Of a DNA stretch of 64,000 nt, positions 1 through 64,000 are shown one piece after another. Each line of letters begins with the position of its first letter. Within the stretch, counting starts at the first letter, position 1. This DNA is from a virus, in the IMG/VR virus record IMGVR_UViG_3300028569_000021, positions 1 to 64,000 of that record; one strand, given 5' to 3'. The translations under genes were made by a program, and so were the position numbers. Below the pieces are notes generated by a model. That model had not been told where the DNA came from, did not search any database, and saw nothing but the letters and a program-made list of their open reading frames with translations.

Positions 1-2271
1 TGTGCTATTGCAGACTTTAATGGAACTACATGTATGCTTACCATCCCCATTGAGACTATAGAGAGAGAGGGATTACACCCAGGTTATAAAGGTATGAGTG
101 CGATGTACCCTTTGAGAAACGGGTTTGGTAGTGATTACCAGAGAGATATAGATGTAAAGAGTAATTTTGGAGTTAATATAGAAGTACCAACGTTAACTTT
201 TGAGTCCTTACTTAAAAAACACAATTTTAGTAGTTTTGATATATTAATATGTGATGCAGAGGGTTATGATTGGAATATTTTTAAGCAGCTAGACTTAAAA
301 AAATACAGACCTAAATTTATTAGATTGGAATATATAAATTTAACTGATGAGGAGAAGACACTCACACAGGAAAAATTAAGAGCTAACGGATATGTTGTAG
401 ATATAAACCAGGATATTGATGCGGTACCTGAAGAATTATGGAGTTTAATTGAAGTACCTGCCGCGTTTGCGGAAACAAATACCAAAAGAATTGATAATTT
501 AAAGCAAGAGATCTGTAATCTTACAAAAGTCGAGAGAGAAGAACTAATTAAATATATGTCTATACCTGAAATAGAAGTAACAAATAAAGATTTAACTGTG
601 GTGACAGGCTTATGGAATATAGACAGACCTGGTAGAGATTTTTCTCACTATATTGAAAATTTTAAAAAGTTTTTAGATATACCTGTAAATTTATTTATAT
701 ATGTACCTGCAGAGCTTGAATATTTGGTATGGGAGAAAAGATCTAAAGAAAATACTTTTGTTAAGATCTTTAATTTTGATGATATAAAAAATATTTATAA
801 CCCTTTTTGGGAGAGAACTCAATCAATAAGAACGTCTCCTTCTTGGTTAAATATTACTGGTGAAGGAGGTTGGCTTAAAGACAGTCCACAAGCGGCTTTA
901 GAATGGTATAACCCTATTGTACAATCAAAAATGTTTCTAGTTAATGATGTTACTATATGGAATCCATTTAATACTGAATATTTTGTATGGCTTGATGCAG
1001 GAATAACTAATACTGTTTATGAAAAGTTTTTTACTGATAATAGAGTATTGGATAAAATTCAACCGTATTTAGATTCTTTTTTATTTTTAAGTTACCCTTA
1101 TCAAGCACAAGATGAAATACACGGTTTTGAATTTAAGACAATGAACCGTTATGCTGGTGAGGAGGTAAAGTATGTCTGCCGTGGAGGACTCTTTGGAGGT
1201 AAGAAGAGTGATATTAATAATGCTAATGCTCTATACTACTCTCTTTTAGATAGATCCTTAAGTGATGGTGTAATGGGCACAGAAGAAAGCATTTTTACTA
1301 TTATGTCTTATGTTGAGCCAGAAAAATATAGAAGATATGCTCTAGATGAAAATGGTCTTGTAGTAAAATTTGTACAAGAATTAATTGATGATAAGGTAGT
1401 ACTAGAGCCAATACCTGAGAGTAGAGTTAGATTTATCGAGCCATGTTTAAATACTAGTAAGATTAAAACTTCTCTCTATATGCTGACATTTAACTTCCCT
1501 GAACAGGTAAGATATACGTTAGAAAAATACAAGCAGCATCCAGGATTTTTAGATAGAACGAGAAAGATCTTAATAGACAATTCTAATAACGAAGAAGCTA
1601 TAGCAGGTAATAAGCAAATATGTGAGGAGTATGATTTTGAACATATTATTACAGGAGAAAATTTAGGTATTAATAGAGGTAGATTTAAAGCTGCAGAACA
1701 TTTCGATAAGTCAGATAGTGATTATTATATATTTTTAGAAGATGATATGGGTGTTTACTCTCCTGATAATAAAGAGTTTTGCAGAAACGGCTTTAGAAAG
1801 TTTGTACCAGATCTTTATGAAAAGATTCATAAAATTATGTTAAAAGAAGAATTTGATTTTCTTAAGCTTACTTTTACTGAGGTATATATGGATAATCATT
1901 TGCAAGTCTCTTGGTATAATGTGCCTCAAAGTGTGAGAACTGAAATATGGCCACATTATGATAAATTACCTATTCAGGGTCTAGATTTAAACTGTCCAAG
2001 AACTGAATTTAACAAAATTGATGTACTTGATGAATTGGCTTACGCCGCGGGACAAGTATATTACGCTAATTGGCCCATGATTGTAGGAAAAGAAGGTAAT
2101 AAAAAAATGTTTTTAGATACCACATGGGCTAATCCCTTTGAACAAACATGGATGAGTCACATGTTCCAAGAAGCTAGAAAAGGTAATTTAAAACCTGCCA
2201 TACTTCTGGCCAGTCCAATAGAACATAATAGAATAGTATATTATAAACCTGAAGAAAGAAGAGAAAATTAA
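1..2271 (+). CDS. FkbM-like methyltransferase / HtrL-YibB / glycosyltransferase fusion (5' partial)
   Basis: The reading frame is open from base 1, so the protein starts upstream of the window; the first Met here (base 34) is internal. Counting from that Met, residues about 1-140 look like the C-terminal half of a FkbM-family SAM methyltransferase (IxxPTLTFESLL, then DILICDAEGYDW). Residues about 184-450 resemble the HtrL/YibB family, with FVWLDAGI at 317-324. Residues about 480-720 resemble a GT-A glycosyltransferase, with acidic motif FLEDDMG around E569-D571. A role in building or modifying surface glycans is inferred from the families. It converges on the subtilase gene with a 4-base overlap. 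The domain order is clear; the substrates are unknown. Confidence 0.7.
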   Translation, partial: CAIADFNGTTCMLTIPIETIEREGLHPGYKGMSAMYPLRNGFGSDYQRDIDVKSNFGVNIEVPTLTFESLLKKHNFSSFDILICDAEGYDWNIFKQLDLKKYRPKFIRLEYINLTDEEKTLTQEKLRANGYVVDINQDIDAVPEELWSLIEVPAAFAETNTKRIDNLKQEICNLTKVEREELIKYMSIPEIEVTNKDLTVVTGLWNIDRPGRDFSHYIENFKKFLDIPVNLFIYVPAELEYLVWEKRSKENTFVKIFNFDDIKNIYNPFWERTQSIRTSPSWLNITGEGGWLKDSPQAALEWYNPIVQSKMFLVNDVTIWNPFNTEYFVWLDAGITNTVYEKFFTDNRVLDKIQPYLDSFLFLSYPYQAQDEIHGFEFKTMNRYAGEEVKYVCRGGLFGGKKSDINNANALYYSLLDRSLSDGVMGTEESIFTIMSYVEPEKYRRYALDENGLVVKFVQELIDDKVVLEPIPESRVRFIEPCLNTSKIKTSLYMLTFNFPEQVRYTLEKYKQHPGFLDRTRKILIDNSNNEEAIAGNKQICEEYDFEHIITGENLGINRGRFKAAEHFDKSDSDYYIFLEDDMGVYSPDNKEFCRNGFRKFVPDLYEKIHKIMLKEEFDFLKLTFTEVYMDNHLQVSWYNVPQSVRTEIWPHYDKLPIQGLDLNCPRTEFNKIDVLDELAYAAGQVYYANWPMIVGKEGNKKMFLDTTWANPFEQTWMSHMFQEARKGNLKPAILLASPIEHNRIVYYKPEERREN

Positions 2272-4193
2272 GGACAGGTGCTACCAAAAGCTAAGTCCGT
2301 AGAATTGTTCATATAATATAAACTGCTATTATAGGTAATACCTGAAAGAGCGACTTGTATATTCTTAGCGTAGCAGTTACCTAGATATTTTGCGAAGTTA
2401 GATTGATTAGCGGAATCCACTACTATGTAGTTAGCTGGATATTTAGATAATGTGAGATTACCTCCTCCACTAAGTGTGTACATTCTAGTGTTGTTGTATA
2501 ATCCTCCACCTGTATAAATATCGTCATGTCCGCTTATTGCTCCTACTATACAATTTTGTATTAGCAGAGATTTAGCGCTAAGAGGTGTTAAAGTAGGTCT
2601 ATCTTCTAGTAGGGTAGCTAAAATACCTGCAACTTGTGGACCTGCCATAGAAGTTCCACTGTATTTTATACAAAAGAAACTTGTACTACCAGGGTAAACC
2701 GCACCCGTGTTTGTATAATTAGAGCTCACTATCCAAGTACCAGGAGCATAAAAACTTACACCTGGACCGTAGTTTGAGTATATTGCTCTTGTATGAGGTC
2801 TTGTGCTATCATAGTCACCTAAGGCCCCTACACAAATTACAGGATTATTATCTTGACTAGACCATAGGTAATTAGGCCAACAAGGTGAATTTTCTTGACT
2901 AATATAATTTTTATTATTACTACCAACTCTATAACGATTAAAGGTAGGATCGGTAGGTACTGTTATAAATGCACTAGAATTACCTGCAGAATGTATAAAA
3001 TGCACCCCACTATCTACCAGAGATTTTACTGCAAGATTAACGTCATTAAGTACATTGTTATCATATCCGTAACTATTATTAGTAACAGTAGGTCTAAAGA
3101 CTGTTTTTAATTTTTTCCGGTTATGCCAGCTTAGTATTAAATTGTATACTTCTATTAAAGCAGGAGTAAGTGACGAATATCCCCCTAAATCATTGTCTAG
3201 ATCTATATGCATTGTATATATTCTAGCATCTGTCGCCCACCCGTACGCAGAACCTGCTACAGTTCCTGTGCAATGAGTTCCATGGCCGTTAGTATCGTTG
3301 TAAAAAAATTCATCATTAGTCTGTGTATTGTATTTTGTTCTAGTAATTACACCATTAATGTTTAAATTTCTACCGCTCCAATAATACATTACGTTTTGAG
3401 TTGTAGAAAATTCAGATCTATTTCCCCCATACACAGATAGAGTGACAGTACCTGTTGTAGCACCGTTTCTTGAAACGTATGTAGAACTAAATGGGGCGCC
3501 GATAGCAGGACCAATAAATAAGGGGTCATTAACGGTAGATCCATCAAGGTTAAAAGAATAAACTTCAGTTCTATAGGTAGTTGTACCATTACCATTAGGC
3601 TTATCAGAAACTACATATATAGTTGGATCTAATACCTCGTTCATAACATAATTATTGTAACTAAAGGAAACGGAAATATTTTTACTGGAGGTAATAGGGT
3701 AAAAGTAAGACCAGTTCTCTTTAACAAGTCTACTAACGCCATTTGTATTTAAAAACTCTGGATGATTTGGTATAATACCAGAATCAATTATTAAAACATC
3801 AACACCGCTACCTGTTTTATAGTGAGTAAAATTATTATCCCATGGTGGTAGTGCGGATATAGAATTACATCTCGACATACCCCAATTTTGATGTATGCTA
3901 TTATTAGTTGAAGAGTAGGTAGAATTTATTGTTCTTGTTACATCAAAATGACTAGCTTTTTGGTCAGTCTGTTCAGATATATTTTCTACTAGAGGATTAT
4001 TCTTTAATTCCTGTGCTTCGCTTTCAGTTAATTCTAATATTATCGTAATAGGTGAGACACCCATGTAGTCGTAAATAGGAGTAAAATCAGTAAGACTTGT
4101 ATTTTGAGGAGCTATACCAGGTGTAATTAACTCCTTTATTAATTGATCTATATTAACCTCATTTAAACTAGTTATTGAATATTTGTTTTTCAT
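2268..4193 (-). CDS. Subtilisin-like serine protease (peptidase S8)
   Basis: 641 aa. The catalytic triad is visible: D137 in LIIDSG, H304 in NGHGTHCTG and S515 in YSGTSMAGPQVAG; the oxyanion Asn is N405 (SAGN). An N-terminal inhibitor-I9-like region (about 1-100) precedes the catalytic domain. The Asp-His interval is about 167 residues, far longer than in subtilisin, and its middle (about 165-295) is rich in Ser, Thr, Asn and Tyr, so it is an inserted domain. No signal peptide is seen. It lies downstream of baseplate genes and a Pro-Thr-rich gene, so it may be a virion protease acting on host surface or tail proteins (inference). It has its own late-like octamer 6 nt before ATG. Confidence 0.9.
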   Translation of the reverse strand: MKNKYSITSLNEVNIDQLIKELITPGIAPQNTSLTDFTPIYDYMGVSPITIILELTESEAQELKNNPLVENISEQTDQKASHFDVTRTINSTYSSTNNSIHQNWGMSRCNSISALPPWDNNFTHYKTGSGVDVLIIDSGIIPNHPEFLNTNGVSRLVKENWSYFYPITSSKNISVSFSYNNYVMNEVLDPTIYVVSDKPNGNGTTTYRTEVYSFNLDGSTVNDPLFIGPAIGAPFSSTYVSRNGATTGTVTLSVYGGNRSEFSTTQNVMYYWSGRNLNINGVITRTKYNTQTNDEFFYNDTNGHGTHCTGTVAGSAYGWATDARIYTMHIDLDNDLGGYSSLTPALIEVYNLILSWHNRKKLKTVFRPTVTNNSYGYDNNVLNDVNLAVKSLVDSGVHFIHSAGNSSAFITVPTDPTFNRYRVGSNNKNYISQENSPCWPNYLWSSQDNNPVICVGALGDYDSTRPHTRAIYSNYGPGVSFYAPGTWIVSSNYTNTGAVYPGSTSFFCIKYSGTSMAGPQVAGILATLLEDRPTLTPLSAKSLLIQNCIVGAISGHDDIYTGGGLYNNTRMYTLSGGGNLTLSKYPANYIVVDSANQSNFAKYLGNCYAKNIQVALSGITYNSSLYYMNNSTDLAFGSTCP

Positions 4194-4194
4194 A

Positions 4195-4683
4195 TTATAA
4201 ATTTATAGTATATATAGTTCCGACTCTTGGAACTGTTTGGTTGCTAGATATACTTGGTGTAGGAGTTACACTTGGAGTCTTTGTAGGTGTTGGAGTGGGG
4301 GTCGTAGTCGGGGTAGTTGTTGGAGTAGGGGTCAGAGAAGGAGTATTTGATACAGCAATGGAAGGGGTGTTTGATACCGTCAACGTTGGAGTTATTGTTA
4401 TTGAAGGGGTATTTGTAATACTTGATTGAGACTTTGTAGGAGTTGTGGTAGGAGTTTTTGTGGGTGTTCTTCTAGGCAATAATGATGATTTTGAAGGAGT
4501 TCTTGTAGGGGTTCTTGTAGGGGTTTTTGTAGGGGGTTTTGTGGGTAATAAACTAACTATTGGTAACAATGAGGATTTCGAAGGAGTCTTTGAAGGAGTT
4601 CTTGTAGGAGTCTTAGTTGGGGTCCTTGTAGGCGTTTTTTTAGGCGTCTTGGTAGGAGTCATTGTAGGAGTCGGCCTTCTCAT
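4195..4683 (-). CDS. Pro-Thr-rich low-complexity repeat protein
   Basis: 162 aa composed almost entirely of TPT, TPS and KTP/RTP repeats, with two copies of a KSSLLP segment. There is no globular domain. The N-terminal part is Lys/Arg-rich and the C-terminal part is neutral. Such tracts are usually extended linkers or stalks in phage fibre proteins; a similar tract links two domains in the fibre gene at 59640-60836. The stop is one base before the subtilase ATG, so the two are probably co-transcribed. It could be a stalk between the baseplate and the protease. The reading frame is supported by the start, its late-like octamer and absence of stops, but function is unknown. Confidence 0.6.
   Translation of the reverse strand: MRRPTPTMTPTKTPKKTPTRTPTKTPTRTPSKTPSKSSLLPIVSLLPTKPPTKTPTRTPTRTPSKSSLLPRRTPTKTPTTTPTKSQSSITNTPSITITPTLTVSNTPSIAVSNTPSLTPTPTTTPTTTPTPTPTKTPSVTPTPSISSNQTVPRVGTIYTINL
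4200..4207 (-). promoter_or_regulatory. Late-like octamer TATAAATT before the subtilase
   Basis: TATAAATT ends 6 nt before the subtilase ATG and overlaps the last codons of the Pro-Thr gene. Confidence 0.55.
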
Positions 4684-4687
4684 TATG

Positions 4688-7600
4688 TTACTTATTATTT
4701 ATTAATTTTAAGTTATTATACATTGAAGATGATAGTATTTCTTCCATTCCCCCACCAAATTTTACCCACTCATTATATGTACTTGTATGAGGGCTGAAGG
4801 TAGTTAATTCATCATTAAAATCTATTAAACCATCATAAAGCTCTATATTTTTAGTTGGATTAAAATTAAAAAATTTATAGTAATTGTTTATCTCAACATA
4901 AGAATCATCTTTTTTACCTAACACTAGTCCCCATCCCCATTTATTTTTAACAGCAGATAAAGGGTATAATGTAAAAGGCTTCATATCTATTTCTGGTACA
5001 AGAGTATTTCTTATCAAATGATATTTCTTTGTAAAATAATCATAAGAAACTATAGGTTTACCTGTTATAAAGCTTCCTGTTTTTATATCTATCTCTTCGC
5101 CTAAATTAGAATACGGGCTGTACTCAAAAGTAGAGAGTATAAAATTATTGCTAAAGTTATTAACATTACCAAACAAAATGCATTTTTTGATAGATAATAA
5201 ATCTATTGTTCTTAAAAGATTAGGTGGAAAAATATTGGCAAAAGTTTCTTTGTTTTCCCCTAACATTTCATAAAGAGAATCTAAGCTTTTAATATTACAT
5301 TTATCTATATCAGAAGTATTATTTGTAAAGTTAGCTATTTTTTCATAAATTACTTTACCTAATTCATTTAAGCTATTGGTATTACCGTTTAATATAGGTG
5401 TAAAAAAATTATTAAATAAATTATTATTATTATAAAAAGGCTCCTGTAAAACATAACCTCTAAAGGTAGAAGCAATATCATAATTTTCATTTTTCTTAAC
5501 TATTACAGGTGTATAATCCTTTACACTAAAAAGATTACTTTTACCTGTTATTATTCTAGGTGTTGTATTTTCTTTAACTCTGTTTTTTAAATACCATCTT
5601 ACTCCAGCAATATCCCCTATTGTGTTATAATAGCTTCTATAATTATACTCAGCGTTTACCTCATCTATACCTTGCAATATTACGAAAGGCATTTGTTCTT
5701 CATCAATTTGTTTAGGATCATAGGCATTAAAGTAATTAAGAACCCCGTTAGAGTTATTTGCAATTAAAATATTACCATCTAAATCACCTGCAAAAGCTCC
5801 AAAATCTTGAACATAGTCTGTTGTACTTTGAGGGCTACCTATTACTATGTTAATTTTTTCTTGATCAGGAGTAACTCTACTAATAATATTATTCTCACTA
5901 TTAACCCACACATTACCACCACTATCCATAGTAATTTCTCCAAGAAAAGAAAACTCCATAACAAACGACTTTTCAATATTTTGAAAATTATAATAATATA
6001 GGTAATCTACCCTATCAATTATATTTTGAGTTTGAGGATTATCTATAGCATAAACAGGACTGTTATTAAAAGTCTGAACCCATAAGTTATTATCGCCATC
6101 AATTAATATATTTTTTGCTATATTAGGAAAAGGAAAAAATATAGTATCTAAGACTTCACCAGCATCACTGTATTTAGATACAAAACTACAGAGAGGATGG
6201 GTATAGGAAATGTATACATTGTCATCCTTATCTACATCGACACTTGTTGGTAGAATAGTATTTTCTCCTGCAAACCCACTAGTACTGGTCAGTAAGGAAG
6301 AATAGGTTAAATTAGTTAAAAATCTATTTTGAAAATCTGGAAAAACGTACGATTTTGCAACACCTGTAGTTTTATCTAACTTAAAAGAAGTTATGCAATC
6401 ATATAAGGTCACCCATGCATCACCGTTACTGTTGACTGCAATGTTACAAGGAGCTGCGCTTTTATTATCTGTAAATTTTCTTATATTAATTGTTTTTATA
6501 GAAGGTGTAACATCTCGACTCAGCAAACGAAGCTTCTGTAAATTTATATCTGGGCAAATCTTTTCACCGTCTTCATCGAAAACATATATATAATCTCTGT
6601 CACTCTCAGTAACCCATACATAACTACCTGAAAGTGGGTTAACCATATAACCTGGTACATACGTAATATTTACACCACCGCTTACAGGTGCTGTGATAGT
6701 GCCTCTTTCACTCGTTATAGATATCTCAAAATTTTCGCTATCTTTAAAAAAACCGTACTTAGGTAGTCTTTTTATTCTTCTAAATTTCTCTAAACCAGGT
6801 TGCATTAAAAAACAGTAACCTTTACTTGGAATATTTTTAGATAAATCTTGAATAAGTGCTATTGCTGAAAGAACGACAGAACTAGAAGTTTCATAACACT
6901 CTAAAATACCTGCAAAATAACTTCCACTTTCATTATATACAGGTACTGCGGAATTTTGAGTAAATTTAACATTCTCTAATTCTTGGGTAAATCCATCTTC
7001 AAAAACTTCCACTAAAGATAATTGTACATCATTAATTTTTAAGTCACCACCTTCCTTTAAATTTAACATAGGATAACATTTCGTTGTAAACCCGTCAGAG
7101 TCTTTTAAAGTGAGTATAAAGGGTATTTTTGAGTTAGTATATTTTAATGGATATAAATCAAAAGTATATAATTTTTGTGCGGATAATGTACCTTGATCTA
7201 TTAAACCTTCTATCGTTATACCGTTTGAAGTTACGGACAATGAGCTAGCACTATTAAAGATAGACTTTAAGAGCTGGGTAGAATAAGTAGTATTTACAAA
7301 ACCATAAGGTTCTCTTGAATTATAATTATAAGTTTTGTAATTAACATCCTTATATATCTTTGAATCAATTGAAGCATAAATTAAAATTACGCTTTCTGCC
7401 TCTCTTTTGGACGGTCTTTGGTCAATAAAATGAAGAGTTCTATCCTCTTTTATTTGACCCGAGGTCCCGCAAAAAACCGTACCTTCTTCAGGTTGACTAG
7501 AAAAACTTAACCTAACATCCCATATACCGTTAAAATTACCTGTATTAATTTTTTTTGCATAAACACTAGTACTAGTTGTTTCTGTTGAGTCTACTAACCT

Positions 7601-8203
7601 TTCAGTGAGAACATTATCTACGGTTACACTTCTTTCTATAAAGCCAAAATAGGTTCTTAGGTGAGACCATTGAGAGGTATAATAAGAACTAACAGATATA
7701 AAAGTACTGTTGCTACCTGAAGCATATAAATTTACAGTATAATTATTTCCATTTAATAAATCATTATATTGCCAGCTATTGTATCTTAAAATTTTAAGTG
7801 GTGGGGACTTTTTACCTGCATCTAGGGGGTATAGTGCATTAAAATTTTCTATACCCCCTATAGTAACCTTATCTGGTATTGCATTGTATACTTCAAGTAA
7901 ATTTTCAGAGTATACTGTATGTACGTTTCCTTCAACGTCATAAATTTTTGCAGATACACTATACGTACCAGGCCATTTATAATAATGTTCCGCTTCCGGT
8001 CCAGTATAAAACTCACCATCTCCAAAATTCCAAAAAATATTATTATTACTAAATTGCTGTTTGGTTTCTTCTGTAACAGAAGGTTCCCATACTAGTCTAA
8101 AATAAAAAGGAGTATTTTCTAGAGCATAGCTATAAAAACTTTGATATGCTTTACTTTCTTTATAGGTAGTGGTCCGAACTTTTAAACCTGTTAAAACTTT
8201 CAT
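4688..8203 (-). CDS. Large baseplate/tail-fibre protein with PKD and NHL-like propeller regions
   Basis: 1171 aa. Residues about 50-110 form a PKD-like domain (FWNFGDGEFYTGPEAEHYYKWPGTYSVSAKIYD). Residues about 560-860 contain repeated blades such as DVDKDDNVYISY, ILIDGDNNLWV and ITMDSGGNVWVNSENN, typical of NHL/SMP-30-type beta-propellers. The remaining N- and C-terminal parts are not recognised. The gene follows gp25 and gp6 in the same direction, 2 nt after gp6, which is the place of gp7 in T4, but no clear sequence likeness to T4 gp7 is seen. It is probably a peripheral wedge or fibre component that contacts the host. Family assignment of domains is moderate; the structural role is inferred from position. 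Confidence 0.6.
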   Translation of the reverse strand: MKVLTGLKVRTTTYKESKAYQSFYSYALENTPFYFRLVWEPSVTEETKQQFSNNNIFWNFGDGEFYTGPEAEHYYKWPGTYSVSAKIYDVEGNVHTVYSENLLEVYNAIPDKVTIGGIENFNALYPLDAGKKSPPLKILRYNSWQYNDLLNGNNYTVNLYASGSNSTFISVSSYYTSQWSHLRTYFGFIERSVTVDNVLTERLVDSTETTSTSVYAKKINTGNFNGIWDVRLSFSSQPEEGTVFCGTSGQIKEDRTLHFIDQRPSKREAESVILIYASIDSKIYKDVNYKTYNYNSREPYGFVNTTYSTQLLKSIFNSASSLSVTSNGITIEGLIDQGTLSAQKLYTFDLYPLKYTNSKIPFILTLKDSDGFTTKCYPMLNLKEGGDLKINDVQLSLVEVFEDGFTQELENVKFTQNSAVPVYNESGSYFAGILECYETSSSVVLSAIALIQDLSKNIPSKGYCFLMQPGLEKFRRIKRLPKYGFFKDSENFEISITSERGTITAPVSGGVNITYVPGYMVNPLSGSYVWVTESDRDYIYVFDEDGEKICPDINLQKLRLLSRDVTPSIKTINIRKFTDNKSAAPCNIAVNSNGDAWVTLYDCITSFKLDKTTGVAKSYVFPDFQNRFLTNLTYSSLLTSTSGFAGENTILPTSVDVDKDDNVYISYTHPLCSFVSKYSDAGEVLDTIFFPFPNIAKNILIDGDNNLWVQTFNNSPVYAIDNPQTQNIIDRVDYLYYYNFQNIEKSFVMEFSFLGEITMDSGGNVWVNSENNIISRVTPDQEKINIVIGSPQSTTDYVQDFGAFAGDLDGNILIANNSNGVLNYFNAYDPKQIDEEQMPFVILQGIDEVNAEYNYRSYYNTIGDIAGVRWYLKNRVKENTTPRIITGKSNLFSVKDYTPVIVKKNENYDIASTFRGYVLQEPFYNNNNLFNNFFTPILNGNTNSLNELGKVIYEKIANFTNNTSDIDKCNIKSLDSLYEMLGENKETFANIFPPNLLRTIDLLSIKKCILFGNVNNFSNNFILSTFEYSPYSNLGEEIDIKTGSFITGKPIVSYDYFTKKYHLIRNTLVPEIDMKPFTLYPLSAVKNKWGWGLVLGKKDDSYVEINNYYKFFNFNPTKNIELYDGLIDFNDELTTFSPHTSTYNEWVKFGGGMEEILSSSMYNNLKLINNK
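4689..4696 (-). promoter_or_regulatory. Late-like octamer AATAAGTA before the Pro-Thr gene
   Basis: AATAAGTA ends 5 nt before the ATG at 4683; a second AATAAATA lies 12 nt before ATG. Confidence 0.45.
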
Positions 8204-8205
8204 TT

Positions 8206-10071
8206 TTAATATTCTCTCTTACTTGCAAGTAGTAATTCAGGTGTGATTATTTTTATTTGAGAAACAATATCTACTTTGTTATACCAAAAAGGTACTTTAT
8301 AAAAAGGTAGGGTTATAGTTTGATTATGTAAATTTATATCTTCCTGTGGTGCACTATAAACAGGATTATATCCTAATAACGATAATCCTGGTACAATAAT
8401 ATTATTTCTCTCAGTATAAACACTCTCTATACTACCTAAAGCATATATATCTTGAACTACCTTATCAATCTCTATACTGCCACCTAAAGTTGCATTAGAT
8501 ATAGAAAAATAACTTAAAATAATACTTTCAATTTTCTTTTTAATTTCACTGTCTGAAATACTTGAATTAGTAGATTTTATTATTATTAAATTAGTTTCGT
8601 TTGATATTTCTGGGTAAAGTTCTTTATTAAATATTTCTTCTTGACTTGCAGCTCCAAAACCTAATGCATAATAAACAGGATCCTGTAAAACAGGTTCTAC
8701 AGTAGACATTTTTAAATTTTCAACTTTATCAAGTACTAGATTTTTTAGACCTAAGCTTAAAAAACATCTACTAAAATTAAATTCATTACTTTGTAAAATT
8801 TTAGGTATACAATAAATGTACAAATTATTAAAATTGCAACTATCAGCAAAATTAACTTGATTATAAAGAACCCTACTATCTAGACTAGGTTGCTTTAATC
8901 CAATATTATAAAGATATCTGATATGCTCTTCAATATATTCCCAGTTATTAACCACCTTAACATCACTTATATAGCCACCGAAATTTGTTTCTACAAAAAA
9001 TTCAAAATCTTTTACAGTAACTAATCTACCTTGTTGTTTGAAAAAATTAGGTGCATTTTGTTTTATTTGCTTAGTTGTTTCTATGTCTGAATAAGGAACG
9101 GATGCATTTACATTAACAAAAGTAATATTATTTGCTTCTTCAGTCGTTATTAATTTGAGCTGAGAACCTCTAATATCACTCATTATAACATTATATTGAT
9201 CAGTATTATAAAAAAATAATTGACTGTCGTCAAGAGTACCAGGTCCTACCTCTCCTGTAATCTTATTGCTCTTTAAATAATATATTGCTACCAAATTTCC
9301 AGTATTTAATTTTTTACCATACACATTGTTACCAACCTTAATAGCGTACCTTTGATTTTCATTTAATCTGACCTCATACACTTTAGAACTACCCTCTTCA
9401 AGAAATATTGTTTCTACTCTCTTCCACTCTTCCCAAACCCCTCTATCACTTCTCACAAAGACTAAAATGTTATTACAATCTATAGGATCGTTCTCACCGT
9501 CATTGTTTACTGATACAATATTAAATTCTTCAAAAAAATCTCCTGTTGAGACATAAAGAGGATACTCAATATACTCTCCTTGAAATAGTAAAGAGTAGTC
9601 ACTCAATTCTGTTAAAAACTCTACTTCGTTAGTTGACTTAATAAAAGTAAGATCAGTAGTAAAAGAATAATAGATGTCATTTATTGTAAAGTAAGAAAAT
9701 CTAGGTATAGTATAAACCCCAGGCTCAAGAAATTCATTTGCTGTTGCCTTGAAGTCTAAAATAGAAGTCTGAATACCTTGAGGTTTATAATTTAATATTT
9801 TAACAATTTTATTCATGTTCTCATAAATTTGAGAACTACTAAATAGACTTTCACTGCTTGTCTGGTTTAGATAAAACATTAATACATTGTACATGTAAGC
9901 TACTACATCGAGTAAATTATTAAAATTGCTACCTTCAAAAATTTGATCCGTAAAAGTACCATTTTCAGCCAATCTTTGCTGCATCAAAGTCTTTAAATTC
10001 GAAGCATCAAAAGCAGCATAAGAATTATAGGATAACGGAAAGTCTTGTGAAGTTGGTTTAAGTTCGTTCAT
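8206..10071 (-). CDS. gp6: Baseplate wedge protein, gp6-like (baseplate J family)
   Basis: 621 aa, close to T4 gp6 (660 aa). The N-terminal region has the typical segment FNNLLDVVAYMYNVLMFYLNQTSSESLFSSS (written here only as a pattern of FxxLLDVVAYMYN then LNQTSSE), followed by beta-rich domains and a C-terminal region with IIIKSTN and SISNATLGGSIEIDKVVQDIYALGSI. In T4 gp6 forms the continuous ring of the wedge and joins neighbouring wedges. It starts 3 nt after the stop of the gp25-like gene and is followed within 2 nt by the 1171-aa protein, which reproduces the T4 order 25-6-7. Identification is secure from family pattern and context. Confidence 0.85.
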   Translation of the reverse strand: MNELKPTSQDFPLSYNSYAAFDASNLKTLMQQRLAENGTFTDQIFEGSNFNNLLDVVAYMYNVLMFYLNQTSSESLFSSSQIYENMNKIVKILNYKPQGIQTSILDFKATANEFLEPGVYTIPRFSYFTINDIYYSFTTDLTFIKSTNEVEFLTELSDYSLLFQGEYIEYPLYVSTGDFFEEFNIVSVNNDGENDPIDCNNILVFVRSDRGVWEEWKRVETIFLEEGSSKVYEVRLNENQRYAIKVGNNVYGKKLNTGNLVAIYYLKSNKITGEVGPGTLDDSQLFFYNTDQYNVIMSDIRGSQLKLITTEEANNITFVNVNASVPYSDIETTKQIKQNAPNFFKQQGRLVTVKDFEFFVETNFGGYISDVKVVNNWEYIEEHIRYLYNIGLKQPSLDSRVLYNQVNFADSCNFNNLYIYCIPKILQSNEFNFSRCFLSLGLKNLVLDKVENLKMSTVEPVLQDPVYYALGFGAASQEEIFNKELYPEISNETNLIIIKSTNSSISDSEIKKKIESIILSYFSISNATLGGSIEIDKVVQDIYALGSIESVYTERNNIIVPGLSLLGYNPVYSAPQEDINLHNQTITLPFYKVPFWYNKVDIVSQIKIITPELLLASKREY

Positions 10072-10074
10072 ATG

Positions 10075-10548
10075 TTAGTTTAAGTAAAAGCCAGAATCTG
10101 ATAATTTGCCTTTAATTGATACACCTATTATATTTAAGGAAGGTACATCTATTCTTAATGCTATTTCATAATTTTGATTTTCTATATCTGGAAATATATA
10201 GACTTTTTTGACTGTTACTCTAGGCTCAAATTTTGATATACCTTTAAAAATCAAATCACCTAACATTCTGGCACCTGTTTCTGTAATACCGTTAAAGACA
10301 AATTGTAATAAATTTAAACCATATACCGGGTTAAGAATCTTTTGACCTGGCATAGTTGTAAAGAGATTAAAGATACTGTTTTTTACTGCCTCTATATCAT
10401 ATGATACAGTTATATCTCTAACAGTCTTCTTACTATTTACAGTTGGCTCTCTTGTATAATCTAACTTTAAATCTAGATTTAGATCAGTATAAATTGCTTT
10501 ATTTTTGTTATCTGTTATTTTTAATGTATCTATTACTACAGAAGCCAT
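10075..10548 (-). CDS. gp25: Baseplate wedge protein, gp25-like
   Basis: 157 aa; T4 gp25 is 132 aa. It contains the gp25/lysozyme-like wedge fold landmarks: KNSIFNLFTTMPGQKILNPVYG, then a helix, then KFEPRVTVKKV with the conserved EPR motif. In T4 and R-type pyocins this protein sits at the sheath-baseplate junction and nucleates sheath assembly. It is the first gene of the operon 25-6-fibre, and a late-like octamer CATAAATA lies 5 nt before its ATG. The N-terminal 20-residue extension relative to T4 is unexplained. Confidence 0.88.
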   Translation of the reverse strand: MASVVIDTLKITDNKNKAIYTDLNLDLKLDYTREPTVNSKKTVRDITVSYDIEAVKNSIFNLFTTMPGQKILNPVYGLNLLQFVFNGITETGARMLGDLIFKGISKFEPRVTVKKVYIFPDIENQNYEIALRIDVPSLNIIGVSIKGKLSDSGFYLN

Positions 10549-10553
10549 GAAAT

Positions 10554-10561
10554 TATTTATG
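10554..10561 (-). promoter_or_regulatory. Late-promoter-like octamer CATAAATA before gp25
   Basis: CATAAATA on the minus strand ends 5 nt before the gp25 ATG. It matches the T4 late promoter TATAAATA in seven of eight positions. No Shine-Dalgarno sequence fits between the box and the start, so the transcript would be leaderless or nearly so. Confidence 0.65.
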
Positions 10562-10595
10562 AGTATGTCTTTTTTTATGTAATAAAGACAATAAA

Positions 10596-10603
10596 TATAA
10601 ATA
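10596..10603 (+). promoter_or_regulatory. Late promoter TATAAATA before the 201-aa gene
   Basis: A perfect TATAAATA lies 5 nt before the ATG at 10609. It is divergent from the gp25 late box and 34 bp from it. Confidence 0.75.
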
Positions 10604-10608
10604 ACTAT

Positions 10609-11214
10609 ATGTCCAACTTTAATACGTTATACGAATCAGCAATACAGAGATTTACTAGAGGAGGATTCCTCATAGGCGATTTAGTTAAATTTAAAGAAGG
10701 TGCGCTTAGTCATGATTTTTTAAAGGATCAAGGTTCCAATTATATAGATAAAATTAAAGAATTTATGACCGGGGATCTTAATTTAAGAGTTTCAGCTATT
10801 AAGCCTATAAGACCAGCATATGGCCCGGGTAATATTCAAAATGAAGGTGAAGCATTTTTATGTGATGTAGTTCAAGAAAAAGCACCCGGTTTATACTATT
10901 CTTTCGTTACTGTCCCAGGTAGCATGCTAGAGCATATTGATACAGGTGTAAACTTAGCTAACGTACCAGATAGCTTAAGAAGACCTAATAATGAAATTAT
11001 AGATCCAGAAGAAATAACTCAAAAACAAGATCCTACGTCATATATGTCTCCATATAGACAGACGTCTACTACAGATAGAGGAAATGCTAAGGACTCTAAA
11101 ACAGAATTAAACTTACCTACAAAAAATATTAAAATACCGTCTGAGCCTGCTAAAGATGAAAGAGACCCTGCTGTAGCAGCTGGTACAGCAAGATATCTCC
11201 CTAAGAAAAAATAA
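10609..11214 (+). CDS. Conserved-looking late protein of unknown function
   Basis: 201 aa. Not recognised as a named family. The N-terminus MSNFNTLYESAIQRF resembles the short helical leaders ending in a hydrophobic-x-E site found on other late genes here (candidate capsid-targeting or processing leader). The middle (about 20-125) is predicted to be mostly beta (SAIKPIRPAYGP, FLCDVVQEKAPGLYYSFVTVPG). The C-terminal third is polar and probably disordered, rich in D, K, T and P. It is a single plus-strand gene between gp25 and gp44, both on the minus strand, and has its own late promoter, so it is probably a virion or assembly protein. Confidence 0.6.
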   Translation: MSNFNTLYESAIQRFTRGGFLIGDLVKFKEGALSHDFLKDQGSNYIDKIKEFMTGDLNLRVSAIKPIRPAYGPGNIQNEGEAFLCDVVQEKAPGLYYSFVTVPGSMLEHIDTGVNLANVPDSLRRPNNEIIDPEEITQKQDPTSYMSPYRQTSTTDRGNAKDSKTELNLPTKNIKIPSEPAKDERDPAVAAGTARYLPKKK

Positions 11215-11215
11215 C

Positions 11216-12151
11216 TTATTTTAAGTTTTCAGACAATGTGATTAACATGCAATAGAAGTTAATCTCAGGATCGATCACAAAAGAATTTCTATACATATAC
11301 TCTCCTATTGTAATAAGCCACATTTTCTTCTGCAGATCAGTTATAGGTAAAGATATATTACATACAGTATCAAAAACTGCTTTTAATAACTGAGGGTAAT
11401 CTCCATTAAAACTTGCCTCTCTCTCAATAACATATCTCCTTGCAGCAAGAATATCGTTCTTAAGAATAAAATTAAGTAAGTCAAAAGCGAAGTCATCTAC
11501 TACATTATTGTCAGGTAATATAAGATTACCTTCAATGCAATACTTTTGTGCCTCATTAATTGCTTTTCTAGTATCAGGGTAAAGTTTTTTTACAAGGTAT
11601 ATAAGTTTTTTCTTATTTTCACTGTCGATCTCTATATTCTCACTCTTTAGTACATGAGCAACTCTTTTAACTATTCCTACAATAGGAGGAGCTAATAGAA
11701 AAGACTGACAGCGACTCTGCAAAGGTTGAATTACTCTATTAATAAAGTTACAAGTAAGAATATATCTACAATAACCAGAATTTTCTTCCATTGTGTTTCT
11801 CAAACCTCTTTGAGCATCGGTAGAAGAACCGTCTATTTCATCACAAATAATTACCTTCATCCTACCATTAAAACTTTTAGTCTGACTAAATTGAGTAATA
11901 GTCGTTCTTACTGTATCAATACCTACTTCAGAACAATTAAGAAACAAGTATTCCGCATCAACATAATTAACTAATAGTTTTGCAAGAGTAGTTTTACCTG
12001 TACCGGCATTGCCGTAAAACAATAGATTAGGTATTTCCTGATTTTTAATAAACTTATCAATAATTTGTTTATTTTCTTCTGTAAGAACAAGATCCTCTAT
12101 TTTTGATGGACGATACTTTTCTACCCACAAATTTTCAATATTGCTTTGCAT
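11216..12151 (-). CDS. gp44: Sliding clamp loader large subunit, gp44-like
   Basis: 311 aa (T4 gp44 319 aa). AAA+ features are in order: KYRPSKIEDLV at the N-terminus, Walker A GNAGTGKTT (47-55), Walker B DEIDG (104-108), and the SRC arginine-finger motif (146-148). It loads the gp45 clamp onto primer-template DNA with ATP. The small loader subunit gp62 was not identified in this window. It shares one base with the dUTPase stop region (the genes meet at 12151), so the pair is co-transcribed, and it sits away from gp43 and gp45, unlike in T4. Confidence 0.92.
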   Translation of the reverse strand: MQSNIENLWVEKYRPSKIEDLVLTEENKQIIDKFIKNQEIPNLLFYGNAGTGKTTLAKLLVNYVDAEYLFLNCSEVGIDTVRTTITQFSQTKSFNGRMKVIICDEIDGSSTDAQRGLRNTMEENSGYCRYILTCNFINRVIQPLQSRCQSFLLAPPIVGIVKRVAHVLKSENIEIDSENKKKLIYLVKKLYPDTRKAINEAQKYCIEGNLILPDNNVVDDFAFDLLNFILKNDILAARRYVIEREASFNGDYPQLLKAVFDTVCNISLPITDLQKKMWLITIGEYMYRNSFVIDPEINFYCMLITLSENLK

Positions 12152-12594
12152 TATTTTCCAGATGAACCAAACCCCTTATCGCCTCTTTGAGTATCTTGAA
12201 CTTCACCCCAACCAGTTTCAATGTCAAGGTTAAAGTGAAGCACTAATTGTGCAACCCTATCACCTTTTTTAACACTATATTGTGCCATACCATGATTGTA
12301 GAGTAATACTCCAAGATCACCTCTGTAACCGTTATCTATTACACCAGGGTGTGCTAAGACGCCATGTTTAAAAGAAAGACCAGATCTGGAGCATACCTTG
12401 ATCCAATAACCAGGCTCTAGGTACGCAAGCTTGAGTCCGACAGGTACTACCTTAATTTCATTATATTCAATCAAGACATCCTCAACAGCAAATATATCCC
12501 AACCAGCATCGTCTTTATGATTCTTTTTAGGTAGAATTGCATCTTCGTGAGTTTTAGCAAACAGCATTTTCGGAGTTTTAAATAACGATTCCAT
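12151..12594 (-). CDS. dut: dUTPase (trimeric dUTP diphosphatase)
   Basis: 147 aa. All five motifs of trimeric dUTPases are present: DDAGWDIFA (1), RSGLSFKHG (2), GVIDNGYRGDLGVLLYN (3), KGDRVAQLVL (4) and the C-terminal RGDKGFGSSGK (5). The enzyme hydrolyses dUTP to dUMP and pyrophosphate, which keeps uracil out of phage DNA and feeds dTMP synthesis. It is the first gene of a dut-44 operon. A host-type promoter lies directly upstream: TTGATT-N16-TATCAT-N7-ATG. Confidence 0.95.
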   Translation of the reverse strand: MESLFKTPKMLFAKTHEDAILPKKNHKDDAGWDIFAVEDVLIEYNEIKVVPVGLKLAYLEPGYWIKVCSRSGLSFKHGVLAHPGVIDNGYRGDLGVLLYNHGMAQYSVKKGDRVAQLVLHFNLDIETGWGEVQDTQRGDKGFGSSGK

Positions 12595-12601
12595 ATAATT
12601 G

Positions 12602-12629
12602 ATGATATATTATAAAAACAAATAATCAA
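12602..12629 (-). promoter_or_regulatory. Host-type promoter for dut-gp44
   Basis: TTGATT (12624-12629), a 16-bp spacer, TATCAT (12602-12607), then 7 nt to the dut ATG. The predicted +1 falls at or next to the start codon. Confidence 0.6.
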
Positions 12630-12632
12630 CAG

Positions 12633-12640
12633 ACTAACTA
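12633..12640 (+). promoter_or_regulatory. Weak late-like octamer ACTAACTA before the gp16-like gene
   Basis: ACTAACTA ends 5 nt before the ATG at 12646. It has two or more mismatches to TATAAATA but the same spacing as the better boxes. It lies only 3 bp beyond the -35 box of the divergent dut promoter. Confidence 0.4.
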
Positions 12641-12645
12641 ATTTA

Positions 12646-13161
12646 ATGGAACCAAGCTTAGAAGATGATTATCTTACAGTAAATGAATTGACAGAAAAAT
12701 TGAAAGAAGAAGTAGATAATATTAACAGTAAAGAAAAAGAGTACAGAGAAGAAAAAGATATTTTAAAAAAAGAAAATTTAGAGAAGTTTCTTTTAGAGAA
12801 GACCGGAATATTAGTTACAGAGGGGTTAGATGTTATAAGAGAGTTAAAAGATGTATTTGTTAATAATCCAGATGCAGAAGAGATTGATGCTTTATCTAAT
12901 GCGTTTAAAGCAGTAGGATCTGCTTTGTCTGTTCTTAAGGATATACAGATTTCAAATAGTAAAATAGATAGCAATAAAGAAATAAAGGAAATGGAGATAA
13001 AGGCAAAAAAAGAACTATCAGAACAGAAGAACAAAAATGAAGATAGTGAAAATAAGATTTTGCTTACTAGAGATGAGTTATTTAAAAGATTACTAGAAAA
13101 ATCTGATATTATAGAAGCTGATTTTGCAAAATTAGATGAAGAAACTCCTAAGCAAGATTAG
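12646..13161 (+). CDS. gp16: Probable terminase small subunit, gp16-like
   Basis: 171 aa (T4 gp16 164 aa). It opens with SLEDDYLTV, like the DLEDDYGVV segment of T4 gp16, followed by helical coiled-coil sequence and a central helix pair (about residues 55-105) with DALSNAFKAVGSALSVLKDI, comparable to the oligomerisation core of small terminases. The C-terminus is Lys/Glu-rich. Small terminase oligomers recognise concatemeric DNA and regulate gp17. The gene is separated from gp17 by 11 kb and is on the other strand, which is unusual for T4 relatives. It converges with the hub-region gene with a 14-base overlap. A generic coiled-coil protein remains possible. Confidence 0.55.
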   Translation: MEPSLEDDYLTVNELTEKLKEEVDNINSKEKEYREEKDILKKENLEKFLLEKTGILVTEGLDVIRELKDVFVNNPDAEEIDALSNAFKAVGSALSVLKDIQISNSKIDSNKEIKEMEIKAKKELSEQKNKNEDSENKILLTRDELFKRLLEKSDIIEADFAKLDEETPKQD

Positions 13162-13993
13162 AGTTTTTGGGAGATGCAAAATCTTTGATTGGTGTTTTAC
13201 TCTTTTTAGTTAAATCTAAACCGGTGGGGGTCATGACTATCTTCTGACCTTCAACATCTTGCTCTAGAGCTAAACTAGGAGAACTTATATCACTATTTTG
13301 AACTCCAAAAGGATTGTAATTCATAGATTTTAATAAAAACGTATTTGCATCTCCTACTCCATCTAATAATTTTTTAGTAAAGTCTGTTACTACCTTACCC
13401 ATTCTCTCTACATGCTTTGTATCTGGTGTTAAATTACCCCCGTGATTTTTATCACTTGTAGAAATATTATCCATTACATTAACTATATTCTTATTAAATA
13501 GTTTTCCTACAATTGTAGAAGCTTGAGTTAAATTAGAAGTTATATAGCTTGGTAAATTAGTACCCACATCTATTAAATTTGTAGGTATCTGTGAACCTGG
13601 TATATTTACATTATGAGCAACTGGACCTGAGAGAATATTTCCCATAGATACTACTTTACCTTGAGGTAAACTTTTACCTAAAAAAGTAGGATTTGGTAAA
13701 AGCTTTAATGTCTCGCTCTTAACGTTAGAGGGTTGGGAGTCATAATGTGTTCTCCAACCTTGAATTATACCAGCATCATCAATCTGTTTTAATTTTGAAT
13801 CTAATTTTGCAAAAAAAGATCCTAAACTCTTACTAGGGGTATTAGAATTTTTAGCTTTATAGTGCTCTTTAAACAAATTTAAAACATCATCACCATACGC
13901 TTGCATAGCTTGCTTAAGCTGAGGTGAAGTAACCTCATTAATTGGGTTATAGTTTCTTAGTAATAAAAAGAAAGTTGGAGAAGGAGGTATCAT
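13148..13993 (-). CDS. Baseplate-region protein of unknown function
   Basis: 281 aa. No named family is recognised. The N-terminal third is helical (PQLKQAMQAYGDDVLNLFKEHYKAK). The middle is low in charge with Gly, Ser and Pro turns, and the C-terminus is polar. The start ATG overlaps the stop of the hub gene by 4 bases, so it is translated in the same tail operon, after the hub. By position it could be the equivalent of T4 gp5 or gp28, but no lysozyme or OB-fold motif is visible. A virion hub or tip accessory role is inferred from position only. Confidence 0.5.
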   Translation of the reverse strand: MIPPSPTFFLLLRNYNPINEVTSPQLKQAMQAYGDDVLNLFKEHYKAKNSNTPSKSLGSFFAKLDSKLKQIDDAGIIQGWRTHYDSQPSNVKSETLKLLPNPTFLGKSLPQGKVVSMGNILSGPVAHNVNIPGSQIPTNLIDVGTNLPSYITSNLTQASTIVGKLFNKNIVNVMDNISTSDKNHGGNLTPDTKHVERMGKVVTDFTKKLLDGVGDANTFLLKSMNYNPFGVQNSDISSPSLALEQDVEGQKIVMTPTGLDLTKKSKTPIKDFASPKNSNLA

Positions 13994-15600
13994 ACTGTTT
14001 CGTTAAATGTTGGTTTATCATATGAATAAGGTTTAGTACCAAGTATAGTGTTCTCATACTTACCAAGCTTAAATTCATGTCTAAGGTAAGTAATCATATA
14101 CTTACCTAATACTGTATTGTCGTGTGATTTACTAACGTTACCATCCGTTCTATTTATAGTAAAAAATTTACCCGTCTGTCTTATTGTATTACCTCTTACC
14201 TTAAAGGTAATAGAAGTATTTTTAAAAAATAAATTAATCATCGCTCTGTTTGTACCAAAGCTTTTTGTTTGTGATTCATCCATAGCATAGGGAACGTACA
14301 TATGATCAACATTATTGAATTTTTCTCTTATCTTATTAGAAGCTAAGTTTGAGCTAGCTGGTTTACCTTGATCACTACTATTTCCTTTAACTAGGGCCTT
14401 ATCATACAACTCATTCATACTATTAAAATTACCAGGTTTAAGACTAGTGTTAAAGAATCCTCTTGGATCTACACCATGTACTACATGTGAAGTCATGTAA
14501 GATTGTAATTCTTTTGCATCTATTTTAGTAAAAGTATAATCATTAATTATATTATAATCTGTAGGTATTATTTCATTAATGCCCCTTGCAAGTGGTGTTT
14601 TAATATCAGAAGAATCGGGATCAATTTTACCTATTATAAAATCATCTATTACATCAGGCCCTTTTGAAATAGTACTACTCCCTAATATAGAACCTACACT
14701 TATACCACCTTTATAAAATTTATTTAAAGGTGTTAAGTTATATCTTTCAGTATAACGTTCTTTTTTTAAGATACAAGGCATATTAAAGTTATTCTTATCA
14801 CTTACATGAAAAGATAAGACGTAAGTTAGATCATTTACAGCTTTATTCATAGAAGGTGAATAATAGCATATTTTAGTAGAACCTTTTTCCCAATTTCCTT
14901 TATTAAATTTTAATTTTGATACGTCTACAAGAGAGCGTTTTAATATATCCTCTAACGCATCACCTGTAAAAATACTCACATCTGTATTTGATTTTGAAAC
15001 TTGGGTAGATGTTTTATTAGAGTCGAAAAAACTTTTATTATTTTTGACTTTATCTGCAGTAGAGTAGTTTATATTTAACTCATTTAAAATTTGAAAATCT
15101 CTATCCCAGAAAAAAAACTTTCTCTTTTTCTTACCTCCACCTTCTGTTAAATCTTCATATTTATAAATTGAACAGGTATGTTTAATATTATAATTTTTCT
15201 TTTCACTTTCAGAACTTCTTACTTCTAAGTATTGCTGCTCTTTAAGTTGAGGCATTATATCTATCTCTATAATATCTCGCCCATCGCCTCTGAAAACAAA
15301 AGGTTCTGTCTCTTTAGTACTACCTCCCGTTCCTTCAAACGATTCCAAAACATCTTCGTTATAGTTTATAGTTAAGGTACCGTAAACATAAAAATACCTT
15401 AAATCATCTATAATGTTTAATTCTTCAACAGCAGAAAATTTTATACCTACTCTAGAAGACCCATTATTTAAAAATAAATTAAAAATAAAATTATTGTCTC
15501 CAATCTGCTCAACATTATCTTCTTGATTACTTTGAGAGGTTCCACCTACAGGTATATTACCTGTTACATTTTGTATTATATTATTTAAAAAATCACTCAT
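13990..15600 (-). CDS. Baseplate hub protein (gp27-like)
   Basis: 536 aa (T4 gp27 391 aa). The region about 25-110 has tail-tube-like beta sequence (FIFNLFLNNGSSRVGIKFSAVEELNI). The C-terminal end carries a pattern common in contractile-tail hub proteins: TVLGKYMITYLRHEFKLGKYENTI. Between them is a long Ser/Asn/Lys-rich part that may be an inserted domain. In contractile tails the hub trimer connects tube to spike. It shares one base with the upstream gp53-like gene and overlaps the next gene by 4 bases. Assignment rests on C-terminal pattern and gene order, so homology to gp27 is probable but not certain. Confidence 0.6.
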   Translation of the reverse strand: MSDFLNNIIQNVTGNIPVGGTSQSNQEDNVEQIGDNNFIFNLFLNNGSSRVGIKFSAVEELNIIDDLRYFYVYGTLTINYNEDVLESFEGTGGSTKETEPFVFRGDGRDIIEIDIMPQLKEQQYLEVRSSESEKKNYNIKHTCSIYKYEDLTEGGGKKKRKFFFWDRDFQILNELNINYSTADKVKNNKSFFDSNKTSTQVSKSNTDVSIFTGDALEDILKRSLVDVSKLKFNKGNWEKGSTKICYYSPSMNKAVNDLTYVLSFHVSDKNNFNMPCILKKERYTERYNLTPLNKFYKGGISVGSILGSSTISKGPDVIDDFIIGKIDPDSSDIKTPLARGINEIIPTDYNIINDYTFTKIDAKELQSYMTSHVVHGVDPRGFFNTSLKPGNFNSMNELYDKALVKGNSSDQGKPASSNLASNKIREKFNNVDHMYVPYAMDESQTKSFGTNRAMINLFFKNTSITFKVRGNTIRQTGKFFTINRTDGNVSKSHDNTVLGKYMITYLRHEFKLGKYENTILGTKPYSYDKPTFNETV

Positions 15601-15995
15601 TACTGGACTCTTTCGTAAATTTTATCTATAACATATCTTACAAATTTAGGGTATAATATTTTAAGCTGAGTACCAGGTATAGGGTACTCAACAGGGTTTG
15701 TAATATTATTAACTGCTAATATTAGCCACCATAAATTTATATTTCTATACTCGTTATAACTAACAGTAGTCCAAGGCATTTTTTTAGTTACTGTTATTTT
15801 ATAGTAGGTACTAGGATCTAATTCTCCTTCAAAAAATACCGATGTACCTATTATATTGTAAAAAAATTGATTATCCTTTGTAAGATACATTCTTAAGAAG
15901 GATTCAAAACTATATTCATCTACTTCAGGTAAATAAGGTACATCTTTTCTAAAAGAACCTAAAGCAGATATATTTTGCGAGCTTGTAGTAATCAT
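15600..15995 (-). CDS. gp53: Baseplate wedge protein, gp53-like
   Basis: 131 aa (T4 gp53 196 aa). It contains the family hallmark YNEYRNINLWWLILAVNNI followed by NPVEYPIPGTQLKIL, a LysM-like segment. The upstream part FFYNIIGTSVFFEG is also typical. In T4 gp53 clamps neighbouring wedges around the hub during baseplate assembly. Its start codon lies 2 nt after the stop of the gp48-like gene, consistent with a continuous tail operon. It is shorter than T4 gp53, lacking much of the C-terminal domain. Confidence 0.75.
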   Translation of the reverse strand: MITTSSQNISALGSFRKDVPYLPEVDEYSFESFLRMYLTKDNQFFYNIIGTSVFFEGELDPSTYYKITVTKKMPWTTVSYNEYRNINLWWLILAVNNITNPVEYPIPGTQLKILYPKFVRYVIDKIYERVQ

Positions 15996-15997
15996 AT

Positions 15998-17266
15998 TTA
16001 TTTTTTAGTTATTCTAGCTTCCTCTTGAGTATAACTATTAATTAAATTATTATATAACTCACCAAAAGGGTTAAAGTTTTCGTTACTGATAACCCTTACC
16101 ACATCTTGTTTATCTTGCAATGCAGCCATAAGAAAGTTTCTTGATTCTGCTATTAAACCTACAAGAGTAATAGTTACTTCATAAGCATCAGGTATAATTG
16201 TACTTATTGTTGTACTTCCACCCTGAATTGGTACTTCCATATTCATCTGACGTCTTGCACCTTTAAAATCAACCTTTAAATCCTTTATATAAGCAAAAGG
16301 CATATATTTTACACCAGGCACTGTAACTTCATAAAGACACGATGGATCAATGAGCTCCCTGCTTCTCCTATTGGGTCTGTTTTGATATGCGAGAAGAAAT
16401 ACTAGCTGCCAATTTAACCTTACATCCTCATATGTTGACCAACCTGTATTTATTAGAGGAAATTTTACTGTTAAAGAATCTCCATCTTCTTGAAAGTTAA
16501 AAAATTTAGGTCTTTCTATATATACCCCTGGTTCTGAAAAATTAGCAATTGCTGCTAAGTTCTCGGCGCCGCTTCTTATAGCGTCCATACCCCTGCTAGC
16601 TTTTCCACCCCCTAAGGCGCTATTGTCTGTTGCTGAAAAAAAGTTTGTTATATCATAACACCCATCATCAAAGTAAGGTAAATTATAAAAAAACTTTGTA
16701 TCTTCTGTTAAATATAACCCATCATATGCTTTTAATAAATCACTATTAAGACTATCAAAATTTTTAGATAATACATCTCTTAAATTACTATCTCCTGTAA
16801 GAACAGTCAATCCTCTATTAATAACTTGATTTTCAATAAAACCTAACCCCGCTGTACCAGCCTTAGAAAGAGATGGCCCAGCTATATCACTAAAAGCACC
16901 TAGATACCCCTTTATAGATTCATATGCCGGTCCACCTGCCGCCTGCACTCTAGGCAAAAGTGTACCAACAGAACCTGCTGATGAAGTTAAATAATAAGCA
17001 GCTGCTGCAATAATAGAATTTGTTCTAAGTCTTTTCTCTCTTAACTCTATCTTTGGTACCTCTTGTCTGGATTGAGAACCGGGAGGTGAAGTTGTCCATT
17101 GAAAATTGTTTACCACATCTATCATACCTGGCTGAAATCCAAGTAAGCTATCCTTAAAGATAAAATCATTACTATTTGTTGAAAGTTTAAAAGCATTAGA
17201 GGGCACAGCTCTAGGCGCGCCTGTTTTTGCGCTCTTTTGACTGTCGAATGAATATAAATTGCCCAT
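15998..17266 (-). CDS. gp48: Baseplate tail-tube cap protein, gp48-like
   Basis: 422 aa (T4 gp48 364 aa). The C-terminal half (about 240-400) has the tube-like domain: FPLINTG, VRLNWQLVFLLAYQNRPNRRSRELIDPSCLYEV, and YMPFAYIKDLKVDF then AYEVTITLVGL. The N-terminal half has a stretch of Ala/Gly-rich helix (about 85-160). In T4 gp48 and gp54 sit on the hub and start tube growth. The gene follows the coiled-coil gene (position of gp29) and precedes gp53, in one operon with 1-2 nt gaps. Identification rests on domain pattern and order. Confidence 0.65.
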   Translation of the reverse strand: MGNLYSFDSQKSAKTGAPRAVPSNAFKLSTNSNDFIFKDSLLGFQPGMIDVVNNFQWTTSPPGSQSRQEVPKIELREKRLRTNSIIAAAAYYLTSSAGSVGTLLPRVQAAGGPAYESIKGYLGAFSDIAGPSLSKAGTAGLGFIENQVINRGLTVLTGDSNLRDVLSKNFDSLNSDLLKAYDGLYLTEDTKFFYNLPYFDDGCYDITNFFSATDNSALGGGKASRGMDAIRSGAENLAAIANFSEPGVYIERPKFFNFQEDGDSLTVKFPLINTGWSTYEDVRLNWQLVFLLAYQNRPNRRSRELIDPSCLYEVTVPGVKYMPFAYIKDLKVDFKGARRQMNMEVPIQGGSTTISTIIPDAYEVTITLVGLIAESRNFLMAALQDKQDVVRVISNENFNPFGELYNNLINSYTQEEARITKK

Positions 17267-17267
17267 A

Positions 17268-18587
17268 TTAAGTTCTTGTTAAAAGATTACTTCCGCCTAA
17301 TTGAGATAGATCAAAACCAGTAGGAAAATCTTCCGATAAAGGTAGATCTCCTTTAAGATTTGATATTGGTTTTGATGCGGTTGATTGTTTGTTTGAGTTA
17401 TTGCTTTGAGGTTGGGTTGGTGTATCAGTTGAGCCTTGCCTTACAGGTGCAGATTGTTGTACATTGCTACTCTTTGATGTACCTGTAATTCCACTCTTAA
17501 GAGAACTTGCTAGTTCTTTTAAAATTGATGACATTGATGTTACAGCTTCTAGTATTTTTTGGGTATTATTAACCATAGCTGCATTATTATCTGGTATATT
17601 TTCTGCTTTTGGAGAAATTTGTGTATAGCTATTTTGGTTAGTAATAGAATCTTTAATAGCGTTATCCATTCCACCGTGATCTTCAATAGCGTTTTGTAAA
17701 TTACCTTGTGATTCGCTTATTACTGCAGAACCTAAATTTTTATCATTTACAACTACAGGATTATCTCCTTCATTACCTAAAAATTTTTCTGTCTCTATAG
17801 ATTTCTGCAAAGCATCATTACCTGTAGGAAACGATTCATTTGAAAAGTTAGGTACGAAATTTTCGTTATTAGTAAAAGGAACTGAGCCGTTAAGAGCTTT
17901 TTGCTGTTCATAAACTAATTTATCTTTTTGTTTCTTTAATAAGTTTATATCTCTTTTTAAATATTGCTTTTGTAAAGTATTTTTGTTAGAAAAAACTTCT
18001 ACAACACTATCACCTTCATCGTTAAAATCGTTATAGTTTTTGTCACCTAGCTGTACAGTATTGTTAAAGTTATTGTCACTTTGCTGTACAGTATTGTTAA
18101 AGTTATTTTTTTCTTCTAAATTTAAATTTTCTATTTGTTTTTCTAACCCAGAAATTTTATTTTCTATATTACTAATCTCCTCTACTAGTTCTTCTTGATT
18201 AAAAGAAGGTCTGTTTTGAGTTACTGGCTCAATTGCTGGTGAATTAGCAGATGTATTTGTACTAGTTAATAGAGAGTTACTGTTCTCTATAGAATTATTG
18301 TTTGAAAAGGGTATGTCTGCTGGTTTAGGTTCAGATGTATTATCAGAAATAAATGTGTTAGCTGGCTTCTGTATATCTGTAAAATCGTTTATTTGCTTTT
18401 CCGGTACATTAAGAATTGGCCGTATCTCGTTACTAGAAACAGGTTGCTCTGCTTGCTTCTCTTCTTGAGGCACAGACACGGGAAAACTCTCTAGAGATAA
18501 TAATTCTTTATTAGTAACGTCCTCTTCTAATAGATTACTCTCTTCTTTTTCAAAATATTCTTCCGGGAGATTTATTTCCTTTTCCAC
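17268..18587 (-). CDS. Polar coiled-coil tail protein (gp29 position, possible tape measure)
   Basis: 439 aa, Asn/Ser/Gln-rich and largely disordered. Short coiled coils lie at about 138-162 (EEISNIENKISGLEKQIENL) and about 212-235. A repeated segment NNFNNTVQ occurs twice near residues 163-180. The C-terminal 90 residues contain a helix (ILEAVTSMSSILKELASSLKSG) and end in DLSQLGGSNLLTRT. It lies between the gp26-like and gp48-like genes, where T4 has gp27-28-29, so it may be the tape-measure/hub protein gp29. It lacks the long hydrophobic helices of most tape measures, so the assignment is weak. Confidence 0.4.
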   Translation of the reverse strand: MEKEINLPEEYFEKEESNLLEEDVTNKELLSLESFPVSVPQEEKQAEQPVSSNEIRPILNVPEKQINDFTDIQKPANTFISDNTSEPKPADIPFSNNNSIENSNSLLTSTNTSANSPAIEPVTQNRPSFNQEELVEEISNIENKISGLEKQIENLNLEEKNNFNNTVQQSDNNFNNTVQLGDKNYNDFNDEGDSVVEVFSNKNTLQKQYLKRDINLLKKQKDKLVYEQQKALNGSVPFTNNENFVPNFSNESFPTGNDALQKSIETEKFLGNEGDNPVVVNDKNLGSAVISESQGNLQNAIEDHGGMDNAIKDSITNQNSYTQISPKAENIPDNNAAMVNNTQKILEAVTSMSSILKELASSLKSGITGTSKSSNVQQSAPVRQGSTDTPTQPQSNNSNKQSTASKPISNLKGDLPLSEDFPTGFDLSQLGGSNLLTRT

Positions 18588-18591
18588 TTAA

Positions 18592-19380
18592 TTATTTAAT
18601 AGCATTAACCGTTTTATGTATAGTAAGAAGAAGATCCGCCTCTGCAGGTGTAATGTCAAGAAAGCTTTCATAACTTAAATTAATTTTTTGAGTTGAATGA
18701 TATAGCTTATAATAAAAGCCGGAAATATTTTGACTGAAAAATATTTTTATTAATTTAAAGGATAAATTATTAGTAAAACATATCTTTATATTATTAAAAT
18801 TTTCCATTCTTGTAATATCTACAACTTGAGTATTATTAACTATATGTTGCTTTATATCTTTTAAAATATCTTTGTTTATTTTTTTAATAACTGTCATCTT
18901 TTCTTTTTCTGACATTAACCTTATTGATCTTAGCTTATCCTTCACGTTAATATCTTCAATAATATCATATAATAAAAAAAGTAAGTTTTTATGATATAAA
19001 CTACTAGGTACTTTAAATTTAACGTTAAAATCTCCTTTTTCAAAATCGGGAATTTTAGTTAATTCAAAATCTATTAATTTTTTTATTACTTCTTTTATGC
19101 TTAGCTTGAGTGTAGTAGGAAGCTGATCCTTTATATTAATTTTTAAGTTTAATATATCACCTATACATGTTGACCTCAAACAGAGTAATATAAAAAACTT
19201 ATCAAAAGAGTTTATATCTTTAAAAGGTAAAATGGAATCTATGTAATCACTAAAGCCTTCTTCATCATTAGAAGATAAAAATTTATTCATGTACAATAAA
19301 TTTCTATTTGTTATTTCTTCTGTGTATTTGAAGGAAGAAAGAGACGGTATGTAAGTTTTAACTTTAAACTTATCTAACAT
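18592..19380 (-). CDS. Baseplate hub assembly protein, gp26/gp51-like
   Basis: 262 aa (T4 gp26 208 aa). Sequence is mostly helical and rich in Ile, Lys and Leu. Features consistent with the T4 baseplate gp26/gp51 family include FDKFFILLCLRSTCIGD in the first half and the C-terminal SYESFLDITPAEADLLL. In T4 these proteins act in hub assembly. The start overlaps the stop of the upstream gp54-like gene by one base (base 19380 is shared). Family call is from pattern and location; which T4 protein is the true counterpart is unclear. Confidence 0.55.
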   Translation of the reverse strand: MLDKFKVKTYIPSLSSFKYTEEITNRNLLYMNKFLSSNDEEGFSDYIDSILPFKDINSFDKFFILLCLRSTCIGDILNLKINIKDQLPTTLKLSIKEVIKKLIDFELTKIPDFEKGDFNVKFKVPSSLYHKNLLFLLYDIIEDINVKDKLRSIRLMSEKEKMTVIKKINKDILKDIKQHIVNNTQVVDITRMENFNNIKICFTNNLSFKLIKIFFSQNISGFYYKLYHSTQKINLSYESFLDITPAEADLLLTIHKTVNAIK

Positions 19381-20258
19381 TATTTTTGAAAAGGTGAGAT
19401 TTTAGGTATTTCAAGTTTACCTGCCTTATAACTATTAATAATTTGCGGTAAAGGTAAATATAAATTATTTTCTATGGTATAATTAGTGTAAGCAAAATTT
19501 ACTTCGTAGCTTTCAACATAATCTACTTCAGTGTAACTATATTTTTGAGAATTTATTGTTGTGGGTACGCAGTTATAAAAACGAAAAACTTTTCTAGGTA
19601 TCATACTGACATTCTGAAAAGTTTTTGAATAATATAGCAATGTTATATTGCATTTGATATTAAATTTAGGTTCTTTTCTTGTTACAAACCCATAATGACT
19701 TGCAAGCATAACCCATGGTCTTAATACGAAATCTATAAAACTAGTATTAGATTCATAAAATCCTAGAGAAAGTTGATTTTCTGCATAGCTACTCCTCTTT
19801 CCACCTATTATACCTGGTATAAAACCTCTATTATTATCTACAGAAGCTGATTCGATACTATAAGATTCCCCAGGCATCTGTATACTATTGGCAAAAATAC
19901 AACCTGCAACTCTTTGAAAAGGAAATGATGTTAAAGAAGCTTTTGCAATATTAATATCATACGCGTTATAATTACCTGCAGTTCGTTCTAACGTTCTTAA
20001 TATGGAGCTATTTAAAGTAGTAGGAAATCTATCTATTACACAAATCCATTGAGATTGTAAAGCAGGAGACGTTAACCAAGTGTTTAGTTGGGCAAGAAAA
20101 TAGTCTCTAGTACTTATTAGCGGGGTAGCTGGTATACTGACCCCTAAAATTTGAGCTATTTGTGGCTGAACTAGCGGATTCTGCCCGTTAAAAACCCCTC
20201 CAATATTATTTGTAAGGCTTCTAGCGGCGTTAGATAAAGCATTAGATAAAGCTCCCAT
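19380..20258 (-). CDS. gp54: Tail-tube initiator, gp54-like
   Basis: 292 aa (T4 gp54 320 aa). After a short Ala/Asn-rich N-terminus the tube-fold region runs from about residue 70 to 275, with WICVIDRFPTTLNSS, IQMPGESYSIES, SLGFYESNTSFIDFVLRPWVMLASHYG and a final YTEVDYVESYEVNFAYTNYTI. This is the gp19/gp54 domain that seats the first ring of the tube on gp48. The gene is first in the tail operon 54-26-29?-48-53-hub and has a late box 5 nt before ATG. The other gp19-like genes at 20283 and 23590 are likely paralogues. Confidence 0.65.
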   Translation of the reverse strand: MGALSNALSNAARSLTNNIGGVFNGQNPLVQPQIAQILGVSIPATPLISTRDYFLAQLNTWLTSPALQSQWICVIDRFPTTLNSSILRTLERTAGNYNAYDINIAKASLTSFPFQRVAGCIFANSIQMPGESYSIESASVDNNRGFIPGIIGGKRSSYAENQLSLGFYESNTSFIDFVLRPWVMLASHYGFVTRKEPKFNIKCNITLLYYSKTFQNVSMIPRKVFRFYNCVPTTINSQKYSYTEVDYVESYEVNFAYTNYTIENNLYLPLPQIINSYKAGKLEIPKISPFQK

Positions 20259-20263
20259 AATTA

Positions 20264-20271
20264 TATTTATG
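20264..20271 (-). promoter_or_regulatory. Late-like octamer CATAAATA before gp54-like gene
   Basis: CATAAATA ends 5 nt before the ATG at 20258. It would drive the long tail operon down to 13148. Confidence 0.65.
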
Positions 20272-20282
20272 GGTAAAAGCTT

Positions 20283-20828
20283 TTATAATATCTCGTAATA
20301 GTGATAAGCAATAGTACCTGAGAAAGATAATGGTGCACCTGTACCTTCAGCAATATTGTATTCTAATTCCCCAACATTTCTTACACTAACGCCAACTAAT
20401 TTAAACTCTTTAACTACTGAAAAATCAGGAGCTAATTGAGCCATTTGTATGTAGGAAGATTTTTGCGGCACACTGTAGTTACCAGTAGAATTAGCATCAT
20501 TGAAGATAGCTCTTGACCATCTCTCAAACTTTTCTCTTAACTTGCTGTCCCTATCACAATAAAATTCAAGAGTATAGCTTTCGCTTTGTGGATATTCAAC
20601 AACTCCAGGTATATTAAAGTTCATACCCATATACTTTGTTTGAACGTTAGTGATATTTCTACCAGGGATTTTACCTGCCTTTACATAAACTAAGTCTTTT
20701 TCGTCAAAAACAATACCAAGAGATGGATCTGGTACAATTTGAGTTATTCTAAAGCTTATATCTCTAGCGAAGTCTCTGGCTACCGCTTGATCATAAAAAT
20801 TACTAATTAGTTGGTTGATGTCTGCCAT
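20283..20828 (-). CDS. gp19: Tail tube protein, gp19-like
   Basis: 181 aa (T4 gp19 163 aa). The gp19 fold is visible: ARDISFRITQI, LVYVKAGKIPGRNITNVQTKYMGMNFNIPGVVEYPQSESYTLEFYCD, ending GTGAPLSFSGTIAYHYYEIL. Stacked hexamers form the inner tube of the tail. It is placed directly downstream of the sheath gene, as in T4 (18-19). It is likely the main tube protein of the three gp19-like proteins because of that linkage and its standard length. Confidence 0.85.
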   Translation of the reverse strand: MADINQLISNFYDQAVARDFARDISFRITQIVPDPSLGIVFDEKDLVYVKAGKIPGRNITNVQTKYMGMNFNIPGVVEYPQSESYTLEFYCDRDSKLREKFERWSRAIFNDANSTGNYSVPQKSSYIQMAQLAPDFSVVKEFKLVGVSVRNVGELEYNIAEGTGAPLSFSGTIAYHYYEIL

Positions 20829-20838
20829 AATCTTTTAA

Positions 20839-20846
20839 TATTTAGT
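20839..20846 (-). promoter_or_regulatory. Late-like octamer ACTAAATA before gp19
   Basis: ACTAAATA lies 10 nt before the gp19 ATG, a longer gap than at most late genes here. It overlaps the last codons/stop region of the sheath gap. Confidence 0.5.
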
Positions 20847-20847
20847 A

Positions 20848-23532
20848 TTAACCTCCGATTAATTCGTTAAAATCTTGACCTGTTCTTGTAGCGTAGAACG
20901 AAACAAGAATAAATTCTGCAGTTCTAACTGGTTTAATATAGATATCAATCTTTAATTCATTATTATCAATAACATCAGGAGTATTATTTCTTTCATCGCA
21001 AACGATGAGATAATCGTAAAGACCTTCTGTATTTTTTGCATTATCAAAAATAGGTGATAATGTATTGATAATTTGTGTTCTTGTAAATAGAGTGTTTGGC
21101 TCAAATATAAAATATTTAACTGTATCTCTTGTTGCGACTTCAAGATTTAAGAACAATCTACGTACATTAATTCTATCAAATGCGGATGGTTTCTTAAGTA
21201 GGGTCTTTTGACCGAATACAACAAACCCTTCAGCAGGAAAAAACGCTACTGGATTTACAGATACTTTATACAATTGATCACGTTGTTTTAGTTTAGGATA
21301 AACTCCTAAGTCATTTACACTCGTTAAAATACCTCTAGTAAATCCAGCTGGTGCAAACCAGGGTTGGAAGTTACTATCTGTATTCGCCATTAATGCTGCA
21401 GCAAACCCAGAGAAAGGTACCCATATTTGTCTACTAGAGACACTATCAATAACCTGCACACAGGTACTGTAAGTAGTAGCATAAGATGAATTTATTGTAC
21501 TAAATTGATGTCTTAGCGGCCAGTAAATATGTTGACTAAAGTTAGTCGTAACATATCCCGGCTCATTAGGATCTGGATCAATACCTGCATTAGGTCCAAA
21601 AGTTTTTTTAGTATTAATGACTTTTGAATTAGCACCTTGAACAAATATGTTTCTTAATGGATCAAGAATGACCATGAAGTCTTTTCTGTTTTTTTCTGCT
21701 GCATTGACAAAAACATTTGCAACTGAAGTATAATTACTTCTTAGATCTAAACCTTCTTGTGATAAGCCTTCTGCATTTGTAGTATAAAATGCACTTAGAG
21801 ATTTCAAGGGTGTGCTATCTCTAAAATCTCCTGCTTCACCGACGTCTTCTCCGAGTTCTGCTGTCTGTTCTATAGCATTTACAAATATTGTACCTAACCC
21901 TGCTTCAACAGCAAGATTAATTTGATAAACATCAGCGTTTTCAACCAACTCAAAAGCTCTTTCAAGTTTTTTTGGTATATTACCAACTGATTTATCTCTT
22001 GCTATTGTGTTAGAGTAAACTCCAACAGCAAATAAAGCATCAGTTGATCCTAATTCTTCTAAAGCTTGTACAACCGTTTTTTTAGAAACACCAACTCTGC
22101 TAATATATTTTGCTTCGTCATCTCTATAACCTGGACCGTTTATAAATTCTGCAAGTTGCGGTGTAAGAAAACGTACTTTTTTATTAGGAATGCCATTATT
22201 ATCAGCCCATGTCTGTTCGAATCTATTGCTTACATAGGGATTAATAACAACATTTACATTGCTCGAGCTATCAGTTTGTTCACCGATAAAGAATGTCTTT
22301 GCAGGTCCACCTGTTTGATCAGCAATCTTTCTATGAAAATCAAATGAACCAACGTAACTTTCTGCTAGAGTATAATCAAGTGAAATTGTATCAGGAGTAT
22401 ATATACTCTTTCTTATTTTGAATAATCCAAACGAAACAGTATCATCAAAAGTATTGTTACCTAAATCAAATTGCGAAAGGTTTTCTAATACTTCTGAAAC
22501 ACTACCCCCTCCTGCAATATTTGCTGCACTTAACGAGAAATTAAGTCTTCCCCTTGGTACATTAATATATGTATTGTTATTTACTTCAGTATTCTGAATA
22601 CTTTTAACATAATTGACTCCGTTAAACGGAGTTGCAGGGTTATTATTATTATTATCTATAATACCGATATAATAACCTTCAAAAGTATTGTTTATGGTTG
22701 TTTGGGATTTATTAAGTACAATTAAACCCGCACTTCCAATATTATTAATATTAAATAAAGTAGACTTATCTTGTACTTCAGGTGTATCTAACCATTGTAT
22801 ATCTCCACTTTGTAATTGTTGATATTGTTCAGCATCAAGTTCGAGGTGTGTTGGAGTACCAAAAAGATAAACATCCGAATTAGATAGATCAGAAGTAAAA
22901 TCTGTTGATTCCTGCTCATCAAAAAGATCAAAATTATAAGAACCTAAATTAGCTGGTGTACCTTCAGTTCTCAAAGTACCAACAATCTCAAGACTAACTG
23001 GGTAAGTTGCATATTTTCCTCTATTTATTAATTCAAGACTCGTTATACTGCCTGCTACTGGGTCGAATACCATGGTATATTGTATATCCTCTATCGCATC
23101 ACCACCATTAACAATAACTTCTGGCTGAGTTAAATAACCAGACCCACCGTCCTGAAGCTCAAGAGTATCTAATCTAAAGTAAGATAAATTATCACTTCTC
23201 ATTCCTTTGACAGGATAAACAAGAGCACTATATCTCCAATTTGTAAATCCTTCGCCTTTTTGTGAACCGTATGGTAATCTTGTTGTTAAAACTCTTGCTG
23301 GTGACTGAAACGTTGCTTTAGCAGTTTGATAAAAATATTGTTCTGCAGCATTTGTTGGTGCGCCGTATATTTGCTCAAATTCGGAAATGTTTGAAGGTTG
23401 TAAGACTTCATCAATAGGTCCCTGATCAGCAAACCCAGGTATAAATACACTGGTACCTGCAACAGTTGCCGCTCTAATTGTGAAATCTACTTCCCTGATC
23501 TCAACACCTGGTGATTGAATTGTTCTTGCCAT
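20848..23532 (-). CDS. gp18: Tail sheath protein, gp18-like
   Basis: 894 aa, versus 659 aa in T4. The N-terminus ARTIQSPGVEIREVDFTIRAATVAGTSVFIPGFADQGP and the C-terminal domain (FNRI-like DRINVRRLFLNLEVATRDTVKYFIFEPN..., PVRTAEFILVSFYATRTGQ) are the conserved sheath parts involved in strand exchange and tube contact. The extra length is in the middle (about 110-480), which would project outward on the virion. It contracts to drive the tube through the envelope. A perfect late box lies 11 nt before ATG. (Segments above are landmarks, not a continuous sequence.). Confidence 0.9.
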   Translation of the reverse strand: MARTIQSPGVEIREVDFTIRAATVAGTSVFIPGFADQGPIDEVLQPSNISEFEQIYGAPTNAAEQYFYQTAKATFQSPARVLTTRLPYGSQKGEGFTNWRYSALVYPVKGMRSDNLSYFRLDTLELQDGGSGYLTQPEVIVNGGDAIEDIQYTMVFDPVAGSITSLELINRGKYATYPVSLEIVGTLRTEGTPANLGSYNFDLFDEQESTDFTSDLSNSDVYLFGTPTHLELDAEQYQQLQSGDIQWLDTPEVQDKSTLFNINNIGSAGLIVLNKSQTTINNTFEGYYIGIIDNNNNNPATPFNGVNYVKSIQNTEVNNNTYINVPRGRLNFSLSAANIAGGGSVSEVLENLSQFDLGNNTFDDTVSFGLFKIRKSIYTPDTISLDYTLAESYVGSFDFHRKIADQTGGPAKTFFIGEQTDSSSNVNVVINPYVSNRFEQTWADNNGIPNKKVRFLTPQLAEFINGPGYRDDEAKYISRVGVSKKTVVQALEELGSTDALFAVGVYSNTIARDKSVGNIPKKLERAFELVENADVYQINLAVEAGLGTIFVNAIEQTAELGEDVGEAGDFRDSTPLKSLSAFYTTNAEGLSQEGLDLRSNYTSVANVFVNAAEKNRKDFMVILDPLRNIFVQGANSKVINTKKTFGPNAGIDPDPNEPGYVTTNFSQHIYWPLRHQFSTINSSYATTYSTCVQVIDSVSSRQIWVPFSGFAAALMANTDSNFQPWFAPAGFTRGILTSVNDLGVYPKLKQRDQLYKVSVNPVAFFPAEGFVVFGQKTLLKKPSAFDRINVRRLFLNLEVATRDTVKYFIFEPNTLFTRTQIINTLSPIFDNAKNTEGLYDYLIVCDERNNTPDVIDNNELKIDIYIKPVRTAEFILVSFYATRTGQDFNELIGG

Positions 23533-23543
23533 ATTATTAATTA

Positions 23544-23551
23544 TATTTATA
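23544..23551 (-). promoter_or_regulatory. Late promoter TATAAATA before the sheath gene
   Basis: Perfect TATAAATA on the minus strand, 11 nt before the gp18 ATG. This is one of the few late genes with a short leader; the leader AATTAAT-type sequence holds no Shine-Dalgarno. Confidence 0.75.
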
Positions 23552-23589
23552 GATCTCCAGGCTACTTTTTGCTCTTGTTATCGATATTT

Positions 23590-24174
23590 TTAAAGTAAAG
23601 TGACCTCTAACTGGTGATAGGTAAACTCAAAAGTTGACTCCATTTCTGTTGCATCTCTGTCAGAGTACTGTATACCACCTAGTAAAACAGGAAAACAGTG
23701 TAAAAAGTTAAACTGTATTACTCTATTATTATATTCATCTAATCCAAATACATTAATAGTAGTTTCATAATTTTTAAGACTGCCTTTATCTTTAGGTATA
23801 TTAGATCTATATATACTTTCTCTCTCTTGATTTAAAATCTCTAACCATTTATAAATGACCCAATAGTTATTGAACAAATTATCTACAGTAAAATTGATTT
23901 TATTGTTAGGGTAGGAGGGTCTTGCCATACTTGATACCTTTAAAGTTTGACCCCCATAAGGTACTTCTTTTTCTGGTACGGCTATATCAGGTATAACAGT
24001 GCCGTAAATAGAAAATTGCATTGTATTAGGTATGACAGCGTTATTAGAGCGCTTTATATCACTCTTAATTGTCTTTAATGCTTCAGGAAGACTGAATACC
24101 ATTACAAATTTGTCTTTTCTCTGCTTGTTGAGCAGACTTTGTATCTGCATATTATTATCGACAGGTATATTCAT
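23590..24174 (-). CDS. gp19-like tail protein (second tube paralogue)
   Basis: 194 aa from the ATG at 24174. I prefer this start to an upstream GTG (24204) because the ATG overlaps the terminase stop by one base and a TATAAATA box lies 7 nt before it. The sequence has tube-fold landmarks: NTMQFSIYGTVIPD, YGGQTLKVSSMARPSYPNNKINFTVDN and the C-terminal NFLHCFPVLLGGIQYSDRD then STFEFTYHQLEV. It is likely a minor tube-like protein, such as a terminator or completion protein, between terminase and sheath. Confidence 0.6.
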   Translation of the reverse strand: MNIPVDNNMQIQSLLNKQRKDKFVMVFSLPEALKTIKSDIKRSNNAVIPNTMQFSIYGTVIPDIAVPEKEVPYGGQTLKVSSMARPSYPNNKINFTVDNLFNNYWVIYKWLEILNQERESIYRSNIPKDKGSLKNYETTINVFGLDEYNNRVIQFNFLHCFPVLLGGIQYSDRDATEMESTFEFTYHQLEVTLL

Positions 24175-25937
24175 TAATATGTATTTATATCTGGGAATCT
24201 CCACCCCTGACTATGTAGCTCAGACATATCATCACTACTATAATATCTTTCATCAAGCCCTTCATCACCTGTATCGAACATGACTGGCATGGGTTGCATG
24301 CCAGAGCCATCAACTTCATTTGTGAAAAGACCTACAGGGTTTATTATCTTCTTACCCCCACCGTAATCTAGACTCTTTAATATAAGAGGTCTCATGTTAT
24401 CGTCGTACTTCACTACTTCAAAGTACCTTGCTACAATATCATTCTCTAAAACAATAAGAGCCCATACCAAAGCCATTACACGGTCATCAAGAGTTGCTGC
24501 TGTTCTACCAGACCAAGTCTGATTCTTATGTCTTACAAAGTCTTTTAGCTCATTTAATGTCTTTGTATCGTAAATTTTTATGGATCTCAACTCATTTAAC
24601 CAATATCTCATGTTCATTACACCTCTATATTTGGTATTTTGATGTGAGAGAATACCCATACGATCAAAAGCTTTATTTTCTACTGCTTTAGCACCCCATG
24701 ACACTATATTTTCATACCCATAAGTGTTGCGTAGGTTATCAACAACTTGTGCTCCACAGTTATTTCTTTCTATACTTACTGTAGGTCTTCCCCAATGTGC
24801 TAAAATTTCATTTAACTTCTGGGTAAAGTTATAAGGAGCCATACTTCTTGTATAATATTGACCTACAAGCTTAATATCAGTTAAATCAGTAATATCTAAT
24901 ATTTGAGCAACACTAGCGTTTAGGTTAAGACCTTCACCAACATCAACACCTACTGTGTAAAGTCTATCACTTTTAGGTTGATCCCATAGCACATAACTAC
25001 CTTCATCAAAGATATAATTAGGGTCAGTAGTATTATTTTTAAGTGAAGTGTATAGGCTTTCATCAATTGCTGTTTCTCCTGAAGAAATAAAGGTATTCTC
25101 AAACTCTTGACTAAACTTTTCCGCTGAACCAATAGTTCGTATTGTTCTTTGCTTCCACTCCTCATCTCTATCAGGTACTTCCCACCAATCGACTCGCTCT
25201 GACACCCAACCGTTCCATTCATCACCCTTTTTAAGGGAACCAGTATACAAAGAATGAAAGAGATTACCAACACCGTTAGGAGTACTCACAGCAAATATTT
25301 TTGCTTTCTTAGAAGATGAAATAACAGGATAAACCGAAGCCCAGAACGTATCCAATAAGCCAGAATCAATGAATGCAACCTCATCAAGACATAATAAAGA
25401 TACAGACCTACCTCTACCAGTATCAGAAGTAGTTGTTGTAACGCTTATTGAGCTACCATTACTAAATACCATTGATGTTTCAGCGTATTTTACAACAGTT
25501 GATTTGAGATAATTGGGAAGCATTTCATAAGCAAGTTTGACTCTCTTGAAAACTTCTTTTGCTGACTCCTCTTTGTTGGCGGCTAGCAATATACTTTGAT
25601 CTTCATTAAACAATGCGACCCATAACATGTAAATTGTTAAAACGGTACTCTTACCAATTTGCCTTGAAGCTAAACAAACAACAAAGCGATTATTCTTTAA
25701 GGTCTTTAAAAGTCTTTTTTGATATTTTCTTAGCTGAATAGCTTGTCGACCTTCGTCAATATTAATAATAAAAAAATAATTTTCAGCAAAATGCAATAGA
25801 GACTTTCTACATTTTTTAATTTCTGATACCCACTCAGGGTGATTATTATAATCATAAGATGACCCCGGAGCAGGCAAATTCGAATTACCCATGTATATTT
25901 TTTCGCCGTCTGCAACACCTTCTTTTATTTTAGCCAT
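24174..25937 (-). CDS. gp17: Terminase large subunit, gp17-like
   Basis: 587 aa (T4 gp17 610 aa). Walker A is SRQIGKST (91-98), Walker B is LLCLDEVAFI with D185/E186, followed by the coupling motif region VSTPNG. The C-terminal RNase H-like nuclease has VGVDVGEG near residue 330 as its first acidic motif, and a later LDDRVMALVWAL segment with further acidic residues. It is the packaging motor ATPase and headful nuclease. The gene is followed directly by a gp19-like gene and the sheath. The small terminase is elsewhere. Confidence 0.95.
   Translation of the reverse strand: MAKIKEGVADGEKIYMGNSNLPAPGSSYDYNNHPEWVSEIKKCRKSLLHFAENYFFIINIDEGRQAIQLRKYQKRLLKTLKNNRFVVCLASRQIGKSTVLTIYMLWVALFNEDQSILLAANKEESAKEVFKRVKLAYEMLPNYLKSTVVKYAETSMVFSNGSSISVTTTTSDTGRGRSVSLLCLDEVAFIDSGLLDTFWASVYPVISSSKKAKIFAVSTPNGVGNLFHSLYTGSLKKGDEWNGWVSERVDWWEVPDRDEEWKQRTIRTIGSAEKFSQEFENTFISSGETAIDESLYTSLKNNTTDPNYIFDEGSYVLWDQPKSDRLYTVGVDVGEGLNLNASVAQILDITDLTDIKLVGQYYTRSMAPYNFTQKLNEILAHWGRPTVSIERNNCGAQVVDNLRNTYGYENIVSWGAKAVENKAFDRMGILSHQNTKYRGVMNMRYWLNELRSIKIYDTKTLNELKDFVRHKNQTWSGRTAATLDDRVMALVWALIVLENDIVARYFEVVKYDDNMRPLILKSLDYGGGKKIINPVGLFTNEVDGSGMQPMPVMFDTGDEGLDERYYSSDDMSELHSQGWRFPDINTY
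24182..24189 (-). promoter_or_regulatory. Late promoter TATAAATA inside the end of gp17
   Basis: Perfect TATAAATA within the last codons of gp17, 7 nt before the ATG at 24174. It supports that start. Confidence 0.65.
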
Positions 25938-25944
25938 ATACTGA

Positions 25945-25952
25945 TATTTAAG
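25945..25952 (-). promoter_or_regulatory. Late-like octamer CTTAAATA before gp17
   Basis: CTTAAATA ends 7 nt before the gp17 ATG. It sits 10 bp from the divergent late box of the gene at 25978. Confidence 0.5.
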
Positions 25953-25962
25953 ACGCGATATT

Positions 25963-25970
25963 AATAAATA
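25963..25970 (+). promoter_or_regulatory. Late-like octamer AATAAATA before the 276-aa gene
   Basis: AATAAATA ends 7 nt before the ATG at 25978. Confidence 0.6.
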
Positions 25971-25977
25971 AACTTAT

Positions 25978-26808
25978 ATGACAAGAGTTAAAAGTATATC
26001 CGACATAGGCAATCTTTACGAAAATAGTATTTTTAATAGAGAAAATAACATTTTAGAAGAAGCTAAAAAAAATAACAATAAATTTCCTAAAGATTCTTTC
26101 CCTAAACCAAGTGAGACAATGAAAAAGTCTAAAGATTTTGAGTCGACAGGACCTAATAAAGCAATGGGAACCAAAACTTCTAAAAAAGTTGGTAAAAAAG
26201 TTAAGAAAAAAGCTAGAAAAAATATAAGCGAGGATATAAATAGTTTTATGAAATCCAAATTTGACAAACTTTTTGAAAACGTCATGGAAGATGACGACGC
26301 AATGAATCTTTCTGCTGGACCTGGAGTCGGACCTGAGGGTAGCGATTTTGGCTCTGATGAAGGTGAAGATGATTTTTCCGATATCGGCGGCGAAGATGAA
26401 GGCGGCGAAGAAGTAACCCTTACATTAGATAGAGAAACAGCACAAAAATTGTGTGATATGCTTCAAGCACAACTTGATGGTGGTGAGTCTGAAGATGAAT
26501 CGGACCTCGAAGATTTAGAAATTGAAGATGAAGACATGGGTGAAGATTCCTTCGGTGGAGAAGAAGATGAAGGAAACTTCGGTGAAGGCATCGAATCTGA
26601 AAAACTTCCTGACTCCGCTGGCCATAAGCTTACAAAAGCTGGTACAGTTGGTAACGTTCACGCTTCTAAAGGTAAAGCCTCTTCTGAAGTAACTGACGAG
26701 ACTGGGTCTGAAACAAAAGGACACCCATTAGATCACAAATCGCCGCTTACAAAAGCAGGCACAGTTGGAAATCTTAAAGCCGGAAGCTCTTTATTCGGTA
26801 GCAAGTAA
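25978..26808 (+). CDS. Acidic/basic block protein, probable prohead core or internal head protein
   Basis: 276 aa. Residues 1-30 form a leader ending in NNILEEAKK (candidate L/I-x-E cleavage site). Residues about 60-80 are very basic (KKVGKKVKKKARKN). Residues about 100-205 are highly acidic (Glu/Asp/Gly), interrupted by a helix VTLTLDRETAQKLCDMLQAQL. The C-terminus carries two copies of LTKAGTVGN (218-226 and 257-265). This composition resembles T4 prohead core and internal proteins (gp67, gp68, IPs), but no specific homologue is recognised. It is monocistronic, with a late box upstream and a strong terminator downstream, which suggests high late expression. Confidence 0.6.
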   Translation: MTRVKSISDIGNLYENSIFNRENNILEEAKKNNNKFPKDSFPKPSETMKKSKDFESTGPNKAMGTKTSKKVGKKVKKKARKNISEDINSFMKSKFDKLFENVMEDDDAMNLSAGPGVGPEGSDFGSDEGEDDFSDIGGEDEGGEEVTLTLDRETAQKLCDMLQAQLDGGESEDESDLEDLEIEDEDMGEDSFGGEEDEGNFGEGIESEKLPDSAGHKLTKAGTVGNVHASKGKASSEVTDETGSETKGHPLDHKSPLTKAGTVGNLKAGSSLFGSK

Positions 26809-26832
26809 GAAAGTCAATAAAAAATAAAATTA

Positions 26833-26863
26833 AGGCCTCTATTAACTTAGAGGCTTTTTTTTT
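26833..26863 (+). terminator. Rho-independent terminator
   Basis: An 8-bp stem (AGGCCTCT region 26833-26840 with AGAGGCTT 26849-26856), an 8-nt loop and a run of nine T. It ends the transcript of the 276-aa gene. The next late box starts 2 bp downstream. Confidence 0.85.
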
Positions 26864-26864
26864 G

Positions 26865-26872
26865 ACTAAATA
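26865..26872 (+). promoter_or_regulatory. Late-like octamer ACTAAATA before the 120-aa gene
   Basis: ACTAAATA ends 6 nt before the ATG at 26879, immediately after the terminator T-run. Confidence 0.6.
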
Positions 26873-26878
26873 ATATCA

Positions 26879-27241
26879 ATGGGAACGTTTAAACAATTTT
26901 GTGAAACTACTTGGAACGGTGGATTTGTTAATTTTTTTATGGACCCATCTCAAAAAAAAGGCTCAAGACACAGAGCCAATATCATTAGAGATATTGGTAA
27001 TAGGAAACATATACAAACTGTTCCAGAATATAAAAGAGTAGACCCTAATATTATACAGAAAGTTGAAAAGCTTAAAGGAAATTATTCACATTACGAGCCT
27101 ATTAATATTATTCAATTAAAACAAATTTGTAAAAAATATAATATTGACAAAGTTACAAAAACAGAACCCAGAAAACTTGGTAACACAGGTATTTCTATCG
27201 TATGGGACGAAAAAATACAAACTTTTGCTCTTAAAAAATGA
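26879..27241 (+). CDS. Small late protein of unknown function
   Basis: 120 aa, basic. The N-terminus MGTFKQFCETTW resembles the capsid-targeting-like leaders of this phage and of T4 internal proteins (MKTYQEFIAEA type). No family is recognised. The middle is rich in Lys, Arg and Ile, and the C-terminal part looks like a small alpha/beta fold (ISIVWDEKIQTFALKK). Its stop overlaps the ATG of the gp14-like neck gene by 4 bases, so the two are co-translated. A head or neck role is inferred from this coupling. Confidence 0.55.
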   Translation: MGTFKQFCETTWNGGFVNFFMDPSQKKGSRHRANIIRDIGNRKHIQTVPEYKRVDPNIIQKVEKLKGNYSHYEPINIIQLKQICKKYNIDKVTKTEPRKLGNTGISIVWDEKIQTFALKK

Positions 27242-27987
27242 TAAGCCTTGACAAATACGATGGAGTAAATTGCATCAGAACGTATCCCATGCAGGAATAT
27301 GTAACATCTACATTAAGATTTACTGATAAGGCAAATAATGGAGCAGAAAGATTACTGTACAGTAATTATTGGAGAGAGCAAATTGATATGTATGGGCAGA
27401 AGGTATTATACTATAGAAATAATTATAACGTATTGTCAGCAGATAATTTATATGGTGAGCAGCCACTTGCAGGATTTCAAGACCCAAGAACGTTAATAAT
27501 GGGTATACAGTTATCAGAAAATTCTCTTGTATTAAGTAAGTTTGGCTTTCAGAGTGATGATGCGGTAACCGCTTTTATACATATAAGTACTTTTTATGCC
27601 GTTTTTCCAATTAATACAGAGCCAAAAGCAGGTGACGTTTTTAAATTAGTTGAGTACGGCTCCGATAGACCCGGAGAGAGGGATGGAAAAATGTTTGAAA
27701 TTACAGAGAGATGTGATGAAGATAACTCTCAAATTAATCCCCTTATGGGACATTACGTATGGATGTTAAAGGCTAAGCGCTTTGACTACTCCTATGAAGT
27801 AAATATTGTGCCAGAGAAGGGGCTAACTCAAGTACATGATGATACTTTTTATGGTGATGTAACAGATTTAGGAACTTCAGTCATAGAAAGAGTATCAAGC
27901 TACCCTGTTGATGTAGATCACCTATCTAAAGAAACGGTTTACGACATGAGTAATAATAATACCTTGACTTATGGTGGATATTATTGA
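27238..27987 (+). CDS. gp14: Neck protein, gp14-like
   Basis: 249 aa (T4 gp14 256 aa). It follows the T4 gp14 pattern: a helix with QIDMYGQKVLYYRNNYN, then DNLYGEQPLAGFQDPRTLIMGI, FSKFGFQ-type segment (LSKFGFQSDDAVTAFIH), EPKAGDVFKLV and MFEITERCDEDN. In T4 gp13 and gp14 form the neck that closes the head after packaging and binds the tail. No gp13 was identified here. It is on the plus strand behind a 120-aa gene and overlaps the following minus-strand gene by 7 bases at the 3' end. Confidence 0.75.
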   Translation: MISLDKYDGVNCIRTYPMQEYVTSTLRFTDKANNGAERLLYSNYWREQIDMYGQKVLYYRNNYNVLSADNLYGEQPLAGFQDPRTLIMGIQLSENSLVLSKFGFQSDDAVTAFIHISTFYAVFPINTEPKAGDVFKLVEYGSDRPGERDGKMFEITERCDEDNSQINPLMGHYVWMLKAKRFDYSYEVNIVPEKGLTQVHDDTFYGDVTDLGTSVIERVSSYPVDVDHLSKETVYDMSNNNTLTYGGYY

Positions 27988-28286
27988 GGGAGTTCAGTAT
28001 GATCTGGTGCACTCGAATAATGAACATATGTATTACCAATAAGGTTATGTTTTTCATCGTAGTTTAAATCAAGCATCATACTTTCAAAGCGATCTGCTAC
28101 ATACTTCTCAAATGCTAGTGGTTTAACCCAATCTTTTACTCTAAGGTCAATACCAAGAGTTTCTGCTTTTTGCTCCATAATATAAACCCCTTCTACAAGA
28201 CTAAGCCATCTACAAAAAGTGTCTTTAGACATATCGATAGTGCCGTTTTTCTTTGTATCAAAGGTAACATAAGTATTTTTATCCAT
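27981..28286 (-). CDS. Small protein of unknown function
   Basis: 101 aa. Not recognised. It has a helical middle (DTFCRWLSLVEGVYIMEQKAETLGI) and an acidic C-terminus. Its ATG is preceded by a very good host-type promoter, TTGATT-N17-TATAAT-N6-ATG, so it is probably expressed early as a single gene. It converges on the gp14-like gene with a 7-base overlap. Confidence 0.6.
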   Translation of the reverse strand: MDKNTYVTFDTKKNGTIDMSKDTFCRWLSLVEGVYIMEQKAETLGIDLRVKDWVKPLAFEKYVADRFESMMLDLNYDEKHNLIGNTYVHYSSAPDHTELPQ

Positions 28287-28292
28287 ACCGCA

Positions 28293-28321
28293 ATTATACT
28301 ACCCTTTTAAAAATAAATCAA
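28293..28321 (-). promoter_or_regulatory. Host-type promoter before the 101-aa gene
   Basis: TTGATT (28316-28321), 17-bp spacer, TATAAT (28293-28298), 6 nt to ATG. The -10 box is a perfect consensus. The -35 box overlaps the 3' end of the upstream gene. Confidence 0.7.
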
Positions 28322-28707
28322 ATGAAATATTTCTTAAAATAAGAAAACATTGTAGCAAACAAAACAGTAGATATATCTTGAATTGTAGATTTAGATTTAG
28401 ATGTTTCGTCTAAACTTTCCAGAATTTTTAATTGAGACTTAATAGTCTCAAAAGCTTGGTTAGAAATAAAGAGTCTTTGCCCTTCCTCTATCATATTATT
28501 TTTTAAAAGCTGTTCTAAGTTTAATATTAGATCTTTTAATGGAGTGCTATTACTTCTAGTACTATATGAATTATATAAGGCAACAAAGTTATAACCTTTT
28601 TTTGCAAAAATATTTAAAATTTCTCTTTCTATTTCCTCTATACTGATTACTGCTTTATATTCTTGAACCGGCACAACTGTGCTATATCTAGTTTCCTCTA
28701 TATTCAT
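28318..28707 (-). CDS. Small helical protein of unknown function
   Basis: 129 aa. Predicted all-helical: VISIEEIEREILNIFAKKGYNFVALYNSYS, LNLEQLLKNNMIEEGQRLF, and a C-terminal amphipathic or membrane-active helix VLFATMFSYFKKYFI. No family recognised. It overlaps the upstream membrane-protein gene by 4 bases, so the three genes 29515-28318 are one unit. Role unknown. Confidence 0.55.
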   Translation of the reverse strand: MNIEETRYSTVVPVQEYKAVISIEEIEREILNIFAKKGYNFVALYNSYSTRSNSTPLKDLILNLEQLLKNNMIEEGQRLFISNQAFETIKSQLKILESLDETSKSKSTIQDISTVLFATMFSYFKKYFI

Positions 28708-29111
28708 AATCTTGCAATAACTGTATCAGCAGGTGTTGTGGCCAGTGCAGTTTTAGTAGTCAAGAAAACTGTTACATCCTTTATACATCCTGGACATTTA
28801 TACTTATTTTCTCCATTAATATTAATAGGAATTGTAGTTTCAATATTTCTATCGCAAGGACATGTTACGATGGTCATCTGTCTAGATTGCTCTTGAAATA
28901 ATTTTAGCTCTACATCTAATTTTATTTTATTGTTTTTTCTCTTTATGTACTCCCCGTAAAAATAAAAAATAATAAATTGTAATAAAGTAAAAAGTAAAAA
29001 AGAAGGTAAAAATCCAAAACCAAAGGAATTTAATATAATTCCAAAAATTGTAGATACTAATAGAGTAATAATTAAACTCTTTCCAATAATTAAAAGCAAT
29101 GCATTTTTCAT
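28704..29111 (-). CDS. Membrane protein with Cys-rich domain
   Basis: 135 aa. Two adjacent hydrophobic segments occupy residues 3-26 and 30-51. After a basic helix there is a small Cys domain, TCPCDRNIE ... YKCPGC, with two CxC/CxxC pairs that could bind zinc. It would sit in the inner membrane with the Cys domain in the cytosol. It shares one base with the upstream gene and overlaps the downstream gene by 4. No known family is recognised. Confidence 0.6.
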   Translation of the reverse strand: MKNALLLIIGKSLIITLLVSTIFGIILNSFGFGFLPSFLLFTLLQFIIFYFYGEYIKRKNNKIKLDVELKLFQEQSRQMTIVTCPCDRNIETTIPININGENKYKCPGCIKDVTVFLTTKTALATTPADTVIARL

Positions 29112-29515
29112 TAACTAATATTAGTTTTCTTTTCTGTTTTTTCAACTAATATATTTAACTCTTCAGTGCAACTGTAAATAATGTCTTGAATTTGTTTCAT
29201 TTTTCTATTTAAAATCTTTACAGCTTTAACTTTTTTCTCGCTTTCACTTATAATAGGTGATCTCTCTATTGACTTTACTAAACTGAACCTTAATTCTGCA
29301 GTTTTAGTAAAAATATTACCCAAGTAATCTAATAGCATATCTAAAGGAAAAGGTATTCTCTTTGGTGCTATATAATTTTGATTATTTCTATATCTGTTTA
29401 AAATATCATCTACAGTAATTACGTCAGCAGGAGCTTCCCTTTTGGCTATACCGGACACCCATTTGTTATAAATGTTCTGAGTATCTTCATTTAGTATTTT
29501 TAACTTTTTAATCAT
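29111..29515 (-). CDS. Helical protein of unknown function
   Basis: 134 aa. Helix-rich with a basic C-terminus: MIKKLKILNEDTQNIYNKWVSGIAKREAPADVITVDDILNRYR, then IPFPLDMLLDYLGNIFTKTAELRF. The segment NIYNKWVSGIAKREAPADV is reminiscent of small T4-like structural or assembly proteins but I cannot name it. It is first in a three-gene unit and has a late-like octamer 6 nt before ATG. Confidence 0.55.
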   Translation of the reverse strand: MIKKLKILNEDTQNIYNKWVSGIAKREAPADVITVDDILNRYRNNQNYIAPKRIPFPLDMLLDYLGNIFTKTAELRFSLVKSIERSPIISESEKKVKAVKILNRKMKQIQDIIYSCTEELNILVEKTEKKTNIS

Positions 29516-29521
29516 TTTAAT

Positions 29522-29529
29522 TATTTATT
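29522..29529 (-). promoter_or_regulatory. Late-like octamer AATAAATA before the 134-aa gene
   Basis: AATAAATA ends 6 nt before the ATG at 29515; a second overlapping TATAAATA begins 4 bp further upstream. Confidence 0.55.
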
Positions 29530-29542
29530 TATACCCTGCTAG

Positions 29543-29550
29543 AATAAGTA
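29543..29550 (+). promoter_or_regulatory. Late-like octamer AATAAGTA before the 139-aa gene
   Basis: AATAAGTA ends 6 nt before the ATG at 29557. The same variant octamer occurs before the Pro-Thr gene at 4683. Confidence 0.5.
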
Positions 29551-29556
29551 ATTTAT

Positions 29557-29976
29557 ATGTCATTATTCAAGAATGTTTTTAATACTCTCTTAGAACAAGA
29601 GGAGGAAGAAGTAGTACCACCTCAGGATGCAATGGAGGGTGAAGTTAATCCTTTGGAAGGTGAACTTGAAGATGGAACAGATCCTTCACAGTTTGGCGCT
29701 AACGTAGATCCGGGTCAAGATATAGAATCAATGAAGCAACAGAGTATAGAGACTCAAAAAGGTGAACTTGAAGAATGGATAGTAAAAATGGAAGAATTTA
29801 AAAAATTTATTAACGATCCTAAGTCTGACTCTATTCAGGTAAAACTTCAAAACGCGTCTTGTGATTCTTTATTTGAAAAAATTGCAAGCTCTGAACATAA
29901 GAGACTTTCCAGGGTTGCAATGGAGCTAAGTGGTATTATTGAAGCTTTTAGAGGTTATCAGAACGCAGGCGAATAA
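29557..29976 (+). CDS. Acidic late protein with capsid-targeting-like leader
   Basis: 139 aa, acidic. The N-terminus MSLFKNVFNTLLEQEEEE matches the leader pattern with an L-L-E site at residues 11-13. Residues 17-60 are Glu/Pro/Gly-rich and disordered. The rest is helical (QKGELEEWIVKMEEFKKFINDPKSD, then a helix bundle to the end). It is a single plus-strand gene with a late box, and it abuts the primase gene tail-to-tail. Probable internal head protein; no family recognised. Confidence 0.6.
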   Translation: MSLFKNVFNTLLEQEEEEVVPPQDAMEGEVNPLEGELEDGTDPSQFGANVDPGQDIESMKQQSIETQKGELEEWIVKMEEFKKFINDPKSDSIQVKLQNASCDSLFEKIASSEHKRLSRVAMELSGIIEAFRGYQNAGE

Positions 29977-30999
29977 TTACCCACTTGCAAGTAATTTACC
30001 TTTTAACCCGCTATAACTATTTTCTAAAATAATAGAAGCGTTAATACTATCTACATTATTATCACAACAGTAGTCATTTAAGTCTTTATATTTGCTCATT
30101 GTCTCTGGCCATATAAAAACTCTCTCACCTCTATCTAGTAATTTTTTTGTTTTTTGCCTACTAGTATTATCTAAGTGCTGATTATCTAAAACCCATATTT
30201 TTTCATGTAGGGGGAAATTAAGAAATTGTCTTTCCTGAGTACTAGTAAAACTTTTATCACCTTCATTAATACCAGCAATCCCTACTCCGTTTTTAATAAA
30301 CATTGCATCTATAGGCCCCTCAGTAATAAAAATATAGCTATAATCTTCATCAACGTTATTTGCTCCATATAGAGCTCTCTCACAACTTACTTTAGAAAGA
30401 TACTTTGCCCTATCATCACTAATTAATATCTTTCTACTTTGATACCATATGATTTTATTATTAAAATCTATAAATGGTATTATTAGTCTATTGCAATGCA
30501 CTCTATCATTAAGAGAGGTGTATAGAGCGTTAGATCTATTAATTGCCGTTTCAAGTCTTCTTTCCTTTATGAGATTTAAACATGCTTGAACAACATTGTT
30601 ACTTTTGTAATACTCTAATTGTCCCGGGTCAAACAGATTAATACTATCAGAAGGTAATACTGATGTATTTTCCTTGCTGTCAGTACGCTTTTTAATTACT
30701 GTTTTGTGAATTAATTCAGGATAGCTATCCTCATCAAGCTCTTTTTTAATCTCTATATAAGTCAGACCTGAAACTCTTTGTATCCAAACATAAGGATTGC
30801 TAAACCATCCACAATTATGACAACAAACAGATTTTTTAGCTACTATATAATAACATCTTCGTTTTTTAAGCCAAGAAGACCCTTCGCGACATATAGGACA
30901 AGAACCCTGATACACTTTTTGCGCCCTATTATATGTAGGTTTACCACAATAACGGTAAAATTTTGAAGCAACGTAATCTTCTGTTAGTTGTAATAACAC
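29977..30999 (-). CDS. gp61: DNA primase, gp61-like
   Basis: 340 aa (T4 gp61 342 aa), GTG start. The N-terminal zinc domain has C18, C34PIC37 and C60HNC63. The TOPRIM core shows IFITEGPIDAMFI followed by GIAGINEG and WVLDNQ. It makes RNA primers for lagging-strand synthesis together with the gp41 helicase. A host-type promoter (TTGATT-N16-TATTAT-N7) lies between it and the preceding small gene. The GTG start is supported by that spacing and by alignment of the zinc domain. Confidence 0.92.
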   Translation of the reverse strand: MLLQLTEDYVASKFYRYCGKPTYNRAQKVYQGSCPICREGSSWLKKRRCYYIVAKKSVCCHNCGWFSNPYVWIQRVSGLTYIEIKKELDEDSYPELIHKTVIKKRTDSKENTSVLPSDSINLFDPGQLEYYKSNNVVQACLNLIKERRLETAINRSNALYTSLNDRVHCNRLIIPFIDFNNKIIWYQSRKILISDDRAKYLSKVSCERALYGANNVDEDYSYIFITEGPIDAMFIKNGVGIAGINEGDKSFTSTQERQFLNFPLHEKIWVLDNQHLDNTSRQKTKKLLDRGERVFIWPETMSKYKDLNDYCCDNNVDSINASIILENSYSGLKGKLLASG

Positions 31000-31006
31000 A
31001 TAATAT

Positions 31007-31034
31007 ATAATAAAATGTGTTATTTAAAAATCAA
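31007..31034 (-). promoter_or_regulatory. Host-type promoter before gp61
   Basis: TTGATT (31029-31034), 16-bp spacer, TATTAT (31007-31012), 7 nt to the GTG. The -35 box overlaps the TGA stop of the 59-aa gene. Confidence 0.6.
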
Positions 31035-31210
31035 CTTTGTTTTAATTCTTCTACTTTAACTATACCTTTACGGATAAAAATTCCAGAAACTGGATCAATC
31101 CAATGTGCCTCTGTAATTATTCTATGACGATCTCTAATAGTTACAATTTTTGGCTCTATATATTGCCCGCTAATAGGGCTAATTATTCTCTTTGGAGTTA
31201 CAGTTTCCAT
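31031..31210 (-). CDS. 59-aa conserved-looking small protein
   Basis: A 59-aa frame starting METVTPKRIISPISGQYIEP and ending GIVKVEELKQS. It fills the gap between the 104-aa gene (32-base overlap) and the gp61 promoter exactly. The composition is that of a compact beta-rich protein (alternating I/V with R/T; HWIDPVSGIFIRKGIVKV). No stop-free alternative frame of similar length exists there. No family is recognised. Support is by packing and amino-acid composition. Confidence 0.5.
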   Translation of the reverse strand: METVTPKRIISPISGQYIEPKIVTIRDRHRIITEAHWIDPVSGIFIRKGIVKVEELKQS

Positions 31211-31493
31211 TTATATTATTTATACTTTTATACTCGTTTTCTACTACACAAAAGACTTTTTTAGGCAACCTCTCAATAAAATCTATTATACCTCCTTGTA
31301 TCCCTGTTTTAAAAGATTCAGCTGGTACCTGTCTTACAATTTTATCAGGCAGGGAAAAAAAATAATGTATACTGTCTTTACTTTCAAGAAAAATAAAGTA
31401 TTCACCTGAATATGTACCTTTTAAAACGCAATAAATATTACCTGCTTCTAGGAAACTATGTTTTTTAGATAAAGTTTTTAAAAATTTTAACAT
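31179..31493 (-). CDS. Small protein of unknown function
   Basis: 104 aa. Beta-rich middle (NIYCVLKGTYSGEYFIFLESKDSIHYFFSLPDKIVRQVP) and a polar Asn-rich C-terminus. It overlaps the epimerase gene by 29 bases upstream and the 59-aa gene by 32 bases downstream, so it belongs to the same operon. No family recognised. Confidence 0.55.
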   Translation of the reverse strand: MLKFLKTLSKKHSFLEAGNIYCVLKGTYSGEYFIFLESKDSIHYFFSLPDKIVRQVPAESFKTGIQGGIIDFIERLPKKVFCVVENEYKSINNINGNCNSKENN

Positions 31494-32328
31494 CTCTCTC
31501 TATTGACTCGTACGAATTTGGCAAAGATAAATTAAGACTTTCTATTTTTTTTGTACTAAGCGTGCAGTTGCTTCTTTTTGCCTTAGTATTAAGCATAGAT
31601 GTTTCAATAAAATTCCAATTTTTGTTCTCTATACAGTTTTGCTTCATTATATCAACAACTTCTTTTGATGTTATAGGAGATTTATTAACTACATTATATA
31701 TACCACCGGGTATATCTCTTAAAATAAATAAAAATCTAAACAAAAAATTATTTAAATCTGTCACACTTGTAACACTGTTCTTTTCACTAATAAGATTATC
31801 ATAATTTAATATTTTTGTAAGATAATTTTTAGAAACGTTTTTAAATGTAAAAGGTATTCTTATCCTCAATATATATACACAGTAATTATCTAAAAGAATT
31901 TCACTTGCGTGTTTACATTTACTGTAAAAACTGCTATCATTAGAATATAATCCAAAGTTTGGCTCGTCTTCCTCTGTGTAATCTTTATCTTGTCCATTAT
32001 ATATACAGCCGCTACCAACTTGAAGTACGGGCAATTTAAAGTCATTAGATACTTTAACTATATTAGTAGTATCTATTACGTTTCTCTTCCAGCACTCCTG
32101 TTTATTAATCTCACACCCATCAACATTCGGTGTGCCTGTATAGCCTGAAGTATTAATAACACAATGAAATCTCTTTGAATTATTATCTAAAAATTCAGCT
32201 AGTTTTTCTGTATTAGTATAATCAAGCATAGATTTCGAATAAATTTCATATTCAAGATCCACTTCATTAAAAAAACTAGATAAATTACTACCAATAAAAC
32301 CCTTACCTAATACTAATACCGTTTTCAT
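31465..32328 (-). CDS. NAD(P)-dependent sugar epimerase/dehydratase (RmlD-like SDR)
   Basis: 287 aa. The Rossmann motif GKGFIGS is at residues 8-14, the NxSGYTG loop follows, and a YxxxK pair is in YSKCKHASE (about 136-144). Length and motifs fit extended SDRs of the RmlD/WcaG type that act on nucleotide sugars or dTDP-hexoses. It sits among replication genes and overlaps both neighbours, so it is an auxiliary metabolic gene carried in an early or middle operon. Its products may feed the glycosyltransferases elsewhere in the window (inference). Confidence 0.8.
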   Translation of the reverse strand: MKTVLVLGKGFIGSNLSSFFNEVDLEYEIYSKSMLDYTNTEKLAEFLDNNSKRFHCVINTSGYTGTPNVDGCEINKQECWKRNVIDTTNIVKVSNDFKLPVLQVGSGCIYNGQDKDYTEEDEPNFGLYSNDSSFYSKCKHASEILLDNYCVYILRIRIPFTFKNVSKNYLTKILNYDNLISEKNSVTSVTDLNNFLFRFLFILRDIPGGIYNVVNKSPITSKEVVDIMKQNCIENKNWNFIETSMLNTKAKRSNCTLSTKKIESLNLSLPNSYESIERDVKIFKNFI

Positions 32329-32654
32329 TCAAAAGAATTATTATTAAAAATAAATTTGTTAATAGCTGTTGAGATAGCATCAGCTTCTAGCTGAGATGAA
32401 GCTTGAATAATATTAACAGGTTGTCCTTTAACATCATATCCAATAAGCATAAAGGGACCTAGGTATTCAGAAATATAACCTGATAATCTATTAACTAAAT
32501 CCTCCCTACTCTTAATAAAAGTTGCCTGTTTAAAAACATACTCTCTCATGGCACTCTCAAGTAATTCTTCTATTTGTGCGCGTTCTGGAGAATTTAGTTT
32601 TTTATCCATTTTACTTTTCTGCTGTTTCCTGGGCTTGTTCGGTTCCTCGTTCAT
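32325..32654 (-). CDS. Small protein of unknown function
   Basis: 109 aa. Basic, disordered N-terminus (KPRKQQKSKMDKK), then a helix (RAQIEELLESAMREYVFKQATFIKSREDLVNRL) and a short alpha/beta end (FMLIGYDVKGQPVNIIQAS). It overlaps the next upstream gene by 44 bases, and the downstream epimerase by 4. It lies in the gp45-linked operon. I do not recognise it. A replication-accessory role is only suggested by context. Confidence 0.5.
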   Translation of the reverse strand: MNEEPNKPRKQQKSKMDKKLNSPERAQIEELLESAMREYVFKQATFIKSREDLVNRLSGYISEYLGPFMLIGYDVKGQPVNIIQASSQLEADAISTAINKFIFNNNSFE

Positions 32655-33012
32655 TAATATCTTCCTTTCTTCTTACAGGTGACATGTAATATGGTGATGT
32701 CTTTGCATCATTGTTTACTCCATGTCTAATTAGATAGCTAATAACAACCTCAATGCTTTCTGTTTTTAAGATAAAATTTTTAGGAAATCTAACGCCACCG
32801 TCATTGACTTCAAACATTACATCACCGTTAAAATTCTTATTACTAAAACAAGTTACAAACGTGGAAGACTTACCTGGGTCAACTAATATAGTCCATCTTC
32901 TTGGATCTTGAATACTATAGCCGTTAAAAAGTTTTAAGACAATAAATCCGTTATCTCTTAATCTTTTACAAAAATAGGCCGGTGTTTTGATGGAATTTTT
33001 TGGTTTTTTCAT
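32611..33012 (-). CDS. Small protein of unknown function next to the sliding clamp
   Basis: 133 aa. The core PAYFCKRLRDNGFIVLKLFNGYSIQDPRRWTILVDPGKSSTFVTCFSNKNF reads as a compact alpha/beta domain. The C-terminal 30 residues are polar. It starts inside the end of the gp45 gene (4-base overlap). Its place beside the clamp in T4-like phages is suggestive of a DNA replication or late-transcription accessory role, but there is no recognised domain. It could be an unrecognised gp33-type coactivator, which I did not identify elsewhere. Confidence 0.5.
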   Translation of the reverse strand: MKKPKNSIKTPAYFCKRLRDNGFIVLKLFNGYSIQDPRRWTILVDPGKSSTFVTCFSNKNFNGDVMFEVNDGGVRFPKNFILKTESIEVVISYLIRHGVNNDAKTSPYYMSPVRRKEDINERGTEQAQETAEK

Positions 33013-33740
33013 TTTGTAAGTGCAGAGACGATGTATTTAGACTTAACTGTATTATTTTCAAATACAAAAAGTATAACCCCTAATTTAGAAGATATTTTGC
33101 AGCTCAATGTATTAAATTTACTTGAACTCAGGGTACGAAAAATTTCAAAATTTAAACAAAGATCTTTAATTTCTTTGCCTTGAAAATTATCAGAAACGTT
33201 AATTTCAAAACAATCAATATTAAATTTTGTTTTATCAGTTAAATTACCTTTCAATAAATTACCGGTAGAAGTAATGTAAATTTTATTAGAATCTGATGAG
33301 AAAGTACTACCTTTTATAAGGTCATTAAGAGCCCTGTCTGTAACAGTAAAAGTACAATCAAATTCTAGGTCCTCTAGCTTTTGAACGTTAATTTTTGGTT
33401 GTGTAATGATACCGTCTTCGAAAAGATGATACTTAAATTGAATGTTATTGTCAGAGTAATTAATATTATTATTCTTAATATTAAACACTATATCTTCTTC
33501 GTCAATACAATCAAAAGCTCTAATAAGCTTTTTTATATCTCCTACATTCAAGGTAAGTGTATCTACACAATCTTCTGTCTTAATATTTAACTGAGTTGCT
33601 AAGATAATTGAACTATCAGGTGAGCATGTTACGCAACTGATAAAATTGCTACCTGCTTTAATTACCGCACTGTCAGAAATTTTACCAATTTGTTCAAGAA
33701 AGTTTCTCTTGAATTGTTGATTGTTAATAAAGATTCGCAT
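33009..33740 (-). CDS. gp45: DNA polymerase sliding clamp, gp45-like
   Basis: 243 aa (T4 gp45 228 aa). It shows the two-domain clamp pattern: an N-terminal helix (NNQQFKRNFLEQIGKISDSAVIKAG), SCVTCSPDSSIILATQLNI, and the domain-2 start FTVTDRALNDLIKGSTFSSDSNKIYI, ending FVFENNTVKSKYIVSALTK. The trimeric clamp tethers gp43 to DNA and, in T4, activates late transcription through gp55 and gp33. That role fits the late boxes seen across this window. It follows a coiled-coil gene and gp32 in one operon. Confidence 0.82.
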   Translation of the reverse strand: MRIFINNQQFKRNFLEQIGKISDSAVIKAGSNFISCVTCSPDSSIILATQLNIKTEDCVDTLTLNVGDIKKLIRAFDCIDEEDIVFNIKNNNINYSDNNIQFKYHLFEDGIITQPKINVQKLEDLEFDCTFTVTDRALNDLIKGSTFSSDSNKIYITSTGNLLKGNLTDKTKFNIDCFEINVSDNFQGKEIKDLCLNFEIFRTLSSSKFNTLSCKISSKLGVILFVFENNTVKSKYIVSALTK

Positions 33741-33747
33741 GTATTAA

Positions 33748-34209
33748 TTAGTTTTTTTTTGTACTTAATTCTTTGTAAAGTAGGTCAATTTTTTCTTGTA
33801 AATTTTTAATATTTTTGTTTATATTTTTAAGTTCACATTGAAGATCTTCTGGTGTAATTTTTTTATAAAAATCAAACTCTAGTTGATTAGGATCGTAATT
33901 AACCGTTGCTTGAGATTGTTCAGACAGATTTGTAGATATATTAGTTACTGCATGCAATTGCGGTTGAGACAAGCCCTGTAGCACTGGCTGTTGAGTTACA
34001 ACAGGTGCTACAGGGGTAAAAGCAGTATTAAATTCATTAACCATTCTGTTGACATCAAGCCTTAGACCTGATACATTGCCACCACTACCTACAATATTTT
34101 TATCTATATCCTTCATCTCTGCAGTAGTCATACCTAACAACCTCAGAGCCATAATTCTAGGATCTGCAGGAAGGGTTTCTACTTCAAGAGGGTCAATGCT
34201 TTGATTCAT
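33748..34209 (-). CDS. Coiled-coil protein between gp32 and gp45, unknown function
   Basis: 153 aa. The N-terminal third contains EVETLPADPRIMALRLLGMTTAEMKDIDKN, the middle is Val/Gln/Pro-rich and flexible, and the C-terminus (115-153) is a strong coiled coil (ELKNINKNIKNLQEKIDLLYKELSTKKN). It is 8 nt from gp32 and 7 nt from gp45, so it is co-expressed with both. In T4 nothing corresponds directly at this position. An adaptor role in replication or late transcription is possible, not shown. Confidence 0.5.
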   Translation of the reverse strand: MNQSIDPLEVETLPADPRIMALRLLGMTTAEMKDIDKNIVGSGGNVSGLRLDVNRMVNEFNTAFTPVAPVVTQQPVLQGLSQPQLHAVTNISTNLSEQSQATVNYDPNQLEFDFYKKITPEDLQCELKNINKNIKNLQEKIDLLYKELSTKKN

Positions 34210-34217
34210 ATTATTTC

Positions 34218-35102
34218 TTAAAGATCATCAAAACCGTTAAGCAGTTCATTAATTTTATTTTCATCAATAAAGCTATCCACACTGCTCGAATCATCCTTAA
34301 CTTCATTCTTAATTACTGGCTTAGGTGTATCTACTACAGCAGAAACTTGAGATCTTACTTCCGGAGTACTACTTGACTTAAGGGAAGAGCTATTAGTACA
34401 ATAAAAATGCTCATCGAGAAGAGCTTGAATTTCATCAAAACTCTTAACAGCAAGTACTGCAGTGAGGTCATTAGTACTATCATATATGGTATTAATCTTA
34501 TCGTCAGTAAGTCCTTCAATAGCTTTAGGAAGTGAAAATTTACTACTTACGTAAGTTGGATATTCGCCTTGTTTTTCTGCCTTAATAATAAAGTTACACC
34601 CATTAGGAGACATATCAAAAATTCTTGGACCGAAATCTTCTGAGCCTTCCCCTTCCATTGCATCAACAATAATTTTATGAAGCTGCTTACCGTAACGAAT
34701 AATCATAATCTTATTTTCGTTTTCTGAATTACTAGGATCTTTTACGATATAAGCATTGACAAGCCACTTCTCACTACGCATTACCGAAGATGCACGACTC
34801 TTGAGGTCTTCGGTCTCACTATCATTACGCATAATGCGATATTTTGCCTCTAACACAGGGTCTCTTTCACCGAAAGTAGAAGGACTAACGTAGCTAATAT
34901 ACTGACCAGTAGAAAATGAAGTCCAACCTACCGAATAGTAGTGAAAGAAGGACTTATCTGGGGTTTTAATATTAGGTAGGAGCCTAACTGTGTAGTTATT
35001 ACCTGGGGTAAGCTTAAGAATATCCTTATAGGATGAGTTCTGAGTATTTTTTTGAAGTGCGCTTTTAATGCTTTCAAACATCGATGGTGTGAATTTATTC
35101 AT
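34218..35102 (-). CDS. gp32: Single-stranded DNA-binding protein, gp32-like, without zinc cysteines
   Basis: 294 aa (T4 gp32 301 aa). OB-fold region includes NYTVRLLPNIKTPDKSFFHYYSVGW and GERDPVLEAKYRIM. The T4 zinc ligands are one His and three Cys; here the region YVSPSTFGERDPVLEAK has no Cys at the matching places, and only the His of FFHYY remains. The C-terminus is acidic (DDSSSVDSFIDENKINELLNGFDDL), the protein-protein interaction tail of gp32. It binds ssDNA cooperatively and recruits gp59, UvsY and gp43. It has its own promoter and leads the operon to gp45. Confidence 0.85.
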   Translation of the reverse strand: MNKFTPSMFESIKSALQKNTQNSSYKDILKLTPGNNYTVRLLPNIKTPDKSFFHYYSVGWTSFSTGQYISYVSPSTFGERDPVLEAKYRIMRNDSETEDLKSRASSVMRSEKWLVNAYIVKDPSNSENENKIMIIRYGKQLHKIIVDAMEGEGSEDFGPRIFDMSPNGCNFIIKAEKQGEYPTYVSSKFSLPKAIEGLTDDKINTIYDSTNDLTAVLAVKSFDEIQALLDEHFYCTNSSSLKSSSTPEVRSQVSAVVDTPKPVIKNEVKDDSSSVDSFIDENKINELLNGFDDL

Positions 35103-35108
35103 ATAATT

Positions 35109-35136
35109 AATGTATAGTATTTTTGTTAATAATCAA
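35109..35136 (-). promoter_or_regulatory. Host-type promoter before gp32
   Basis: TTGATT (35131-35136), 16-bp spacer, TACATT (35109-35114), 6 nt to ATG. Confidence 0.6.
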
Positions 35137-35795
35137 GTTGTTTTTTGTTGTATTTTTTGTTCTATTATTTTTAATCCTGTTATTGCTATATTTTTTGTTG
35201 TTTTTGATGAGTAAAATTTTGTTCTAAAAAATGAAATTCTTGAAGCTAAATCGTTTAAAATAAACTTTAGAATGGAATAATCAATACTAGAATAAACTTT
35301 ATCAAATTCTTTAAATGGAAATAAGTTGTATATGGATATGTTTTTTTCTTTTAAATGTACTACAAAACTATTAACATTTGCACCTGGTTCCTTATATTTT
35401 AAGTAATCAGATAAATTAATTTGTTTAGTAATGCAAAATTTTTTAATAAAATTGATACCTCTAAGAACTGCTTCTTGTTGAACCTCGCAATCAGGTTCTA
35501 AATTCTTTTTTTTATCACAGAATAAATTATATACCTTTACTGCCGTCATGGAGTTATAAAAATCCAAGTCATAAAATCCTTCTTCCTCATATACTTCATA
35601 TGGAGCTGTAAAATAATCTTCTACATTTACAATATAATTACGGTCAAAAAAGCTTTTTAATTTAATTAAAAGATTATAATGTTTATGATTTTCAAAGTCT
35701 TCCCAATTAGATCTAAGCTTATAAGGCTTATCCTGCTTTTTTCTGGATATTCTCAAAAAGGTATTGTAAAGTTCCTGTATATTAGTATCTCTCAT
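35133..35795 (-). CDS. Conserved marine T4-like protein at the gp59 position
   Basis: 220 aa, close to T4 gp59 (217 aa). It lies directly before gp32, where T4 carries 33-59-32. The sequence KPYKLRSNWEDFENHKHYNLLIKLKSFFDRN then DYFTAPYEVYEEEGFYDLDFYNSMTAVKVYNLF is helical and basic-aromatic. A gp59 role, loading the gp41 helicase on gp32-covered DNA, is a positional guess; I see no decisive gp59 motif. Start overlaps the upstream 92-aa gene by 4 bases, so both are co-translated. Confidence 0.45.
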   Translation of the reverse strand: MRDTNIQELYNTFLRISRKKQDKPYKLRSNWEDFENHKHYNLLIKLKSFFDRNYIVNVEDYFTAPYEVYEEEGFYDLDFYNSMTAVKVYNLFCDKKKNLEPDCEVQQEAVLRGINFIKKFCITKQINLSDYLKYKEPGANVNSFVVHLKEKNISIYNLFPFKEFDKVYSSIDYSILKFILNDLASRISFFRTKFYSSKTTKNIAITGLKIIEQKIQQKTT

Positions 35796-36070
35796 TTAAA
35801 AACACTCTTACCTTTTAGGTTATTAAGATATTTCATTATATACTTACTTTTGTAAAGTACAGGGTCAAATTCAAGAAATATTTTTATAGCTTCAAAATCA
35901 GTATATATAGAGAGTAGTTCTTTAAAAAAATCTCTAACTTTTTTATTCTGTAGATACAGAAGTAGAATGTTAGCTGTATTAAATTTTTTATTTCTAGTGA
36001 GACACATATAGCTACAAAACACTCTAAAGAGATGATTGTTTTCTCTATATTCTAATTCTTTATTAATCAT
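35792..36070 (-). CDS. Small helical protein of unknown function (gp33 position)
   Basis: 92 aa. Predicted all-helical, basic and Leu/Phe-rich (ANILLLYLQNKKVRDFFKELLSIYTDFEAIKIFLEFDPVLYKSKYIMKYLNNL). It overlaps the DHH gene upstream and the 220-aa gene downstream by 4 bases each. In T4 gp33 occupies this relative place, but the C-terminal hydrophobic clamp-binding motif of gp33 is missing here. Function unknown. Confidence 0.5.
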   Translation of the reverse strand: MINKELEYRENNHLFRVFCSYMCLTRNKKFNTANILLLYLQNKKVRDFFKELLSIYTDFEAIKIFLEFDPVLYKSKYIMKYLNNLKGKSVFK

Positions 36071-36972
36071 ATAAATCTATCCATTTGGTTAAGGAGTTTA
36101 CTAAATTCAAGAAACTCTTGAGTTATCAGACCGCCTGCTGCAGCCTCATGTCCTCCGCCCTTGCATATTCTTGAAGCCAGTTTACTTACATCAATAATAC
36201 TGTCCTTGCTTCTTCTAAAACTTACAGTCTCAGTCCTCGGATTAACTATAATTCCGACCTCACTCTTTGTTAAATTTAAAATTTCATAAGCAAATTCGTT
36301 AATGCAAAAATCGGCCATAACAGAGCAAACCTTAACTTCCCTTTTACCAAAAGTTATACCTGCAGAGTAAATTGGAGTTATTTCTAAATGCTTTTTGATC
36401 TTATTTTTGTAAAACAATATTATTTTATGTTCATCATTAGTAAAGGGTATAAATCCGTTATAATATTTTTCGGCAAATTTTTCTAATCGATTACCCTGAA
36501 GGTTCCAAAAAAGGGTATTTAAACCTACAGAGAGGTCTTTATTTTTTAAAGTATAGCTATCATAATCATGCCCTATAGAAACTAATAATTTTTTATTTTG
36601 ATCTAGATCTCTATTATATTTTTCTTTTAATTTTTTATATAAAAACTTGCATGCGCTACCTTCATTCTCTATGAATACTTTTGCATGTTTAAATTGATAG
36701 GTACAATTAATGCTGCCTAGATGATGATCAAAAATAGTTATATTTGGTTTATCATATAATTCAGGTGTTCTAGAAATATCAATATCTAAAATATAAACTC
36801 TACTATAATTATTAATATCATTATTATTTAAAAATTGTTCAAGGTCTTTCTTTAAATTTTTTTCTGTGGTAACTGTAACATTTAATTTTTTTTCCATGAA
36901 CCAGCACGATGTTAAATAGCATACTGCACCATCTAAATCTGCGTCAGTGAAGACATGTATTCCTTTACTCAT
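36067..36972 (-). CDS. DHH/DHHA1 family phosphoesterase
   Basis: 301 aa. DHH-domain motifs: TDADLDG (9-15), LDIDIS (about 62-67), FDHH (81-84) and GHDYDSYT (about 133-140). The DHHA1 domain ends with GGGHEAAAGG (about 271-280). The family includes RecJ exonucleases, nanoRNases and cyclic-dinucleotide or pApA phosphodiesterases. At 301 aa it matches the NrnA-like class better than full RecJ. Possible jobs are RNA primer or oligonucleotide removal during replication, or hydrolysis of a host signalling nucleotide. It is just downstream of gp41. Confidence 0.85.
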   Translation of the reverse strand: MSKGIHVFTDADLDGAVCYLTSCWFMEKKLNVTVTTEKNLKKDLEQFLNNNDINNYSRVYILDIDISRTPELYDKPNITIFDHHLGSINCTYQFKHAKVFIENEGSACKFLYKKLKEKYNRDLDQNKKLLVSIGHDYDSYTLKNKDLSVGLNTLFWNLQGNRLEKFAEKYYNGFIPFTNDEHKIILFYKNKIKKHLEITPIYSAGITFGKREVKVCSVMADFCINEFAYEILNLTKSEVGIIVNPRTETVSFRRSKDSIIDVSKLASRICKGGGHEAAAGGLITQEFLEFSKLLNQMDRFI

Positions 36973-36996
36973 TACCGTACTTAGTTTATAATATTG

Positions 36997-38322
36997 TTAA
37001 TCAACTAATTGACTAATGGACCTTGAGAAGTCCAATGTTTCTGCTGTACCTGTAATAATATCGTCTTCATTAATAGTAAGAGTGTGATAATCAATTCTAA
37101 GAGGTATAAAACCATGATTAGGTCCAAATCTATTCTTAACTATACCTAGATTTACTATACCTAACTCCTTATCCTCATCTCTTTGCCATATGCTAAAAAT
37201 AGCATCTGCAGTTGCTGCTAATCCAGTACTTTCAGATATAGTTTCTAGACCCGGTTGATCCATTCCGTATCCTGATCTATTAATTTGTGTTGCGCTAATT
37301 ACAGGACAATTAAATTCATAACTCATAGCTCTAACTTTTTCGGAAATATTTTTAATTCGTTCATAACTATTATTACCAACAGGGGAGTTAAGCAGATTAA
37401 TATAATCCAATACAATAGCATCAGGTCTAAAGCCAGACTGTACAATCTTTTTAATAAAAGCACTTACTTGACCTGGGCTAATTGTTGAGGGTGGAAATTC
37501 TTTAATGAGTACTGCAGACTTTTTATCTTTTTCTCTCGTCTCAATAAGAAGTTGCTTAAGAGTCTGACTATCTGCTCTTAGATTACTCATAGGGATTTTA
37601 GTAATAGAAGAAGCCAAGCGCTTTGCATACATTATTTCAGACATCTCAAAGGTGAGTAGCAATACTTTCTTACCTTTGAGTGCAATATTGGTAGCAATAT
37701 TACCTAAAAATATACTCTTACCTACATTTGTTTCACCCATAAACAAATACAGAGACCTACCATTCTCAAAAAACCCCCCTCCTAGCTTTTCATCGAGCCA
37801 CTTCCAGCCAGAAGAAATAACAGGTTCGTCCCTATTAAGTTCTTTAATAAAATAATCTACATCATGAAGCAGATTAGTACCTTGGCTTGTTGATAGATCG
37901 ATATTAACAGCTTTTTCTATTTTCTGCAGAAGCTTATTAGTATCTAAGTTTTTTGAATCTAACTTATCAGCTGCTTCTAAGAGAGTATTAAAAACATGCC
38001 TCTCTTTCAAGAAAACTTCCGTATTACTATATAGCTCTTCTTTATTAAATCTTTTGTCTATATCTACTAATTTAGACAGTACGGTTTTAAAACTTTGCTT
38101 TAGATTATCATCGCTTAAATATGCTTTAATTTCAGTATTGGTAGGTAAACATCCCCTATCTTTAAAGAAATCAGTAAGAATACTAATGACAGACTTAATA
38201 TCTTTGTTTTTAAATATAGCAGGTGTAATATAATCACATACACTTGAAATATACGAACTATCTACAAGACAATTGTAGAAGATGATATGCTCATAAAGCT
38301 CTTGATCTATTTGTTTTTCCAC
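36997..38322 (-). CDS. gp41: Replicative DNA helicase, gp41-like
   Basis: 441 aa (T4 gp41 475 aa). DnaB-like fold: N-terminal helical domain (1-140), then RecA-type ATPase with Walker A GETNVGKS (196-203), Walker B region DAIVLDYINLL, and the C-terminal VISATQINRSGYG motif. It unwinds DNA ahead of gp43 and works with gp61. The start overlaps the end of the glycosyltransferase gene by 16 bases, so the two are co-transcribed from the promoter at 38988. Confidence 0.93.
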   Translation of the reverse strand: MEKQIDQELYEHIIFYNCLVDSSYISSVCDYITPAIFKNKDIKSVISILTDFFKDRGCLPTNTEIKAYLSDDNLKQSFKTVLSKLVDIDKRFNKEELYSNTEVFLKERHVFNTLLEAADKLDSKNLDTNKLLQKIEKAVNIDLSTSQGTNLLHDVDYFIKELNRDEPVISSGWKWLDEKLGGGFFENGRSLYLFMGETNVGKSIFLGNIATNIALKGKKVLLLTFEMSEIMYAKRLASSITKIPMSNLRADSQTLKQLLIETREKDKKSAVLIKEFPPSTISPGQVSAFIKKIVQSGFRPDAIVLDYINLLNSPVGNNSYERIKNISEKVRAMSYEFNCPVISATQINRSGYGMDQPGLETISESTGLAATADAIFSIWQRDEDKELGIVNLGIVKNRFGPNHGFIPLRIDYHTLTINEDDIITGTAETLDFSRSISQLVD

Positions 38323-38981
38323 TTTTTAATAAAATTATCGTTACTGACATTCCAACTCGAGTTAAAATCCTTTAAACCAGGTGATTTATGGTTTATAAGA
38401 ATTGGCCACACACCTATTTTAAGTGAACTTTTGTTACATTGCAAGCTAAAGTCAATATCATAGTGATGAAATTTAAAATCTTCATCAAATTTAATATTAG
38501 AGTCAATAATCTTCTGTAAATTTATAGCCATAAAAACCCCGTCTATAATAGCCACTCTTGATGGGGTAGGGCCAAAGGAAGTAACATAGAAAGAGTCACT
38601 TGCTTCATCTATAGGATGACCTGCAATACCTCTAAAGTTTTTTTTATCCCCTGCCATCCAGTGCCATAGATTCCTTTCTATAATTTTTGGATTTACACAA
38701 CCTGCAACTCCTAAGACATCATAAGTTTTTAAACCTTGCTCTACTTGAGAAAATACATCATTATTGATAATTTGAACATCATCATGACAAAATATTAATG
38801 TGTTTATTTTAGGCTGTTCTTTGTATTTTTCTATGCACTCATTATAGAATTGACTCAGTCCTTTCTTACCATCATTATGTTGTTCAAAGCAAATATTACA
38901 TATATTATTTTTTAAAGTAGATTTGTAAAGAATAGTATCAAAGAAATTATTTTTTGTAATGCTACAAATTACTGTATTCAT
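38307..38981 (-). CDS. Glycosyltransferase, GT2-like
   Basis: 224 aa. GT-A features: FCHDDVQII (acidic metal-binding motif about 64-67), then VAGCVNPKIIERNLWHWMAG, and the acceptor-side FDEDFKFHHYDIDFSLQC. The final IGVWPILINHKSPG is typical of phage GT2-like proteins. It probably transfers a sugar to a phage or host glycan, or to modified DNA; the acceptor is unknown. It is the first gene of a unit with gp41. The promoter TTGAAT-N16-TATAAT-N6 suggests early expression, which favours a role during takeover rather than virion glycosylation. Confidence 0.75.
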   Translation of the reverse strand: MNTVICSITKNNFFDTILYKSTLKNNICNICFEQHNDGKKGLSQFYNECIEKYKEQPKINTLIFCHDDVQIINNDVFSQVEQGLKTYDVLGVAGCVNPKIIERNLWHWMAGDKKNFRGIAGHPIDEASDSFYVTSFGPTPSRVAIIDGVFMAINLQKIIDSNIKFDEDFKFHHYDIDFSLQCNKSSLKIGVWPILINHKSPGLKDFNSSWNVSNDNFIKKWKNK

Positions 38982-38987
38982 ACAAAT

Positions 38988-39015
38988 ATTATATACTAAA
39001 CCATAAATAATTCAA
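38988..39015 (-). promoter_or_regulatory. Host-type promoter before the GT2-gp41 unit
   Basis: TTGAAT (39010-39015), 16-bp spacer, TATAAT (38988-38993), 6 nt to ATG. The -35 box fills exactly the 6-nt gap between the divergent late octamer and the ATG at 39016. Confidence 0.75.
39002..39009 (+). promoter_or_regulatory. Late-like octamer CATAAATA before the 291-aa gene
   Basis: CATAAATA ends 6 nt before the ATG at 39016 and lies within the spacer of the divergent host-type promoter. Confidence 0.65.
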
Positions 39016-39891
39016 ATGAATAATGACATCCATAAAATTTTCGAAACTTATAGTAGACATAGGAACAATTTACTTAATGAAAACGTTCCCGTAGAAATAG
39101 AAGGAGGATATGGTGGCACAGGAGAAGAAGTAACTGCAGAATTTCCTGAATTATCTAAAGGTAAATATGATCTTTCTCCTGATGAAACAAAAGCTGTTTT
39201 TAGTAAGTTTTTTCAAAAATTTAGAAGTATGGGTGGAAGATCTCCAAAATTATATAAGGATTTTTATGAGATGGAGATAGGACCTGTAATAAGAGAAGTC
39301 AAGCCTTCCATTAATAATACAAATGCAAAGTATTCTTCAAGGGTTTTATACAATGCGTTGAAGGCTGCTAAAGTTTTAAGAGATGAAAGAGACGGTTTAA
39401 CATCAGGTGTAAAGTTAGAGAAAAAGCCTTCACCTGCTGGTGTTGAGAAACTAGCAGAATATACCTTTAAAAAAGCAGGTGAGTTAGGTAATACGGAAGA
39501 AGAGGAAACTGAAGGTATTACAGGACAGCAAGGCGAAGGTATCGATGATCCCGCAATGAAGCGCTTTTGGATTAAAATTCTTGATGAAGGTGACTATACA
39601 AGAGATGAATTAATAAGAATGTATATTGAAGATAATCCTGATGTGGATGATAATGATGCAAAAATGTCTATATCTTCTCTTATAAGCACAGGTTACTTAG
39701 TTAAATCCGGTACTAACCAGTTTAAAGCTGCAGACCCTGAGGAACAGTCGGATGAGAGAGAGGCTAAAGAAGGTGAAGGTACTGGTGAAATTACTTCAGG
39801 TTATGAAGATGAAGATGTCGCAGACATGGATAAGGATGAATGGGGCGGGGTTCATGTAGGTGGATGGCGCGGTGAAGGAGATATGAATTAA
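39016..39891 (+). CDS. Late protein with capsid-targeting-like leader
   Basis: 291 aa. The leader MNNDIHKIFETYSRHRNNLLNEN ends in L-L-N-E, a candidate gp21-type cleavage site. The middle has a helical domain (LSPDETKAVFSKFFQKFRSMGGRSPKLYKDFYEMEIGPVI) and a winged-helix-like segment (KRFWIKILDEGDYTRDELIRMYIEDNPDVDDNDAKMSISSLISTGYLVK, about 190-240). The C-terminal 50 residues are acidic and Gly-rich. It may be an internal head protein with DNA-binding ability. It converges with the amidotransferase gene (4-base overlap). Confidence 0.55.
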   Translation: MNNDIHKIFETYSRHRNNLLNENVPVEIEGGYGGTGEEVTAEFPELSKGKYDLSPDETKAVFSKFFQKFRSMGGRSPKLYKDFYEMEIGPVIREVKPSINNTNAKYSSRVLYNALKAAKVLRDERDGLTSGVKLEKKPSPAGVEKLAEYTFKKAGELGNTEEEETEGITGQQGEGIDDPAMKRFWIKILDEGDYTRDELIRMYIEDNPDVDDNDAKMSISSLISTGYLVKSGTNQFKAADPEEQSDEREAKEGEGTGEITSGYEDEDVADMDKDEWGGVHVGGWRGEGDMN

Positions 39892-40556
39892 ATAGTAAAA
39901 AACGGACTATCACATTCAAAGTCTGCAACTGCTGTAATACCTTCAGAAGTTACTTGAAAAAGTACACCTTCATCTAAACTCGATAGACCCTTATCCTGTA
40001 CTGAACTAAAAGTATTCTCATACACATCAGCGAATAAAGTGACCCCGCATTTTGCTAAAAAGGAATTACCTGTATTAGCATTAAACATCCATAAACCGAA
40101 AGTACCTTTTAGTAACTGAAGACAGTTAACAATAACATCAATTTCTGTATTTCTAGAACTAAATGTCTGCGTAGCATATAAAATATAAGGTATTATGCTG
40201 GTATCTACAGGGTTATTATAAGGCATCTCAAATTGATTGACAAGCTCTTTAAAATTTGTGAGTACTCCATTGTGAGCAACAACCCAATTCTCAACAATAA
40301 AGGGGTGTGTAGTATTAATATCAAATTTTCTTTGCGATGAAGTAGGTGCTTGAGCGTGACCCATATATAGATCAAATTTTTTCTTCTTAGGAAATCTATA
40401 CTGAGTCTTAATAACGTTCTGCATAGGTACTTTATGTATTTCAAAGCCGTCTCTATCAACAAATAAAGTACTGTGAGCAAAGTCACCTCTTTTAAGATTA
40501 AGCTTTTGTAAGTTTAAGTATTTTTCTCTTTTATTTGATCCAAATATCCCACACAT
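39888..40556 (-). CDS. Stand-alone class II glutamine amidotransferase
   Basis: 222 aa. The Ntn-hydrolase starts MCGIFG with nucleophile C2, then GHAQAPTSS (about 66-74) and WVVAHNGVLTNF (about 91-102), all typical of class II GATases. No synthase, AsnB or GlmS isomerase domain follows, so it must pass ammonia to a separate partner. It is the last gene of the operon uvsX-queC-heme oxygenase-bilin reductase-GAT. In Gat-QueC proteins a class II GATase is fused to QueC, so a split Gat plus QueC pair is possible here (inference). Other acceptors cannot be excluded. Confidence 0.85.
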   Translation of the reverse strand: MCGIFGSNKREKYLNLQKLNLKRGDFAHSTLFVDRDGFEIHKVPMQNVIKTQYRFPKKKKFDLYMGHAQAPTSSQRKFDINTTHPFIVENWVVAHNGVLTNFKELVNQFEMPYNNPVDTSIIPYILYATQTFSSRNTEIDVIVNCLQLLKGTFGLWMFNANTGNSFLAKCGVTLFADVYENTFSSVQDKGLSSLDEGVLFQVTSEGITAVADFECDSPFFTI

Positions 40557-40561
40557 TTTAA

Positions 40562-41224
40562 TTAGTTAGTCTCTTCAATTTCAGGGAACAGATATTTATT
40601 TAAGAATAATTTTGCATTGTCATCACCTATTTCATTTGCTAATGACTTAAATGTCTTATCATTTTTCTTTTGACCTACGCAATATCTATTTTGTATATTA
40701 ATGTTCTTTTGATATATTTTAGTATAGTAAGTAATATAATAAAGATAATTTTTTATAATAATATAAATTTGATTAAAAATATAATCTAATTCTTCCGCTT
40801 CTGGTGTAATACAAATAAAATCATCACTAAAAAAATTAGCCCATTCTGGTAAATTTCTGGTAGGTGACTTAATTTTACTTTTAAGATTTCTTAAGCTGGT
40901 TATATCAAATAAAGACAGTGATGTAGGTGTGAGATCAAAAAATATTCCTGTAATTTTATCCCCTAGAGCTATAACATCGAATCCTAAAATAGGTAAATCA
41001 ACATGTGAATTGGGAAAAATATTTGAATGCAACACACACATTTTATTAGTTTTATAATATTCAAGATGCACGTGCCTAGTAACATCAGTATTAAAAAAAT
41101 AATTTAACCATTCGTGTTCTTCTTTCTGAAAAGGTAGCTTCTTATTATCGAAGCTACCCATATAGTCAGAAAAAATATCAGCTAAATCGTTAAAATAGCC
41201 TTTAAGTAGATTGTGGGATTCCAT
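40562..41224 (-). CDS. Ferredoxin-dependent bilin reductase (PcyA/PebS/PcyX family)
   Basis: 220 aa from the ATG at 41224; I prefer it to the upstream Met (41260) because that extension is hydrophobic and overlaps the heme oxygenase end by 59 bases. The family core is VLHSNIFP ... HVDLPILGFDVIALGDKITGIFFDLTP. H66 and D83 match PcyA catalytic H88 and D105 with the same 17-residue spacing. These enzymes reduce biliverdin IX-alpha with electrons from ferredoxin to a phycobilin. It overlaps the heme oxygenase gene by 23 bases. Which bilin is made is not decided by the sequence; a PcyX-like phycoerythrobilin-forming enzyme from marine phages is plausible. Confidence 0.8.
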   Translation of the reverse strand: MESHNLLKGYFNDLADIFSDYMGSFDNKKLPFQKEEHEWLNYFFNTDVTRHVHLEYYKTNKMCVLHSNIFPNSHVDLPILGFDVIALGDKITGIFFDLTPTSLSLFDITSLRNLKSKIKSPTRNLPEWANFFSDDFICITPEAEELDYIFNQIYIIIKNYLYYITYYTKIYQKNINIQNRYCVGQKKNDKTFKSLANEIGDDNAKLFLNKYLFPEIEETN

Positions 41225-41798
41225 TATAAATTTGATCAAATAGAGTAACGTGAAACTCAAAAAAATTATTTACTTCTAATACAAAATCATCTTCACTAAC
41301 ATTGTCATTTGTAATATCAACAATTGCTCTTACATCACTAATAACATTTTGTGCATTATTATAAATGTACATTTGATTAAAAGGTGCAAGTTTTGTAGAT
41401 AGTAACCTACCGCCGTAAAGATCAGCTAACCACCTAACGTATAGGTCCGCTTTAAGCAAAGCAACTGGCTTAGACCAAGCTTTTGATACCCATTCCTCTG
41501 CAATTGCTAAAGGTTTTAACAAGTAAACATTGTCTTCATTAATATGCTTTCGAGTAAGTGTGATAATATCTTTAGAGATTGTCTGAGTCCTCCTTAAGTC
41601 AGAGTTTCTAAAGATATTTGCTGACAATAGTCTTTCCTCCACAGCACTATATGTAGGTCTCACATTAACAAGAAATTGTAAAAGTTGTCTTTCATCGTAT
41701 TTGCCACTAATAAAACTGGCCATCAGTGGATGATTTTCTGCTCTTTTATGTGATTCTGTTGTTTCTTCTTTAAGTCGTTGTTGCAATGTATTACTCAT
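41202..41798 (-). CDS. Heme oxygenase
   Basis: 198 aa. The proximal ligand is H17 in LKEETTESHKRAEN, and the distal helix has LADLYGGRLLS, like the GDLSGG motif of HO-1. The fold and length agree with bacterial/cyanophage heme oxygenases. It opens heme to biliverdin IX-alpha, CO and Fe(II), using seven electrons from ferredoxin or another reductant. Its product is the substrate of the bilin reductase encoded next, which overlaps its 3' end. No ferredoxin gene was seen in the window, so host electrons would be used. Confidence 0.9.
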   Translation of the reverse strand: MSNTLQQRLKEETTESHKRAENHPLMASFISGKYDERQLLQFLVNVRPTYSAVEERLLSANIFRNSDLRRTQTISKDIITLTRKHINEDNVYLLKPLAIAEEWVSKAWSKPVALLKADLYVRWLADLYGGRLLSTKLAPFNQMYIYNNAQNVISDVRAIVDITNDNVSEDDFVLEVNNFFEFHVTLFDQIYNGIPQST

Positions 41799-41802
41799 AT
41801 TT

Positions 41803-42540
41803 TTATATTAACTTACAGTTGTGTTTTTTCCACACACTATCTAAATTTTGTTTATATTCCATAGGATCAATCAACCCGGCATTAATAAATCCCTTAATTC
41901 TTAATGAGGATGAGGCTGATGAAGCGTCAGCAGGTAACTCACCTGAGTAACAAGTATATGTCTTATCAAATTTAACGCCAAGCTTTACTCCTTCCTTAAT
42001 AATATCAACCTTATCCATTTCAATTAAAGGCGCTATAACTTTAATACTCTTTTCTCTATTCAATTCTATAACAGAATTAAACCTATTAACAAACGTTTCT
42101 TCTGCATCCCAATATCCGGCAAGACTATCAATCTTAGTAGCACCATACCATACTTCCTCCGCACCTACAGTCTCTGCATAAGCACAGCACATACTTAAAA
42201 ACATTATATTTCTGAACGGTACGTAAGATTTTGGCTGTGCTTCACCCATCATATCTTTAATATTAGGTGTATCAATATTATCGTTAGTAAGAGAGCTAGT
42301 ACTAGCTAACTCTCTAATAGCAGTAACGTCAATTATTTTAAGTTGACCTGTTAAATTATTAAAGTCCGCTTGTTGTACTGCACATGTTTTTTCAATAATA
42401 TGTCTTTGACCATAGTCAAAAAACAAGGGATAAACATTATTATTACCTACTTGCTCTATTGCTTTCCACAATAGTACGGCACTATCCATACCACCTGAAA
42501 GCGTAACTACAATTTTTTTATTCTTCATCTTTTGTAACAT
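41803..42540 (-). CDS. queC: QueC-like 7-cyano-7-deazaguanine synthase with altered zinc site
   Basis: 245 aa. The N-type ATP pyrophosphatase loop is SGGMDS (15-20), with YGQRH, and YVPFRNIMFLSMCCAYAE and GATKIDSLAGYWD as in QueC. QueC makes preQ0 from carboxy-deazaguanine, ammonia and ATP. The zinc motif C-x7-C-x2-C-x2-C-x2-R keeps only the first Cys: the frame reads CYSG then ELPADASSASSSLR, so positions +8, +11 and +14 are Asp, Ser and Ser while the Arg at +17 is in register. Its start overlaps uvsX by 23 bases. FolE, which makes the pathway precursor, is at 55834; QueD and QueE were not seen. Confidence 0.8.
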   Translation of the reverse strand: MLQKMKNKKIVVTLSGGMDSAVLLWKAIEQVGNNNVYPLFFDYGQRHIIEKTCAVQQADFNNLTGQLKIIDVTAIRELASTSSLTNDNIDTPNIKDMMGEAQPKSYVPFRNIMFLSMCCAYAETVGAEEVWYGATKIDSLAGYWDAEETFVNRFNSVIELNREKSIKVIAPLIEMDKVDIIKEGVKLGVKFDKTYTCYSGELPADASSASSSLRIKGFINAGLIDPMEYKQNLDSVWKKHNCKLI

Positions 42541-43606
42541 CCTCTTTTACAGGTCCATGAGAATATTTGTATTTTTCCCCAAGAATTACCTCTAATTTAG
42601 GTAAAATAATATCCTCGTAGAATTTTTCATTAATAAAATTCTTTTTATAACCTAGCTTAGTACCATCAGGCATGGTGTAGGTAGATCCCGTTTGCATAAT
42701 AATACCATGATTGACAGCCATCTCAAACAAGCCTGAATACCTATCTAAACCTTTAAGAAAGTTAAGATAAAGAGAGGCTTCAAGAAATGGCGGTACAAAT
42801 CTATTTTTTACAGTTAGTGCTCTCAATGTTGCACCACTATAATTTTTTGCCTCAGGTAAGATTTCATCAGCATCGTCATTTTCAGCTTTTTCATTCTTCT
42901 TAGCTAGCTGCACAATTACCGAAGCCATATAAAGCGGTCCCGAACCGCCTGATTGATTCTTAATAAGTGACGGGTAGAGGGCTACAGGGTCTGCATAAGT
43001 ATGATTTGATATTAACACTGTAACCCCAGCTTGACCTGCTTTAAGAGTAAGAGTTCTCAAGAGACTCTTTATGCCTTTAGCTCTACTGCCCATATCTGCT
43101 GCTGCCTTATCCTTAAGCATATCTTGCTGTTCCTTTTCAGAAGAAAGATTACCAAGACTATCAATAGAAACTATAAATTTACCTTGTAGTTTATTTTCTA
43201 TAACCTTATCAAGAAATTTAGAGATAGAATTACGTAAACCTTCCACTGTATCAACAGGTATATACTTTGTCTTTTCCGGGTCTAATCCAACGTTAATAGC
43301 AGATTGTGAATCAACTGCAAACTCTGAATCAAAAATAACAGGATATATGCCTTGCTTCTGTGCAAGACCTAAGATCTTATTAATGAATAGGGTTTTACCA
43401 GTTCCAGTTTCACCCGCAAATATAATTACTCTACCCTTAGGTACCCCCCCGTCTTTAAGTTTGCCAGAAATAATTGCGTTAAGTGCGTATGAGCCTGTAT
43501 CATACCAAGTATCTACATTTGTAAGAGTGCTTTCCGAGAGATATGTAGCATAAGGATTCTCATCCAACACATCAAATACATCCTGCATTTTTTTATCTTT
43601 TTCCAT
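42518..43606 (-). CDS. uvsX: RecA-like recombinase, UvsX
   Basis: 362 aa (T4 UvsX 391 aa). Walker A GETGTGKT (65-72), then the RecA core with IPVIFDSEFAVDSQSA, SIDSLGNLSSEKE and VLISNHTYADP. It catalyses strand exchange in recombination-dependent replication with UvsY and gp32. It is the first gene of a five-gene operon and has a promoter TTGAAT-N16-TATATT-N6-ATG. A terminator for the previous unit lies just upstream. Confidence 0.93.
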   Translation of the reverse strand: MEKDKKMQDVFDVLDENPYATYLSESTLTNVDTWYDTGSYALNAIISGKLKDGGVPKGRVIIFAGETGTGKTLFINKILGLAQKQGIYPVIFDSEFAVDSQSAINVGLDPEKTKYIPVDTVEGLRNSISKFLDKVIENKLQGKFIVSIDSLGNLSSEKEQQDMLKDKAAADMGSRAKGIKSLLRTLTLKAGQAGVTVLISNHTYADPVALYPSLIKNQSGGSGPLYMASVIVQLAKKNEKAENDDADEILPEAKNYSGATLRALTVKNRFVPPFLEASLYLNFLKGLDRYSGLFEMAVNHGIIMQTGSTYTMPDGTKLGYKKNFINEKFYEDIILPKLEVILGEKYKYSHGPVKEDVTKDEE

Positions 43607-43612
43607 ACAAGT

Positions 43613-43640
43613 AATATAGTGTATATTTTTTATAATTCAA
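43613..43640 (-). promoter_or_regulatory. Host-type promoter for the uvsX-bilin operon
   Basis: TTGAAT (43635-43640), 16-bp spacer, TATATT (43613-43618), 6 nt (ACTTGT) to the uvsX ATG. It would express the heme oxygenase and bilin reductase with recombination genes. Confidence 0.65.
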
Positions 43641-43641
43641 G

Positions 43642-43671
43642 AAAAAAAAAACCATCTCAAAGAGATGGTTT
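43642..43671 (-). terminator. Rho-independent terminator before uvsX
   Basis: Stem ACCATCTC / GAGATGGT (43651-43658 with 43662-43669), extended by one A-T pair, 3-nt loop, then nine T on the minus strand (43642-43650). It separates the 115-aa gene from the uvsX promoter. It reads through to a weaker T-tract on the plus strand. Confidence 0.85.
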
Positions 43672-43696
43672 AAAAAGTATTTTTTTAATTTTGTTA

Positions 43697-44044
43697 CTAT
43701 TCGTCAAAAAGTTTTACTACTTCATCTGACGATGAGCCTGGATTTTGAGCTGTCGGTGCACCGCAAATAGATTGATACTGACCAACTAAACGCTCTTCTA
43801 GAACTGCATCACTAACAACAATACGGTTCTTAGGATAGATAAATGTAACCCCTTCTTTGCGAGTCTCTTGAGTAAGAAATTCCCTAAACAAAACCGGCAA
43901 GAGTTGTACTTGAAGTTGATTTTGTTGATTAGGTGCAGCTTGAAGAACAGCAGGATTTTTAACCACTACTTTGTTCTCGTCAACTTTAACCTTTTCAGCG
44001 ATGATTGTAAACCCTACTGGGTCGATGAATAATATTGTTTCCAT
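43697..44044 (-). CDS. Small protein of unknown function
   Basis: 115 aa. Beta-rich sequence: ETILFIDPVGFTIIAEKVKVDENKVVVKNPAVLQ, then a Gln/Asn-rich stretch, then LLPVLFREFLTQETRKEGVTFIYPKNRIVVS, and an acidic C-terminus. No family recognised. It lies between DNA polymerase and uvsX and is followed by a strong terminator, so it is the end of the gp43 unit or a separate short unit. Confidence 0.55.
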   Translation of the reverse strand: METILFIDPVGFTIIAEKVKVDENKVVVKNPAVLQAAPNQQNQLQVQLLPVLFREFLTQETRKEGVTFIYPKNRIVVSDAVLEERLVGQYQSICGAPTAQNPGSSSDEVVKLFDE

Positions 44045-44077
44045 ATGTCTTATAAATTATATTATGTTTGCAATAAA

Positions 44078-46633
44078 TCAACTCAATAACTCGAATAAAT
44101 CACATTGAATTATTTCACCTGGCTTAGAAGGTACCCAATTAACGTTTTCATAAAAGCGTTTTACAATAGAATACACAATTTTTTCAAACATAGCCTCATA
44201 GTCTAATTGAAAGAGCTGTTTAAATTCGTCAGGATAATAATACTTGTAAGCTATTTTTTTAATTCCAAATCTATTAGGAGTTTTTAAAGCCATATGTCTT
44301 ATCTTATCTCCAGATTGAATCTTTTCATACTTTTTTTCTATACCTAGTCTTTTAATTAACTCGTTATAAAAATATGCCGCTTTAACATGGTGTGGCATGC
44401 CTTTAGCTGTTTTAAACCCCTCACATAAAGTAGAATACCTCTCTAACCCTTTAATACCTGACACTTCAGCAATATCTTCCACCGACAATTGAATAAATTT
44501 ATCATATACTTCACTTACAACCTGGTTTGTCTTTTGGTGATTTTGGGTCAGCAACATTGTTTCAATAATGTTTTTTACTAAAGGTTTGAGACTTGGAGGC
44601 ATTGTTGTCCTCTTGACCTCTACACCTACATACTTAAACTCATTAGAAGGTGTACCTTCATCGTCTAGTACATGTAGTACATATCTTTTCTTTTTAAAGA
44701 AGCATGCCACGTCACAGATCTTCTCTCTTTTAAAGATAAATCTACAGTCTTTACTATTGAGAACCTTTTCGCCCCACAAAGTAATTTCTGTATTAAGGTA
44801 ATCAGTAACTCCGTCTACAATCTTATGAAACTCTTTTGTTATTAGACCATTTTCAACCGCGTTAATTTTATGATATTTAACCAAATGATCCAAAGCAAAA
44901 TAACAGCTGTCTGTATCAGTATATTTGTTTACCTCGCCCGGATCTTCTCCTGTTTCTTGTTGAATGTATCTTTTAACAATTTCTGCACTCTCTTTAATAA
45001 CAGCTTGACCGGTTAATGTGATGCTTTCTGCCAAATCATCATCACCAAGAGGGAATACTTTATTGCCGAGAACACCATATACGGAGTTAATGAAAATTTT
45101 AATTGTAAGTTGCTTGGTCTCTAATCTGTTTATTTCTTGCTCTAATTCTTTTTTATCTTCTAATTTTGCTATTTTCTTTTTTAATTTAGACAATTCTTTT
45201 TTAACCTCTACACGCTTACTGTAATAATAGTCTACTACTTCAGGAATTAATCCTTTTGTTTTCTGAGTAAACAGTACACCTGCTCTTGAAATAGCTAGAT
45301 CCTTATCTTTAACTAGCGTCGCAAATTTACCTGTGCTTAGCTTATATGTATTATTATTAACATCCTTAATGGTAATCTCTTCTTTATTCTTACCCACGAT
45401 TTTGCCGATTTTAGTTTCTGGTGAGAGATTTAACGTAATCATCGTATTAGGGTACAGAGAGTTAGCATCGAAGCTAACTATATTCTTTTGAAAACCTGGC
45501 TCAGGTACCTTAACATACGCTCCTGCATTTTGAGAACCGTCGTCCGGGGGTCTAATAAAGGTAGGAATAATTTGACCTCTCTGTCTAGCCTTAATTGCAC
45601 AAGCACCAACAATAACAGACATTGAGCCCATAGACGCTTCAACTGTAGTAAGACCCGCAATTGAAAGCATTCTCAAAAGTTCAATATATTTTAATGTTTG
45701 CTCGAGTTTTACAAGAATTTTAACGTCTTGAATGTTATAGTCTACGAAAACGTCCCAGCGGTTATCAGCAAGGTCTGATAGATTACTACTACCATAATCA
45801 ATCTTCTGTTCGTCAAGTTCTAGTCTAGCAATAGTATCAAGCTTATAATTTTCTCTATTAGGTGCGAATTTTTTATATACGTCCAAGTAGTCGACCGATG
45901 ACACACCATCAATATACCATCTTGTCTGGTCTTTACCGAACTGACCTTTCATAGTCCTACTATACATTCTACCTGTAGGTGACAATCTTTGAGCTGTTTC
46001 AAAGTCAAACAAGTTAGTAATTCTATTAATAATATAGGGCAAGTCAAAGCCGTGAAAGTTCCAACCAGAAATAATATCCGGGTAGTCTTTTGTATAATAG
46101 TCTAGAAATTTTAGAAGAAGGTCCTGCTCATCTCTGCATTTAATATAAACTTCGTCAGGATTTTTAGGAGTATATTCTTTCTTTAGACCAAACGTATGAT
46201 ATTTATTTGTTAATGAGTCATGCGAAGTTATAAGATTAATAACATGCGTCGCAGTTTCTGGAACAGGAAACTCATCGACTGAATAAGTCTCGATATCTAT
46301 CATGAACACCTTAAGCGGATTCTGAATAAATTCTGGCTTTTCATAATCCTTATAAAAGGTATCAATTAAAAATTGCTGATTTACAGACAGATTTTCAAAA
46401 AGTCTCTTAACATTCGACTCTTTAAAGAACTTGCTCCTCTCGTATTGATTTTTAAATTTGCGCTTCTTAAGAGGAGTATTAAAAATACTCGTAGCATCGG
46501 GTTTATTATTAGACTCTACATACAGGTAAGGATTGTAGGAAACATCGTAGGACACTCGTCTCCCTTCATTATCCCATGTATATAAGATCATACACTCTCC
46601 TTTTGGGTTATACGCAACGTTTCTATAGCTCAT
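44078..46633 (-). CDS. gp43: DNA polymerase, family B, gp43-like
   Basis: 851 aa (T4 gp43 898 aa). The 3'-5' exonuclease domain has Exo I VFMIDIET, then NFHGFDLPYII and later Exo III YNIQDVKILVKL. Palm motifs are SFDANSLYPNTMI (A), KIFINSVYGVLGN (B) and YTDTDS (C). The C-terminus CDLFELLS fits a clamp-binding tail for gp45. It replicates the phage genome. It is divergent from the 65-aa gene at 46670. Confidence 0.95.
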   Translation of the reverse strand: MSYRNVAYNPKGECMILYTWDNEGRRVSYDVSYNPYLYVESNNKPDATSIFNTPLKKRKFKNQYERSKFFKESNVKRLFENLSVNQQFLIDTFYKDYEKPEFIQNPLKVFMIDIETYSVDEFPVPETATHVINLITSHDSLTNKYHTFGLKKEYTPKNPDEVYIKCRDEQDLLLKFLDYYTKDYPDIISGWNFHGFDLPYIINRITNLFDFETAQRLSPTGRMYSRTMKGQFGKDQTRWYIDGVSSVDYLDVYKKFAPNRENYKLDTIARLELDEQKIDYGSSNLSDLADNRWDVFVDYNIQDVKILVKLEQTLKYIELLRMLSIAGLTTVEASMGSMSVIVGACAIKARQRGQIIPTFIRPPDDGSQNAGAYVKVPEPGFQKNIVSFDANSLYPNTMITLNLSPETKIGKIVGKNKEEITIKDVNNNTYKLSTGKFATLVKDKDLAISRAGVLFTQKTKGLIPEVVDYYYSKRVEVKKELSKLKKKIAKLEDKKELEQEINRLETKQLTIKIFINSVYGVLGNKVFPLGDDDLAESITLTGQAVIKESAEIVKRYIQQETGEDPGEVNKYTDTDSCYFALDHLVKYHKINAVENGLITKEFHKIVDGVTDYLNTEITLWGEKVLNSKDCRFIFKREKICDVACFFKKKRYVLHVLDDEGTPSNEFKYVGVEVKRTTMPPSLKPLVKNIIETMLLTQNHQKTNQVVSEVYDKFIQLSVEDIAEVSGIKGLERYSTLCEGFKTAKGMPHHVKAAYFYNELIKRLGIEKKYEKIQSGDKIRHMALKTPNRFGIKKIAYKYYYPDEFKQLFQLDYEAMFEKIVYSIVKRFYENVNWVPSKPGEIIQCDLFELLS

Positions 46634-46669
46634 AAGTAGTTTTTTTTACAAGTTAGAATATATATTAAT

Positions 46670-46867
46670 ATGAGTGAAGATCAAATTAATTTTTTTATAG
46701 AAGATAAGCCTTGCCCGGAAAGTATTGTTAACTGTTCTAATTTAAGAAAAGAATTTTTTAAAGAATTAGAAGACTATAAGAAGCAAGGAGCATGCAGTAG
46801 TTGCGCTGAAAGGAGTTTAAGAAACAAATATCTTACTTTTATAATGTCCTCTACCCCTACAACTTAA
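46670..46867 (+). CDS. Small cysteine-containing protein of unknown function
   Basis: 65 aa. It has four Cys in two groups (KPCPESIVNC and GACSSCAERS), a helix between them (NLRKEFFKELEDYKK), and could form a small metal-binding or helical hairpin fold. It shares one base with the start of the next gene (TAATG), so the pair is co-translated. It lies on the plus strand, divergent from gp43. No family recognised. Confidence 0.55.
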   Translation: MSEDQINFFIEDKPCPESIVNCSNLRKEFFKELEDYKKQGACSSCAERSLRNKYLTFIMSSTPTT

Positions 46868-47187
46868 TGACTATTTTATTTTTACTTGGATTACTAAATG
46901 TCAATAGTTTACTGACTCTTTGGTTTTTTTCTCCTATAAAAAACACTATTGGTAAAATTTTCTTTAAAAAAGATTTATCTCCAATGCAGTTTGACGATTA
47001 TCTTTTTGTAAAAAATAAAATTTTAGGAGAGTTAACCTCTTGTTGGATATGTTGTAGTTTTTGGCTCTCTTTACTAGTAGGTGCAGCTTATACATTTATT
47101 TTTAGTTTAAGTCCTCTATGGCCTTTACTAACTTTTTTGTCTTACCCTTGTATAAGCTATCTTTTTTATATAATCGTTAAACGATAA
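46867..47187 (+). CDS. Small membrane protein
   Basis: 106 aa with an N-terminal TM helix (3-22) and two C-terminal TM helices (about 61-82 and 83-103). A loop before the second TM contains SCWICCSFW, a Cys motif resembling DUF1360-like membrane proteins, but the family call is weak. It likely sits in the host inner membrane. It is translated from the overlapping start with the 65-aa gene and overlaps the GT gene tail-to-tail by 11 bases. Confidence 0.6.
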   Translation: MTILFLLGLLNVNSLLTLWFFSPIKNTIGKIFFKKDLSPMQFDDYLFVKNKILGELTSCWICCSFWLSLLVGAAYTFIFSLSPLWPLLTFLSYPCISYLFYIIVKR

Positions 47188-48376
47188 TTCCGTTTATTCG
47201 ATTTATTCTCTTCCTATCTTTATGACCATATGGTAGAGTAAACAGTTCCTGATAACAATCAAGATTTTCACCATTCTCAAGCCATCTAGTATTAGCTATA
47301 TTACGTGCTTTTGCAGAAAGATTCATATATCTACCTTTCTTGCTCAAAACATCGCTACATATGTCAATCATCTCACTTCCTGTCTTAAATTTAAAAGGTG
47401 CATCTTCATAAGTGCATAAGTCTTGACATGCAATCGGTATCCCGAAAGCATTTGCCTCAATTAACTTAAGATCAGATTTTGACTTATTAAAATTATTATC
47501 TTTAAGAGGTGCAACCATCATATTAACTCTAAGATTTTTAATTTTTTCTCCGTAATTATAAAGATTAGACCACTCGTGGAATTCAATTTTTTTAGACTGT
47601 ACTAAATTTCTCAAAGGAAGTGGGTAAGCTCCTAGAAATACCCACTGGAATTTATCAACAGTATCATGAATTGCTTTAACAACATGAGAAAAATCATCAT
47701 CTTGTCCAACTCTATTGTCTACATCAAAGTGTGCACCGGAACCAGTATAAAGAATTCTTGGTTTTTTCGAGTGCTGGTCGTAATTATCAGAAATTGTCTT
47801 TACATCATAATGATTTCCAATCCAAAATTTAGGTGGGTAATTGGGAATAATAGTAATATTATTATGGCCAGTTTTTGCTGCATAATAATCCTTCATGAAC
47901 TGACATGTTACTGTAATTTCATCACACATTCCCATAATCTCTAGAATGTTTTTTCTTATATCTGGATCAGTAAAAGCAGGTTTAAACTTGTTATATTCAG
48001 GAATGTCTTCATGAAAGACTAAGTCATCAATTTCATAAATTAATCTAAAACCTACCTGCTTTTGAACTTCTTTTAAAAATTTAACAAATGCGACTTGATG
48101 GGATGTAGCTTGTCTTTGAATTCTTACAACCTTAGTATGTACATACCATCTTGGATCTAAGCACATAACAGTACTACCATGCACTACTCCTTTATTATAA
48201 GCATTAATTAAATGCTCCGGCCAGATCATTCTCCAGAAACCACACCCGCTATAATCAGCATAGAATTGAATTGTTCTTGGTAGCTGAGTTTCAGGTGGCG
48301 TAAGATCTTGCTGCTTTTGTACGGGTTGAGAAAAATTATTTTTTTGTACGTTTCTTTGTAAAGGTGATATCAACAT
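47177..48376 (-). CDS. Glycosyltransferase, GT-B/GT4-like
   Basis: 399 aa. Landmarks: FYADYSGCGFWRMIWPEHLIN, FRLIYEIDDLVFHEDIPEYNKF, TVTCQFMKDYY, IIPNYPP, ILYTGSG, then KSDLKLIEANAFGIPIACQDL, which matches the C-terminal nucleotide-sugar binding motif of GT4 (E-x-x-A-x-G-x-P). The N-terminal 35 residues are polar. It probably transfers a sugar from a nucleotide donor; the acceptor is unknown. It lies between gp43 and gp46 and belongs with the other GT and methyltransferase genes to a phage glycan toolkit. Confidence 0.75.
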   Translation of the reverse strand: MLISPLQRNVQKNNFSQPVQKQQDLTPPETQLPRTIQFYADYSGCGFWRMIWPEHLINAYNKGVVHGSTVMCLDPRWYVHTKVVRIQRQATSHQVAFVKFLKEVQKQVGFRLIYEIDDLVFHEDIPEYNKFKPAFTDPDIRKNILEIMGMCDEITVTCQFMKDYYAAKTGHNNITIIPNYPPKFWIGNHYDVKTISDNYDQHSKKPRILYTGSGAHFDVDNRVGQDDDFSHVVKAIHDTVDKFQWVFLGAYPLPLRNLVQSKKIEFHEWSNLYNYGEKIKNLRVNMMVAPLKDNNFNKSKSDLKLIEANAFGIPIACQDLCTYEDAPFKFKTGSEMIDICSDVLSKKGRYMNLSAKARNIANTRWLENGENLDCYQELFTLPYGHKDRKRINRINGIIV

Positions 48377-48418
48377 ATTTTAAATTTGTATTATTTACTT
48401 TTTCTTTTTTTAATTCAA

Positions 48419-50224
48419 CTACTCCAAGTATTGAACTCTTTTTGTTATACCTTCTTGCTTTTCAAGAAAGATAACATCCCCTGTACTCAATTTAGAGCAT
48501 TCTTTTCTATGGGATATGACATATATACCATATTTTTTTGCTTGTACCAATTCTGTCAAAAGACTTATAACCATCTCTACCCCTGCTTCATCTAGACTAG
48601 TATCGAGAAGCTCATCATAAAATTGTATGTTATAAGATATATTGCTTTGAAGTCTTAGCATTTCAATAAAAGTAAACATAATTGCTAAATCAATAACTTT
48701 TTTTTCTGCTCCGCTAAAGTTAAAATAACTCATCTCAACCCCTTTATTATTAACAATAGTCTCTTCAAAATATTCATCAAATTTAATAAAAGCATTAGAA
48801 TTTAATTTTCTTAAGTAGCCGCTAAGCTTATTATTAAACAAGTTAAGTATCTTTTTAACAATATAACTCCTTACTCCGTCTTCACCTAATACAAATTTTA
48901 CTAGGTCGAGTATATTTAAATTATGCTTATCTTTTTCTATCTGTTGAGTAATAGCATCAACTTTTTGCTTAATAGTTTCAATAGCATTTGTTAGATCATT
49001 ATTTGTATTTTCTAAATCTTCAATATCTCTATCAACAGTAGCAACATAAGATTGTAAGTCTATTTCTTTTTGAGTAAGGTGTTGTTTTTGTTGTTCTCTT
49101 AGCTTTTGTCTGCTAACAATCTCTTTAAGCTTACAAAACGCGCTGTCTAGCTTTATTTTAGACTCTTCATAAACAGTCAATTTATTTTCTAGTTCATTAA
49201 TGCTAATATCATATTCACTTATTTCTTTCTTAAAAAGCTTCTTTTGATCAGATATATGATTTTTATCCAATGCAGTAATAGGTTTTAAGCATACAGGACA
49301 CATGTCTTTTTCAGTACCTATCTTCGTTAAAGACACTTTAATAAAATCTCTTTTTGTTTCTACAGATGTAATATCTTTGCCGATAATATTAATCTTGGAT
49401 AATAATTCCTGTAGTTTATCACCTGCATAGGTTATTTTATTTTGTACTTCAGTAATATCTATATTTTGTATTTTATCTATAGTAACTTTTACTTCTTCTA
49501 TTTCTTTAGCAGCGCTCTCTCGCCTACTCTGCAAAGTTTCTCTTCTCTTTTTCTTTTCTATTTCTTTATTTAAAGATTGATCCACAAGACTACTATAATG
49601 TTTTTTTATTTCTTCAAATTTAGCATTCTTAATATCAAAATCTTTTTTGGTCTCTTGCATTTCAGCCTTAAGATTACTGTTCATACTACTAAACATTTCT
49701 AAATTAAAAATACTCTCAATAAACTTTCTCTTTTCTACCTTCTTCTTTGCCATGAAAGGTACCATATTATTAAGAGTCATTGCAATGCAGTTTTGAAATA
49801 TTTCAGGCGTAAGTCTTAAAATACCTTGAACATATTCAGTGGTATTAACCATAGAATCTCTTGTAACGTCTATACCATCTTCATATAGATAACACTTACT
49901 TGGTTCTATTGTCCTGTGTAATTCATATTTTTTAAGTATATTATTTTCTTGAATACTAAAAACAAGAGAAACTTTAGGAGTCTTTTTAGTAATATTGTTA
50001 ACAATAAACTCCTTCTTTAACTCTCTTAGGGTATTACCAAACAACACAAAGCTAAGACCATCAAGAATAGTACTCTTACCAATACCGTTTCGTCTATCAG
50101 ATTGGTCTTTATTGGTACCGGTAATAACATGTAGACCTGGCTTTAAATCTATTTCTACTTGCTCTTTACCAATTGATAAAAAATTTTCTATTATTAATTT
50201 ATCAAAATTTACAAATTTAGTCAT
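48419..50224 (-). CDS. gp46: Recombination endonuclease subunit gp46 (Rad50-like)
   Basis: 601 aa (T4 gp46 560 aa). Walker A RRNGIGKST (44-52), long coiled coils (about 180-440), and a zinc hook CPVC near the centre. The C-terminal part has YFNFSGAEKKVIDLAIMF (signature) and YDELLDTSLDEAG (Walker B/D-loop). With gp47 it resects DNA ends and is needed for recombination-dependent replication. Start overlaps the gp47 stop by 4 bases (ATGA). Confidence 0.93.
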   Translation of the reverse strand: MTKFVNFDKLIIENFLSIGKEQVEIDLKPGLHVITGTNKDQSDRRNGIGKSTILDGLSFVLFGNTLRELKKEFIVNNITKKTPKVSLVFSIQENNILKKYELHRTIEPSKCYLYEDGIDVTRDSMVNTTEYVQGILRLTPEIFQNCIAMTLNNMVPFMAKKKVEKRKFIESIFNLEMFSSMNSNLKAEMQETKKDFDIKNAKFEEIKKHYSSLVDQSLNKEIEKKKRRETLQSRRESAAKEIEEVKVTIDKIQNIDITEVQNKITYAGDKLQELLSKINIIGKDITSVETKRDFIKVSLTKIGTEKDMCPVCLKPITALDKNHISDQKKLFKKEISEYDISINELENKLTVYEESKIKLDSAFCKLKEIVSRQKLREQQKQHLTQKEIDLQSYVATVDRDIEDLENTNNDLTNAIETIKQKVDAITQQIEKDKHNLNILDLVKFVLGEDGVRSYIVKKILNLFNNKLSGYLRKLNSNAFIKFDEYFEETIVNNKGVEMSYFNFSGAEKKVIDLAIMFTFIEMLRLQSNISYNIQFYDELLDTSLDEAGVEMVISLLTELVQAKKYGIYVISHRKECSKLSTGDVIFLEKQEGITKRVQYLE

Positions 50225-51249
50225 TTTATTTGATTATATAAAAACAATGTATGTTTAATTACTTCATCTTTTTCTTCTATATCTAGCATATTAACAAATT
50301 CTACTATAGCTTTTGAGACATCTACTCCAGAAAGATCACATTCATTTTGATCTTCTATAGAAACACTATAATTAACTAGAGGGTCAATTATTAACGACAA
50401 CGGACTATATCCATTACAAACGTTAATATACTCATCTATCTTTTTTTGATCTATATTTTTATCTATTACAATTTTAATAAAGTTATTTTTATAATGCTCT
50501 TTAAGATCTTCATTGTTTTGTAGTTCAGAAACTAAAAATTTTTTATGTACAGGTGAAATATTATTTTCATAAAAGTTATATGTAATATTATCATCAAAAT
50601 CTAATACGTAATACCCTTTTTTACATTCTCTTTCACCAAAATCTAACTGAAAAGGGCTGCCTACATATATAATTTTACCTTCATCATACTCTCTTTCTTC
50701 GTTAAGATGAAAATGACCAGAAAAAATAAGAGGTGCTTTTTGCAAAAGATCTCTTGGGTTTGTACCTTTCTCACATAGCTTATGTGCATTCATCCTAAAA
50801 GTCTCTATCTCAAAGTGACCAAATATGGCACTACCTTCAGGTATATTATTTTCATTAAACCCCCAGGGACAAAACGTTACACTATGTTTACCAATAGTCT
50901 TACTAGTAACGCTGTCAAATATAGTTATATTACTATATCCTTTCAATATTGAAAGAGAATGTACATTAGCTTTATCCTTATAATAGCAGTCATGATTACC
51001 TGGTATCATTAATACTTCAAAATCTTTAAATTTATCTAGGAATTCGGCTGCAGCATGGATCGTATTAACGGATATTTCTGATCTAGAATGAAAAAAATCA
51101 CCAGTAAATATAATATTTTTAATTTTCTTTGATTTTAATTCAGCAATAAACCAATCTGCCCAATCAAGGGCAATTTTATGCCATACTAAACTATTTTGAT
51201 GAACTCCTAAATGAAGGTCTGTAAATAAAGCGTATTTTGTTTGTGACAT
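50221..51249 (-). CDS. gp47: Recombination endonuclease subunit gp47 (Mre11-like)
   Basis: 342 aa (T4 gp47 339 aa). Calcineurin-like phosphoesterase motifs in order: FTDLHLGVHQ, FTGDFFHSRSE, IPGNHDCYY, IFGHFE and FSGHFHLNEE. It is the nuclease partner of gp46. It starts 4 nt after the stop of the gp55 gene, in a unit with uvsY, uvsW and gp55. Confidence 0.95.
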   Translation of the reverse strand: MSQTKYALFTDLHLGVHQNSLVWHKIALDWADWFIAELKSKKIKNIIFTGDFFHSRSEISVNTIHAAAEFLDKFKDFEVLMIPGNHDCYYKDKANVHSLSILKGYSNITIFDSVTSKTIGKHSVTFCPWGFNENNIPEGSAIFGHFEIETFRMNAHKLCEKGTNPRDLLQKAPLIFSGHFHLNEEREYDEGKIIYVGSPFQLDFGERECKKGYYVLDFDDNITYNFYENNISPVHKKFLVSELQNNEDLKEHYKNNFIKIVIDKNIDQKKIDEYINVCNGYSPLSLIIDPLVNYSVSIEDQNECDLSGVDVSKAIVEFVNMLDIEEKDEVIKHTLFLYNQIK

Positions 51250-51253
51250 TTAA

Positions 51254-51886
51254 TTAAGTATCGCTAAAAACATCGTTATCGTAACCTGTAGGTTTAGTAT
51301 AAATTTTATGTGAATTCATCTCTTCATCACTATTAATGAGATTATTGTATTGTCTTTCTTTATAGTCTTCTAGCACTTGATAATGTTTCTTTTCTTTTTT
51401 AATTCTACTAATAAAAGCGTGAAATGCAATAGTCGTAAAATAACTAAAAGGAGAAAAACCATGATTAAGTTTAAATTTTTTATGCTTAAGAGCCTGATAC
51501 ATCTTTACTATAGCATCTCCTATCATATCTTCTTTAAAGGAGTAATTGATAAAGTTAGGTGCGTATGATAAACCTACAGCAATTTTTCTTAGACTATCAC
51601 CTAGATAATTTGTAATTTTATCTGTCTGATAATAGACGGTGATTGCATCTTCAAACTCTCTACCATTAACATAATGTTCTTTTTCTTCTGCAGACTTTTT
51701 TTTCTTACGTTTCTTAGGTGGATCTTCCGCTACAATAACAGGTAATATAATAGTTTCAGGTATTGAGCTTTTCATAAGCTGATCAACGCTTACTATAGAA
51801 ACGTTTTCTTGAATGCTACTCTCTAATTTCGGTTTTTTGATAAGGGATTTTTTCTTGTTCATAAAATTGTATGCGTTTATTACCAT
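51254..51886 (-). CDS. gp55: Late-transcription sigma factor, gp55-like
   Basis: 210 aa from the first Met; T4 gp55 is 185 aa. The core (about 75-175) matches gp55/sigma-70 region 2: LGDSLRKIAVGLSYAPNFINYSFKEDMIGDAIVKMYQALKHKKFKLNHGFSPFSYFTTIAFHAFISRIKKEKKH. In T4 this factor recognises TATAAATA at late promoters with the gp45 clamp and gp33. Many such boxes occur in this window. The first 70 residues are basic and poorly conserved, and overlap the end of uvsW by 71 bases; a later Met (51862) may be the real start. Confidence 0.82.
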   Translation of the reverse strand: MVINAYNFMNKKKSLIKKPKLESSIQENVSIVSVDQLMKSSIPETIILPVIVAEDPPKKRKKKKSAEEKEHYVNGREFEDAITVYYQTDKITNYLGDSLRKIAVGLSYAPNFINYSFKEDMIGDAIVKMYQALKHKKFKLNHGFSPFSYFTTIAFHAFISRIKKEKKHYQVLEDYKERQYNNLINSDEEMNSHKIYTKPTGYDNDVFSDT

Positions 51887-53264
51887 GGTCTATACCATAT
51901 TGAAGTTGATCTTGTAAATCTATAATTTGAAGTATTTTTTTATCTTTATGTAATCTAAGACCTCTTCCAATACTTTGTAAGGTTTTAATTTTAGCTTTAC
52001 CACCCCCTGCAAATATTATATAATGTAAGTTCTTAATATCAATACCTGTAGAAAATATTTTAGAGATAGCAACACAAACAACATTATTTTTGTATTCCAT
52101 CTTTTTTCTTATTTCTTCTCTTGCATCGGTTTCAACACTACCTTGAATAAAATATATTTCTTTATTTTTAAGGTTGGCAGATAGTACTTCAAACAATTTT
52201 TCACCGTGTTTAATAAAATCTACCATTATAAGTATATTATTATTTGCGTTAGAAGAAATTTTGTTTATAATTTTATTTCTATAGCTATTAGAAAAAAGAA
52301 ACTCTAATTCTGATCTGTATTTATCGTTAGTAAAGATACGCATATCAGGTTTAGTTTTATAAAATATTTCTAGAATAGAAATTTGTACACTAGAAACAAA
52401 ATTGTCTTTCCTTAATTCATAGCTCTTTCTCTCGTACAATTGAGGTCCCATTTTACCTATAATATTCCAGGTATCTATTTTAGATTCAGGCATAGTACCT
52501 GTAAATCCAAAGCGGTGAGGTGTTATAATAGTATCTATAATTTTATTAATACTATTACCTGTTCTTAAAATGTGTACTTCGTCAACAATTAACATATCTA
52601 CTGTTTCTAGAATAGAGGTATCAGTATTTTTGCTTTGTAATATGCCTATATTACATACTATAACATCAGTAGCTAAATTGAGAGGATTGTTACCTGTCCA
52701 TTTAGAGTATGTAAAATTAACACCGTACTCTTGAAATTTATCAATAGTTTGTTCTACTAAAGAAAGGGAGGGTACTACTAGTGCACATTTAAAATCTTGC
52801 TTATCAGCATACACTGTATTTCTTATATGATTAATAAGAGAGGAAGTAATAAGTGTTTTTCCTCCAGCAGTTGCCAGTACTATAGTACCTCTACCTGCTG
52901 TAAGACATTTTTTAACAACATCTTCTTGATAATCATAAAGTTTTAAATTTAAATCTAAAATATTTTCAGTATAATTTGTATGACTTTTCCATTTTCTAGA
53001 AGGAATAAGATAATCTATTAAGTGTTCAGAAATAATTAGCTTCTCTTTAGGATCGTTTTCTTTAATATAATTAACAATTTCGTAGGCCAGGCCAGGTAAG
53101 AATCGACCGGTAGGTGTAATGGCATATTTACGCATAGGTATAAACTTATACCTATTTCTTGCAAATTTGGCACCATCATTTTTTTCAGAAAAATGTTCTC
53201 TTATTTTAGTAAATAAGTCTCCTTTTAAAATACCTTTAAACTTTTGGAAATCTAACTCTGTCAT
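51816..53264 (-). CDS. uvsW: Recombination helicase UvsW-like
   Basis: 482 aa (T4 UvsW 502 aa). SF2 helicase: LYDYQEDVVKKCL with Walker A ATAGGKTLIT, DEAD-type DMLIVDEVHIL, FGFTGTMPES, and motif VI TLQSIGRGLRLHKDK. In T4 it regresses and migrates forks and unwinds R-loops to switch replication mode. It overlaps the start of the gp55 gene by 71 bases and the end of uvsY by 4. Confidence 0.92.
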   Translation of the reverse strand: MTELDFQKFKGILKGDLFTKIREHFSEKNDGAKFARNRYKFIPMRKYAITPTGRFLPGLAYEIVNYIKENDPKEKLIISEHLIDYLIPSRKWKSHTNYTENILDLNLKLYDYQEDVVKKCLTAGRGTIVLATAGGKTLITSSLINHIRNTVYADKQDFKCALVVPSLSLVEQTIDKFQEYGVNFTYSKWTGNNPLNLATDVIVCNIGILQSKNTDTSILETVDMLIVDEVHILRTGNSINKIIDTIITPHRFGFTGTMPESKIDTWNIIGKMGPQLYERKSYELRKDNFVSSVQISILEIFYKTKPDMRIFTNDKYRSELEFLFSNSYRNKIINKISSNANNNILIMVDFIKHGEKLFEVLSANLKNKEIYFIQGSVETDAREEIRKKMEYKNNVVCVAISKIFSTGIDIKNLHYIIFAGGGKAKIKTLQSIGRGLRLHKDKKILQIIDLQDQLQYGIDHGNKRIQFYEQEKIPYQKTEIRE

Positions 53265-53656
53265 AATGTTTCAAGTTGAACTATTTTAATTATATTAGAC
53301 ATGTCATAACTCATAGAAGAAATAATCTTTTCAGTTCTTTCTAAGAAATCAATTATCATTTTTTCTTCATCAATATCCTTTACTACAGATATAACCTCTG
53401 TAGTCTCTTCTGCTTTTTCTTTTATAAAATTATCAGAAAGCTTTACAGGTAAGGATTCTTTAACTCTAGGTAAAGCATCTCTTATAATATTTTTCTTTCG
53501 TTTCTCTAATATATTTAAATTATTTTTATGATTAATAATTCGAGCTACCCACTTAGCCTTAATAGCAGGTAGTGATAGAGCCTTCTCCTTAAGATTTATT
53601 TCATTAACAATTGTATCTTTTTTAAGCTCTTCAATATAAAGTGTAATGTTAACCAC
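53261..53656 (-). CDS. uvsY: Recombination mediator UvsY-like
   Basis: 131 aa (T4 UvsY 137 aa), GTG start. The T4 pattern is followed: IEELKKDTIVNEINLKEKALSLPAIKAKWVARIINHKNNLNILEKRKKNIIRDAL (basic helix with W and K repeats). UvsY loads UvsX on gp32-covered ssDNA. It leads the unit uvsY-uvsW-55-47-46 and overlaps uvsW by 4 bases. The same order uvsY-uvsW occurs in T4. Its promoter, TTGATT-N16-TACTAT-N6-GTG, supports the start. Confidence 0.75.
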   Translation of the reverse strand: MVNITLYIEELKKDTIVNEINLKEKALSLPAIKAKWVARIINHKNNLNILEKRKKNIIRDALPRVKESLPVKLSDNFIKEKAEETTEVISVVKDIDEEKMIIDFLERTEKIISSMSYDMSNIIKIVQLETL

Positions 53657-53662
53657 CTTGTT

Positions 53663-53690
53663 ATAGTACTATAATTGATTAAATAATCAA
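53663..53690 (-). promoter_or_regulatory. Host-type promoter for the uvsY-uvsW-55-47-46 unit
   Basis: TTGATT (53685-53690), 16-bp spacer, TACTAT (53663-53668), 6 nt to the GTG. The -35 box overlaps the divergent late octamer. Confidence 0.6.
53678..53685 (+). promoter_or_regulatory. Late-like octamer ATTAAATA before the 67-aa gene
   Basis: ATTAAATA ends 6 nt before the GTG at 53692, sharing a base with the divergent host-type -35 box. Confidence 0.5.
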
Positions 53691-53691
53691 G

Positions 53692-53895
53692 GTGAAAAAT
53701 TTTAAAAAATTCCTAGAGCAAAATATGGCTGGTTCTGGGGGAGTTTTTGGCGATTACTCGACCTCTAGTGAAGGGGGAGCTAGTGTTGGTAATAGTGATA
53801 CTTATGCTAAAGAACATGGTGCTATTATACCAAAAGTACTGGGACTGTACACAAGAAATGGTAGATTAAAAACTAAAAAAAGGAAAAAGAAATAA
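53692..53895 (+). CDS. Small late protein with capsid-targeting-like leader
   Basis: 67 aa, GTG start. The leader MKNFKKFLEQ ends in F-L-E, as in the T4 internal-protein leaders (MKTYQEFIAEA). The rest is Gly/Ser-rich and ends in a very basic tail (RLKTKKRKKK). After cleavage at the leader the mature peptide would be about 58 aa and could bind DNA in the head. Its stop overlaps the start of the GIY-YIG gene by 1 base. Confidence 0.6.
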   Translation: MKNFKKFLEQNMAGSGGVFGDYSTSSEGGASVGNSDTYAKEHGAIIPKVLGLYTRNGRLKTKKRKKK

Positions 53896-54326
53896 TGGAT
53901 CTAGGTCACTGGTTAGCAAAAGAAGGAACTGTTTGTAGTGAGGATATGTTTGGGTTTGTTTATGAAATAATAAACACCACTAATAATAAAACTTATATAG
54001 GTAAAAAACAATGTTGTAGAAAAGTGAGAAAAAAACCTTTAAAAGGTAAAAAAAAAAACCGTATTGAGTTAAAAGAATCTGATTGGAAAGGGTATACTGG
54101 CTCTTCTTTTGATCTTAATGAAGATATAATGAAGTTAGGTAAGGATAAATTCACGTTTACTATTATTAAAATATGTGGTTCTAAGTGGGAGTTAGGGTAT
54201 GAAGAAATAAAAGAGCAAATTAAAAGAGATGTTTTGTTACAAGAGAATTTTTATAACGGAATAATAAATGTAAGAATAGGTAGACCACCAAAAAGCTTGT
54301 TAAATAAAAAAAGTATATTAAACTAA
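53895..54326 (+). CDS. SegE-like GIY-YIG endonuclease
   Basis: 143 aa. The GIY-YIG elements are FVYEIINTTNNKTYIGKKQC (residues about 21-40), a basic stretch, then the conserved Trp-Lys motif SDWKGYTGSS and KFTFTIIKIC, ELGYEEIKEQIKRDVLLQENFYN. This is the SegE-type homing/freestanding endonuclease group of T4-like phages. It would cut DNA lacking the element and promote its own inheritance. It is inserted in a string of small late genes beside uvsY. Confidence 0.75.
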   Translation: MDLGHWLAKEGTVCSEDMFGFVYEIINTTNNKTYIGKKQCCRKVRKKPLKGKKKNRIELKESDWKGYTGSSFDLNEDIMKLGKDKFTFTIIKICGSKWELGYEEIKEQIKRDVLLQENFYNGIINVRIGRPPKSLLNKKSILN

Positions 54327-54330
54327 GGTA

Positions 54331-54825
54331 GTGGAAGACTACATTTTTAGTAGATATAATATTGTTTATATAGACTGTACCGGTTTTTATAATAATACCC
54401 TTAATAAGATAAATGATTTGCATATCTATAAGCCTAGTAGCAGAGATATTAAAAAGCTTATATTTCACTTTATTATTAGGGACTTACTATACACTAGTAA
54501 AATAAAAAAAACTAAAGAAAAGCCGGTTTTTTTCTTTCGTAGTAATGATTTTTTAAAGACTGATACAACTTTTATTGTTCAGTTTATTAATGTTGTTAAG
54601 ATGTTAAAGAAATTGCTACCTGTACCTGTTTTAATTTTTAAAGATGAAGAAATTTTTAAGAAAAATAATGGAAACTTAAAAGGTTTAAGTGAAAAAATTT
54701 TTAATTTTTACTCTACAAGAGATCATAGTACTAAAAAATTAAGAAAATATTTAGAAGTTGAAGAATATTATGAATTAATTAAGGTTTTAGGTGAGGTAAG
54801 GAGTTTAAAAACCTTGGTAAACTAA
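54331..54825 (+). CDS. Protein of unknown function
   Basis: 164 aa, GTG start. Basic and Ile/Phe/Lys-rich, alpha/beta pattern: NIVYIDCTGFYNNTLNKIND, KPVFFFRSNDFLKTDTTFIVQFINVVKMLKKLLPVPVLIFKDEEIF, and a C-terminal helix region. The repeated beta strand-helix turns suggest a Rossmann-like or nuclease-like fold, but no motif is conserved enough to name it. It follows the SegE-like gene by 4 nt on the same strand. Confidence 0.5.
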   Translation: MEDYIFSRYNIVYIDCTGFYNNTLNKINDLHIYKPSSRDIKKLIFHFIIRDLLYTSKIKKTKEKPVFFFRSNDFLKTDTTFIVQFINVVKMLKKLLPVPVLIFKDEEIFKKNNGNLKGLSEKIFNFYSTRDHSTKKLRKYLEVEEYYELIKVLGEVRSLKTLVN

Positions 54826-54828
54826 ATA
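54821..54828 (+). promoter_or_regulatory. Late-like octamer ACTAAATA before the 156-aa gene
   Basis: ACTAAATA ends 5 nt before the ATG at 54834 and overlaps the stop of the previous gene. Confidence 0.6.
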
Positions 54829-54833
54829 ATATT

Positions 54834-55304
54834 ATGCAAAGTAATTTTATTAAAATTTTAAATAATTCCTACAAAGGAATCCTGACAGAGCAAGGTCCTG
54901 AGATGCCTGTTGATCCGGCAGCAAATATGGCAGCTGCACCTACTCCTGCACCTAATTCTATAACCCCACCACCAGGAGCTCCTGCACCTGAAACAGAACA
55001 TCCTGTAGAAGAGACAGAGTCTAGAAGTAGCAGTGATGCTTTTTTAATAGGTATGGTTGCAAAGGCATTATTAGTTAACCTAGATGATGACGATAAGCTT
55101 AAAGTAGTTAAATTTCTTAAGAGCCTAAACAAAGATAATGCTAGTAAAATAGAAGAAAACTTAGTTAATATCATTAACGGCTATGATTATCAAAACTTAG
55201 ATATCGATTTAGATTCGAATTTTAAAATACCACCTAAAAATTCTAGAAAAGTTATAAAATTTTTAAATAAAATTATGGATGATTATGTTAATACCGAATA
55301 TTAA
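54834..55304 (+). CDS. Late protein with capsid-targeting-like leader
   Basis: 156 aa. Leader MQSNFIKILNNSYKGILTEQ ends in I-L-T-E, like the T4 protease consensus (L/I)-x-E. Residues 21-60 are Ala/Pro-rich and disordered. The C-terminal half is helical and charged (SDAFLIGMVAKALLVNLDDDDKLKVVKFLKSLNKDNASKI). It is monocistronic with a late box and converges on the next minus-strand gene (4-base overlap). Probably an internal head protein or structural helper. Confidence 0.6.
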   Translation: MQSNFIKILNNSYKGILTEQGPEMPVDPAANMAAAPTPAPNSITPPPGAPAPETEHPVEETESRSSSDAFLIGMVAKALLVNLDDDDKLKVVKFLKSLNKDNASKIEENLVNIINGYDYQNLDIDLDSNFKIPPKNSRKVIKFLNKIMDDYVNTEY

Positions 55305-55807
55305 AGTCTGTTAGCCTTTAGACATTCAATATTAAAAATAACGTTTTTGAGTACAGCCTCATTAACTCCCATACCTTCCCCGTCAAGCATACCTTTAATG
55401 TTTGAAGCTAATCTTAATCCATCATTCATATCCTCTACATCACTTGAATTCATACATTCTTTTTCAAATTTATCGTATTCAAGTGCTTTTTTAACAGATA
55501 TAATGTAATCTGAAGCTTTTACTATTTTACTTAGCATCCATGGATCCATGTCTTCAGTATGGTTTAACATATCTAAAAGATCTGTACCATCTTTAAGAAT
55601 ACTAAAAAGCTCACTTTTAGCCATATCAGAGTTTCTCTTTTCTGGTTCTGGGTTTTCATGAGCAGAGTGTATTACCGGTTGAATTTGTGGTACCGGACCT
55701 GGTTCATTGTCAAATAACGAACTCGACAAATCCATATAGTGCATGTCCTCGTTAATTACTTTTTCATATACGCTACGGATTCTATCAAGTTCATATTTCT
55801 TACTCAT
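55301..55807 (-). CDS. Late protein with capsid-targeting-like leader
   Basis: 168 aa. Leader MSKKYELDRIRSVYEKVINEDMHY contains V-I-N-E at about residues 16-19. The rest is helical (DMAKSELFSILKDGTDLLDMLNHTEDMDPWMLSKIVKASDYIISVKKALEYDKFE) and acidic. A perfect TATAAATA lies 5 nt before ATG. It is one of two minus-strand members of the leader family. Possible internal or prohead core protein; no family recognised. Confidence 0.6.
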   Translation of the reverse strand: MSKKYELDRIRSVYEKVINEDMHYMDLSSSLFDNEPGPVPQIQPVIHSAHENPEPEKRNSDMAKSELFSILKDGTDLLDMLNHTEDMDPWMLSKIVKASDYIISVKKALEYDKFEKECMNSSDVEDMNDGLRLASNIKGMLDGEGMGVNEAVLKNVIFNIECLKANRL

Positions 55808-55812
55808 AATAT

Positions 55813-55820
55813 TATTTATA
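55813..55820 (-). promoter_or_regulatory. Late promoter TATAAATA before the 168-aa gene
   Basis: Perfect TATAAATA, 5 nt before the ATG at 55807. Confidence 0.75.
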
Positions 55821-55833
55821 TTATGAGATTAAT

Positions 55834-56481
55834 TTAAGTATTTTTCTTACTAAATTCTACAAATTTATAGAATTCCGCTCTAGAATTATCATTATTATCA
55901 AGAAATGCACCTGACATACGCGCAGTTCTCATAGTAGAGTCATGCTTAATGCCCCTGTTAGAACAACAGGAATGATTTGCTTCAATCAGTACTGCAACTC
56001 CATTATTCCTTTCACATACTTTATTGACATACTCATGGATTTGTGCTGTAAGGTTTTCTTGTACTTGCGGACGACGAGCAAACCAATCTACAATGCGATT
56101 TAGCTTAGACAATCCAATAACTTTACCCTTAGCGGAAGGTATGTATGCAACATGTGCAACGCCTGTAAAGGAAGCATGATGATGTGAGCATAAAGAAACT
56201 ACTTTAATGTTATTCTGACAAACTATACCATCATATTTGTCGACATTATCAAATGCTGTAACTTTTGGTGGCTCAGTATAACATCCCATGGCTAGATCAG
56301 TTACGAAGGCCTTTGCCACTCTCAAAGGGGTATTACTGCTATTAGGATCGTTTCTCCAGTCAAAACCAAGTGCATCAAGATATGCTTCATAAGCAATTGC
56401 GGCCCTTTCAATAAGATCAGTCGTCTCTTCTGGTGTATGGGGGTTGTTGTGATTGGCGTATGAAAGTTTCTTTTTAATCAT
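55834..56481 (-). CDS. folE: GTP cyclohydrolase I (FolE)
   Basis: 215 aa. Zinc/catalytic motifs: [39 protein letters not shown], and the C-terminal NHSCCSNRG, all as in bacterial FolE. It converts GTP to dihydroneopterin triphosphate, the first step to folate and to 7-deazaguanines (queuosine/preQ0 pathway). With QueC at 41803 it suggests a deazaguanine pathway in this phage, although QueD and QueE were not found here. It has its own host-type promoter TTGAAA-N16-TAAAAT-N6. Confidence 0.94.
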
Positions 56482-56487
56482 AAGACT

Positions 56488-56515
56488 ATTTTAATCTATA
56501 TATTAACTTTTTCAA
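56488..56515 (-). promoter_or_regulatory. Host-type promoter before folE
   Basis: TTGAAA (56510-56515), 16-bp spacer, TAAAAT (56488-56493), 6 nt to ATG. The -35 box overlaps the divergent late octamer at 56514-56521. Confidence 0.55.
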
Positions 56516-56521
56516 TAAATA
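56514..56521 (+). promoter_or_regulatory. Late-like octamer AATAAATA before the 156-aa gene at 56527
   Basis: AATAAATA ends 5 nt before ATG. Confidence 0.6.
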
Positions 56522-56526
56522 ATATT

Positions 56527-56997
56527 ATGAAATTTTTTAATATTTTCAAATCCGTGTTTGAGGATAAAAGTTTAAAGAAAGTGCGAATTAAGGTTGACCC
56601 CGTCTGGGCAGAAAAGCTTGGTGCTTTATATAGTCCAAATTATGAAGGTTACATTTTACAGGAATGTCATGATAGCGGAGGATCACAATTTAAAATTTTT
56701 ATAGTAAACGTACCTCCCGGTTATAATCCTATACAAACAGTTAGTAGTAATAATATAGAGGAAATACCCCAGGACAAATTAGAAGAAGTACCGCAAGTAA
56801 ACTACTCTAGATTGACTCTACTTAAAAAGGCAATATTAGATAAAGTAATAGAAAAAGGAAAAACAAAGGATGACCCTGATGTGCTGCAATTATTAAACTC
56901 AAAAGACATAGGTTTTATTGAAACGTTTTTAAGACAGATGGGATTAACAGAAGAGGATATTTTAAACTTATATAGAAAATGCTTTAAGAAGCTATAA
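56527..56997 (+). CDS. Late protein of unknown function
   Basis: 156 aa. The N-terminus MKFFNIFKSVFEDKS is a short amphipathic leader of the same type, with V-F-E at residues 10-12. Residues 20-70 are beta-rich (VRIKVDPVWAEKLGALYSPNYEGYILQECHDSGGSQFKIFIVNVPPGY). The C-terminal half is helical and Lys-rich. It shares a transcript region with the next gene (their boxes overlap the stop of this one). No family recognised. Confidence 0.55.
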   Translation: MKFFNIFKSVFEDKSLKKVRIKVDPVWAEKLGALYSPNYEGYILQECHDSGGSQFKIFIVNVPPGYNPIQTVSSNNIEEIPQDKLEEVPQVNYSRLTLLKKAILDKVIEKGKTKDDPDVLQLLNSKDIGFIETFLRQMGLTEEDILNLYRKCFKKL

Positions 56998-57000
56998 ATA
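56993..57000 (+). promoter_or_regulatory. Late promoter TATAAATA overlapping the previous stop codon
   Basis: Perfect TATAAATA whose TAA is also the stop of the 156-aa gene; 8 nt before the ATG at 57009. Confidence 0.6.
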
Positions 57001-57008
57001 AATTTATT

Positions 57009-57332
57009 ATGCCATTTAAAAAGCAATCATCCAAAAAAACAGTTTCAAAAAATAAAGAAACAGAAATGAAAAAATATAATAAAACAGGTAAAGCTGGCAA
57101 ATCAAAGCCAGGCAGTGGTAAAGATAAGGTTGTTAAAGGCAAAAAGCTTACTGAGGCTGCTAAAGCTAAGAAAGACTACGATAAAGACGGTAGAGTAAAA
57201 ACACCAGAACAAAAGTTCAAAGGTTCTAGAGACAAGGCTATCAAGAAAGCCAAAGGTAAGAAGACTTCTACTTTAAAAGAAAATTTTAATAATTATATTA
57301 AAGATTTGCTTAAGAAAGCTTTTTTTAATTAA
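57009..57332 (+). CDS. Lys-rich, histone-H1-like basic protein
   Basis: 107 aa, about a third Lys. Composition (KKGKAGKSKPGSGKDKVVKGKKLTEAAKAKKDYDKDGRVKTPEQKF) resembles H1-like or AlgP-type tails. The end is a hydrophobic-basic helix (NNYIKDLLKKAFFN). Such proteins often bind DNA or occur in capsids as internal proteins. A late box upstream and the convergent 4-base overlap with the next gene suggest late single-gene expression. Function is inferred from composition only. Confidence 0.55.
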   Translation: MPFKKQSSKKTVSKNKETEMKKYNKTGKAGKSKPGSGKDKVVKGKKLTEAAKAKKDYDKDGRVKTPEQKFKGSRDKAIKKAKGKKTSTLKENFNNYIKDLLKKAFFN

Positions 57333-58426
57333 AAAGAACCACCAGGTCTTATATCACCTATCTTACCGGAAGCAAAACCAGGTCTTCTCTGTAAGGTATG
57401 TTTATTTTTACTTGCTGCACCTAACTTCTTCAAAGTATCTATAAGGGATTGACCCTCTGCAGCATTTCTTTCTATCTCAGCGTCTAAAGGTTCTTTTATT
57501 GAATTAGCCATTCTCGCACCACCTACTACTGCTGGTAATAATTCCTTACCAAATCTAGACGGTTTTATTATTTTTGCTGCAGCCTTTGCTTTTTTTGCTG
57601 CTTTTATTTTTGCTGCTTTTATTTTTGCTGCATCATCTGGAACTATAGTTTGTTTTGCTGTTTTTAATTTTGCAGCATCATCAACTGCTAAAGCCGCTTT
57701 TTCTGCTTGTTTAGATATAGGAACTTCCGCTTGTTTAATTAATTTTTCAAGTTTTACAATTTCCCTTTCTGGTAACAATTTATGTCTTCTTAAGAAATTA
57801 ATGTAAACTTCTGATGCTTTTTTACCGCTTGAGGTACTTATTTTATCTAAAGACTTAACACTATTAATAGAAATATTTTCTACTGCTTTTGGATTTGATC
57901 TAAACCAATCTGTTACATTTTCTACCATGTTACCTAGTGATTTTCCCCCTGGAACTAATTTAGCCATAAACTTTATTGGCATCATCAGTAATTTTAATGT
58001 ACCCCATATAAGTGTCGCAGGTTTACCTCCTACGGGTATTATAGATAAAGCAGCTAGTACTAGAAATATTGTGTTCCAAGGTCCCTGGTTTTTATCATAT
58101 TCATTTATTGCCTCAACAAATGCAGGCCAAGATAGAATTCCTGTAGGTTCAAATACAGCAATTGTATTATAAACCCATGCAGGTAAATCAGTCCAGCTAT
58201 CAAAATTAGAAAGTTCATTCCATGTTAAGTCATTTTCTGGTGGTACTTCAACATTTAAATTAAGATTTTTGAATAAAGTAGAAAACTTTGTATTAAAAAT
58301 TTTACTAGAAATATCACCTTTAAATAAATTGTGAATTTGTTGAGGTATAAAGCTTTCTGCTTCTGTAATCTGATCTTCAGATCTATACATATTAATAAGA
58401 CTCTCTATCTTTCTATCAAATATCAT
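57329..58426 (-). CDS. Late protein with leader, hydrophobic segment and AK-rich tail
   Basis: 365 aa. Leader ends in QITEAESF, matching I-T-E/A of the T4 protease consensus almost exactly. Residues about 120-160 are hydrophobic (WNTIFLVLAALSIIPVGGKPATLIWGTLKLLMMPIKF) and could insert in a membrane. Residues about 240-300 are Ala/Lys-rich (KIKAAKIKAAKKAKAAAKI). The C-terminus is basic. The combination suggests a packaged, possibly ejected protein that could contact both membrane and DNA (inference). Late octamer ACTAAATA, 5 nt before ATG. Confidence 0.6.
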   Translation of the reverse strand: MIFDRKIESLINMYRSEDQITEAESFIPQQIHNLFKGDISSKIFNTKFSTLFKNLNLNVEVPPENDLTWNELSNFDSWTDLPAWVYNTIAVFEPTGILSWPAFVEAINEYDKNQGPWNTIFLVLAALSIIPVGGKPATLIWGTLKLLMMPIKFMAKLVPGGKSLGNMVENVTDWFRSNPKAVENISINSVKSLDKISTSSGKKASEVYINFLRRHKLLPEREIVKLEKLIKQAEVPISKQAEKAALAVDDAAKLKTAKQTIVPDDAAKIKAAKIKAAKKAKAAAKIIKPSRFGKELLPAVVGGARMANSIKEPLDAEIERNAAEGQSLIDTLKKLGAASKNKHTLQRRPGFASGKIGDIRPGGSF

Positions 58427-58431
58427 ATTTT

Positions 58432-58439
58432 TATTTAGT
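58432..58439 (-). promoter_or_regulatory. Late-like octamer ACTAAATA before the 365-aa gene
   Basis: ACTAAATA ends 5 nt before the ATG at 58426. Confidence 0.6.
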
Positions 58440-58455
58440 CTATAAAAAAATAAAG

Positions 58456-58483
58456 TTGATATATTATTATTTTACCTTATAAT
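58456..58483 (+). promoter_or_regulatory. Strong host-type promoter before the 72-aa gene
   Basis: TTGATA (58456-58461), 16-bp spacer, TATAAT (58478-58483), then AGGTGT and ATG. It is the best match to the consensus in the window; the expected +1 is the A of ATG. Confidence 0.75.
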
Positions 58484-58489
58484 AGGTGT

Positions 58490-58708
58490 ATGAAAGGAAA
58501 CAACAACCAAAACATGATTGATTACAACAACAAAAACCTCCGCTCAAAAACCTTCTTCGCGAAGATTGAGCGTGATCGTAACGGTGAATTTACCGTTAAG
58601 CGTGTTAATGTTCTTGAGCGTACTAATCAGTACTCCAAGGATATCCGCCGCGTAGATGCTCGCGATTTTACGCGCGCTATCCGTAAGAACGGACTTCAAG
58701 TTGCCTAA
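58490..58708 (+). CDS. Small basic protein with distinct codon use
   Basis: 72 aa, basic (rich in R, K, N). The sequence has no recognised domain. Codon use differs from the rest of the window: nearly all Arg codons are CGT/CGC, whereas AGA dominates elsewhere, and the local G+C is visibly higher. That suggests selection for high expression or recent acquisition. It has a near-consensus host promoter 6 nt before ATG and a strong terminator downstream, so it is an isolated, probably early and strongly expressed gene. A host-takeover or DNA-binding role is a guess. Confidence 0.65.
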   Translation: MKGNNNQNMIDYNNKNLRSKTFFAKIERDRNGEFTVKRVNVLERTNQYSKDIRRVDARDFTRAIRKNGLQVA

Positions 58709-58734
58709 AATTTAGGTAGTAAGAGTGATAGGTA

Positions 58735-58769
58735 AAAGAGAGAGGGAGAAATTTCTCTCTCTTTTTTTT
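58735..58769 (+). terminator. Rho-independent terminator after the 72-aa gene
   Basis: Long GAGAG/CTCTC stem (58738-58751 with 58752-58763, loop AAATTT) followed by eight T. It ends the 72-aa transcript and may also stop the convergent 65-aa gene. Confidence 0.85.
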
Positions 58770-58775
58770 ATAATG

Positions 58776-58973
58776 TTATAAAACTACTCTGAGAGCCCAT
58801 TGATCGTAAATATTAACTGCAGTCAATGCTTCTGCACCAGCATCCCATTCAGGCCTATCAATTGTAATAACGGATGTAGCAGGGTAAGAGGTACTATCAG
58901 CTTGTGTTAAATTTACATAGGATTGGGCTATTCTTGTTTGAAAAGTATCGATTTTATTAAAAACAATGGGCAT
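58776..58973 (-). CDS. Small late protein of unknown function
   Basis: 65 aa. Beta-rich (VFNKIDTFQTRIAQSYVNLTQADSTSYPATSVITIDRPEWDAGAEALTAVNIYDQWALRVVL). A late-like octamer AATAAATA lies 5 nt before ATG, which supports it as a real gene. It is between the strong terminator and the tmRNA promoter region. It could be a small structural or decoration protein. Confidence 0.5.
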   Translation of the reverse strand: MPIVFNKIDTFQTRIAQSYVNLTQADSTSYPATSVITIDRPEWDAGAEALTAVNIYDQWALRVVL

Positions 58974-58978
58974 AAAGA

Positions 58979-58986
58979 TATTTATT
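58979..58986 (-). promoter_or_regulatory. Late-like octamer AATAAATA before the 65-aa gene
   Basis: AATAAATA ends 5 nt before the ATG at 58973. Confidence 0.55.
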
Positions 58987-58994
58987 AAAAAGCC

Positions 58995-59022
58995 TTGCCT
59001 TAATTTAGGTATCAGTTATAAT
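58995..59022 (+). promoter_or_regulatory. Host-type promoter before the tmRNA
   Basis: TTGCCT (58995-59000), 16-bp spacer, TATAAT (59017-59022). The expected start is near 59029-59030, about 26 nt before the mature tmRNA 5' end, leaving a leader for RNase P removal. Confidence 0.65.
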
Positions 59023-59055
59023 TTTTATAAATAAAAAAAGATCTTTGATAATTTG

Positions 59056-59495
59056 GGGGTGTACTGGTTTTCGATTTATAATTGAAACCTAAGAGTGCAT
59101 GCAGAGGTTAATCGATGGCCTCTATAAAAATCGATTAAAAACCTAAATGCAGAGGATAATACTTCTGATCTTTTAGCTGAAGCTGAATACATCATCAATC
59201 ACGCTGACGAGTTTCTCGTTGGTTGTGAAGATGAGTACGAACTCGCAGCCTAAAAGCCTAATAGAGGATCCTCTAAATCTATTTTGAAACGCAGAGGTTT
59301 TGATGAACTGTTAGAGATCATAGAAAAACTAATACAGAGGGAACATACGACCTGATCACGTATGTAGGCAGACTTTAAAAGATGGTCGATGAGCCAAGAC
59401 AGCCTTTAGTCAAAAAATGTCAAATTCATCTAAGCATGTAGTACCTTTTAGAAGATATTGTAAAGACAGGGGTTCGAATCCCCTCACCTCCACCA
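59056..59495 (+). ncRNA. ssrA: tmRNA (ssrA) with 34-residue tag
   Basis: The 5' end GGGGGTG pairs with CACCTCC before the encoded ACCA (59486-59495), including the G3-U70 alanine identity pair. The T arm is GGGGTTCGAATCCCC. The resume codon is GCA at 59149, preceded by TAAAT as expected for a tmRNA. The tag frame runs from 59149 to the TAA at 59251-59253, beginning AEDNTSDLLAEAE and ending CEDEYELAA: 34 residues, far longer than the 8-15 typical of bacterial tags. It is a one-piece tmRNA with CCA encoded. It would rescue ribosomes stalled on broken mRNAs and tag the products for proteolysis, perhaps with altered specificity. Confidence 0.92.
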
Positions 59496-59499
59496 ATTT

Positions 59500-59589
59500 G
59501 GAACGATGGCTGAGCGGCCGAAGGCAGAGCTTTGCTAAAGCTCCGAGGACTAAAAACCTCCGAAGGTTCAAATCCTTCTCGTTCCGCCA
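59500..59589 (+). tRNA. tRNA-Ser (anticodon GCU)
   Basis: A 90-nt class II tRNA. Acceptor GGAACGA pairs with TCGTTCC, followed by G and encoded CCA (59587-59589). The anticodon loop TTGCTAA (stem GAGCT/AGCTC) gives GCT, which reads AGC/AGU. A long variable arm (GAGG ... CCTC) marks serine. The T arm is GAAGGTTCAAATCCTTC. It lies 4 nt after the tmRNA, so both are probably processed from one transcript. AGU is a common Ser codon in this AT-rich genome, so it may support late gene translation. Confidence 0.95.
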
Positions 59590-59626
59590 TTTTTTTTATT
59601 TTTTATAGTATTATTTTATAAGAATG

Positions 59627-59634
59627 ATTAAATA
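59627..59634 (+). promoter_or_regulatory. Late-like octamer ATTAAATA before the fibre/LRR gene
   Basis: ATTAAATA ends 5 nt before the ATG at 59640. Confidence 0.5.
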
Positions 59635-59639
59635 TATTC

Positions 59640-60836
59640 ATGGCCTTACAGACTATTGAATATTTAAAATCAAAATTCGAAACAGGAGATTTACCTGATC
59701 AAAACGATTTTCAGGATTTAATAGATAGCTGTTATAATTTAACTCAGTCGGACTTATCTCTTTTAATTATAACTATTGTTGAAAATATTACAATAAATTC
59801 AAGAAATGTTTTTTACGACAATACAGCAGGTATTGATAATATTATAGTAGGTCAGAACGTACAAGATGCAATAACTCAGTTATCCTTTATGGTTAAGGAA
59901 TTAAACAACGTTGTTTTTCCTTCTCCTACGCCAACCCCTACCCCTAGTATTACACCAACTTTAACACCTTCTGTAACCCCTTCAGAGACCCCTTCAGAGA
60001 CCCCTTCTGTGACTCCTACAGTAACTCCGACACCGACACCTACAGAAACACCTAGCTTAACTCCCTCTAAAACACCATCTGTAACTCCTTCAGAAACGCC
60101 TAGCTTAACTCCCTCTAAAACACCATCTGTAACTCCCTCCAAAACGCCATCTGTAACTCCTAGCTTAACTCCCACAATTACACCATCAAATCCAACTCCT
60201 TTTTCTTTAGTATGGGATAATTTCTCTACACTACCTACTTTCTCTTATACTGATACCGGTAGTATTGAAGTTATTAATAACTCTACACAAATATTGTTGA
60301 GACCTAAAAGCGCGCTATTGACATTTGAAAGTAGTTATAATACTGCAAATGGAGATGTTAACTTTTCGAGCTGCTCTAATCTAACATTTTTAAGACTTAA
60401 AGATAACGGTATTTCTAGTTTAAATGTTTACAATTGTACATCTTTAGATATCTTAGACTGTTCTACTAATAATCTCTTATCTCTTGATATTATATCATGC
60501 TCCGTTTTAACAGATCTTGATGCAAGTGGAAATCAATTAAATACAGTAACGCTTAGTGGGCTTACTCTTTTAAATACAGTTAATTTAGAAGGAAATAACA
60601 TAAGTTCTTTAAATGTTACTAATGATGTAAACCTAAGTTCAATTAATATAGGCTATTGTAACTTTAATATTTCCGATTTAGATACTTTATTTAATAATTT
60701 ACAGGATCGTACAAGCTCTACATCTGGTAATATTGATATATATTCCAATCCCGGTACTAGTGGTGCTAATTCTTTAATAGCAGAAGGAAAAAACTGGGTA
60801 GTTAACAAGATTGGCCCATTAAATGCTCAAGTCTGA
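59640..60836 (+). CDS. Tail fibre-like protein with Pro-Thr stalk and LRR-like head
   Basis: 398 aa. Residues 1-95 begin [30 protein letters not shown], the N-terminal pattern of many phage fibre attachment proteins. Residues about 98-183 are a Pro-Thr-Ser repeat stalk with a 48-nt direct repeat in the DNA. Residues about 190-398 have leucine-rich-repeat spacing ([37 protein letters not shown] ...). The LRR end is a likely receptor-binding or carbohydrate-binding head (inference). It lies directly before the lysis cassette. The stalk is like that of the 162-aa gene at 4195. Confidence 0.7.
60051..60146 (+). repeat. 48-nt direct repeat in the Pro-Thr stalk
   Basis: Two adjacent near-identical 48-nt (16-codon) units start at 60051 and 60099 (both CCTAGCTTAACTCCCTC...). 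They encode the [16 protein letters not shown]-type block. Copy number is likely to vary by slippage or recombination. Confidence 0.7.
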
Positions 60837-60893
60837 TAAATCCTAAGAATAGATATAGGACAAAGTACTGTACACAATAAACTCGAACATATA

Positions 60894-60901
60894 CATAAAT
60901 A
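60894..60901 (+). promoter_or_regulatory. Late-like octamer CATAAATA before the lysis cassette
   Basis: CATAAATA ends 5 nt before the ATG at 60907. It would drive the spanin, holin and endolysin genes. Confidence 0.65.
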
Positions 60902-60906
60902 GTTAT

Positions 60907-61509
60907 ATGAAAAGAGTATTTCTGTTCTTAATATTTTTTTGCTTTTGCTTACCTTCCTGTACTATATATACAGAAAAGCAATCAGAAGCATTATCACGTT
61001 CTGTGTATGCAACAAAAGATTCTTTAGATAATGCTAGATTAGATTTAGCAGATACATATACTAGTGAGTCAGTAAGAATAGTAAAGCCGCCAAAACAAAG
61101 AATAGATATTAAACCTGTTTACAAAAAAACTATTAATGTTATTTCAAGTCAAAGTAAAGCAAGTCCAACTTTTATAAACAAACAAAGGGTTTTAATAATT
61201 CCAGAAAAATATAGAGGTGACACTGTTGTTGTAGTTAGCTCAGAAGAATATCAGCAGCTTTTAAAAGATAAAGAAACATATGATCAAATAGAGAAAGATA
61301 ATAAAAATTTATTCGAGACAAAGCAATTAGTAGATCAGGAAATAATACGTCAAATGGAATATAACGATAAAATGATAAAAGATTTGAATATAATGCAGAA
61401 AAAATTGGTAGAAAAAGATTTAGCTATTTTGCAAAGAAATATTGTAATAGTACTACTTCTAGCTGCTATGGGCGGGGCAACATATCTAAGAATAAAGGGA
61501 ATACTTTAA
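60907..61509 (+). CDS. Unimolecular spanin (u-spanin)
   Basis: 200 aa. An N-terminal signal with lipobox LPSC places the lipidated Cys at C18, typical of outer membrane lipoproteins. A long polar, coiled-coil-prone stretch follows (about 90-175). The C-terminus is a single TM segment (about 178-195, IVIVLLLAAMGGATYLRI). This lipoprotein plus C-terminal TM design is the one-gene spanin that fuses inner and outer membrane at lysis. It is the first gene of the lysis cassette, 1 nt before the next gene. This implies a Gram-negative host. Confidence 0.78.
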   Translation: MKRVFLFLIFFCFCLPSCTIYTEKQSEALSRSVYATKDSLDNARLDLADTYTSESVRIVKPPKQRIDIKPVYKKTINVISSQSKASPTFINKQRVLIIPEKYRGDTVVVVSSEEYQQLLKDKETYDQIEKDNKNLFETKQLVDQEIIRQMEYNDKMIKDLNIMQKKLVEKDLAILQRNIVIVLLLAAMGGATYLRIKGIL

Positions 61510-61510
61510 T

Positions 61511-61936
61511 ATGTGGGAGAAAATAGTTGATATAACAAAAACAGCGAGTGCTATGCTTACTAGTGGTAAAGTACCTCCCAATACTCCACCTGAGTATACA
61601 GAAAATTTAAGTAAAATAAACTTCCTTGCATCTAAGAAATTTTATGTTGTGTTTTGCTCAGTAATTATTCTTGCTTTGTTTTACGTTGCTAGTATTGTAG
61701 TTTTGTTTTTAACTGCTACTTCTCCTAGTTTAACTGTTCCTTTTGTAACCATATTTACAGAAACTATTAAAATCTTAGCAGTAATAATTGCAAGTTATCT
61801 GGGAGTACAAACGGTTTTAGATTATAGAATGCAATCAAACAGTAGTGTTAATTTACATGGTCAAAATACAGTAATTAAGGAAGATATAACTGTAATACAA
61901 ACAAACATAAAAGATGAAGATTATGAACTCTATTAA
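61511..61936 (+). CDS. Holin-like membrane protein
   Basis: 141 aa. Two TM helices: about 46-70 (FYVVFCSVIILALFYVASIVVLFL) and about 76-98 (FVTIFTETIKILAVIIASYLGV), flanked by a polar N-terminus and a polar C-terminal tail. It is between u-spanin and endolysin, and overlaps the endolysin by 23 bases, the usual position of a holin. No specific holin family is recognised, so the role is contextual. Confidence 0.6.
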   Translation: MWEKIVDITKTASAMLTSGKVPPNTPPEYTENLSKINFLASKKFYVVFCSVIILALFYVASIVVLFLTATSPSLTVPFVTIFTETIKILAVIIASYLGVQTVLDYRMQSNSSVNLHGQNTVIKEDITVIQTNIKDEDYELY

Positions 61937-62540
61937 ACCATCTGAAAAAACATTAGATTTACTTCTTAAGTATGAAGTAGGGGGTGGTAAGTTTTACTAT
62001 GAAAAGTATCTATCTAAATTTACTTGGCCTGGTGGAGCTTCTGGACCTACTATAGCAATAGGGGTAGATTGTGCTTATTATACTCCTGAAGAATTAGCTA
62101 ATATTTTTTCCTTTTTAAATAGCGAGCAATTAAATTTGATAAAAGAGGCATCTGGCAAAACAGGCGAGAGAGGGAGAGAGTATACCAAAAAATTGAGAGC
62201 TGCTGACATTGTTGTTACCTGGGAAAAAGCTTTAGATATTTTTAATACTTTAACCTGGCCAAAATTTACCAAGCTAGCTGAAAGAGCATTTCCTGGATTG
62301 TCAGAATTAGATCCTGATGCTTATGGGGCTATAATATCCTTAGTCTTTAATAGAGGAACTAGTCTTAAAGGTGAGTCAAGAAAAGAAATGGTAAATATAA
62401 AAGAAATAATACCAAGTAAAAATTACAAACAAATAGCTAAAGAGTTGCGTAACATGAAAAGAATATGGATAGGTAAAGGTTTAGATGGTCTATTAGAGAG
62501 GAGAGAAGCGGAAGCAAATTTAGTAGAAAGCTGCGTCTAA
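61914..62540 (+). CDS. Endolysin, lysozyme-like (GH24/pesticin type)
   Basis: 208 aa (or 205 from the Met at 61923). Near the N-terminus LLLKYEVGGG has a candidate catalytic Glu E21; GGASGPTIAIGVDCAYYTPEEL follows like the TIGIGH-type segment of T4 lysozyme family members, and SLVFNRGTSLKGESRKEM is a family-typical C-terminal motif. It would cleave peptidoglycan after release by the holin. It has no signal peptide or extra wall-binding domain. Confidence 0.75.
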   Translation: MKIMNSIKPSEKTLDLLLKYEVGGGKFYYEKYLSKFTWPGGASGPTIAIGVDCAYYTPEELANIFSFLNSEQLNLIKEASGKTGERGREYTKKLRAADIVVTWEKALDIFNTLTWPKFTKLAERAFPGLSELDPDAYGAIISLVFNRGTSLKGESRKEMVNIKEIIPSKNYKQIAKELRNMKRIWIGKGLDGLLERREAEANLVESCV

Positions 62541-62554
62541 TAACCTTACTCATA

Positions 62555-63100
62555 TTAATTTTTTACAATTAACCAGGACGTATTTTCAAACTGTTTATAA
62601 TTACCAAAAATTTCTACTACTGCTTGTTTAACCCCTCCTATAATAACATCATGACCAGCAATTATACCACCTTGTTTTACTTTTGGTAACCAAACTAAAA
62701 TATCTTTTTTGACATTCTCGTAGTCATGTGCAGCATCAATATAAACCATGTCTAAGCTTTTATCGTTAAATAATTTTGATACATCTTCACTGCTAGATTT
62801 AATTTTATTAATATTAGAGTATTTTTCTTTAAGTAAGTCGAATCTCTTCTCACCTTCAACTATTTCCGGTGTATTAATTTCCTTATACGATTACCATCTA
62901 TCAACACAATTAAGCTCTTTACAATGCATAGCAAAGAGTTCTGAAGAGATTCCAGAAAAGGAACCAATCTCAACCATAACAGTTTTGTCAGTTACATTTC
63001 CTTTTATAAGATCATAAAGACCTTTAAGGTAATTTTGAGGTACTAATGTACTGTAGTACATTCTCGGAGTTGTGAGCAATTCTTGTATTCTGTTATTCAT
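62555..63100 (-). pseudogene. SAM methyltransferase interrupted by an in-frame TAA
   Basis: The 5' part (63100-62891) encodes 69 aa ending in NCVDRW, including VMVEIGSFSGISSELF, the SAM-binding Rossmann motif. The frame then reads TAA at 62891-62893. The same frame continues without further stops (SYKEINTPEIVEGEKRFDLLKEKY ... DMVYIDAAHDYENV ... GGIIAGHDVI) to 62555. Together they make an about 181-aa class I methyltransferase (Methyltransf_24-like). A point stop, sequencing error or programmed readthrough are all possible. It overlaps the next methyltransferase gene by 8 bases. Confidence 0.75.
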
Positions 63101-63770
63101 TTTTAATTATAATTGAGGTAATGCTTTTAAATTTATAATCTAACTGCACATTTTTATTTTCTGATTCATATATATTAATATCTTTTATATTATTTTCAAT
63201 ATATAAACTCTGTTCTTTATCTAAGAAAATACTTTTAAATGGCTTAGTTTTTAAAAGGTTTAAAGTAGTATTGCTGCCATCAGTATTATTCTCCATAGGT
63301 CTACCGTATACATCTGTACCCGGATTGCATAAAGAAGTGTGTAGATCTTCTACTATATAAATGCCACCGGGTTTAAGCATGGGAAATAAAAAGCCTAAAG
63401 TTAATTGTTGATCAGAAATGTGATGGCTACCATCATCAATAATAATATCAAACAAAATTTTATTTTTATTTGCAAATTGATATAATTGTTCTTTTTTGGA
63501 TTGATCCAATACATTACATTTAATTCTTTCGTTGTTAAAACTACTTTTATTATTGATATCTAGCCCTAAAATTTTTGCATTTATAAAATACTCATACCAC
63601 ATTTTAAGAGAAGAACCATCATTTATCCCTATTTCTAGAATATTAATATAATCGTTTTTTAATTTATTAAAGTATTTTTCATAAATTAATGTAAAGCCGT
63701 GCTTTGATCCATACTCTGTTCCCTTATCTGATTTATACTTATTAGCTAGTTCTGTTAAATTATTACTCAT
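63093..63770 (-). CDS. Class I SAM-dependent methyltransferase
   Basis: 225 aa. Rossmann motif NILEIGINDGSSLKMW (about 44-59), LGLDINNK, and DIIIDDGSHHISDQQLTLGFLFPMLKPGGIYIVEDLHTS (about 106-145), the pattern of macrocin-O-methyltransferase/cephalosporin-hydroxylase-like sugar methyltransferases. It likely methylates a sugar of a phage or host glycan. It overlaps the upstream glycosyltransferase by 8 bases and the downstream methyltransferase by 8, so it is part of one glycan operon. Confidence 0.8.
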   Translation of the reverse strand: MSNNLTELANKYKSDKGTEYGSKHGFTLIYEKYFNKLKNDYINILEIGINDGSSLKMWYEYFINAKILGLDINNKSSFNNERIKCNVLDQSKKEQLYQFANKNKILFDIIIDDGSHHISDQQLTLGFLFPMLKPGGIYIVEDLHTSLCNPGTDVYGRPMENNTDGSNTTLNLLKTKPFKSIFLDKEQSLYIENNIKDINIYESENKNVQLDYKFKSITSIIIKNE

Positions 63771-64000
63771 ATTTTTCTTTTATATATTTAAACTCTTTAT
63801 CTCTTAATTCCTGATTAGCAATAAGACGAGTTATTTGTTTAGGGTGATTTCTATTTACTACAGTAGGGGTATTACCCAAGGCAGGTACACCGTAATTATC
63901 ATACATTCTTCTATAAAAATCACAATCCATTAACCATATTAAGTTTTCATCAAACTGTAAAAAACTATCTTTAAATAGCATTATTACACTTGGTGAACTA
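63763..64000 (-). CDS. Glycosyltransferase C-terminal part (partial, runs off the window)
   Basis: The frame is open from base 64000 in the minus direction and ends at 63763. The visible 79 codons encode SSPSVIMLFKDSF, then FDENLIWLMDCDFYRRMYDNYGVP and NHPKQITRLI, the C-terminal part of a GT2 family protein (acceptor-binding D-x-D-F-Y). The N-terminal GT-A domain is outside the window. It overlaps the SAM methyltransferase start by 8 bases. It joins the FkbM/HtrL/GT cluster at the other end of the window if the genome is circularly permuted. Confidence 0.75.
   Translation of the reverse strand, partial: SSPSVIMLFKDSFLQFDENLIWLMDCDFYRRMYDNYGVPALGNTPTVVNRNHPKQITRLIANQELRDKEFKYIKEKYE

Follow-up and report, generated by a model that had tools for sequence, protein, structure and literature searches.

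The 64,000-nt stretch of viral DNA analysed here (the window), which opens the 93.8-kb IMG/VR record IMGVR_UViG_3300028569_000021, carries on its minus strand a row of genes headed by a uvsX-like recombinase (42518..43606; PHROG 97, E 5.8e-57) and continuing with queC (41803..42540; Pfam QueC, E 1.6e-49), an HO-1-like heme oxygenase (HO) of 198 aa (41202..41798), a ferredoxin-dependent bilin reductase (FDBR) of 220 aa (40562..41224) and a single-domain glutamine amidotransferase (GATase, 39888..40556; Pfam GATase_6, 28.4 bits against a cut-off of 27). queC and the GATase gene form the left and right borders of the inserted pair, and the ORF coordinates place the start of the FDBR within the end of the HO by 23 nt (41202..41224), from which we infer translational coupling. 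The first-pass annotation of this DNA had described two overlapping genes for HO and FDBR at 40562-41798, in the uvsX row and apart from photosystem genes. This description holds in each respect: both products match their Pfam families, the pair shares the strand of uvsX and queC and lies downstream of them, and no psbA was found in the record.

The HO matches the Pfam Heme_oxygenase profile (PF01126) with an E value of 1.1e-13 (52 bits, cut-off 23), and its proximal His17, reported earlier as conserved, is invariant among the 31 HOs aligned. An AlphaFold model with an alignment of relatives as input reached a mean pLDDT of 94.6, and its Foldseek matches in the PDB are heme oxygenases (HmuO, HO-1 and HO-2); the protein has both the proximal His and the fold of HO-1-type enzymes. 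The distal helix reads WLADLYGGR, with ADLYGG where most HOs have GDLSGG, so that Ala stands for the first Gly whilst the Asp and the two later Gly are kept. This variant occurs throughout the closest clade and is a caveat for the predicted HO activity.

The FDBR matches the Pfam Fe_bilin_red profile (PF05996; E 5.6e-20, 72 bits, cut-off 31) and also a PHROG that is classed among auxiliary metabolic genes. Its AlphaFold model, likewise with an alignment of relatives as input, has a mean pLDDT of 93.0 and PcyA structures as its top PDB matches; the 46 matches with E <= 0.001 are all FDBRs, the PcyA chain of a chloroplast motor complex or the related RCCR, and they include 3i95, the crystal structure of E76Q PcyA. 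By profile and by fold the protein is an FDBR, and chance is excluded as the source of the HO and FDBR matches. The TTG at 41260 given in the ORF list is an unlikely start, and the ATG at 41224 is likely the true one. This start yields the numbering H66 and D83, with the 17-residue spacing of PcyA H88/D105 noted in the first pass, as well as the 23-nt overlap with HO; both residues are invariant in the 41 FDBRs aligned. The families, folds and catalytic residues thus agree with the steps proposed at the outset, in which the two proteins would convert heme to biliverdin and biliverdin to a phycobilin.

In order to compare active sites we aligned 150 FDBRs and used Synechocystis PcyA numbering. 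Window residues E55, H66, D83, Y181, N188, K190 and T191 correspond to PcyA E76, H88, D105, Y212, N219, K221 and T222, so that the PcyA residues Glu76, His88 and Asp105 all have their counterparts, and the further active-site residues H74, Y212, N219, K221 and T222 are all kept. Across PcyA columns 76, 88, 105, 212 and 218-221 the window reads EHDYKNDK, as do all 49 fetched bacterial sequences, nearly all of them from named cyanobacteria. The 34 PcyX-clade sequences, including the PDB entry 5owg and that of pelagiphage Mosig, all read DHDYKNPH, with Asp at the Glu76 column and Pro-His at 220/221 where the window has Glu55 and Asp189-Lys190 (in 5owg the Asp corresponds to Asp55, since eight extra residues open the PDB chain). 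Glu55, the third catalytic residue, had not figured in the earlier reading and decides between PcyA and PcyX. Glu76 is PcyA-specific, absent in PcyX and pre-PcyA, and required for 18-vinyl reduction (Rockwell et al. 2023, PMC10151467), and a freshwater phage enzyme makes phycocyanobilin (PCB), likely through the absence of the PcyX Asp55 (Wegner et al. 2024, PMC11480375). The predicted product of the window FDBR is accordingly PCB and not phycoerythrobilin (PEB). The second shell differs from that of cyanobacterial and cyanophage PcyA, which keep Tyr238 and Val/Ile225: PcyA Val225 is replaced by Ser194, and Phe207 stands in the column of Tyr238, the hydrogen-bond partner that contacts Glu76 in PcyA (PMC9800206). 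Because of these two differences the exact bilin could be another one, and the product call is a prediction.

A maximum-likelihood FDBR tree of 76 rows pairs the window with one phage relative, L002 (support 100/99), nested within 10 rows (100/99) and then within a 13-row phage clade (99/97). The sister of that clade is a set in which PcyX is joined by long branches and by sequences of the intermediate type EHDYKNPH, and 28 rows come together as an HO-linked phage PcyA/PcyX branch (100/100). PcyX forms a single clade that leaves the window out (96/95), and cyanophage PcyA does not group with the window FDBR. Since long branches meet at some of the deep joins, the order of these is less certain than the position of the window outside PcyX. 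Amongst bacteria, an alignment scan recovered 49 FDBR loci, nearly all from named cyanobacteria and 23-32% identical to the window protein; a single-sequence scan of genome contigs found no bacterial relatives, and no FDBR relatives were found on plasmids. A further HO-FDBR group (L085-L088, L090-L093), lying between PcyA and PcyX, has Glu76 with Pro-His at 220/221, and its HOs carry Trp in place of the catalytic Asp of GDxxGG. Three other loci (L009, L010 and L011) have a divergent FDBR on a very long branch, in which Ser occupies the Glu76 column and Glu-Arg fills 220/221; the adjacent HO reads GMMFGG and so lacks the distal Asp.

Within the closest FDBR clade (n = 11) the Glu76 column holds Glu in six sequences and Gln in five, encoded by GAA, CAA and CAG. 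When this column is left out of the tree, the two residues must have been exchanged at least three times, whilst H88, D105, Y212, N219, K221 and T222 are invariant. L004, with Glu, and L005, with Gln, form a sister pair; at the level of sequence such an exchange is a natural E76Q.

The FDBR lies immediately downstream of the HO in nearly all HO-linked relatives, and over 56 pairs the HO and FDBR distances are correlated with a rho of 0.81, a value reached in 0 of 2000 permutations. In four phages (the window, L002, L003 and L078) the pair is flanked by queC and the GATase gene; in L004 and L008 it adjoins the DNA polymerase, and in L005 and L007 a very long ORF. We also collected 21 related loci with a uvsX 60-70% alike to that of the window phage and long enough to show both borders, and neither HO nor FDBR was present between queC and the GATase gene in any of them. 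The gap between the two borders is about 3 nt in 19 of these loci and about 560 nt in the other two (L189 and L190). This pattern of presence and absence indicates that HO and FDBR entered or left this site together, as a single block. QueC and FolE, together with a protein resembling QueD and another that is probably QueE (window 41803-42540 and 55834-56481; L012:11286-12068 and L012:12934-13551), likely make up a preQ0 route, which would suggest 7-deazaguanine-modified phage DNA. A one-piece tmRNA gene (window 59055-59589, plus strand; Rfam RF00023, 120 bits) adjoins a tRNA-Ser(gct), and its predicted tag is long (EAEYIINHADEFLVGCEDEYELAA). As judged by eye, about 20 proteins start with a short F/Y...L.E-type segment similar to the capsid-targeting sequence of T4 (such as MKFFNIFKSVFEDKS and VQSFKQYIYENIL; window 26879, 39016, 53692 and 56527 and many more ORF starts of the record), and the phage would then have many proteins inside its virion.

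Translation-initiation signals and a few genes point to a host in the Bacteroidota, which we consider probable. Shine-Dalgarno-like motifs precede 6 of the 87 genes of the 93.8-kb record, about as many as in shuffled sequence, and the start regions are A-rich at -3, -6 and -9 to -11 and depleted in G at -8 to -12. Bacteroidota lack Shine-Dalgarno sequences and have A at -3 and -6 instead (PMC6847099). Two Bacteroidota phage controls gave 5/76, like the window, whereas the pelagiphage, PcyX-phage and alphaproteobacterial-phage controls, unlike the window phage and its clade, have Shine-Dalgarno signals (31/45 in Mosig, 49/95 in PcyX-clade contigs); contigs of the EHDYKNPH group together with L089 gave 24/49. 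Cyanophage P-RSM1 is also low (7/39, p 0.11) but has a G peak at -10. The best FolE matches, at 47-57% and above all others, are to Flavobacterium, Cellulophaga and Chryseobacterium phages, and the QueE matches are partly to Cellulophaga. Other gene matches are mixed, those of QueC, QueD and the lysin not pointing to Bacteroidota and those of TerL and the polymerase (about 30-38%; Rhizobium, Caulobacter, Sinorhizobium, Pseudoalteromonas, Synechococcus and other phages) being uninformative on the host; the ORF at 15998-17266 gave no match. The Bacteroidota promoter motif TAnnTTTG occurs 172 times against 144 expected and the two-part motif at chance, which does not support a Bacteroidota host. 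The window phage comes from an aquatic sample, and going by IMG sample numbers its close relatives may be of freshwater origin.

Taken together, the reading that we favour, at a probability of roughly 60%, is that a T4-like phage lineage probably infecting Bacteroidota carries, between queC and the GATase gene, a two-gene cassette for the conversion of heme to the blue pigment PCB. The activities, product, host and benefit that we infer are as follows: HO would open host heme to biliverdin IXalpha with release of iron and CO, and the PcyA-type FDBR would reduce biliverdin by four electrons to PCB. Host ferredoxin would donate the electrons, as a search of the 93.8-kb record (itself incomplete) found no Fer2 protein, which extends to the whole record the earlier remark that the window lacks a ferredoxin. 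The cassette may serve to obtain iron through the turnover of heme, the FDBR drawing biliverdin off HO. No match to AlaS (TIGR01821) was found in the window record or in nine relatives, all incomplete records, so the three-gene hemO-FDBR-valaS phage cassette is not seen in them. A search for pmoC gave no match, but neither did its control, so that this result carries no information.

The earlier note had likened the pair to the PcyX-type genes of uncultured marine phages, in which case the FDBR would turn biliverdin into PEB as in pelagiphage-like phages. A wider kinship stands, given the shared HO-linked branch, the overlapping hemO-FDBR order and the Phe that PcyX and the window have in common at the Tyr238 column. 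The type does not: Glu55 and Asp-Lys at 220/221, the position outside the PcyX clade, an identity of about 29% to the PcyX-type FDBR of Mosig, nearest relatives other than the marine PcyX/pelagiphage set and the missing Shine-Dalgarno signals make a PcyX enzyme very improbable. It is somewhat less unlikely that a PcyA-like protein makes another bilin (phytochromobilin, 18EtBV or a mixture) owing to its second shell. Phe207, Ser194 and the recurrent Gln in the closest clade speak for such a product, whilst in the window Glu and the remaining catalytic set are intact, and PCB is the product of a phage enzyme that lacks Asp55 (PMC11480375).

Two further explanations accept the chemistry and differ in its use. 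Cyanophages are known to carry HO and PcyA, and P-RSM1 shares the scarcity of Shine-Dalgarno sites, so the pair might supply host phycobilisomes during infection. We regard this as improbable, given the separation from cyanophage PcyA in the tree, the G depletion that P-RSM1 does not share and a FolE nearest to those of Bacteroidota phages. In addition, neither psbA nor a phycobiliprotein was found in the ten pair-carrying phage records, which include ones of 176 and 225 kb. The bilin could instead serve a photoreceptor or bilin-binding globin of the host as its specific chromophore and be no by-product of heme turnover, which is the most serious of these alternatives though still doubtful. 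It would account for an FDBR retained with HO in nearly every HO-linked relative, as if the reduced bilin mattered, and the PCB of the freshwater phage CB_2 loads a phytochrome (PMC11480375); against it stand the ten phage records, in which neither a GAF photoreceptor above cut-off nor a phycobiliprotein was found, and the recurrent Gln at a residue required for PCB. The constant pairing implies that the FDBR matters, and the repeated Gln that its product may not need to be PCB in particular. Given this recurrent loss, among sister phages, of a residue on which PCB formation depends, we lean, without strong confidence, towards heme turnover with biliverdin removal over one exact chromophore.

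Phage HO-FDBR pairs have been published before, as HO-PcyX in marine phages and as HO-PcyA (vHemO and vPcyA) in freshwater phage CB_2 (PMC11480375). CB_2, which we compared by description and outside the tree, resembles the window in having an HO and an FDBR without the PcyX Asp55. It differs in that its PCB was shown by assay, that of the window being predicted from sequence, in the presence of valaS nearby and in its proposed alphaproteobacterial host, against the Bacteroidota-like initiation signal seen here. The PcyX phages (EBK42635, PDB 5owg; Pelagibacter phage Mosig) are likewise T4-like, infect non-cyanobacterial hosts and fall in the same larger branch; unlike the window phage they are rich in Shine-Dalgarno sites and their enzyme makes PEB. 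Mosig (L195, 2701-3027 and 39650-43977) also has, besides PcyX, its own 2Fe-2S ferredoxin, by which it may bring its own electron donor, and a ferrochelatase. Cyanobacterial PcyA shares the catalytic signature with the window, but cyanobacterial and cyanophage PcyA are about 22-32% identical to the window FDBR; as for cyanophage PcyA, its hosts are photosynthetic and the fetched loci show no adjacent HO. The alphaproteobacterial PcyA of the AX clade (Bradyrhizobium ORS278) is, like that of the window, a non-cyanobacterial PcyA beside an HO but lies on a chromosomal island with a phytochrome and alaS (Rockwell et al. 2023, PMC10151467), and its relation to the window is judged from that description. 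Three points are new as far as the literature was searched: a phage group that probably infects Bacteroidota, a cassette that is present or absent as a unit at the junction of queC and the GATase gene, and the natural variation between Glu and Gln at the Glu76 column.

Why non-cyanobacterial phages keep HO-FDBR pairs is the question that these genomes address: the pair comes and goes as a unit between the same two genes, providing matched genomes of close relatives with and without it, and the probable host group indicates where its benefit should be sought. Natural Glu/Gln pairs such as L004 and L005 make the effect of an active-site residue on the bilin product directly testable. We suggest tentatively that T4-like phages of heterotrophic Bacteroidota, to our knowledge not a phylum known for phycobilin use, make bilins from host heme, and that sister phages switch product by repeated Glu/Gln exchange at the residue directing 18-vinyl reduction. 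If true, this would establish phage bilin synthesis in Bacteroidota and a natural series for the study of FDBR regiospecificity.

Follow-up and report, generated by a model that had tools for sequence, protein, structure and literature searches.

The window analysed here (64,000 nucleotides, bases 1-64000 of a 93,777-base IMG/VR record) encodes a phage tmRNA whose tag of 34 residues belongs to a conserved family of phage tags. In our reading, to which we assign a probability of roughly 0.55, this is a working trans-translation RNA whose tag has two parts, a C-terminal degron and a conserved, probably helical docking segment. Since dozens of related phage contigs share the tag, which was not found in the bacterial genomes searched, a role beyond that of an ordinary destruction mark is suggested. 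The tag peptide is kept across divergent phages under a selection that is stronger towards its N-terminus than at the degron end, which indicates that the peptide itself matters, and its conserved core provides a concrete motif for the question why phages carry tmRNAs. Phage tmRNAs are already known, having been reported in 402 of 18,146 genomes (PMC9004378) and listed before (PMC4131195), and so are long tags as such. Published tag lengths range from 8 to 35 residues (PMC8012679) with 10 as the commonest length (PMC11915505), so that the description of the tag as exceptionally long in an earlier note on this DNA was fair. What appears to be new is the conserved EYIFNNADEF tag family, as no description of a conserved family of long phage tags was found in the open-licence papers.

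The window contains a single Rfam tmRNA match (RF00023, positions 59055-59495 of the plus strand, 120.1 bits, E 2.2e-46), which covers the model over its whole length (1-374) without truncation and, like the match of every relative tested, lies above the gathering score of 47 by a wide margin. ARAGORN detected the same gene, but reported a tag of 24 residues. The gene comprises 441 nt and starts at 59055, one base before the start given in the earlier note (59056); the tag frame placed there at 59149-59253 translates as claimed. The 5' acceptor strand GGGGGUG (59055-59061), which includes the G of the G3-U70 pair, is matched by the 3' acceptor strand CACCUCC (59485-59491), and the latter is followed by the discriminator A and an encoded CCA that ends at 59495. 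Relatives were collected with a scan of the neighbouring lysozyme-like gene (two with a tmRNA), a pattern for tag codons 3-13 (30 stretches) and a pattern for the RNA block behind the tag (10 stretches). The fold was then examined across 15 relatives at 41 named pairs, drawn from the acceptor, the T arm, the long helix and pseudoknot PK1. 97.6% of the cells were paired and 19 pairs had changed on both sides, compared to 4.3 in shuffles and 3-8 with slid partners. The G3-U70 pair was invariant (15/15), acceptor pairs 5 and 6 showed compensatory changes, and the helices of PK1 (59103-59136, with a GAGG(A) stem and an AAUCGA stem) were 99-100% paired with changes on both sides in 7 of 11 pairs. 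The tRNA-like fold and PK1 are kept in the relatives through compensatory changes, and the gene is a real one-piece phage tmRNA (ssrA). Both features to which the earlier note had pointed as signs of function, G3-U70 and the encoded CCA, are present in the window; the CCA is not encoded in many of the relatives. The downstream pseudoknots are variable. A block of 47 nt in that region (59283-59330) is near-identical in many relatives and replaced by other sequence in L179, L186, L190 and L192, which suggests modular exchange.

The surroundings of the gene showed some recurrent features. Just upstream of it lies GATCTTTGA (59040-59048), which is kept as [GT][AT]TCTTTGA in 17 relatives and which we take to resemble the boxA of rRNA leaders. 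In seven relatives (L165, L167, L173, L182, L187, L189 and L192) the tmRNA is preceded by the element TTCGTCCAGCGxGTTAAAAACxCGGTAGCCAATGAA with a boxA-like end, TGTTCTTTGA; this element gave no Rfam match when three of its members were scanned, and it folded no better than shuffles. A T4 late promoter at 59026-59033 (TATAAATA) was considered, but is not claimed because the window, with 15 occurrences against an expectation of 21, shows no enrichment of the motif. On its 3' side the tmRNA adjoins a tRNA-Ser(GCU) gene (59500-59589, plus strand; ARAGORN and Rfam), a neighbour that is also found in L004. The record contains T4-like genes, as judged by eye from ORF translations, and its terminase also matches T4-like isolates at less than 60% identity. 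Searches of the INPHARED phages with the whole window and with the tmRNA returned no near relative.

The frame that runs from the resume codon GCA (Ala, 59149-59151) to UAA (59251-59253) translates to the 34-residue peptide AEDNTSDLLAEAEYIINHADEFLVGCEDEYELAA, which contains 11 Asp or Glu residues and no Lys or Arg, and whose C-terminus, YELAA, is hydrophobic. An open frame of 34 codons has a chance of about 7% and is by itself weak evidence. However, GCA was found at the same position in 16/16 aligned tmRNAs, within the context ACUAA(A)(U/C)|GCA and followed by tags of 33-35 residues, and in the Rfam alignment the consensus UAAuUGCa falls on the same bases as the resume site of the window. On these comparative data the tag starts at GCA 59149. 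The claim of the earlier note that this is a phage tmRNA with an acidic tag of 34 residues is thereby borne out, also with regard to the resume codon and the tRNA-like fold on which it was to be checked, as the covariance analysis left the GCA in place and the fold covaries.

We define the EYIFNNADEF phage-tag family as tmRNA tags of 33-35 residues with the core LLA[EQ]AEYIFNNADEF. The window tag belongs to it with the variant EYIINHADEF, which differs at two core positions; the codons of its core, LLAEAEYIINHADEFL (59170-59217), correspond to the family form LLA[EQ]AEYIFNNADEF[LVI] and to a predicted helix-turn-helix. A back-translated AEYIFNNADE pattern hit 70 viral stretches, all 70 of which were tmRNA tag frames and none an ordinary protein, on contigs of up to 225 kb. 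Rfam scans of 13 divergent loci with long tags, among which were three members of the second family described below, put all 13 above the cut-off. Altogether 40 distinct family tags were obtained, and their length was 33-35 residues throughout, despite indels on either side of the core. Their N-termini are variable (AEDNTSDLLAEA, ADDDMSDLLAEA, AEDTEVDALLAQA, ADEDYGDLLAQA, AKDNTDAILAEA), and the core EYIFNNADE[FVI] shows scarcely any variation, although this conservation is partly a matter of construction because most of the 40 tags were selected by their core. LAA, encoded in the window at 59242-59250 as a degron-like end, terminates 29/40 tags, and the other 11 end in LFA, LVA, MVA, MFV, LEA, FAA, YAA, LLT or LTA; in the large phages that have diverged most, the end drifts from LAA. 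The single Cys of the window tag, which had been singled out as a feature, is incidental, as Cys occurs in just 8/40 family tags. The pattern DNTSDLLAEA was absent from 84,980 genomes of bacterial and archaeal species, and AEYIFNNADE was absent from 395 Bacteroidota genomes; since the patterns allow no amino-acid mismatch, diverged host tags could escape them. No tag-like sequence was seen among the ordinary proteins of the phages or among the PDB sequences, and a short-peptide tblastn search with the tags, which was probably insensitive, gave no match.

Selection on the peptide was measured as dN/dS on sets of tags that had not been picked by the codons under measurement, because the tag pattern itself fixes amino acids. 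For codons 1-12 this gave a pS of 0.34, a pN of 0.008 and a dN/dS of 0.018 (9 distinct DNAs, found via the lysozyme or the RNA block), and for codons 14-23 a dN/dS of 0.058 (24 distinct DNAs, found by codons 3-13). When the set was instead chosen through the core motif, the N-terminal codons had a higher dN/dS of 0.21, which tells against our main reading. The N-terminal two thirds of the peptide are under strong selection at the protein level, which exceeds that on the C-terminal tail.

The Shine-Dalgarno usage of the window offers an indication of the host. Only 2% of 59 window ORFs are preceded by a Shine-Dalgarno-like motif, compared to a background of 7%, and the leaders are A-rich. The same measure gave 6% for a Polaribacter phage and 27% for Bacteroides crAss001, and among T4-like phages 38% for a Rhizobium phage and 26% for Synechococcus S-CAM1. 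Such motifs are also wanting in other phages with this tag core, whereas they precede 86% of the genes in a 211-kb phage whose long tag is unrelated. Bacteroidota naturally lack Shine-Dalgarno sequences (PMC6847099). The avoidance of these motifs by the window genes suggests, indirectly, that the hosts are Bacteroidota. The tags of Bacteroidota themselves, sampled from 148 genomes, have 9-10 residues, with one possible tag of 15. Two apparent Bacteroidota tags of 29 and 33 residues (L388 and L391) turned out on inspection to be ARAGORN errors; L388 contains a GENNYALAA frame and L391, on the reverse strand, a GDNFGYRMAV-like frame as judged by eye. One Bacteroidota genome carries a second, degenerate tmRNA-like copy with a GENNYALAA frame (G120:C1:772761-773172, 49 bits).

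That the RNA would be alanylated, bind SmpB, resume translation at GCA and release the product at UAA is taken from tmRNA biology (PMC8012679). By this analogy, the phage tmRNA would be charged with alanine and would act with host SmpB on host ribosomes; host SmpB is assumed because no SmpB gene was found in 14 phage records, although these are fragments and a gene for SmpB or an adaptor may lie outside them. Nascent chains on stalled ribosomes would then receive Ala and the 34 residues. The C-terminal end, usually LAA, would be recognised as a degron by an AAA+ protease of the host, most likely ClpXP. This type of recognition would be available if the hosts are indeed Bacteroidota, because the tags of that phylum end in LAA or MAA, but it cannot be assumed for all family tags because 11/40 end otherwise. 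The roughly 23 N-terminal residues (AED..LLAEAEYIFNNADEFL) would form a short, acidic and probably helical segment that is selected since a protein binds to it. The docking partner would, as a best guess, be an adaptor or the protease itself, and docking would raise or redirect the turnover of tagged proteins during infection. In an AF2 model, for which the alignment comprised 6 rows of close relatives, helices span residues 5-17 and 19-30, with a pLDDT of about 90 for residues 1-20 and a mean of 79; it should be noted that acidic peptides rich in Ala and Leu are readily predicted to be helical. ClpP-family proteases are encoded by five large phages with the tag core (G165, G166, G170, G174 and G176). 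A phage ClpP was rejected as the general tag partner, as it was present in only 5 of the 28 records tested. A more specific proposal, which we advance tentatively and with less confidence than the two-part tag, is that the helical core represents a phage-specific docking domain that captures the output of trans-translation for a particular partner, be it a phage adaptor, an altered protease or another protein. If so, the phage would have a degradation or delivery channel of its own, separate from the short tag of the host.

Among the possible roles of the long tag, docking to an adaptor or protease would in our assessment rank first, a switch of protease, as with Lon in Mollicutes, second and a non-proteolytic role third. 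The earlier note had proposed that the additional residues may change degradation or direct products to another protease; this is plausible in view of the strong selection on the N-terminal two thirds, but no partner or protease was identified. In its strict form, with the whole peptide of 34 residues acting as a degron that switches specificity to another protease such as Lon, the proposal seems unlikely. A precedent exists in the tag of Mesoplasma florum, which is longer than that of E. coli and is read by Lon (PMC9382460), and some family tags lack LAA (LFA, MFV, LLT). However, LAA would be needless for Lon and is nevertheless kept in 29/40 tags, and Bacteroidota, if they are the hosts, use ordinary LAA or MAA tags of 9-10 residues. 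Somewhat more doubtful still is a function of the core outside proteolysis, in which tagged products would go to a phage partner or be sequestered or stabilised, with LAA in a secondary role. The stronger constraint on the core and N-terminal part than on the C-terminal tail would fit such a function, as would the departure from LAA among the large phages that have diverged most and the absence of a cellular homologue from the genomes, ordinary phage proteins and PDB sequences searched. Yet LAA persists in most members, no partner was found, and the products of trans-translation are diverse truncated chains for which a shared role besides disposal is less natural.

It is quite improbable that the tag region is conserved for RNA structure, such as the positioning of pseudoknots, rather than for the peptide. 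The mRNA-like regions of tmRNA are indeed structured, and the fixed length of 33-35 codons could reflect the distance from PK1 to the helix that follows, but synonymous sites are free (pS 0.34-0.57) while non-synonymous sites are held (pN 0.00-0.04), and the indels come in codon multiples.

The chance that translation resumes further downstream, at the 24-residue tag EAEYIINHADEFLVGCEDEYELAA that ARAGORN called in the window and likewise in all ARAGORN-called family relatives, with the upstream open frame being incidental, is close to nil, as the comparative data already contradict it: the pre-resume context and the spacing from PK1 agree with GCA 59149, and the first 12 codons combine synonymous changes with a dN/dS of 0.018. 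Indeed, the ten codons omitted by ARAGORN vary almost wholly at wobble positions, and selection on codons 1-12 implies that they are translated. The discrepancy can be attributed to the program, as shown by lengthening the tags of three bacterial tmRNAs in silico on templates of roughly 350 nt (a template of 397 nt had given a confounded result, with gene length as the probable cause). In all three templates every length up to 33 residues was called, and the correct tag was never called at 34 residues or more, which accounts for the wrong call in the window; in family members with 33 residues, ARAGORN also set the start wrongly. The standard caller therefore has a blind spot for tags of at least 34 residues, and in routine annotation such tags are cut or missed.

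The tmRNA described here shares with E. coli SsrA and RF00023 the tRNA-like domain, G3-U70, the long helix, PK1 and an Ala resume codon, as well as the stop codon, the encoded CCA and the mostly LAA end. It differs from bacterial tmRNA in being phage-encoded and in its tag of 34 residues, where about 10 are usual, with a conserved acidic extension of 23 residues. The E. coli tag joins an SspB site to a ClpX-binding LAA (PMC9382460), and the combination of AANDENY with LAA follows the same two-part logic of N-terminal docking and C-terminal degron. This likeness is a functional analogy only, as the SspB portion has 7 residues versus about 23 here and the two are not alike in sequence. Mollicutes such as Mesoplasma florum likewise have a long tag and possibly a change of protease (PMC9382460), but their tags end in NYAFA, which is lacking in the window tag, whereas the present family mostly ends in LAA and has another conserved motif. 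The ssrA of Bacteroidota, the probable host phylum, has the LAA or MAA end in common with the family (GENNYALAA and similar); its tag is limited to 9-10 residues, often with Gly or Asp first, and its 5' end is of the GGTTTTGACAG type as opposed to TTTCGAT/C here. The tmRNAs of Bxz1 and its relatives, Bacillus phage G and Melnitz resemble the present one in often lying beside tRNA genes and in apparently using host SmpB (PMC4131195, PMC9004378). The tag of phage G has 13 residues compared to 34 here, and the tmRNA of the Methylophilales phage Melnitz consists of two pieces. In the open-licence papers found, none of these phage tmRNAs is described with the present core motif. A long acidic tag is known for mycobacteriophage Bxz1.

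Several other phage tags came to light. A second tmRNA family (L089, L104, L159 and L447-L450) has tags of 33-35 residues of the form AK.I.NAVKSVKSF.TN.AE...E.ELCL.AA, such as AKAITNAVKSVKSFVTNMAESLFACEDELCLMAA, which ARAGORN misses. The C-terminal half of these tags is like that of the window tag; they begin with AKAI.NAVKSVKSF, and an acidic N-terminus is therefore not universal in long phage tags. Further phage contigs have tags of 21-31 residues. Those of 21-22 residues, of the type GNTFAKLQAVGLLATEEVTVA, are widespread on contigs of up to about 200 kb and end in VA, not LAA (L052, L055, L068, L088, L091, L100, L112, L128, L158 and others). Tags of 25-31 residues occur in the unrelated contigs L083, L098, L099, L072 and L148, the last two being shortened by ARAGORN; some are acidic, with EADA[FL]L-like segments.

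Lastly, the window contains, as judged by eye, a heme oxygenase-like gene (41202-41798) and a GTP cyclohydrolase I-like gene (55834-56481). Two proteins with long Thr/Pro/Ser repeats, encoded at 59640-60836 and 4195-4683, are probably virion surface proteins or fibre linkers.
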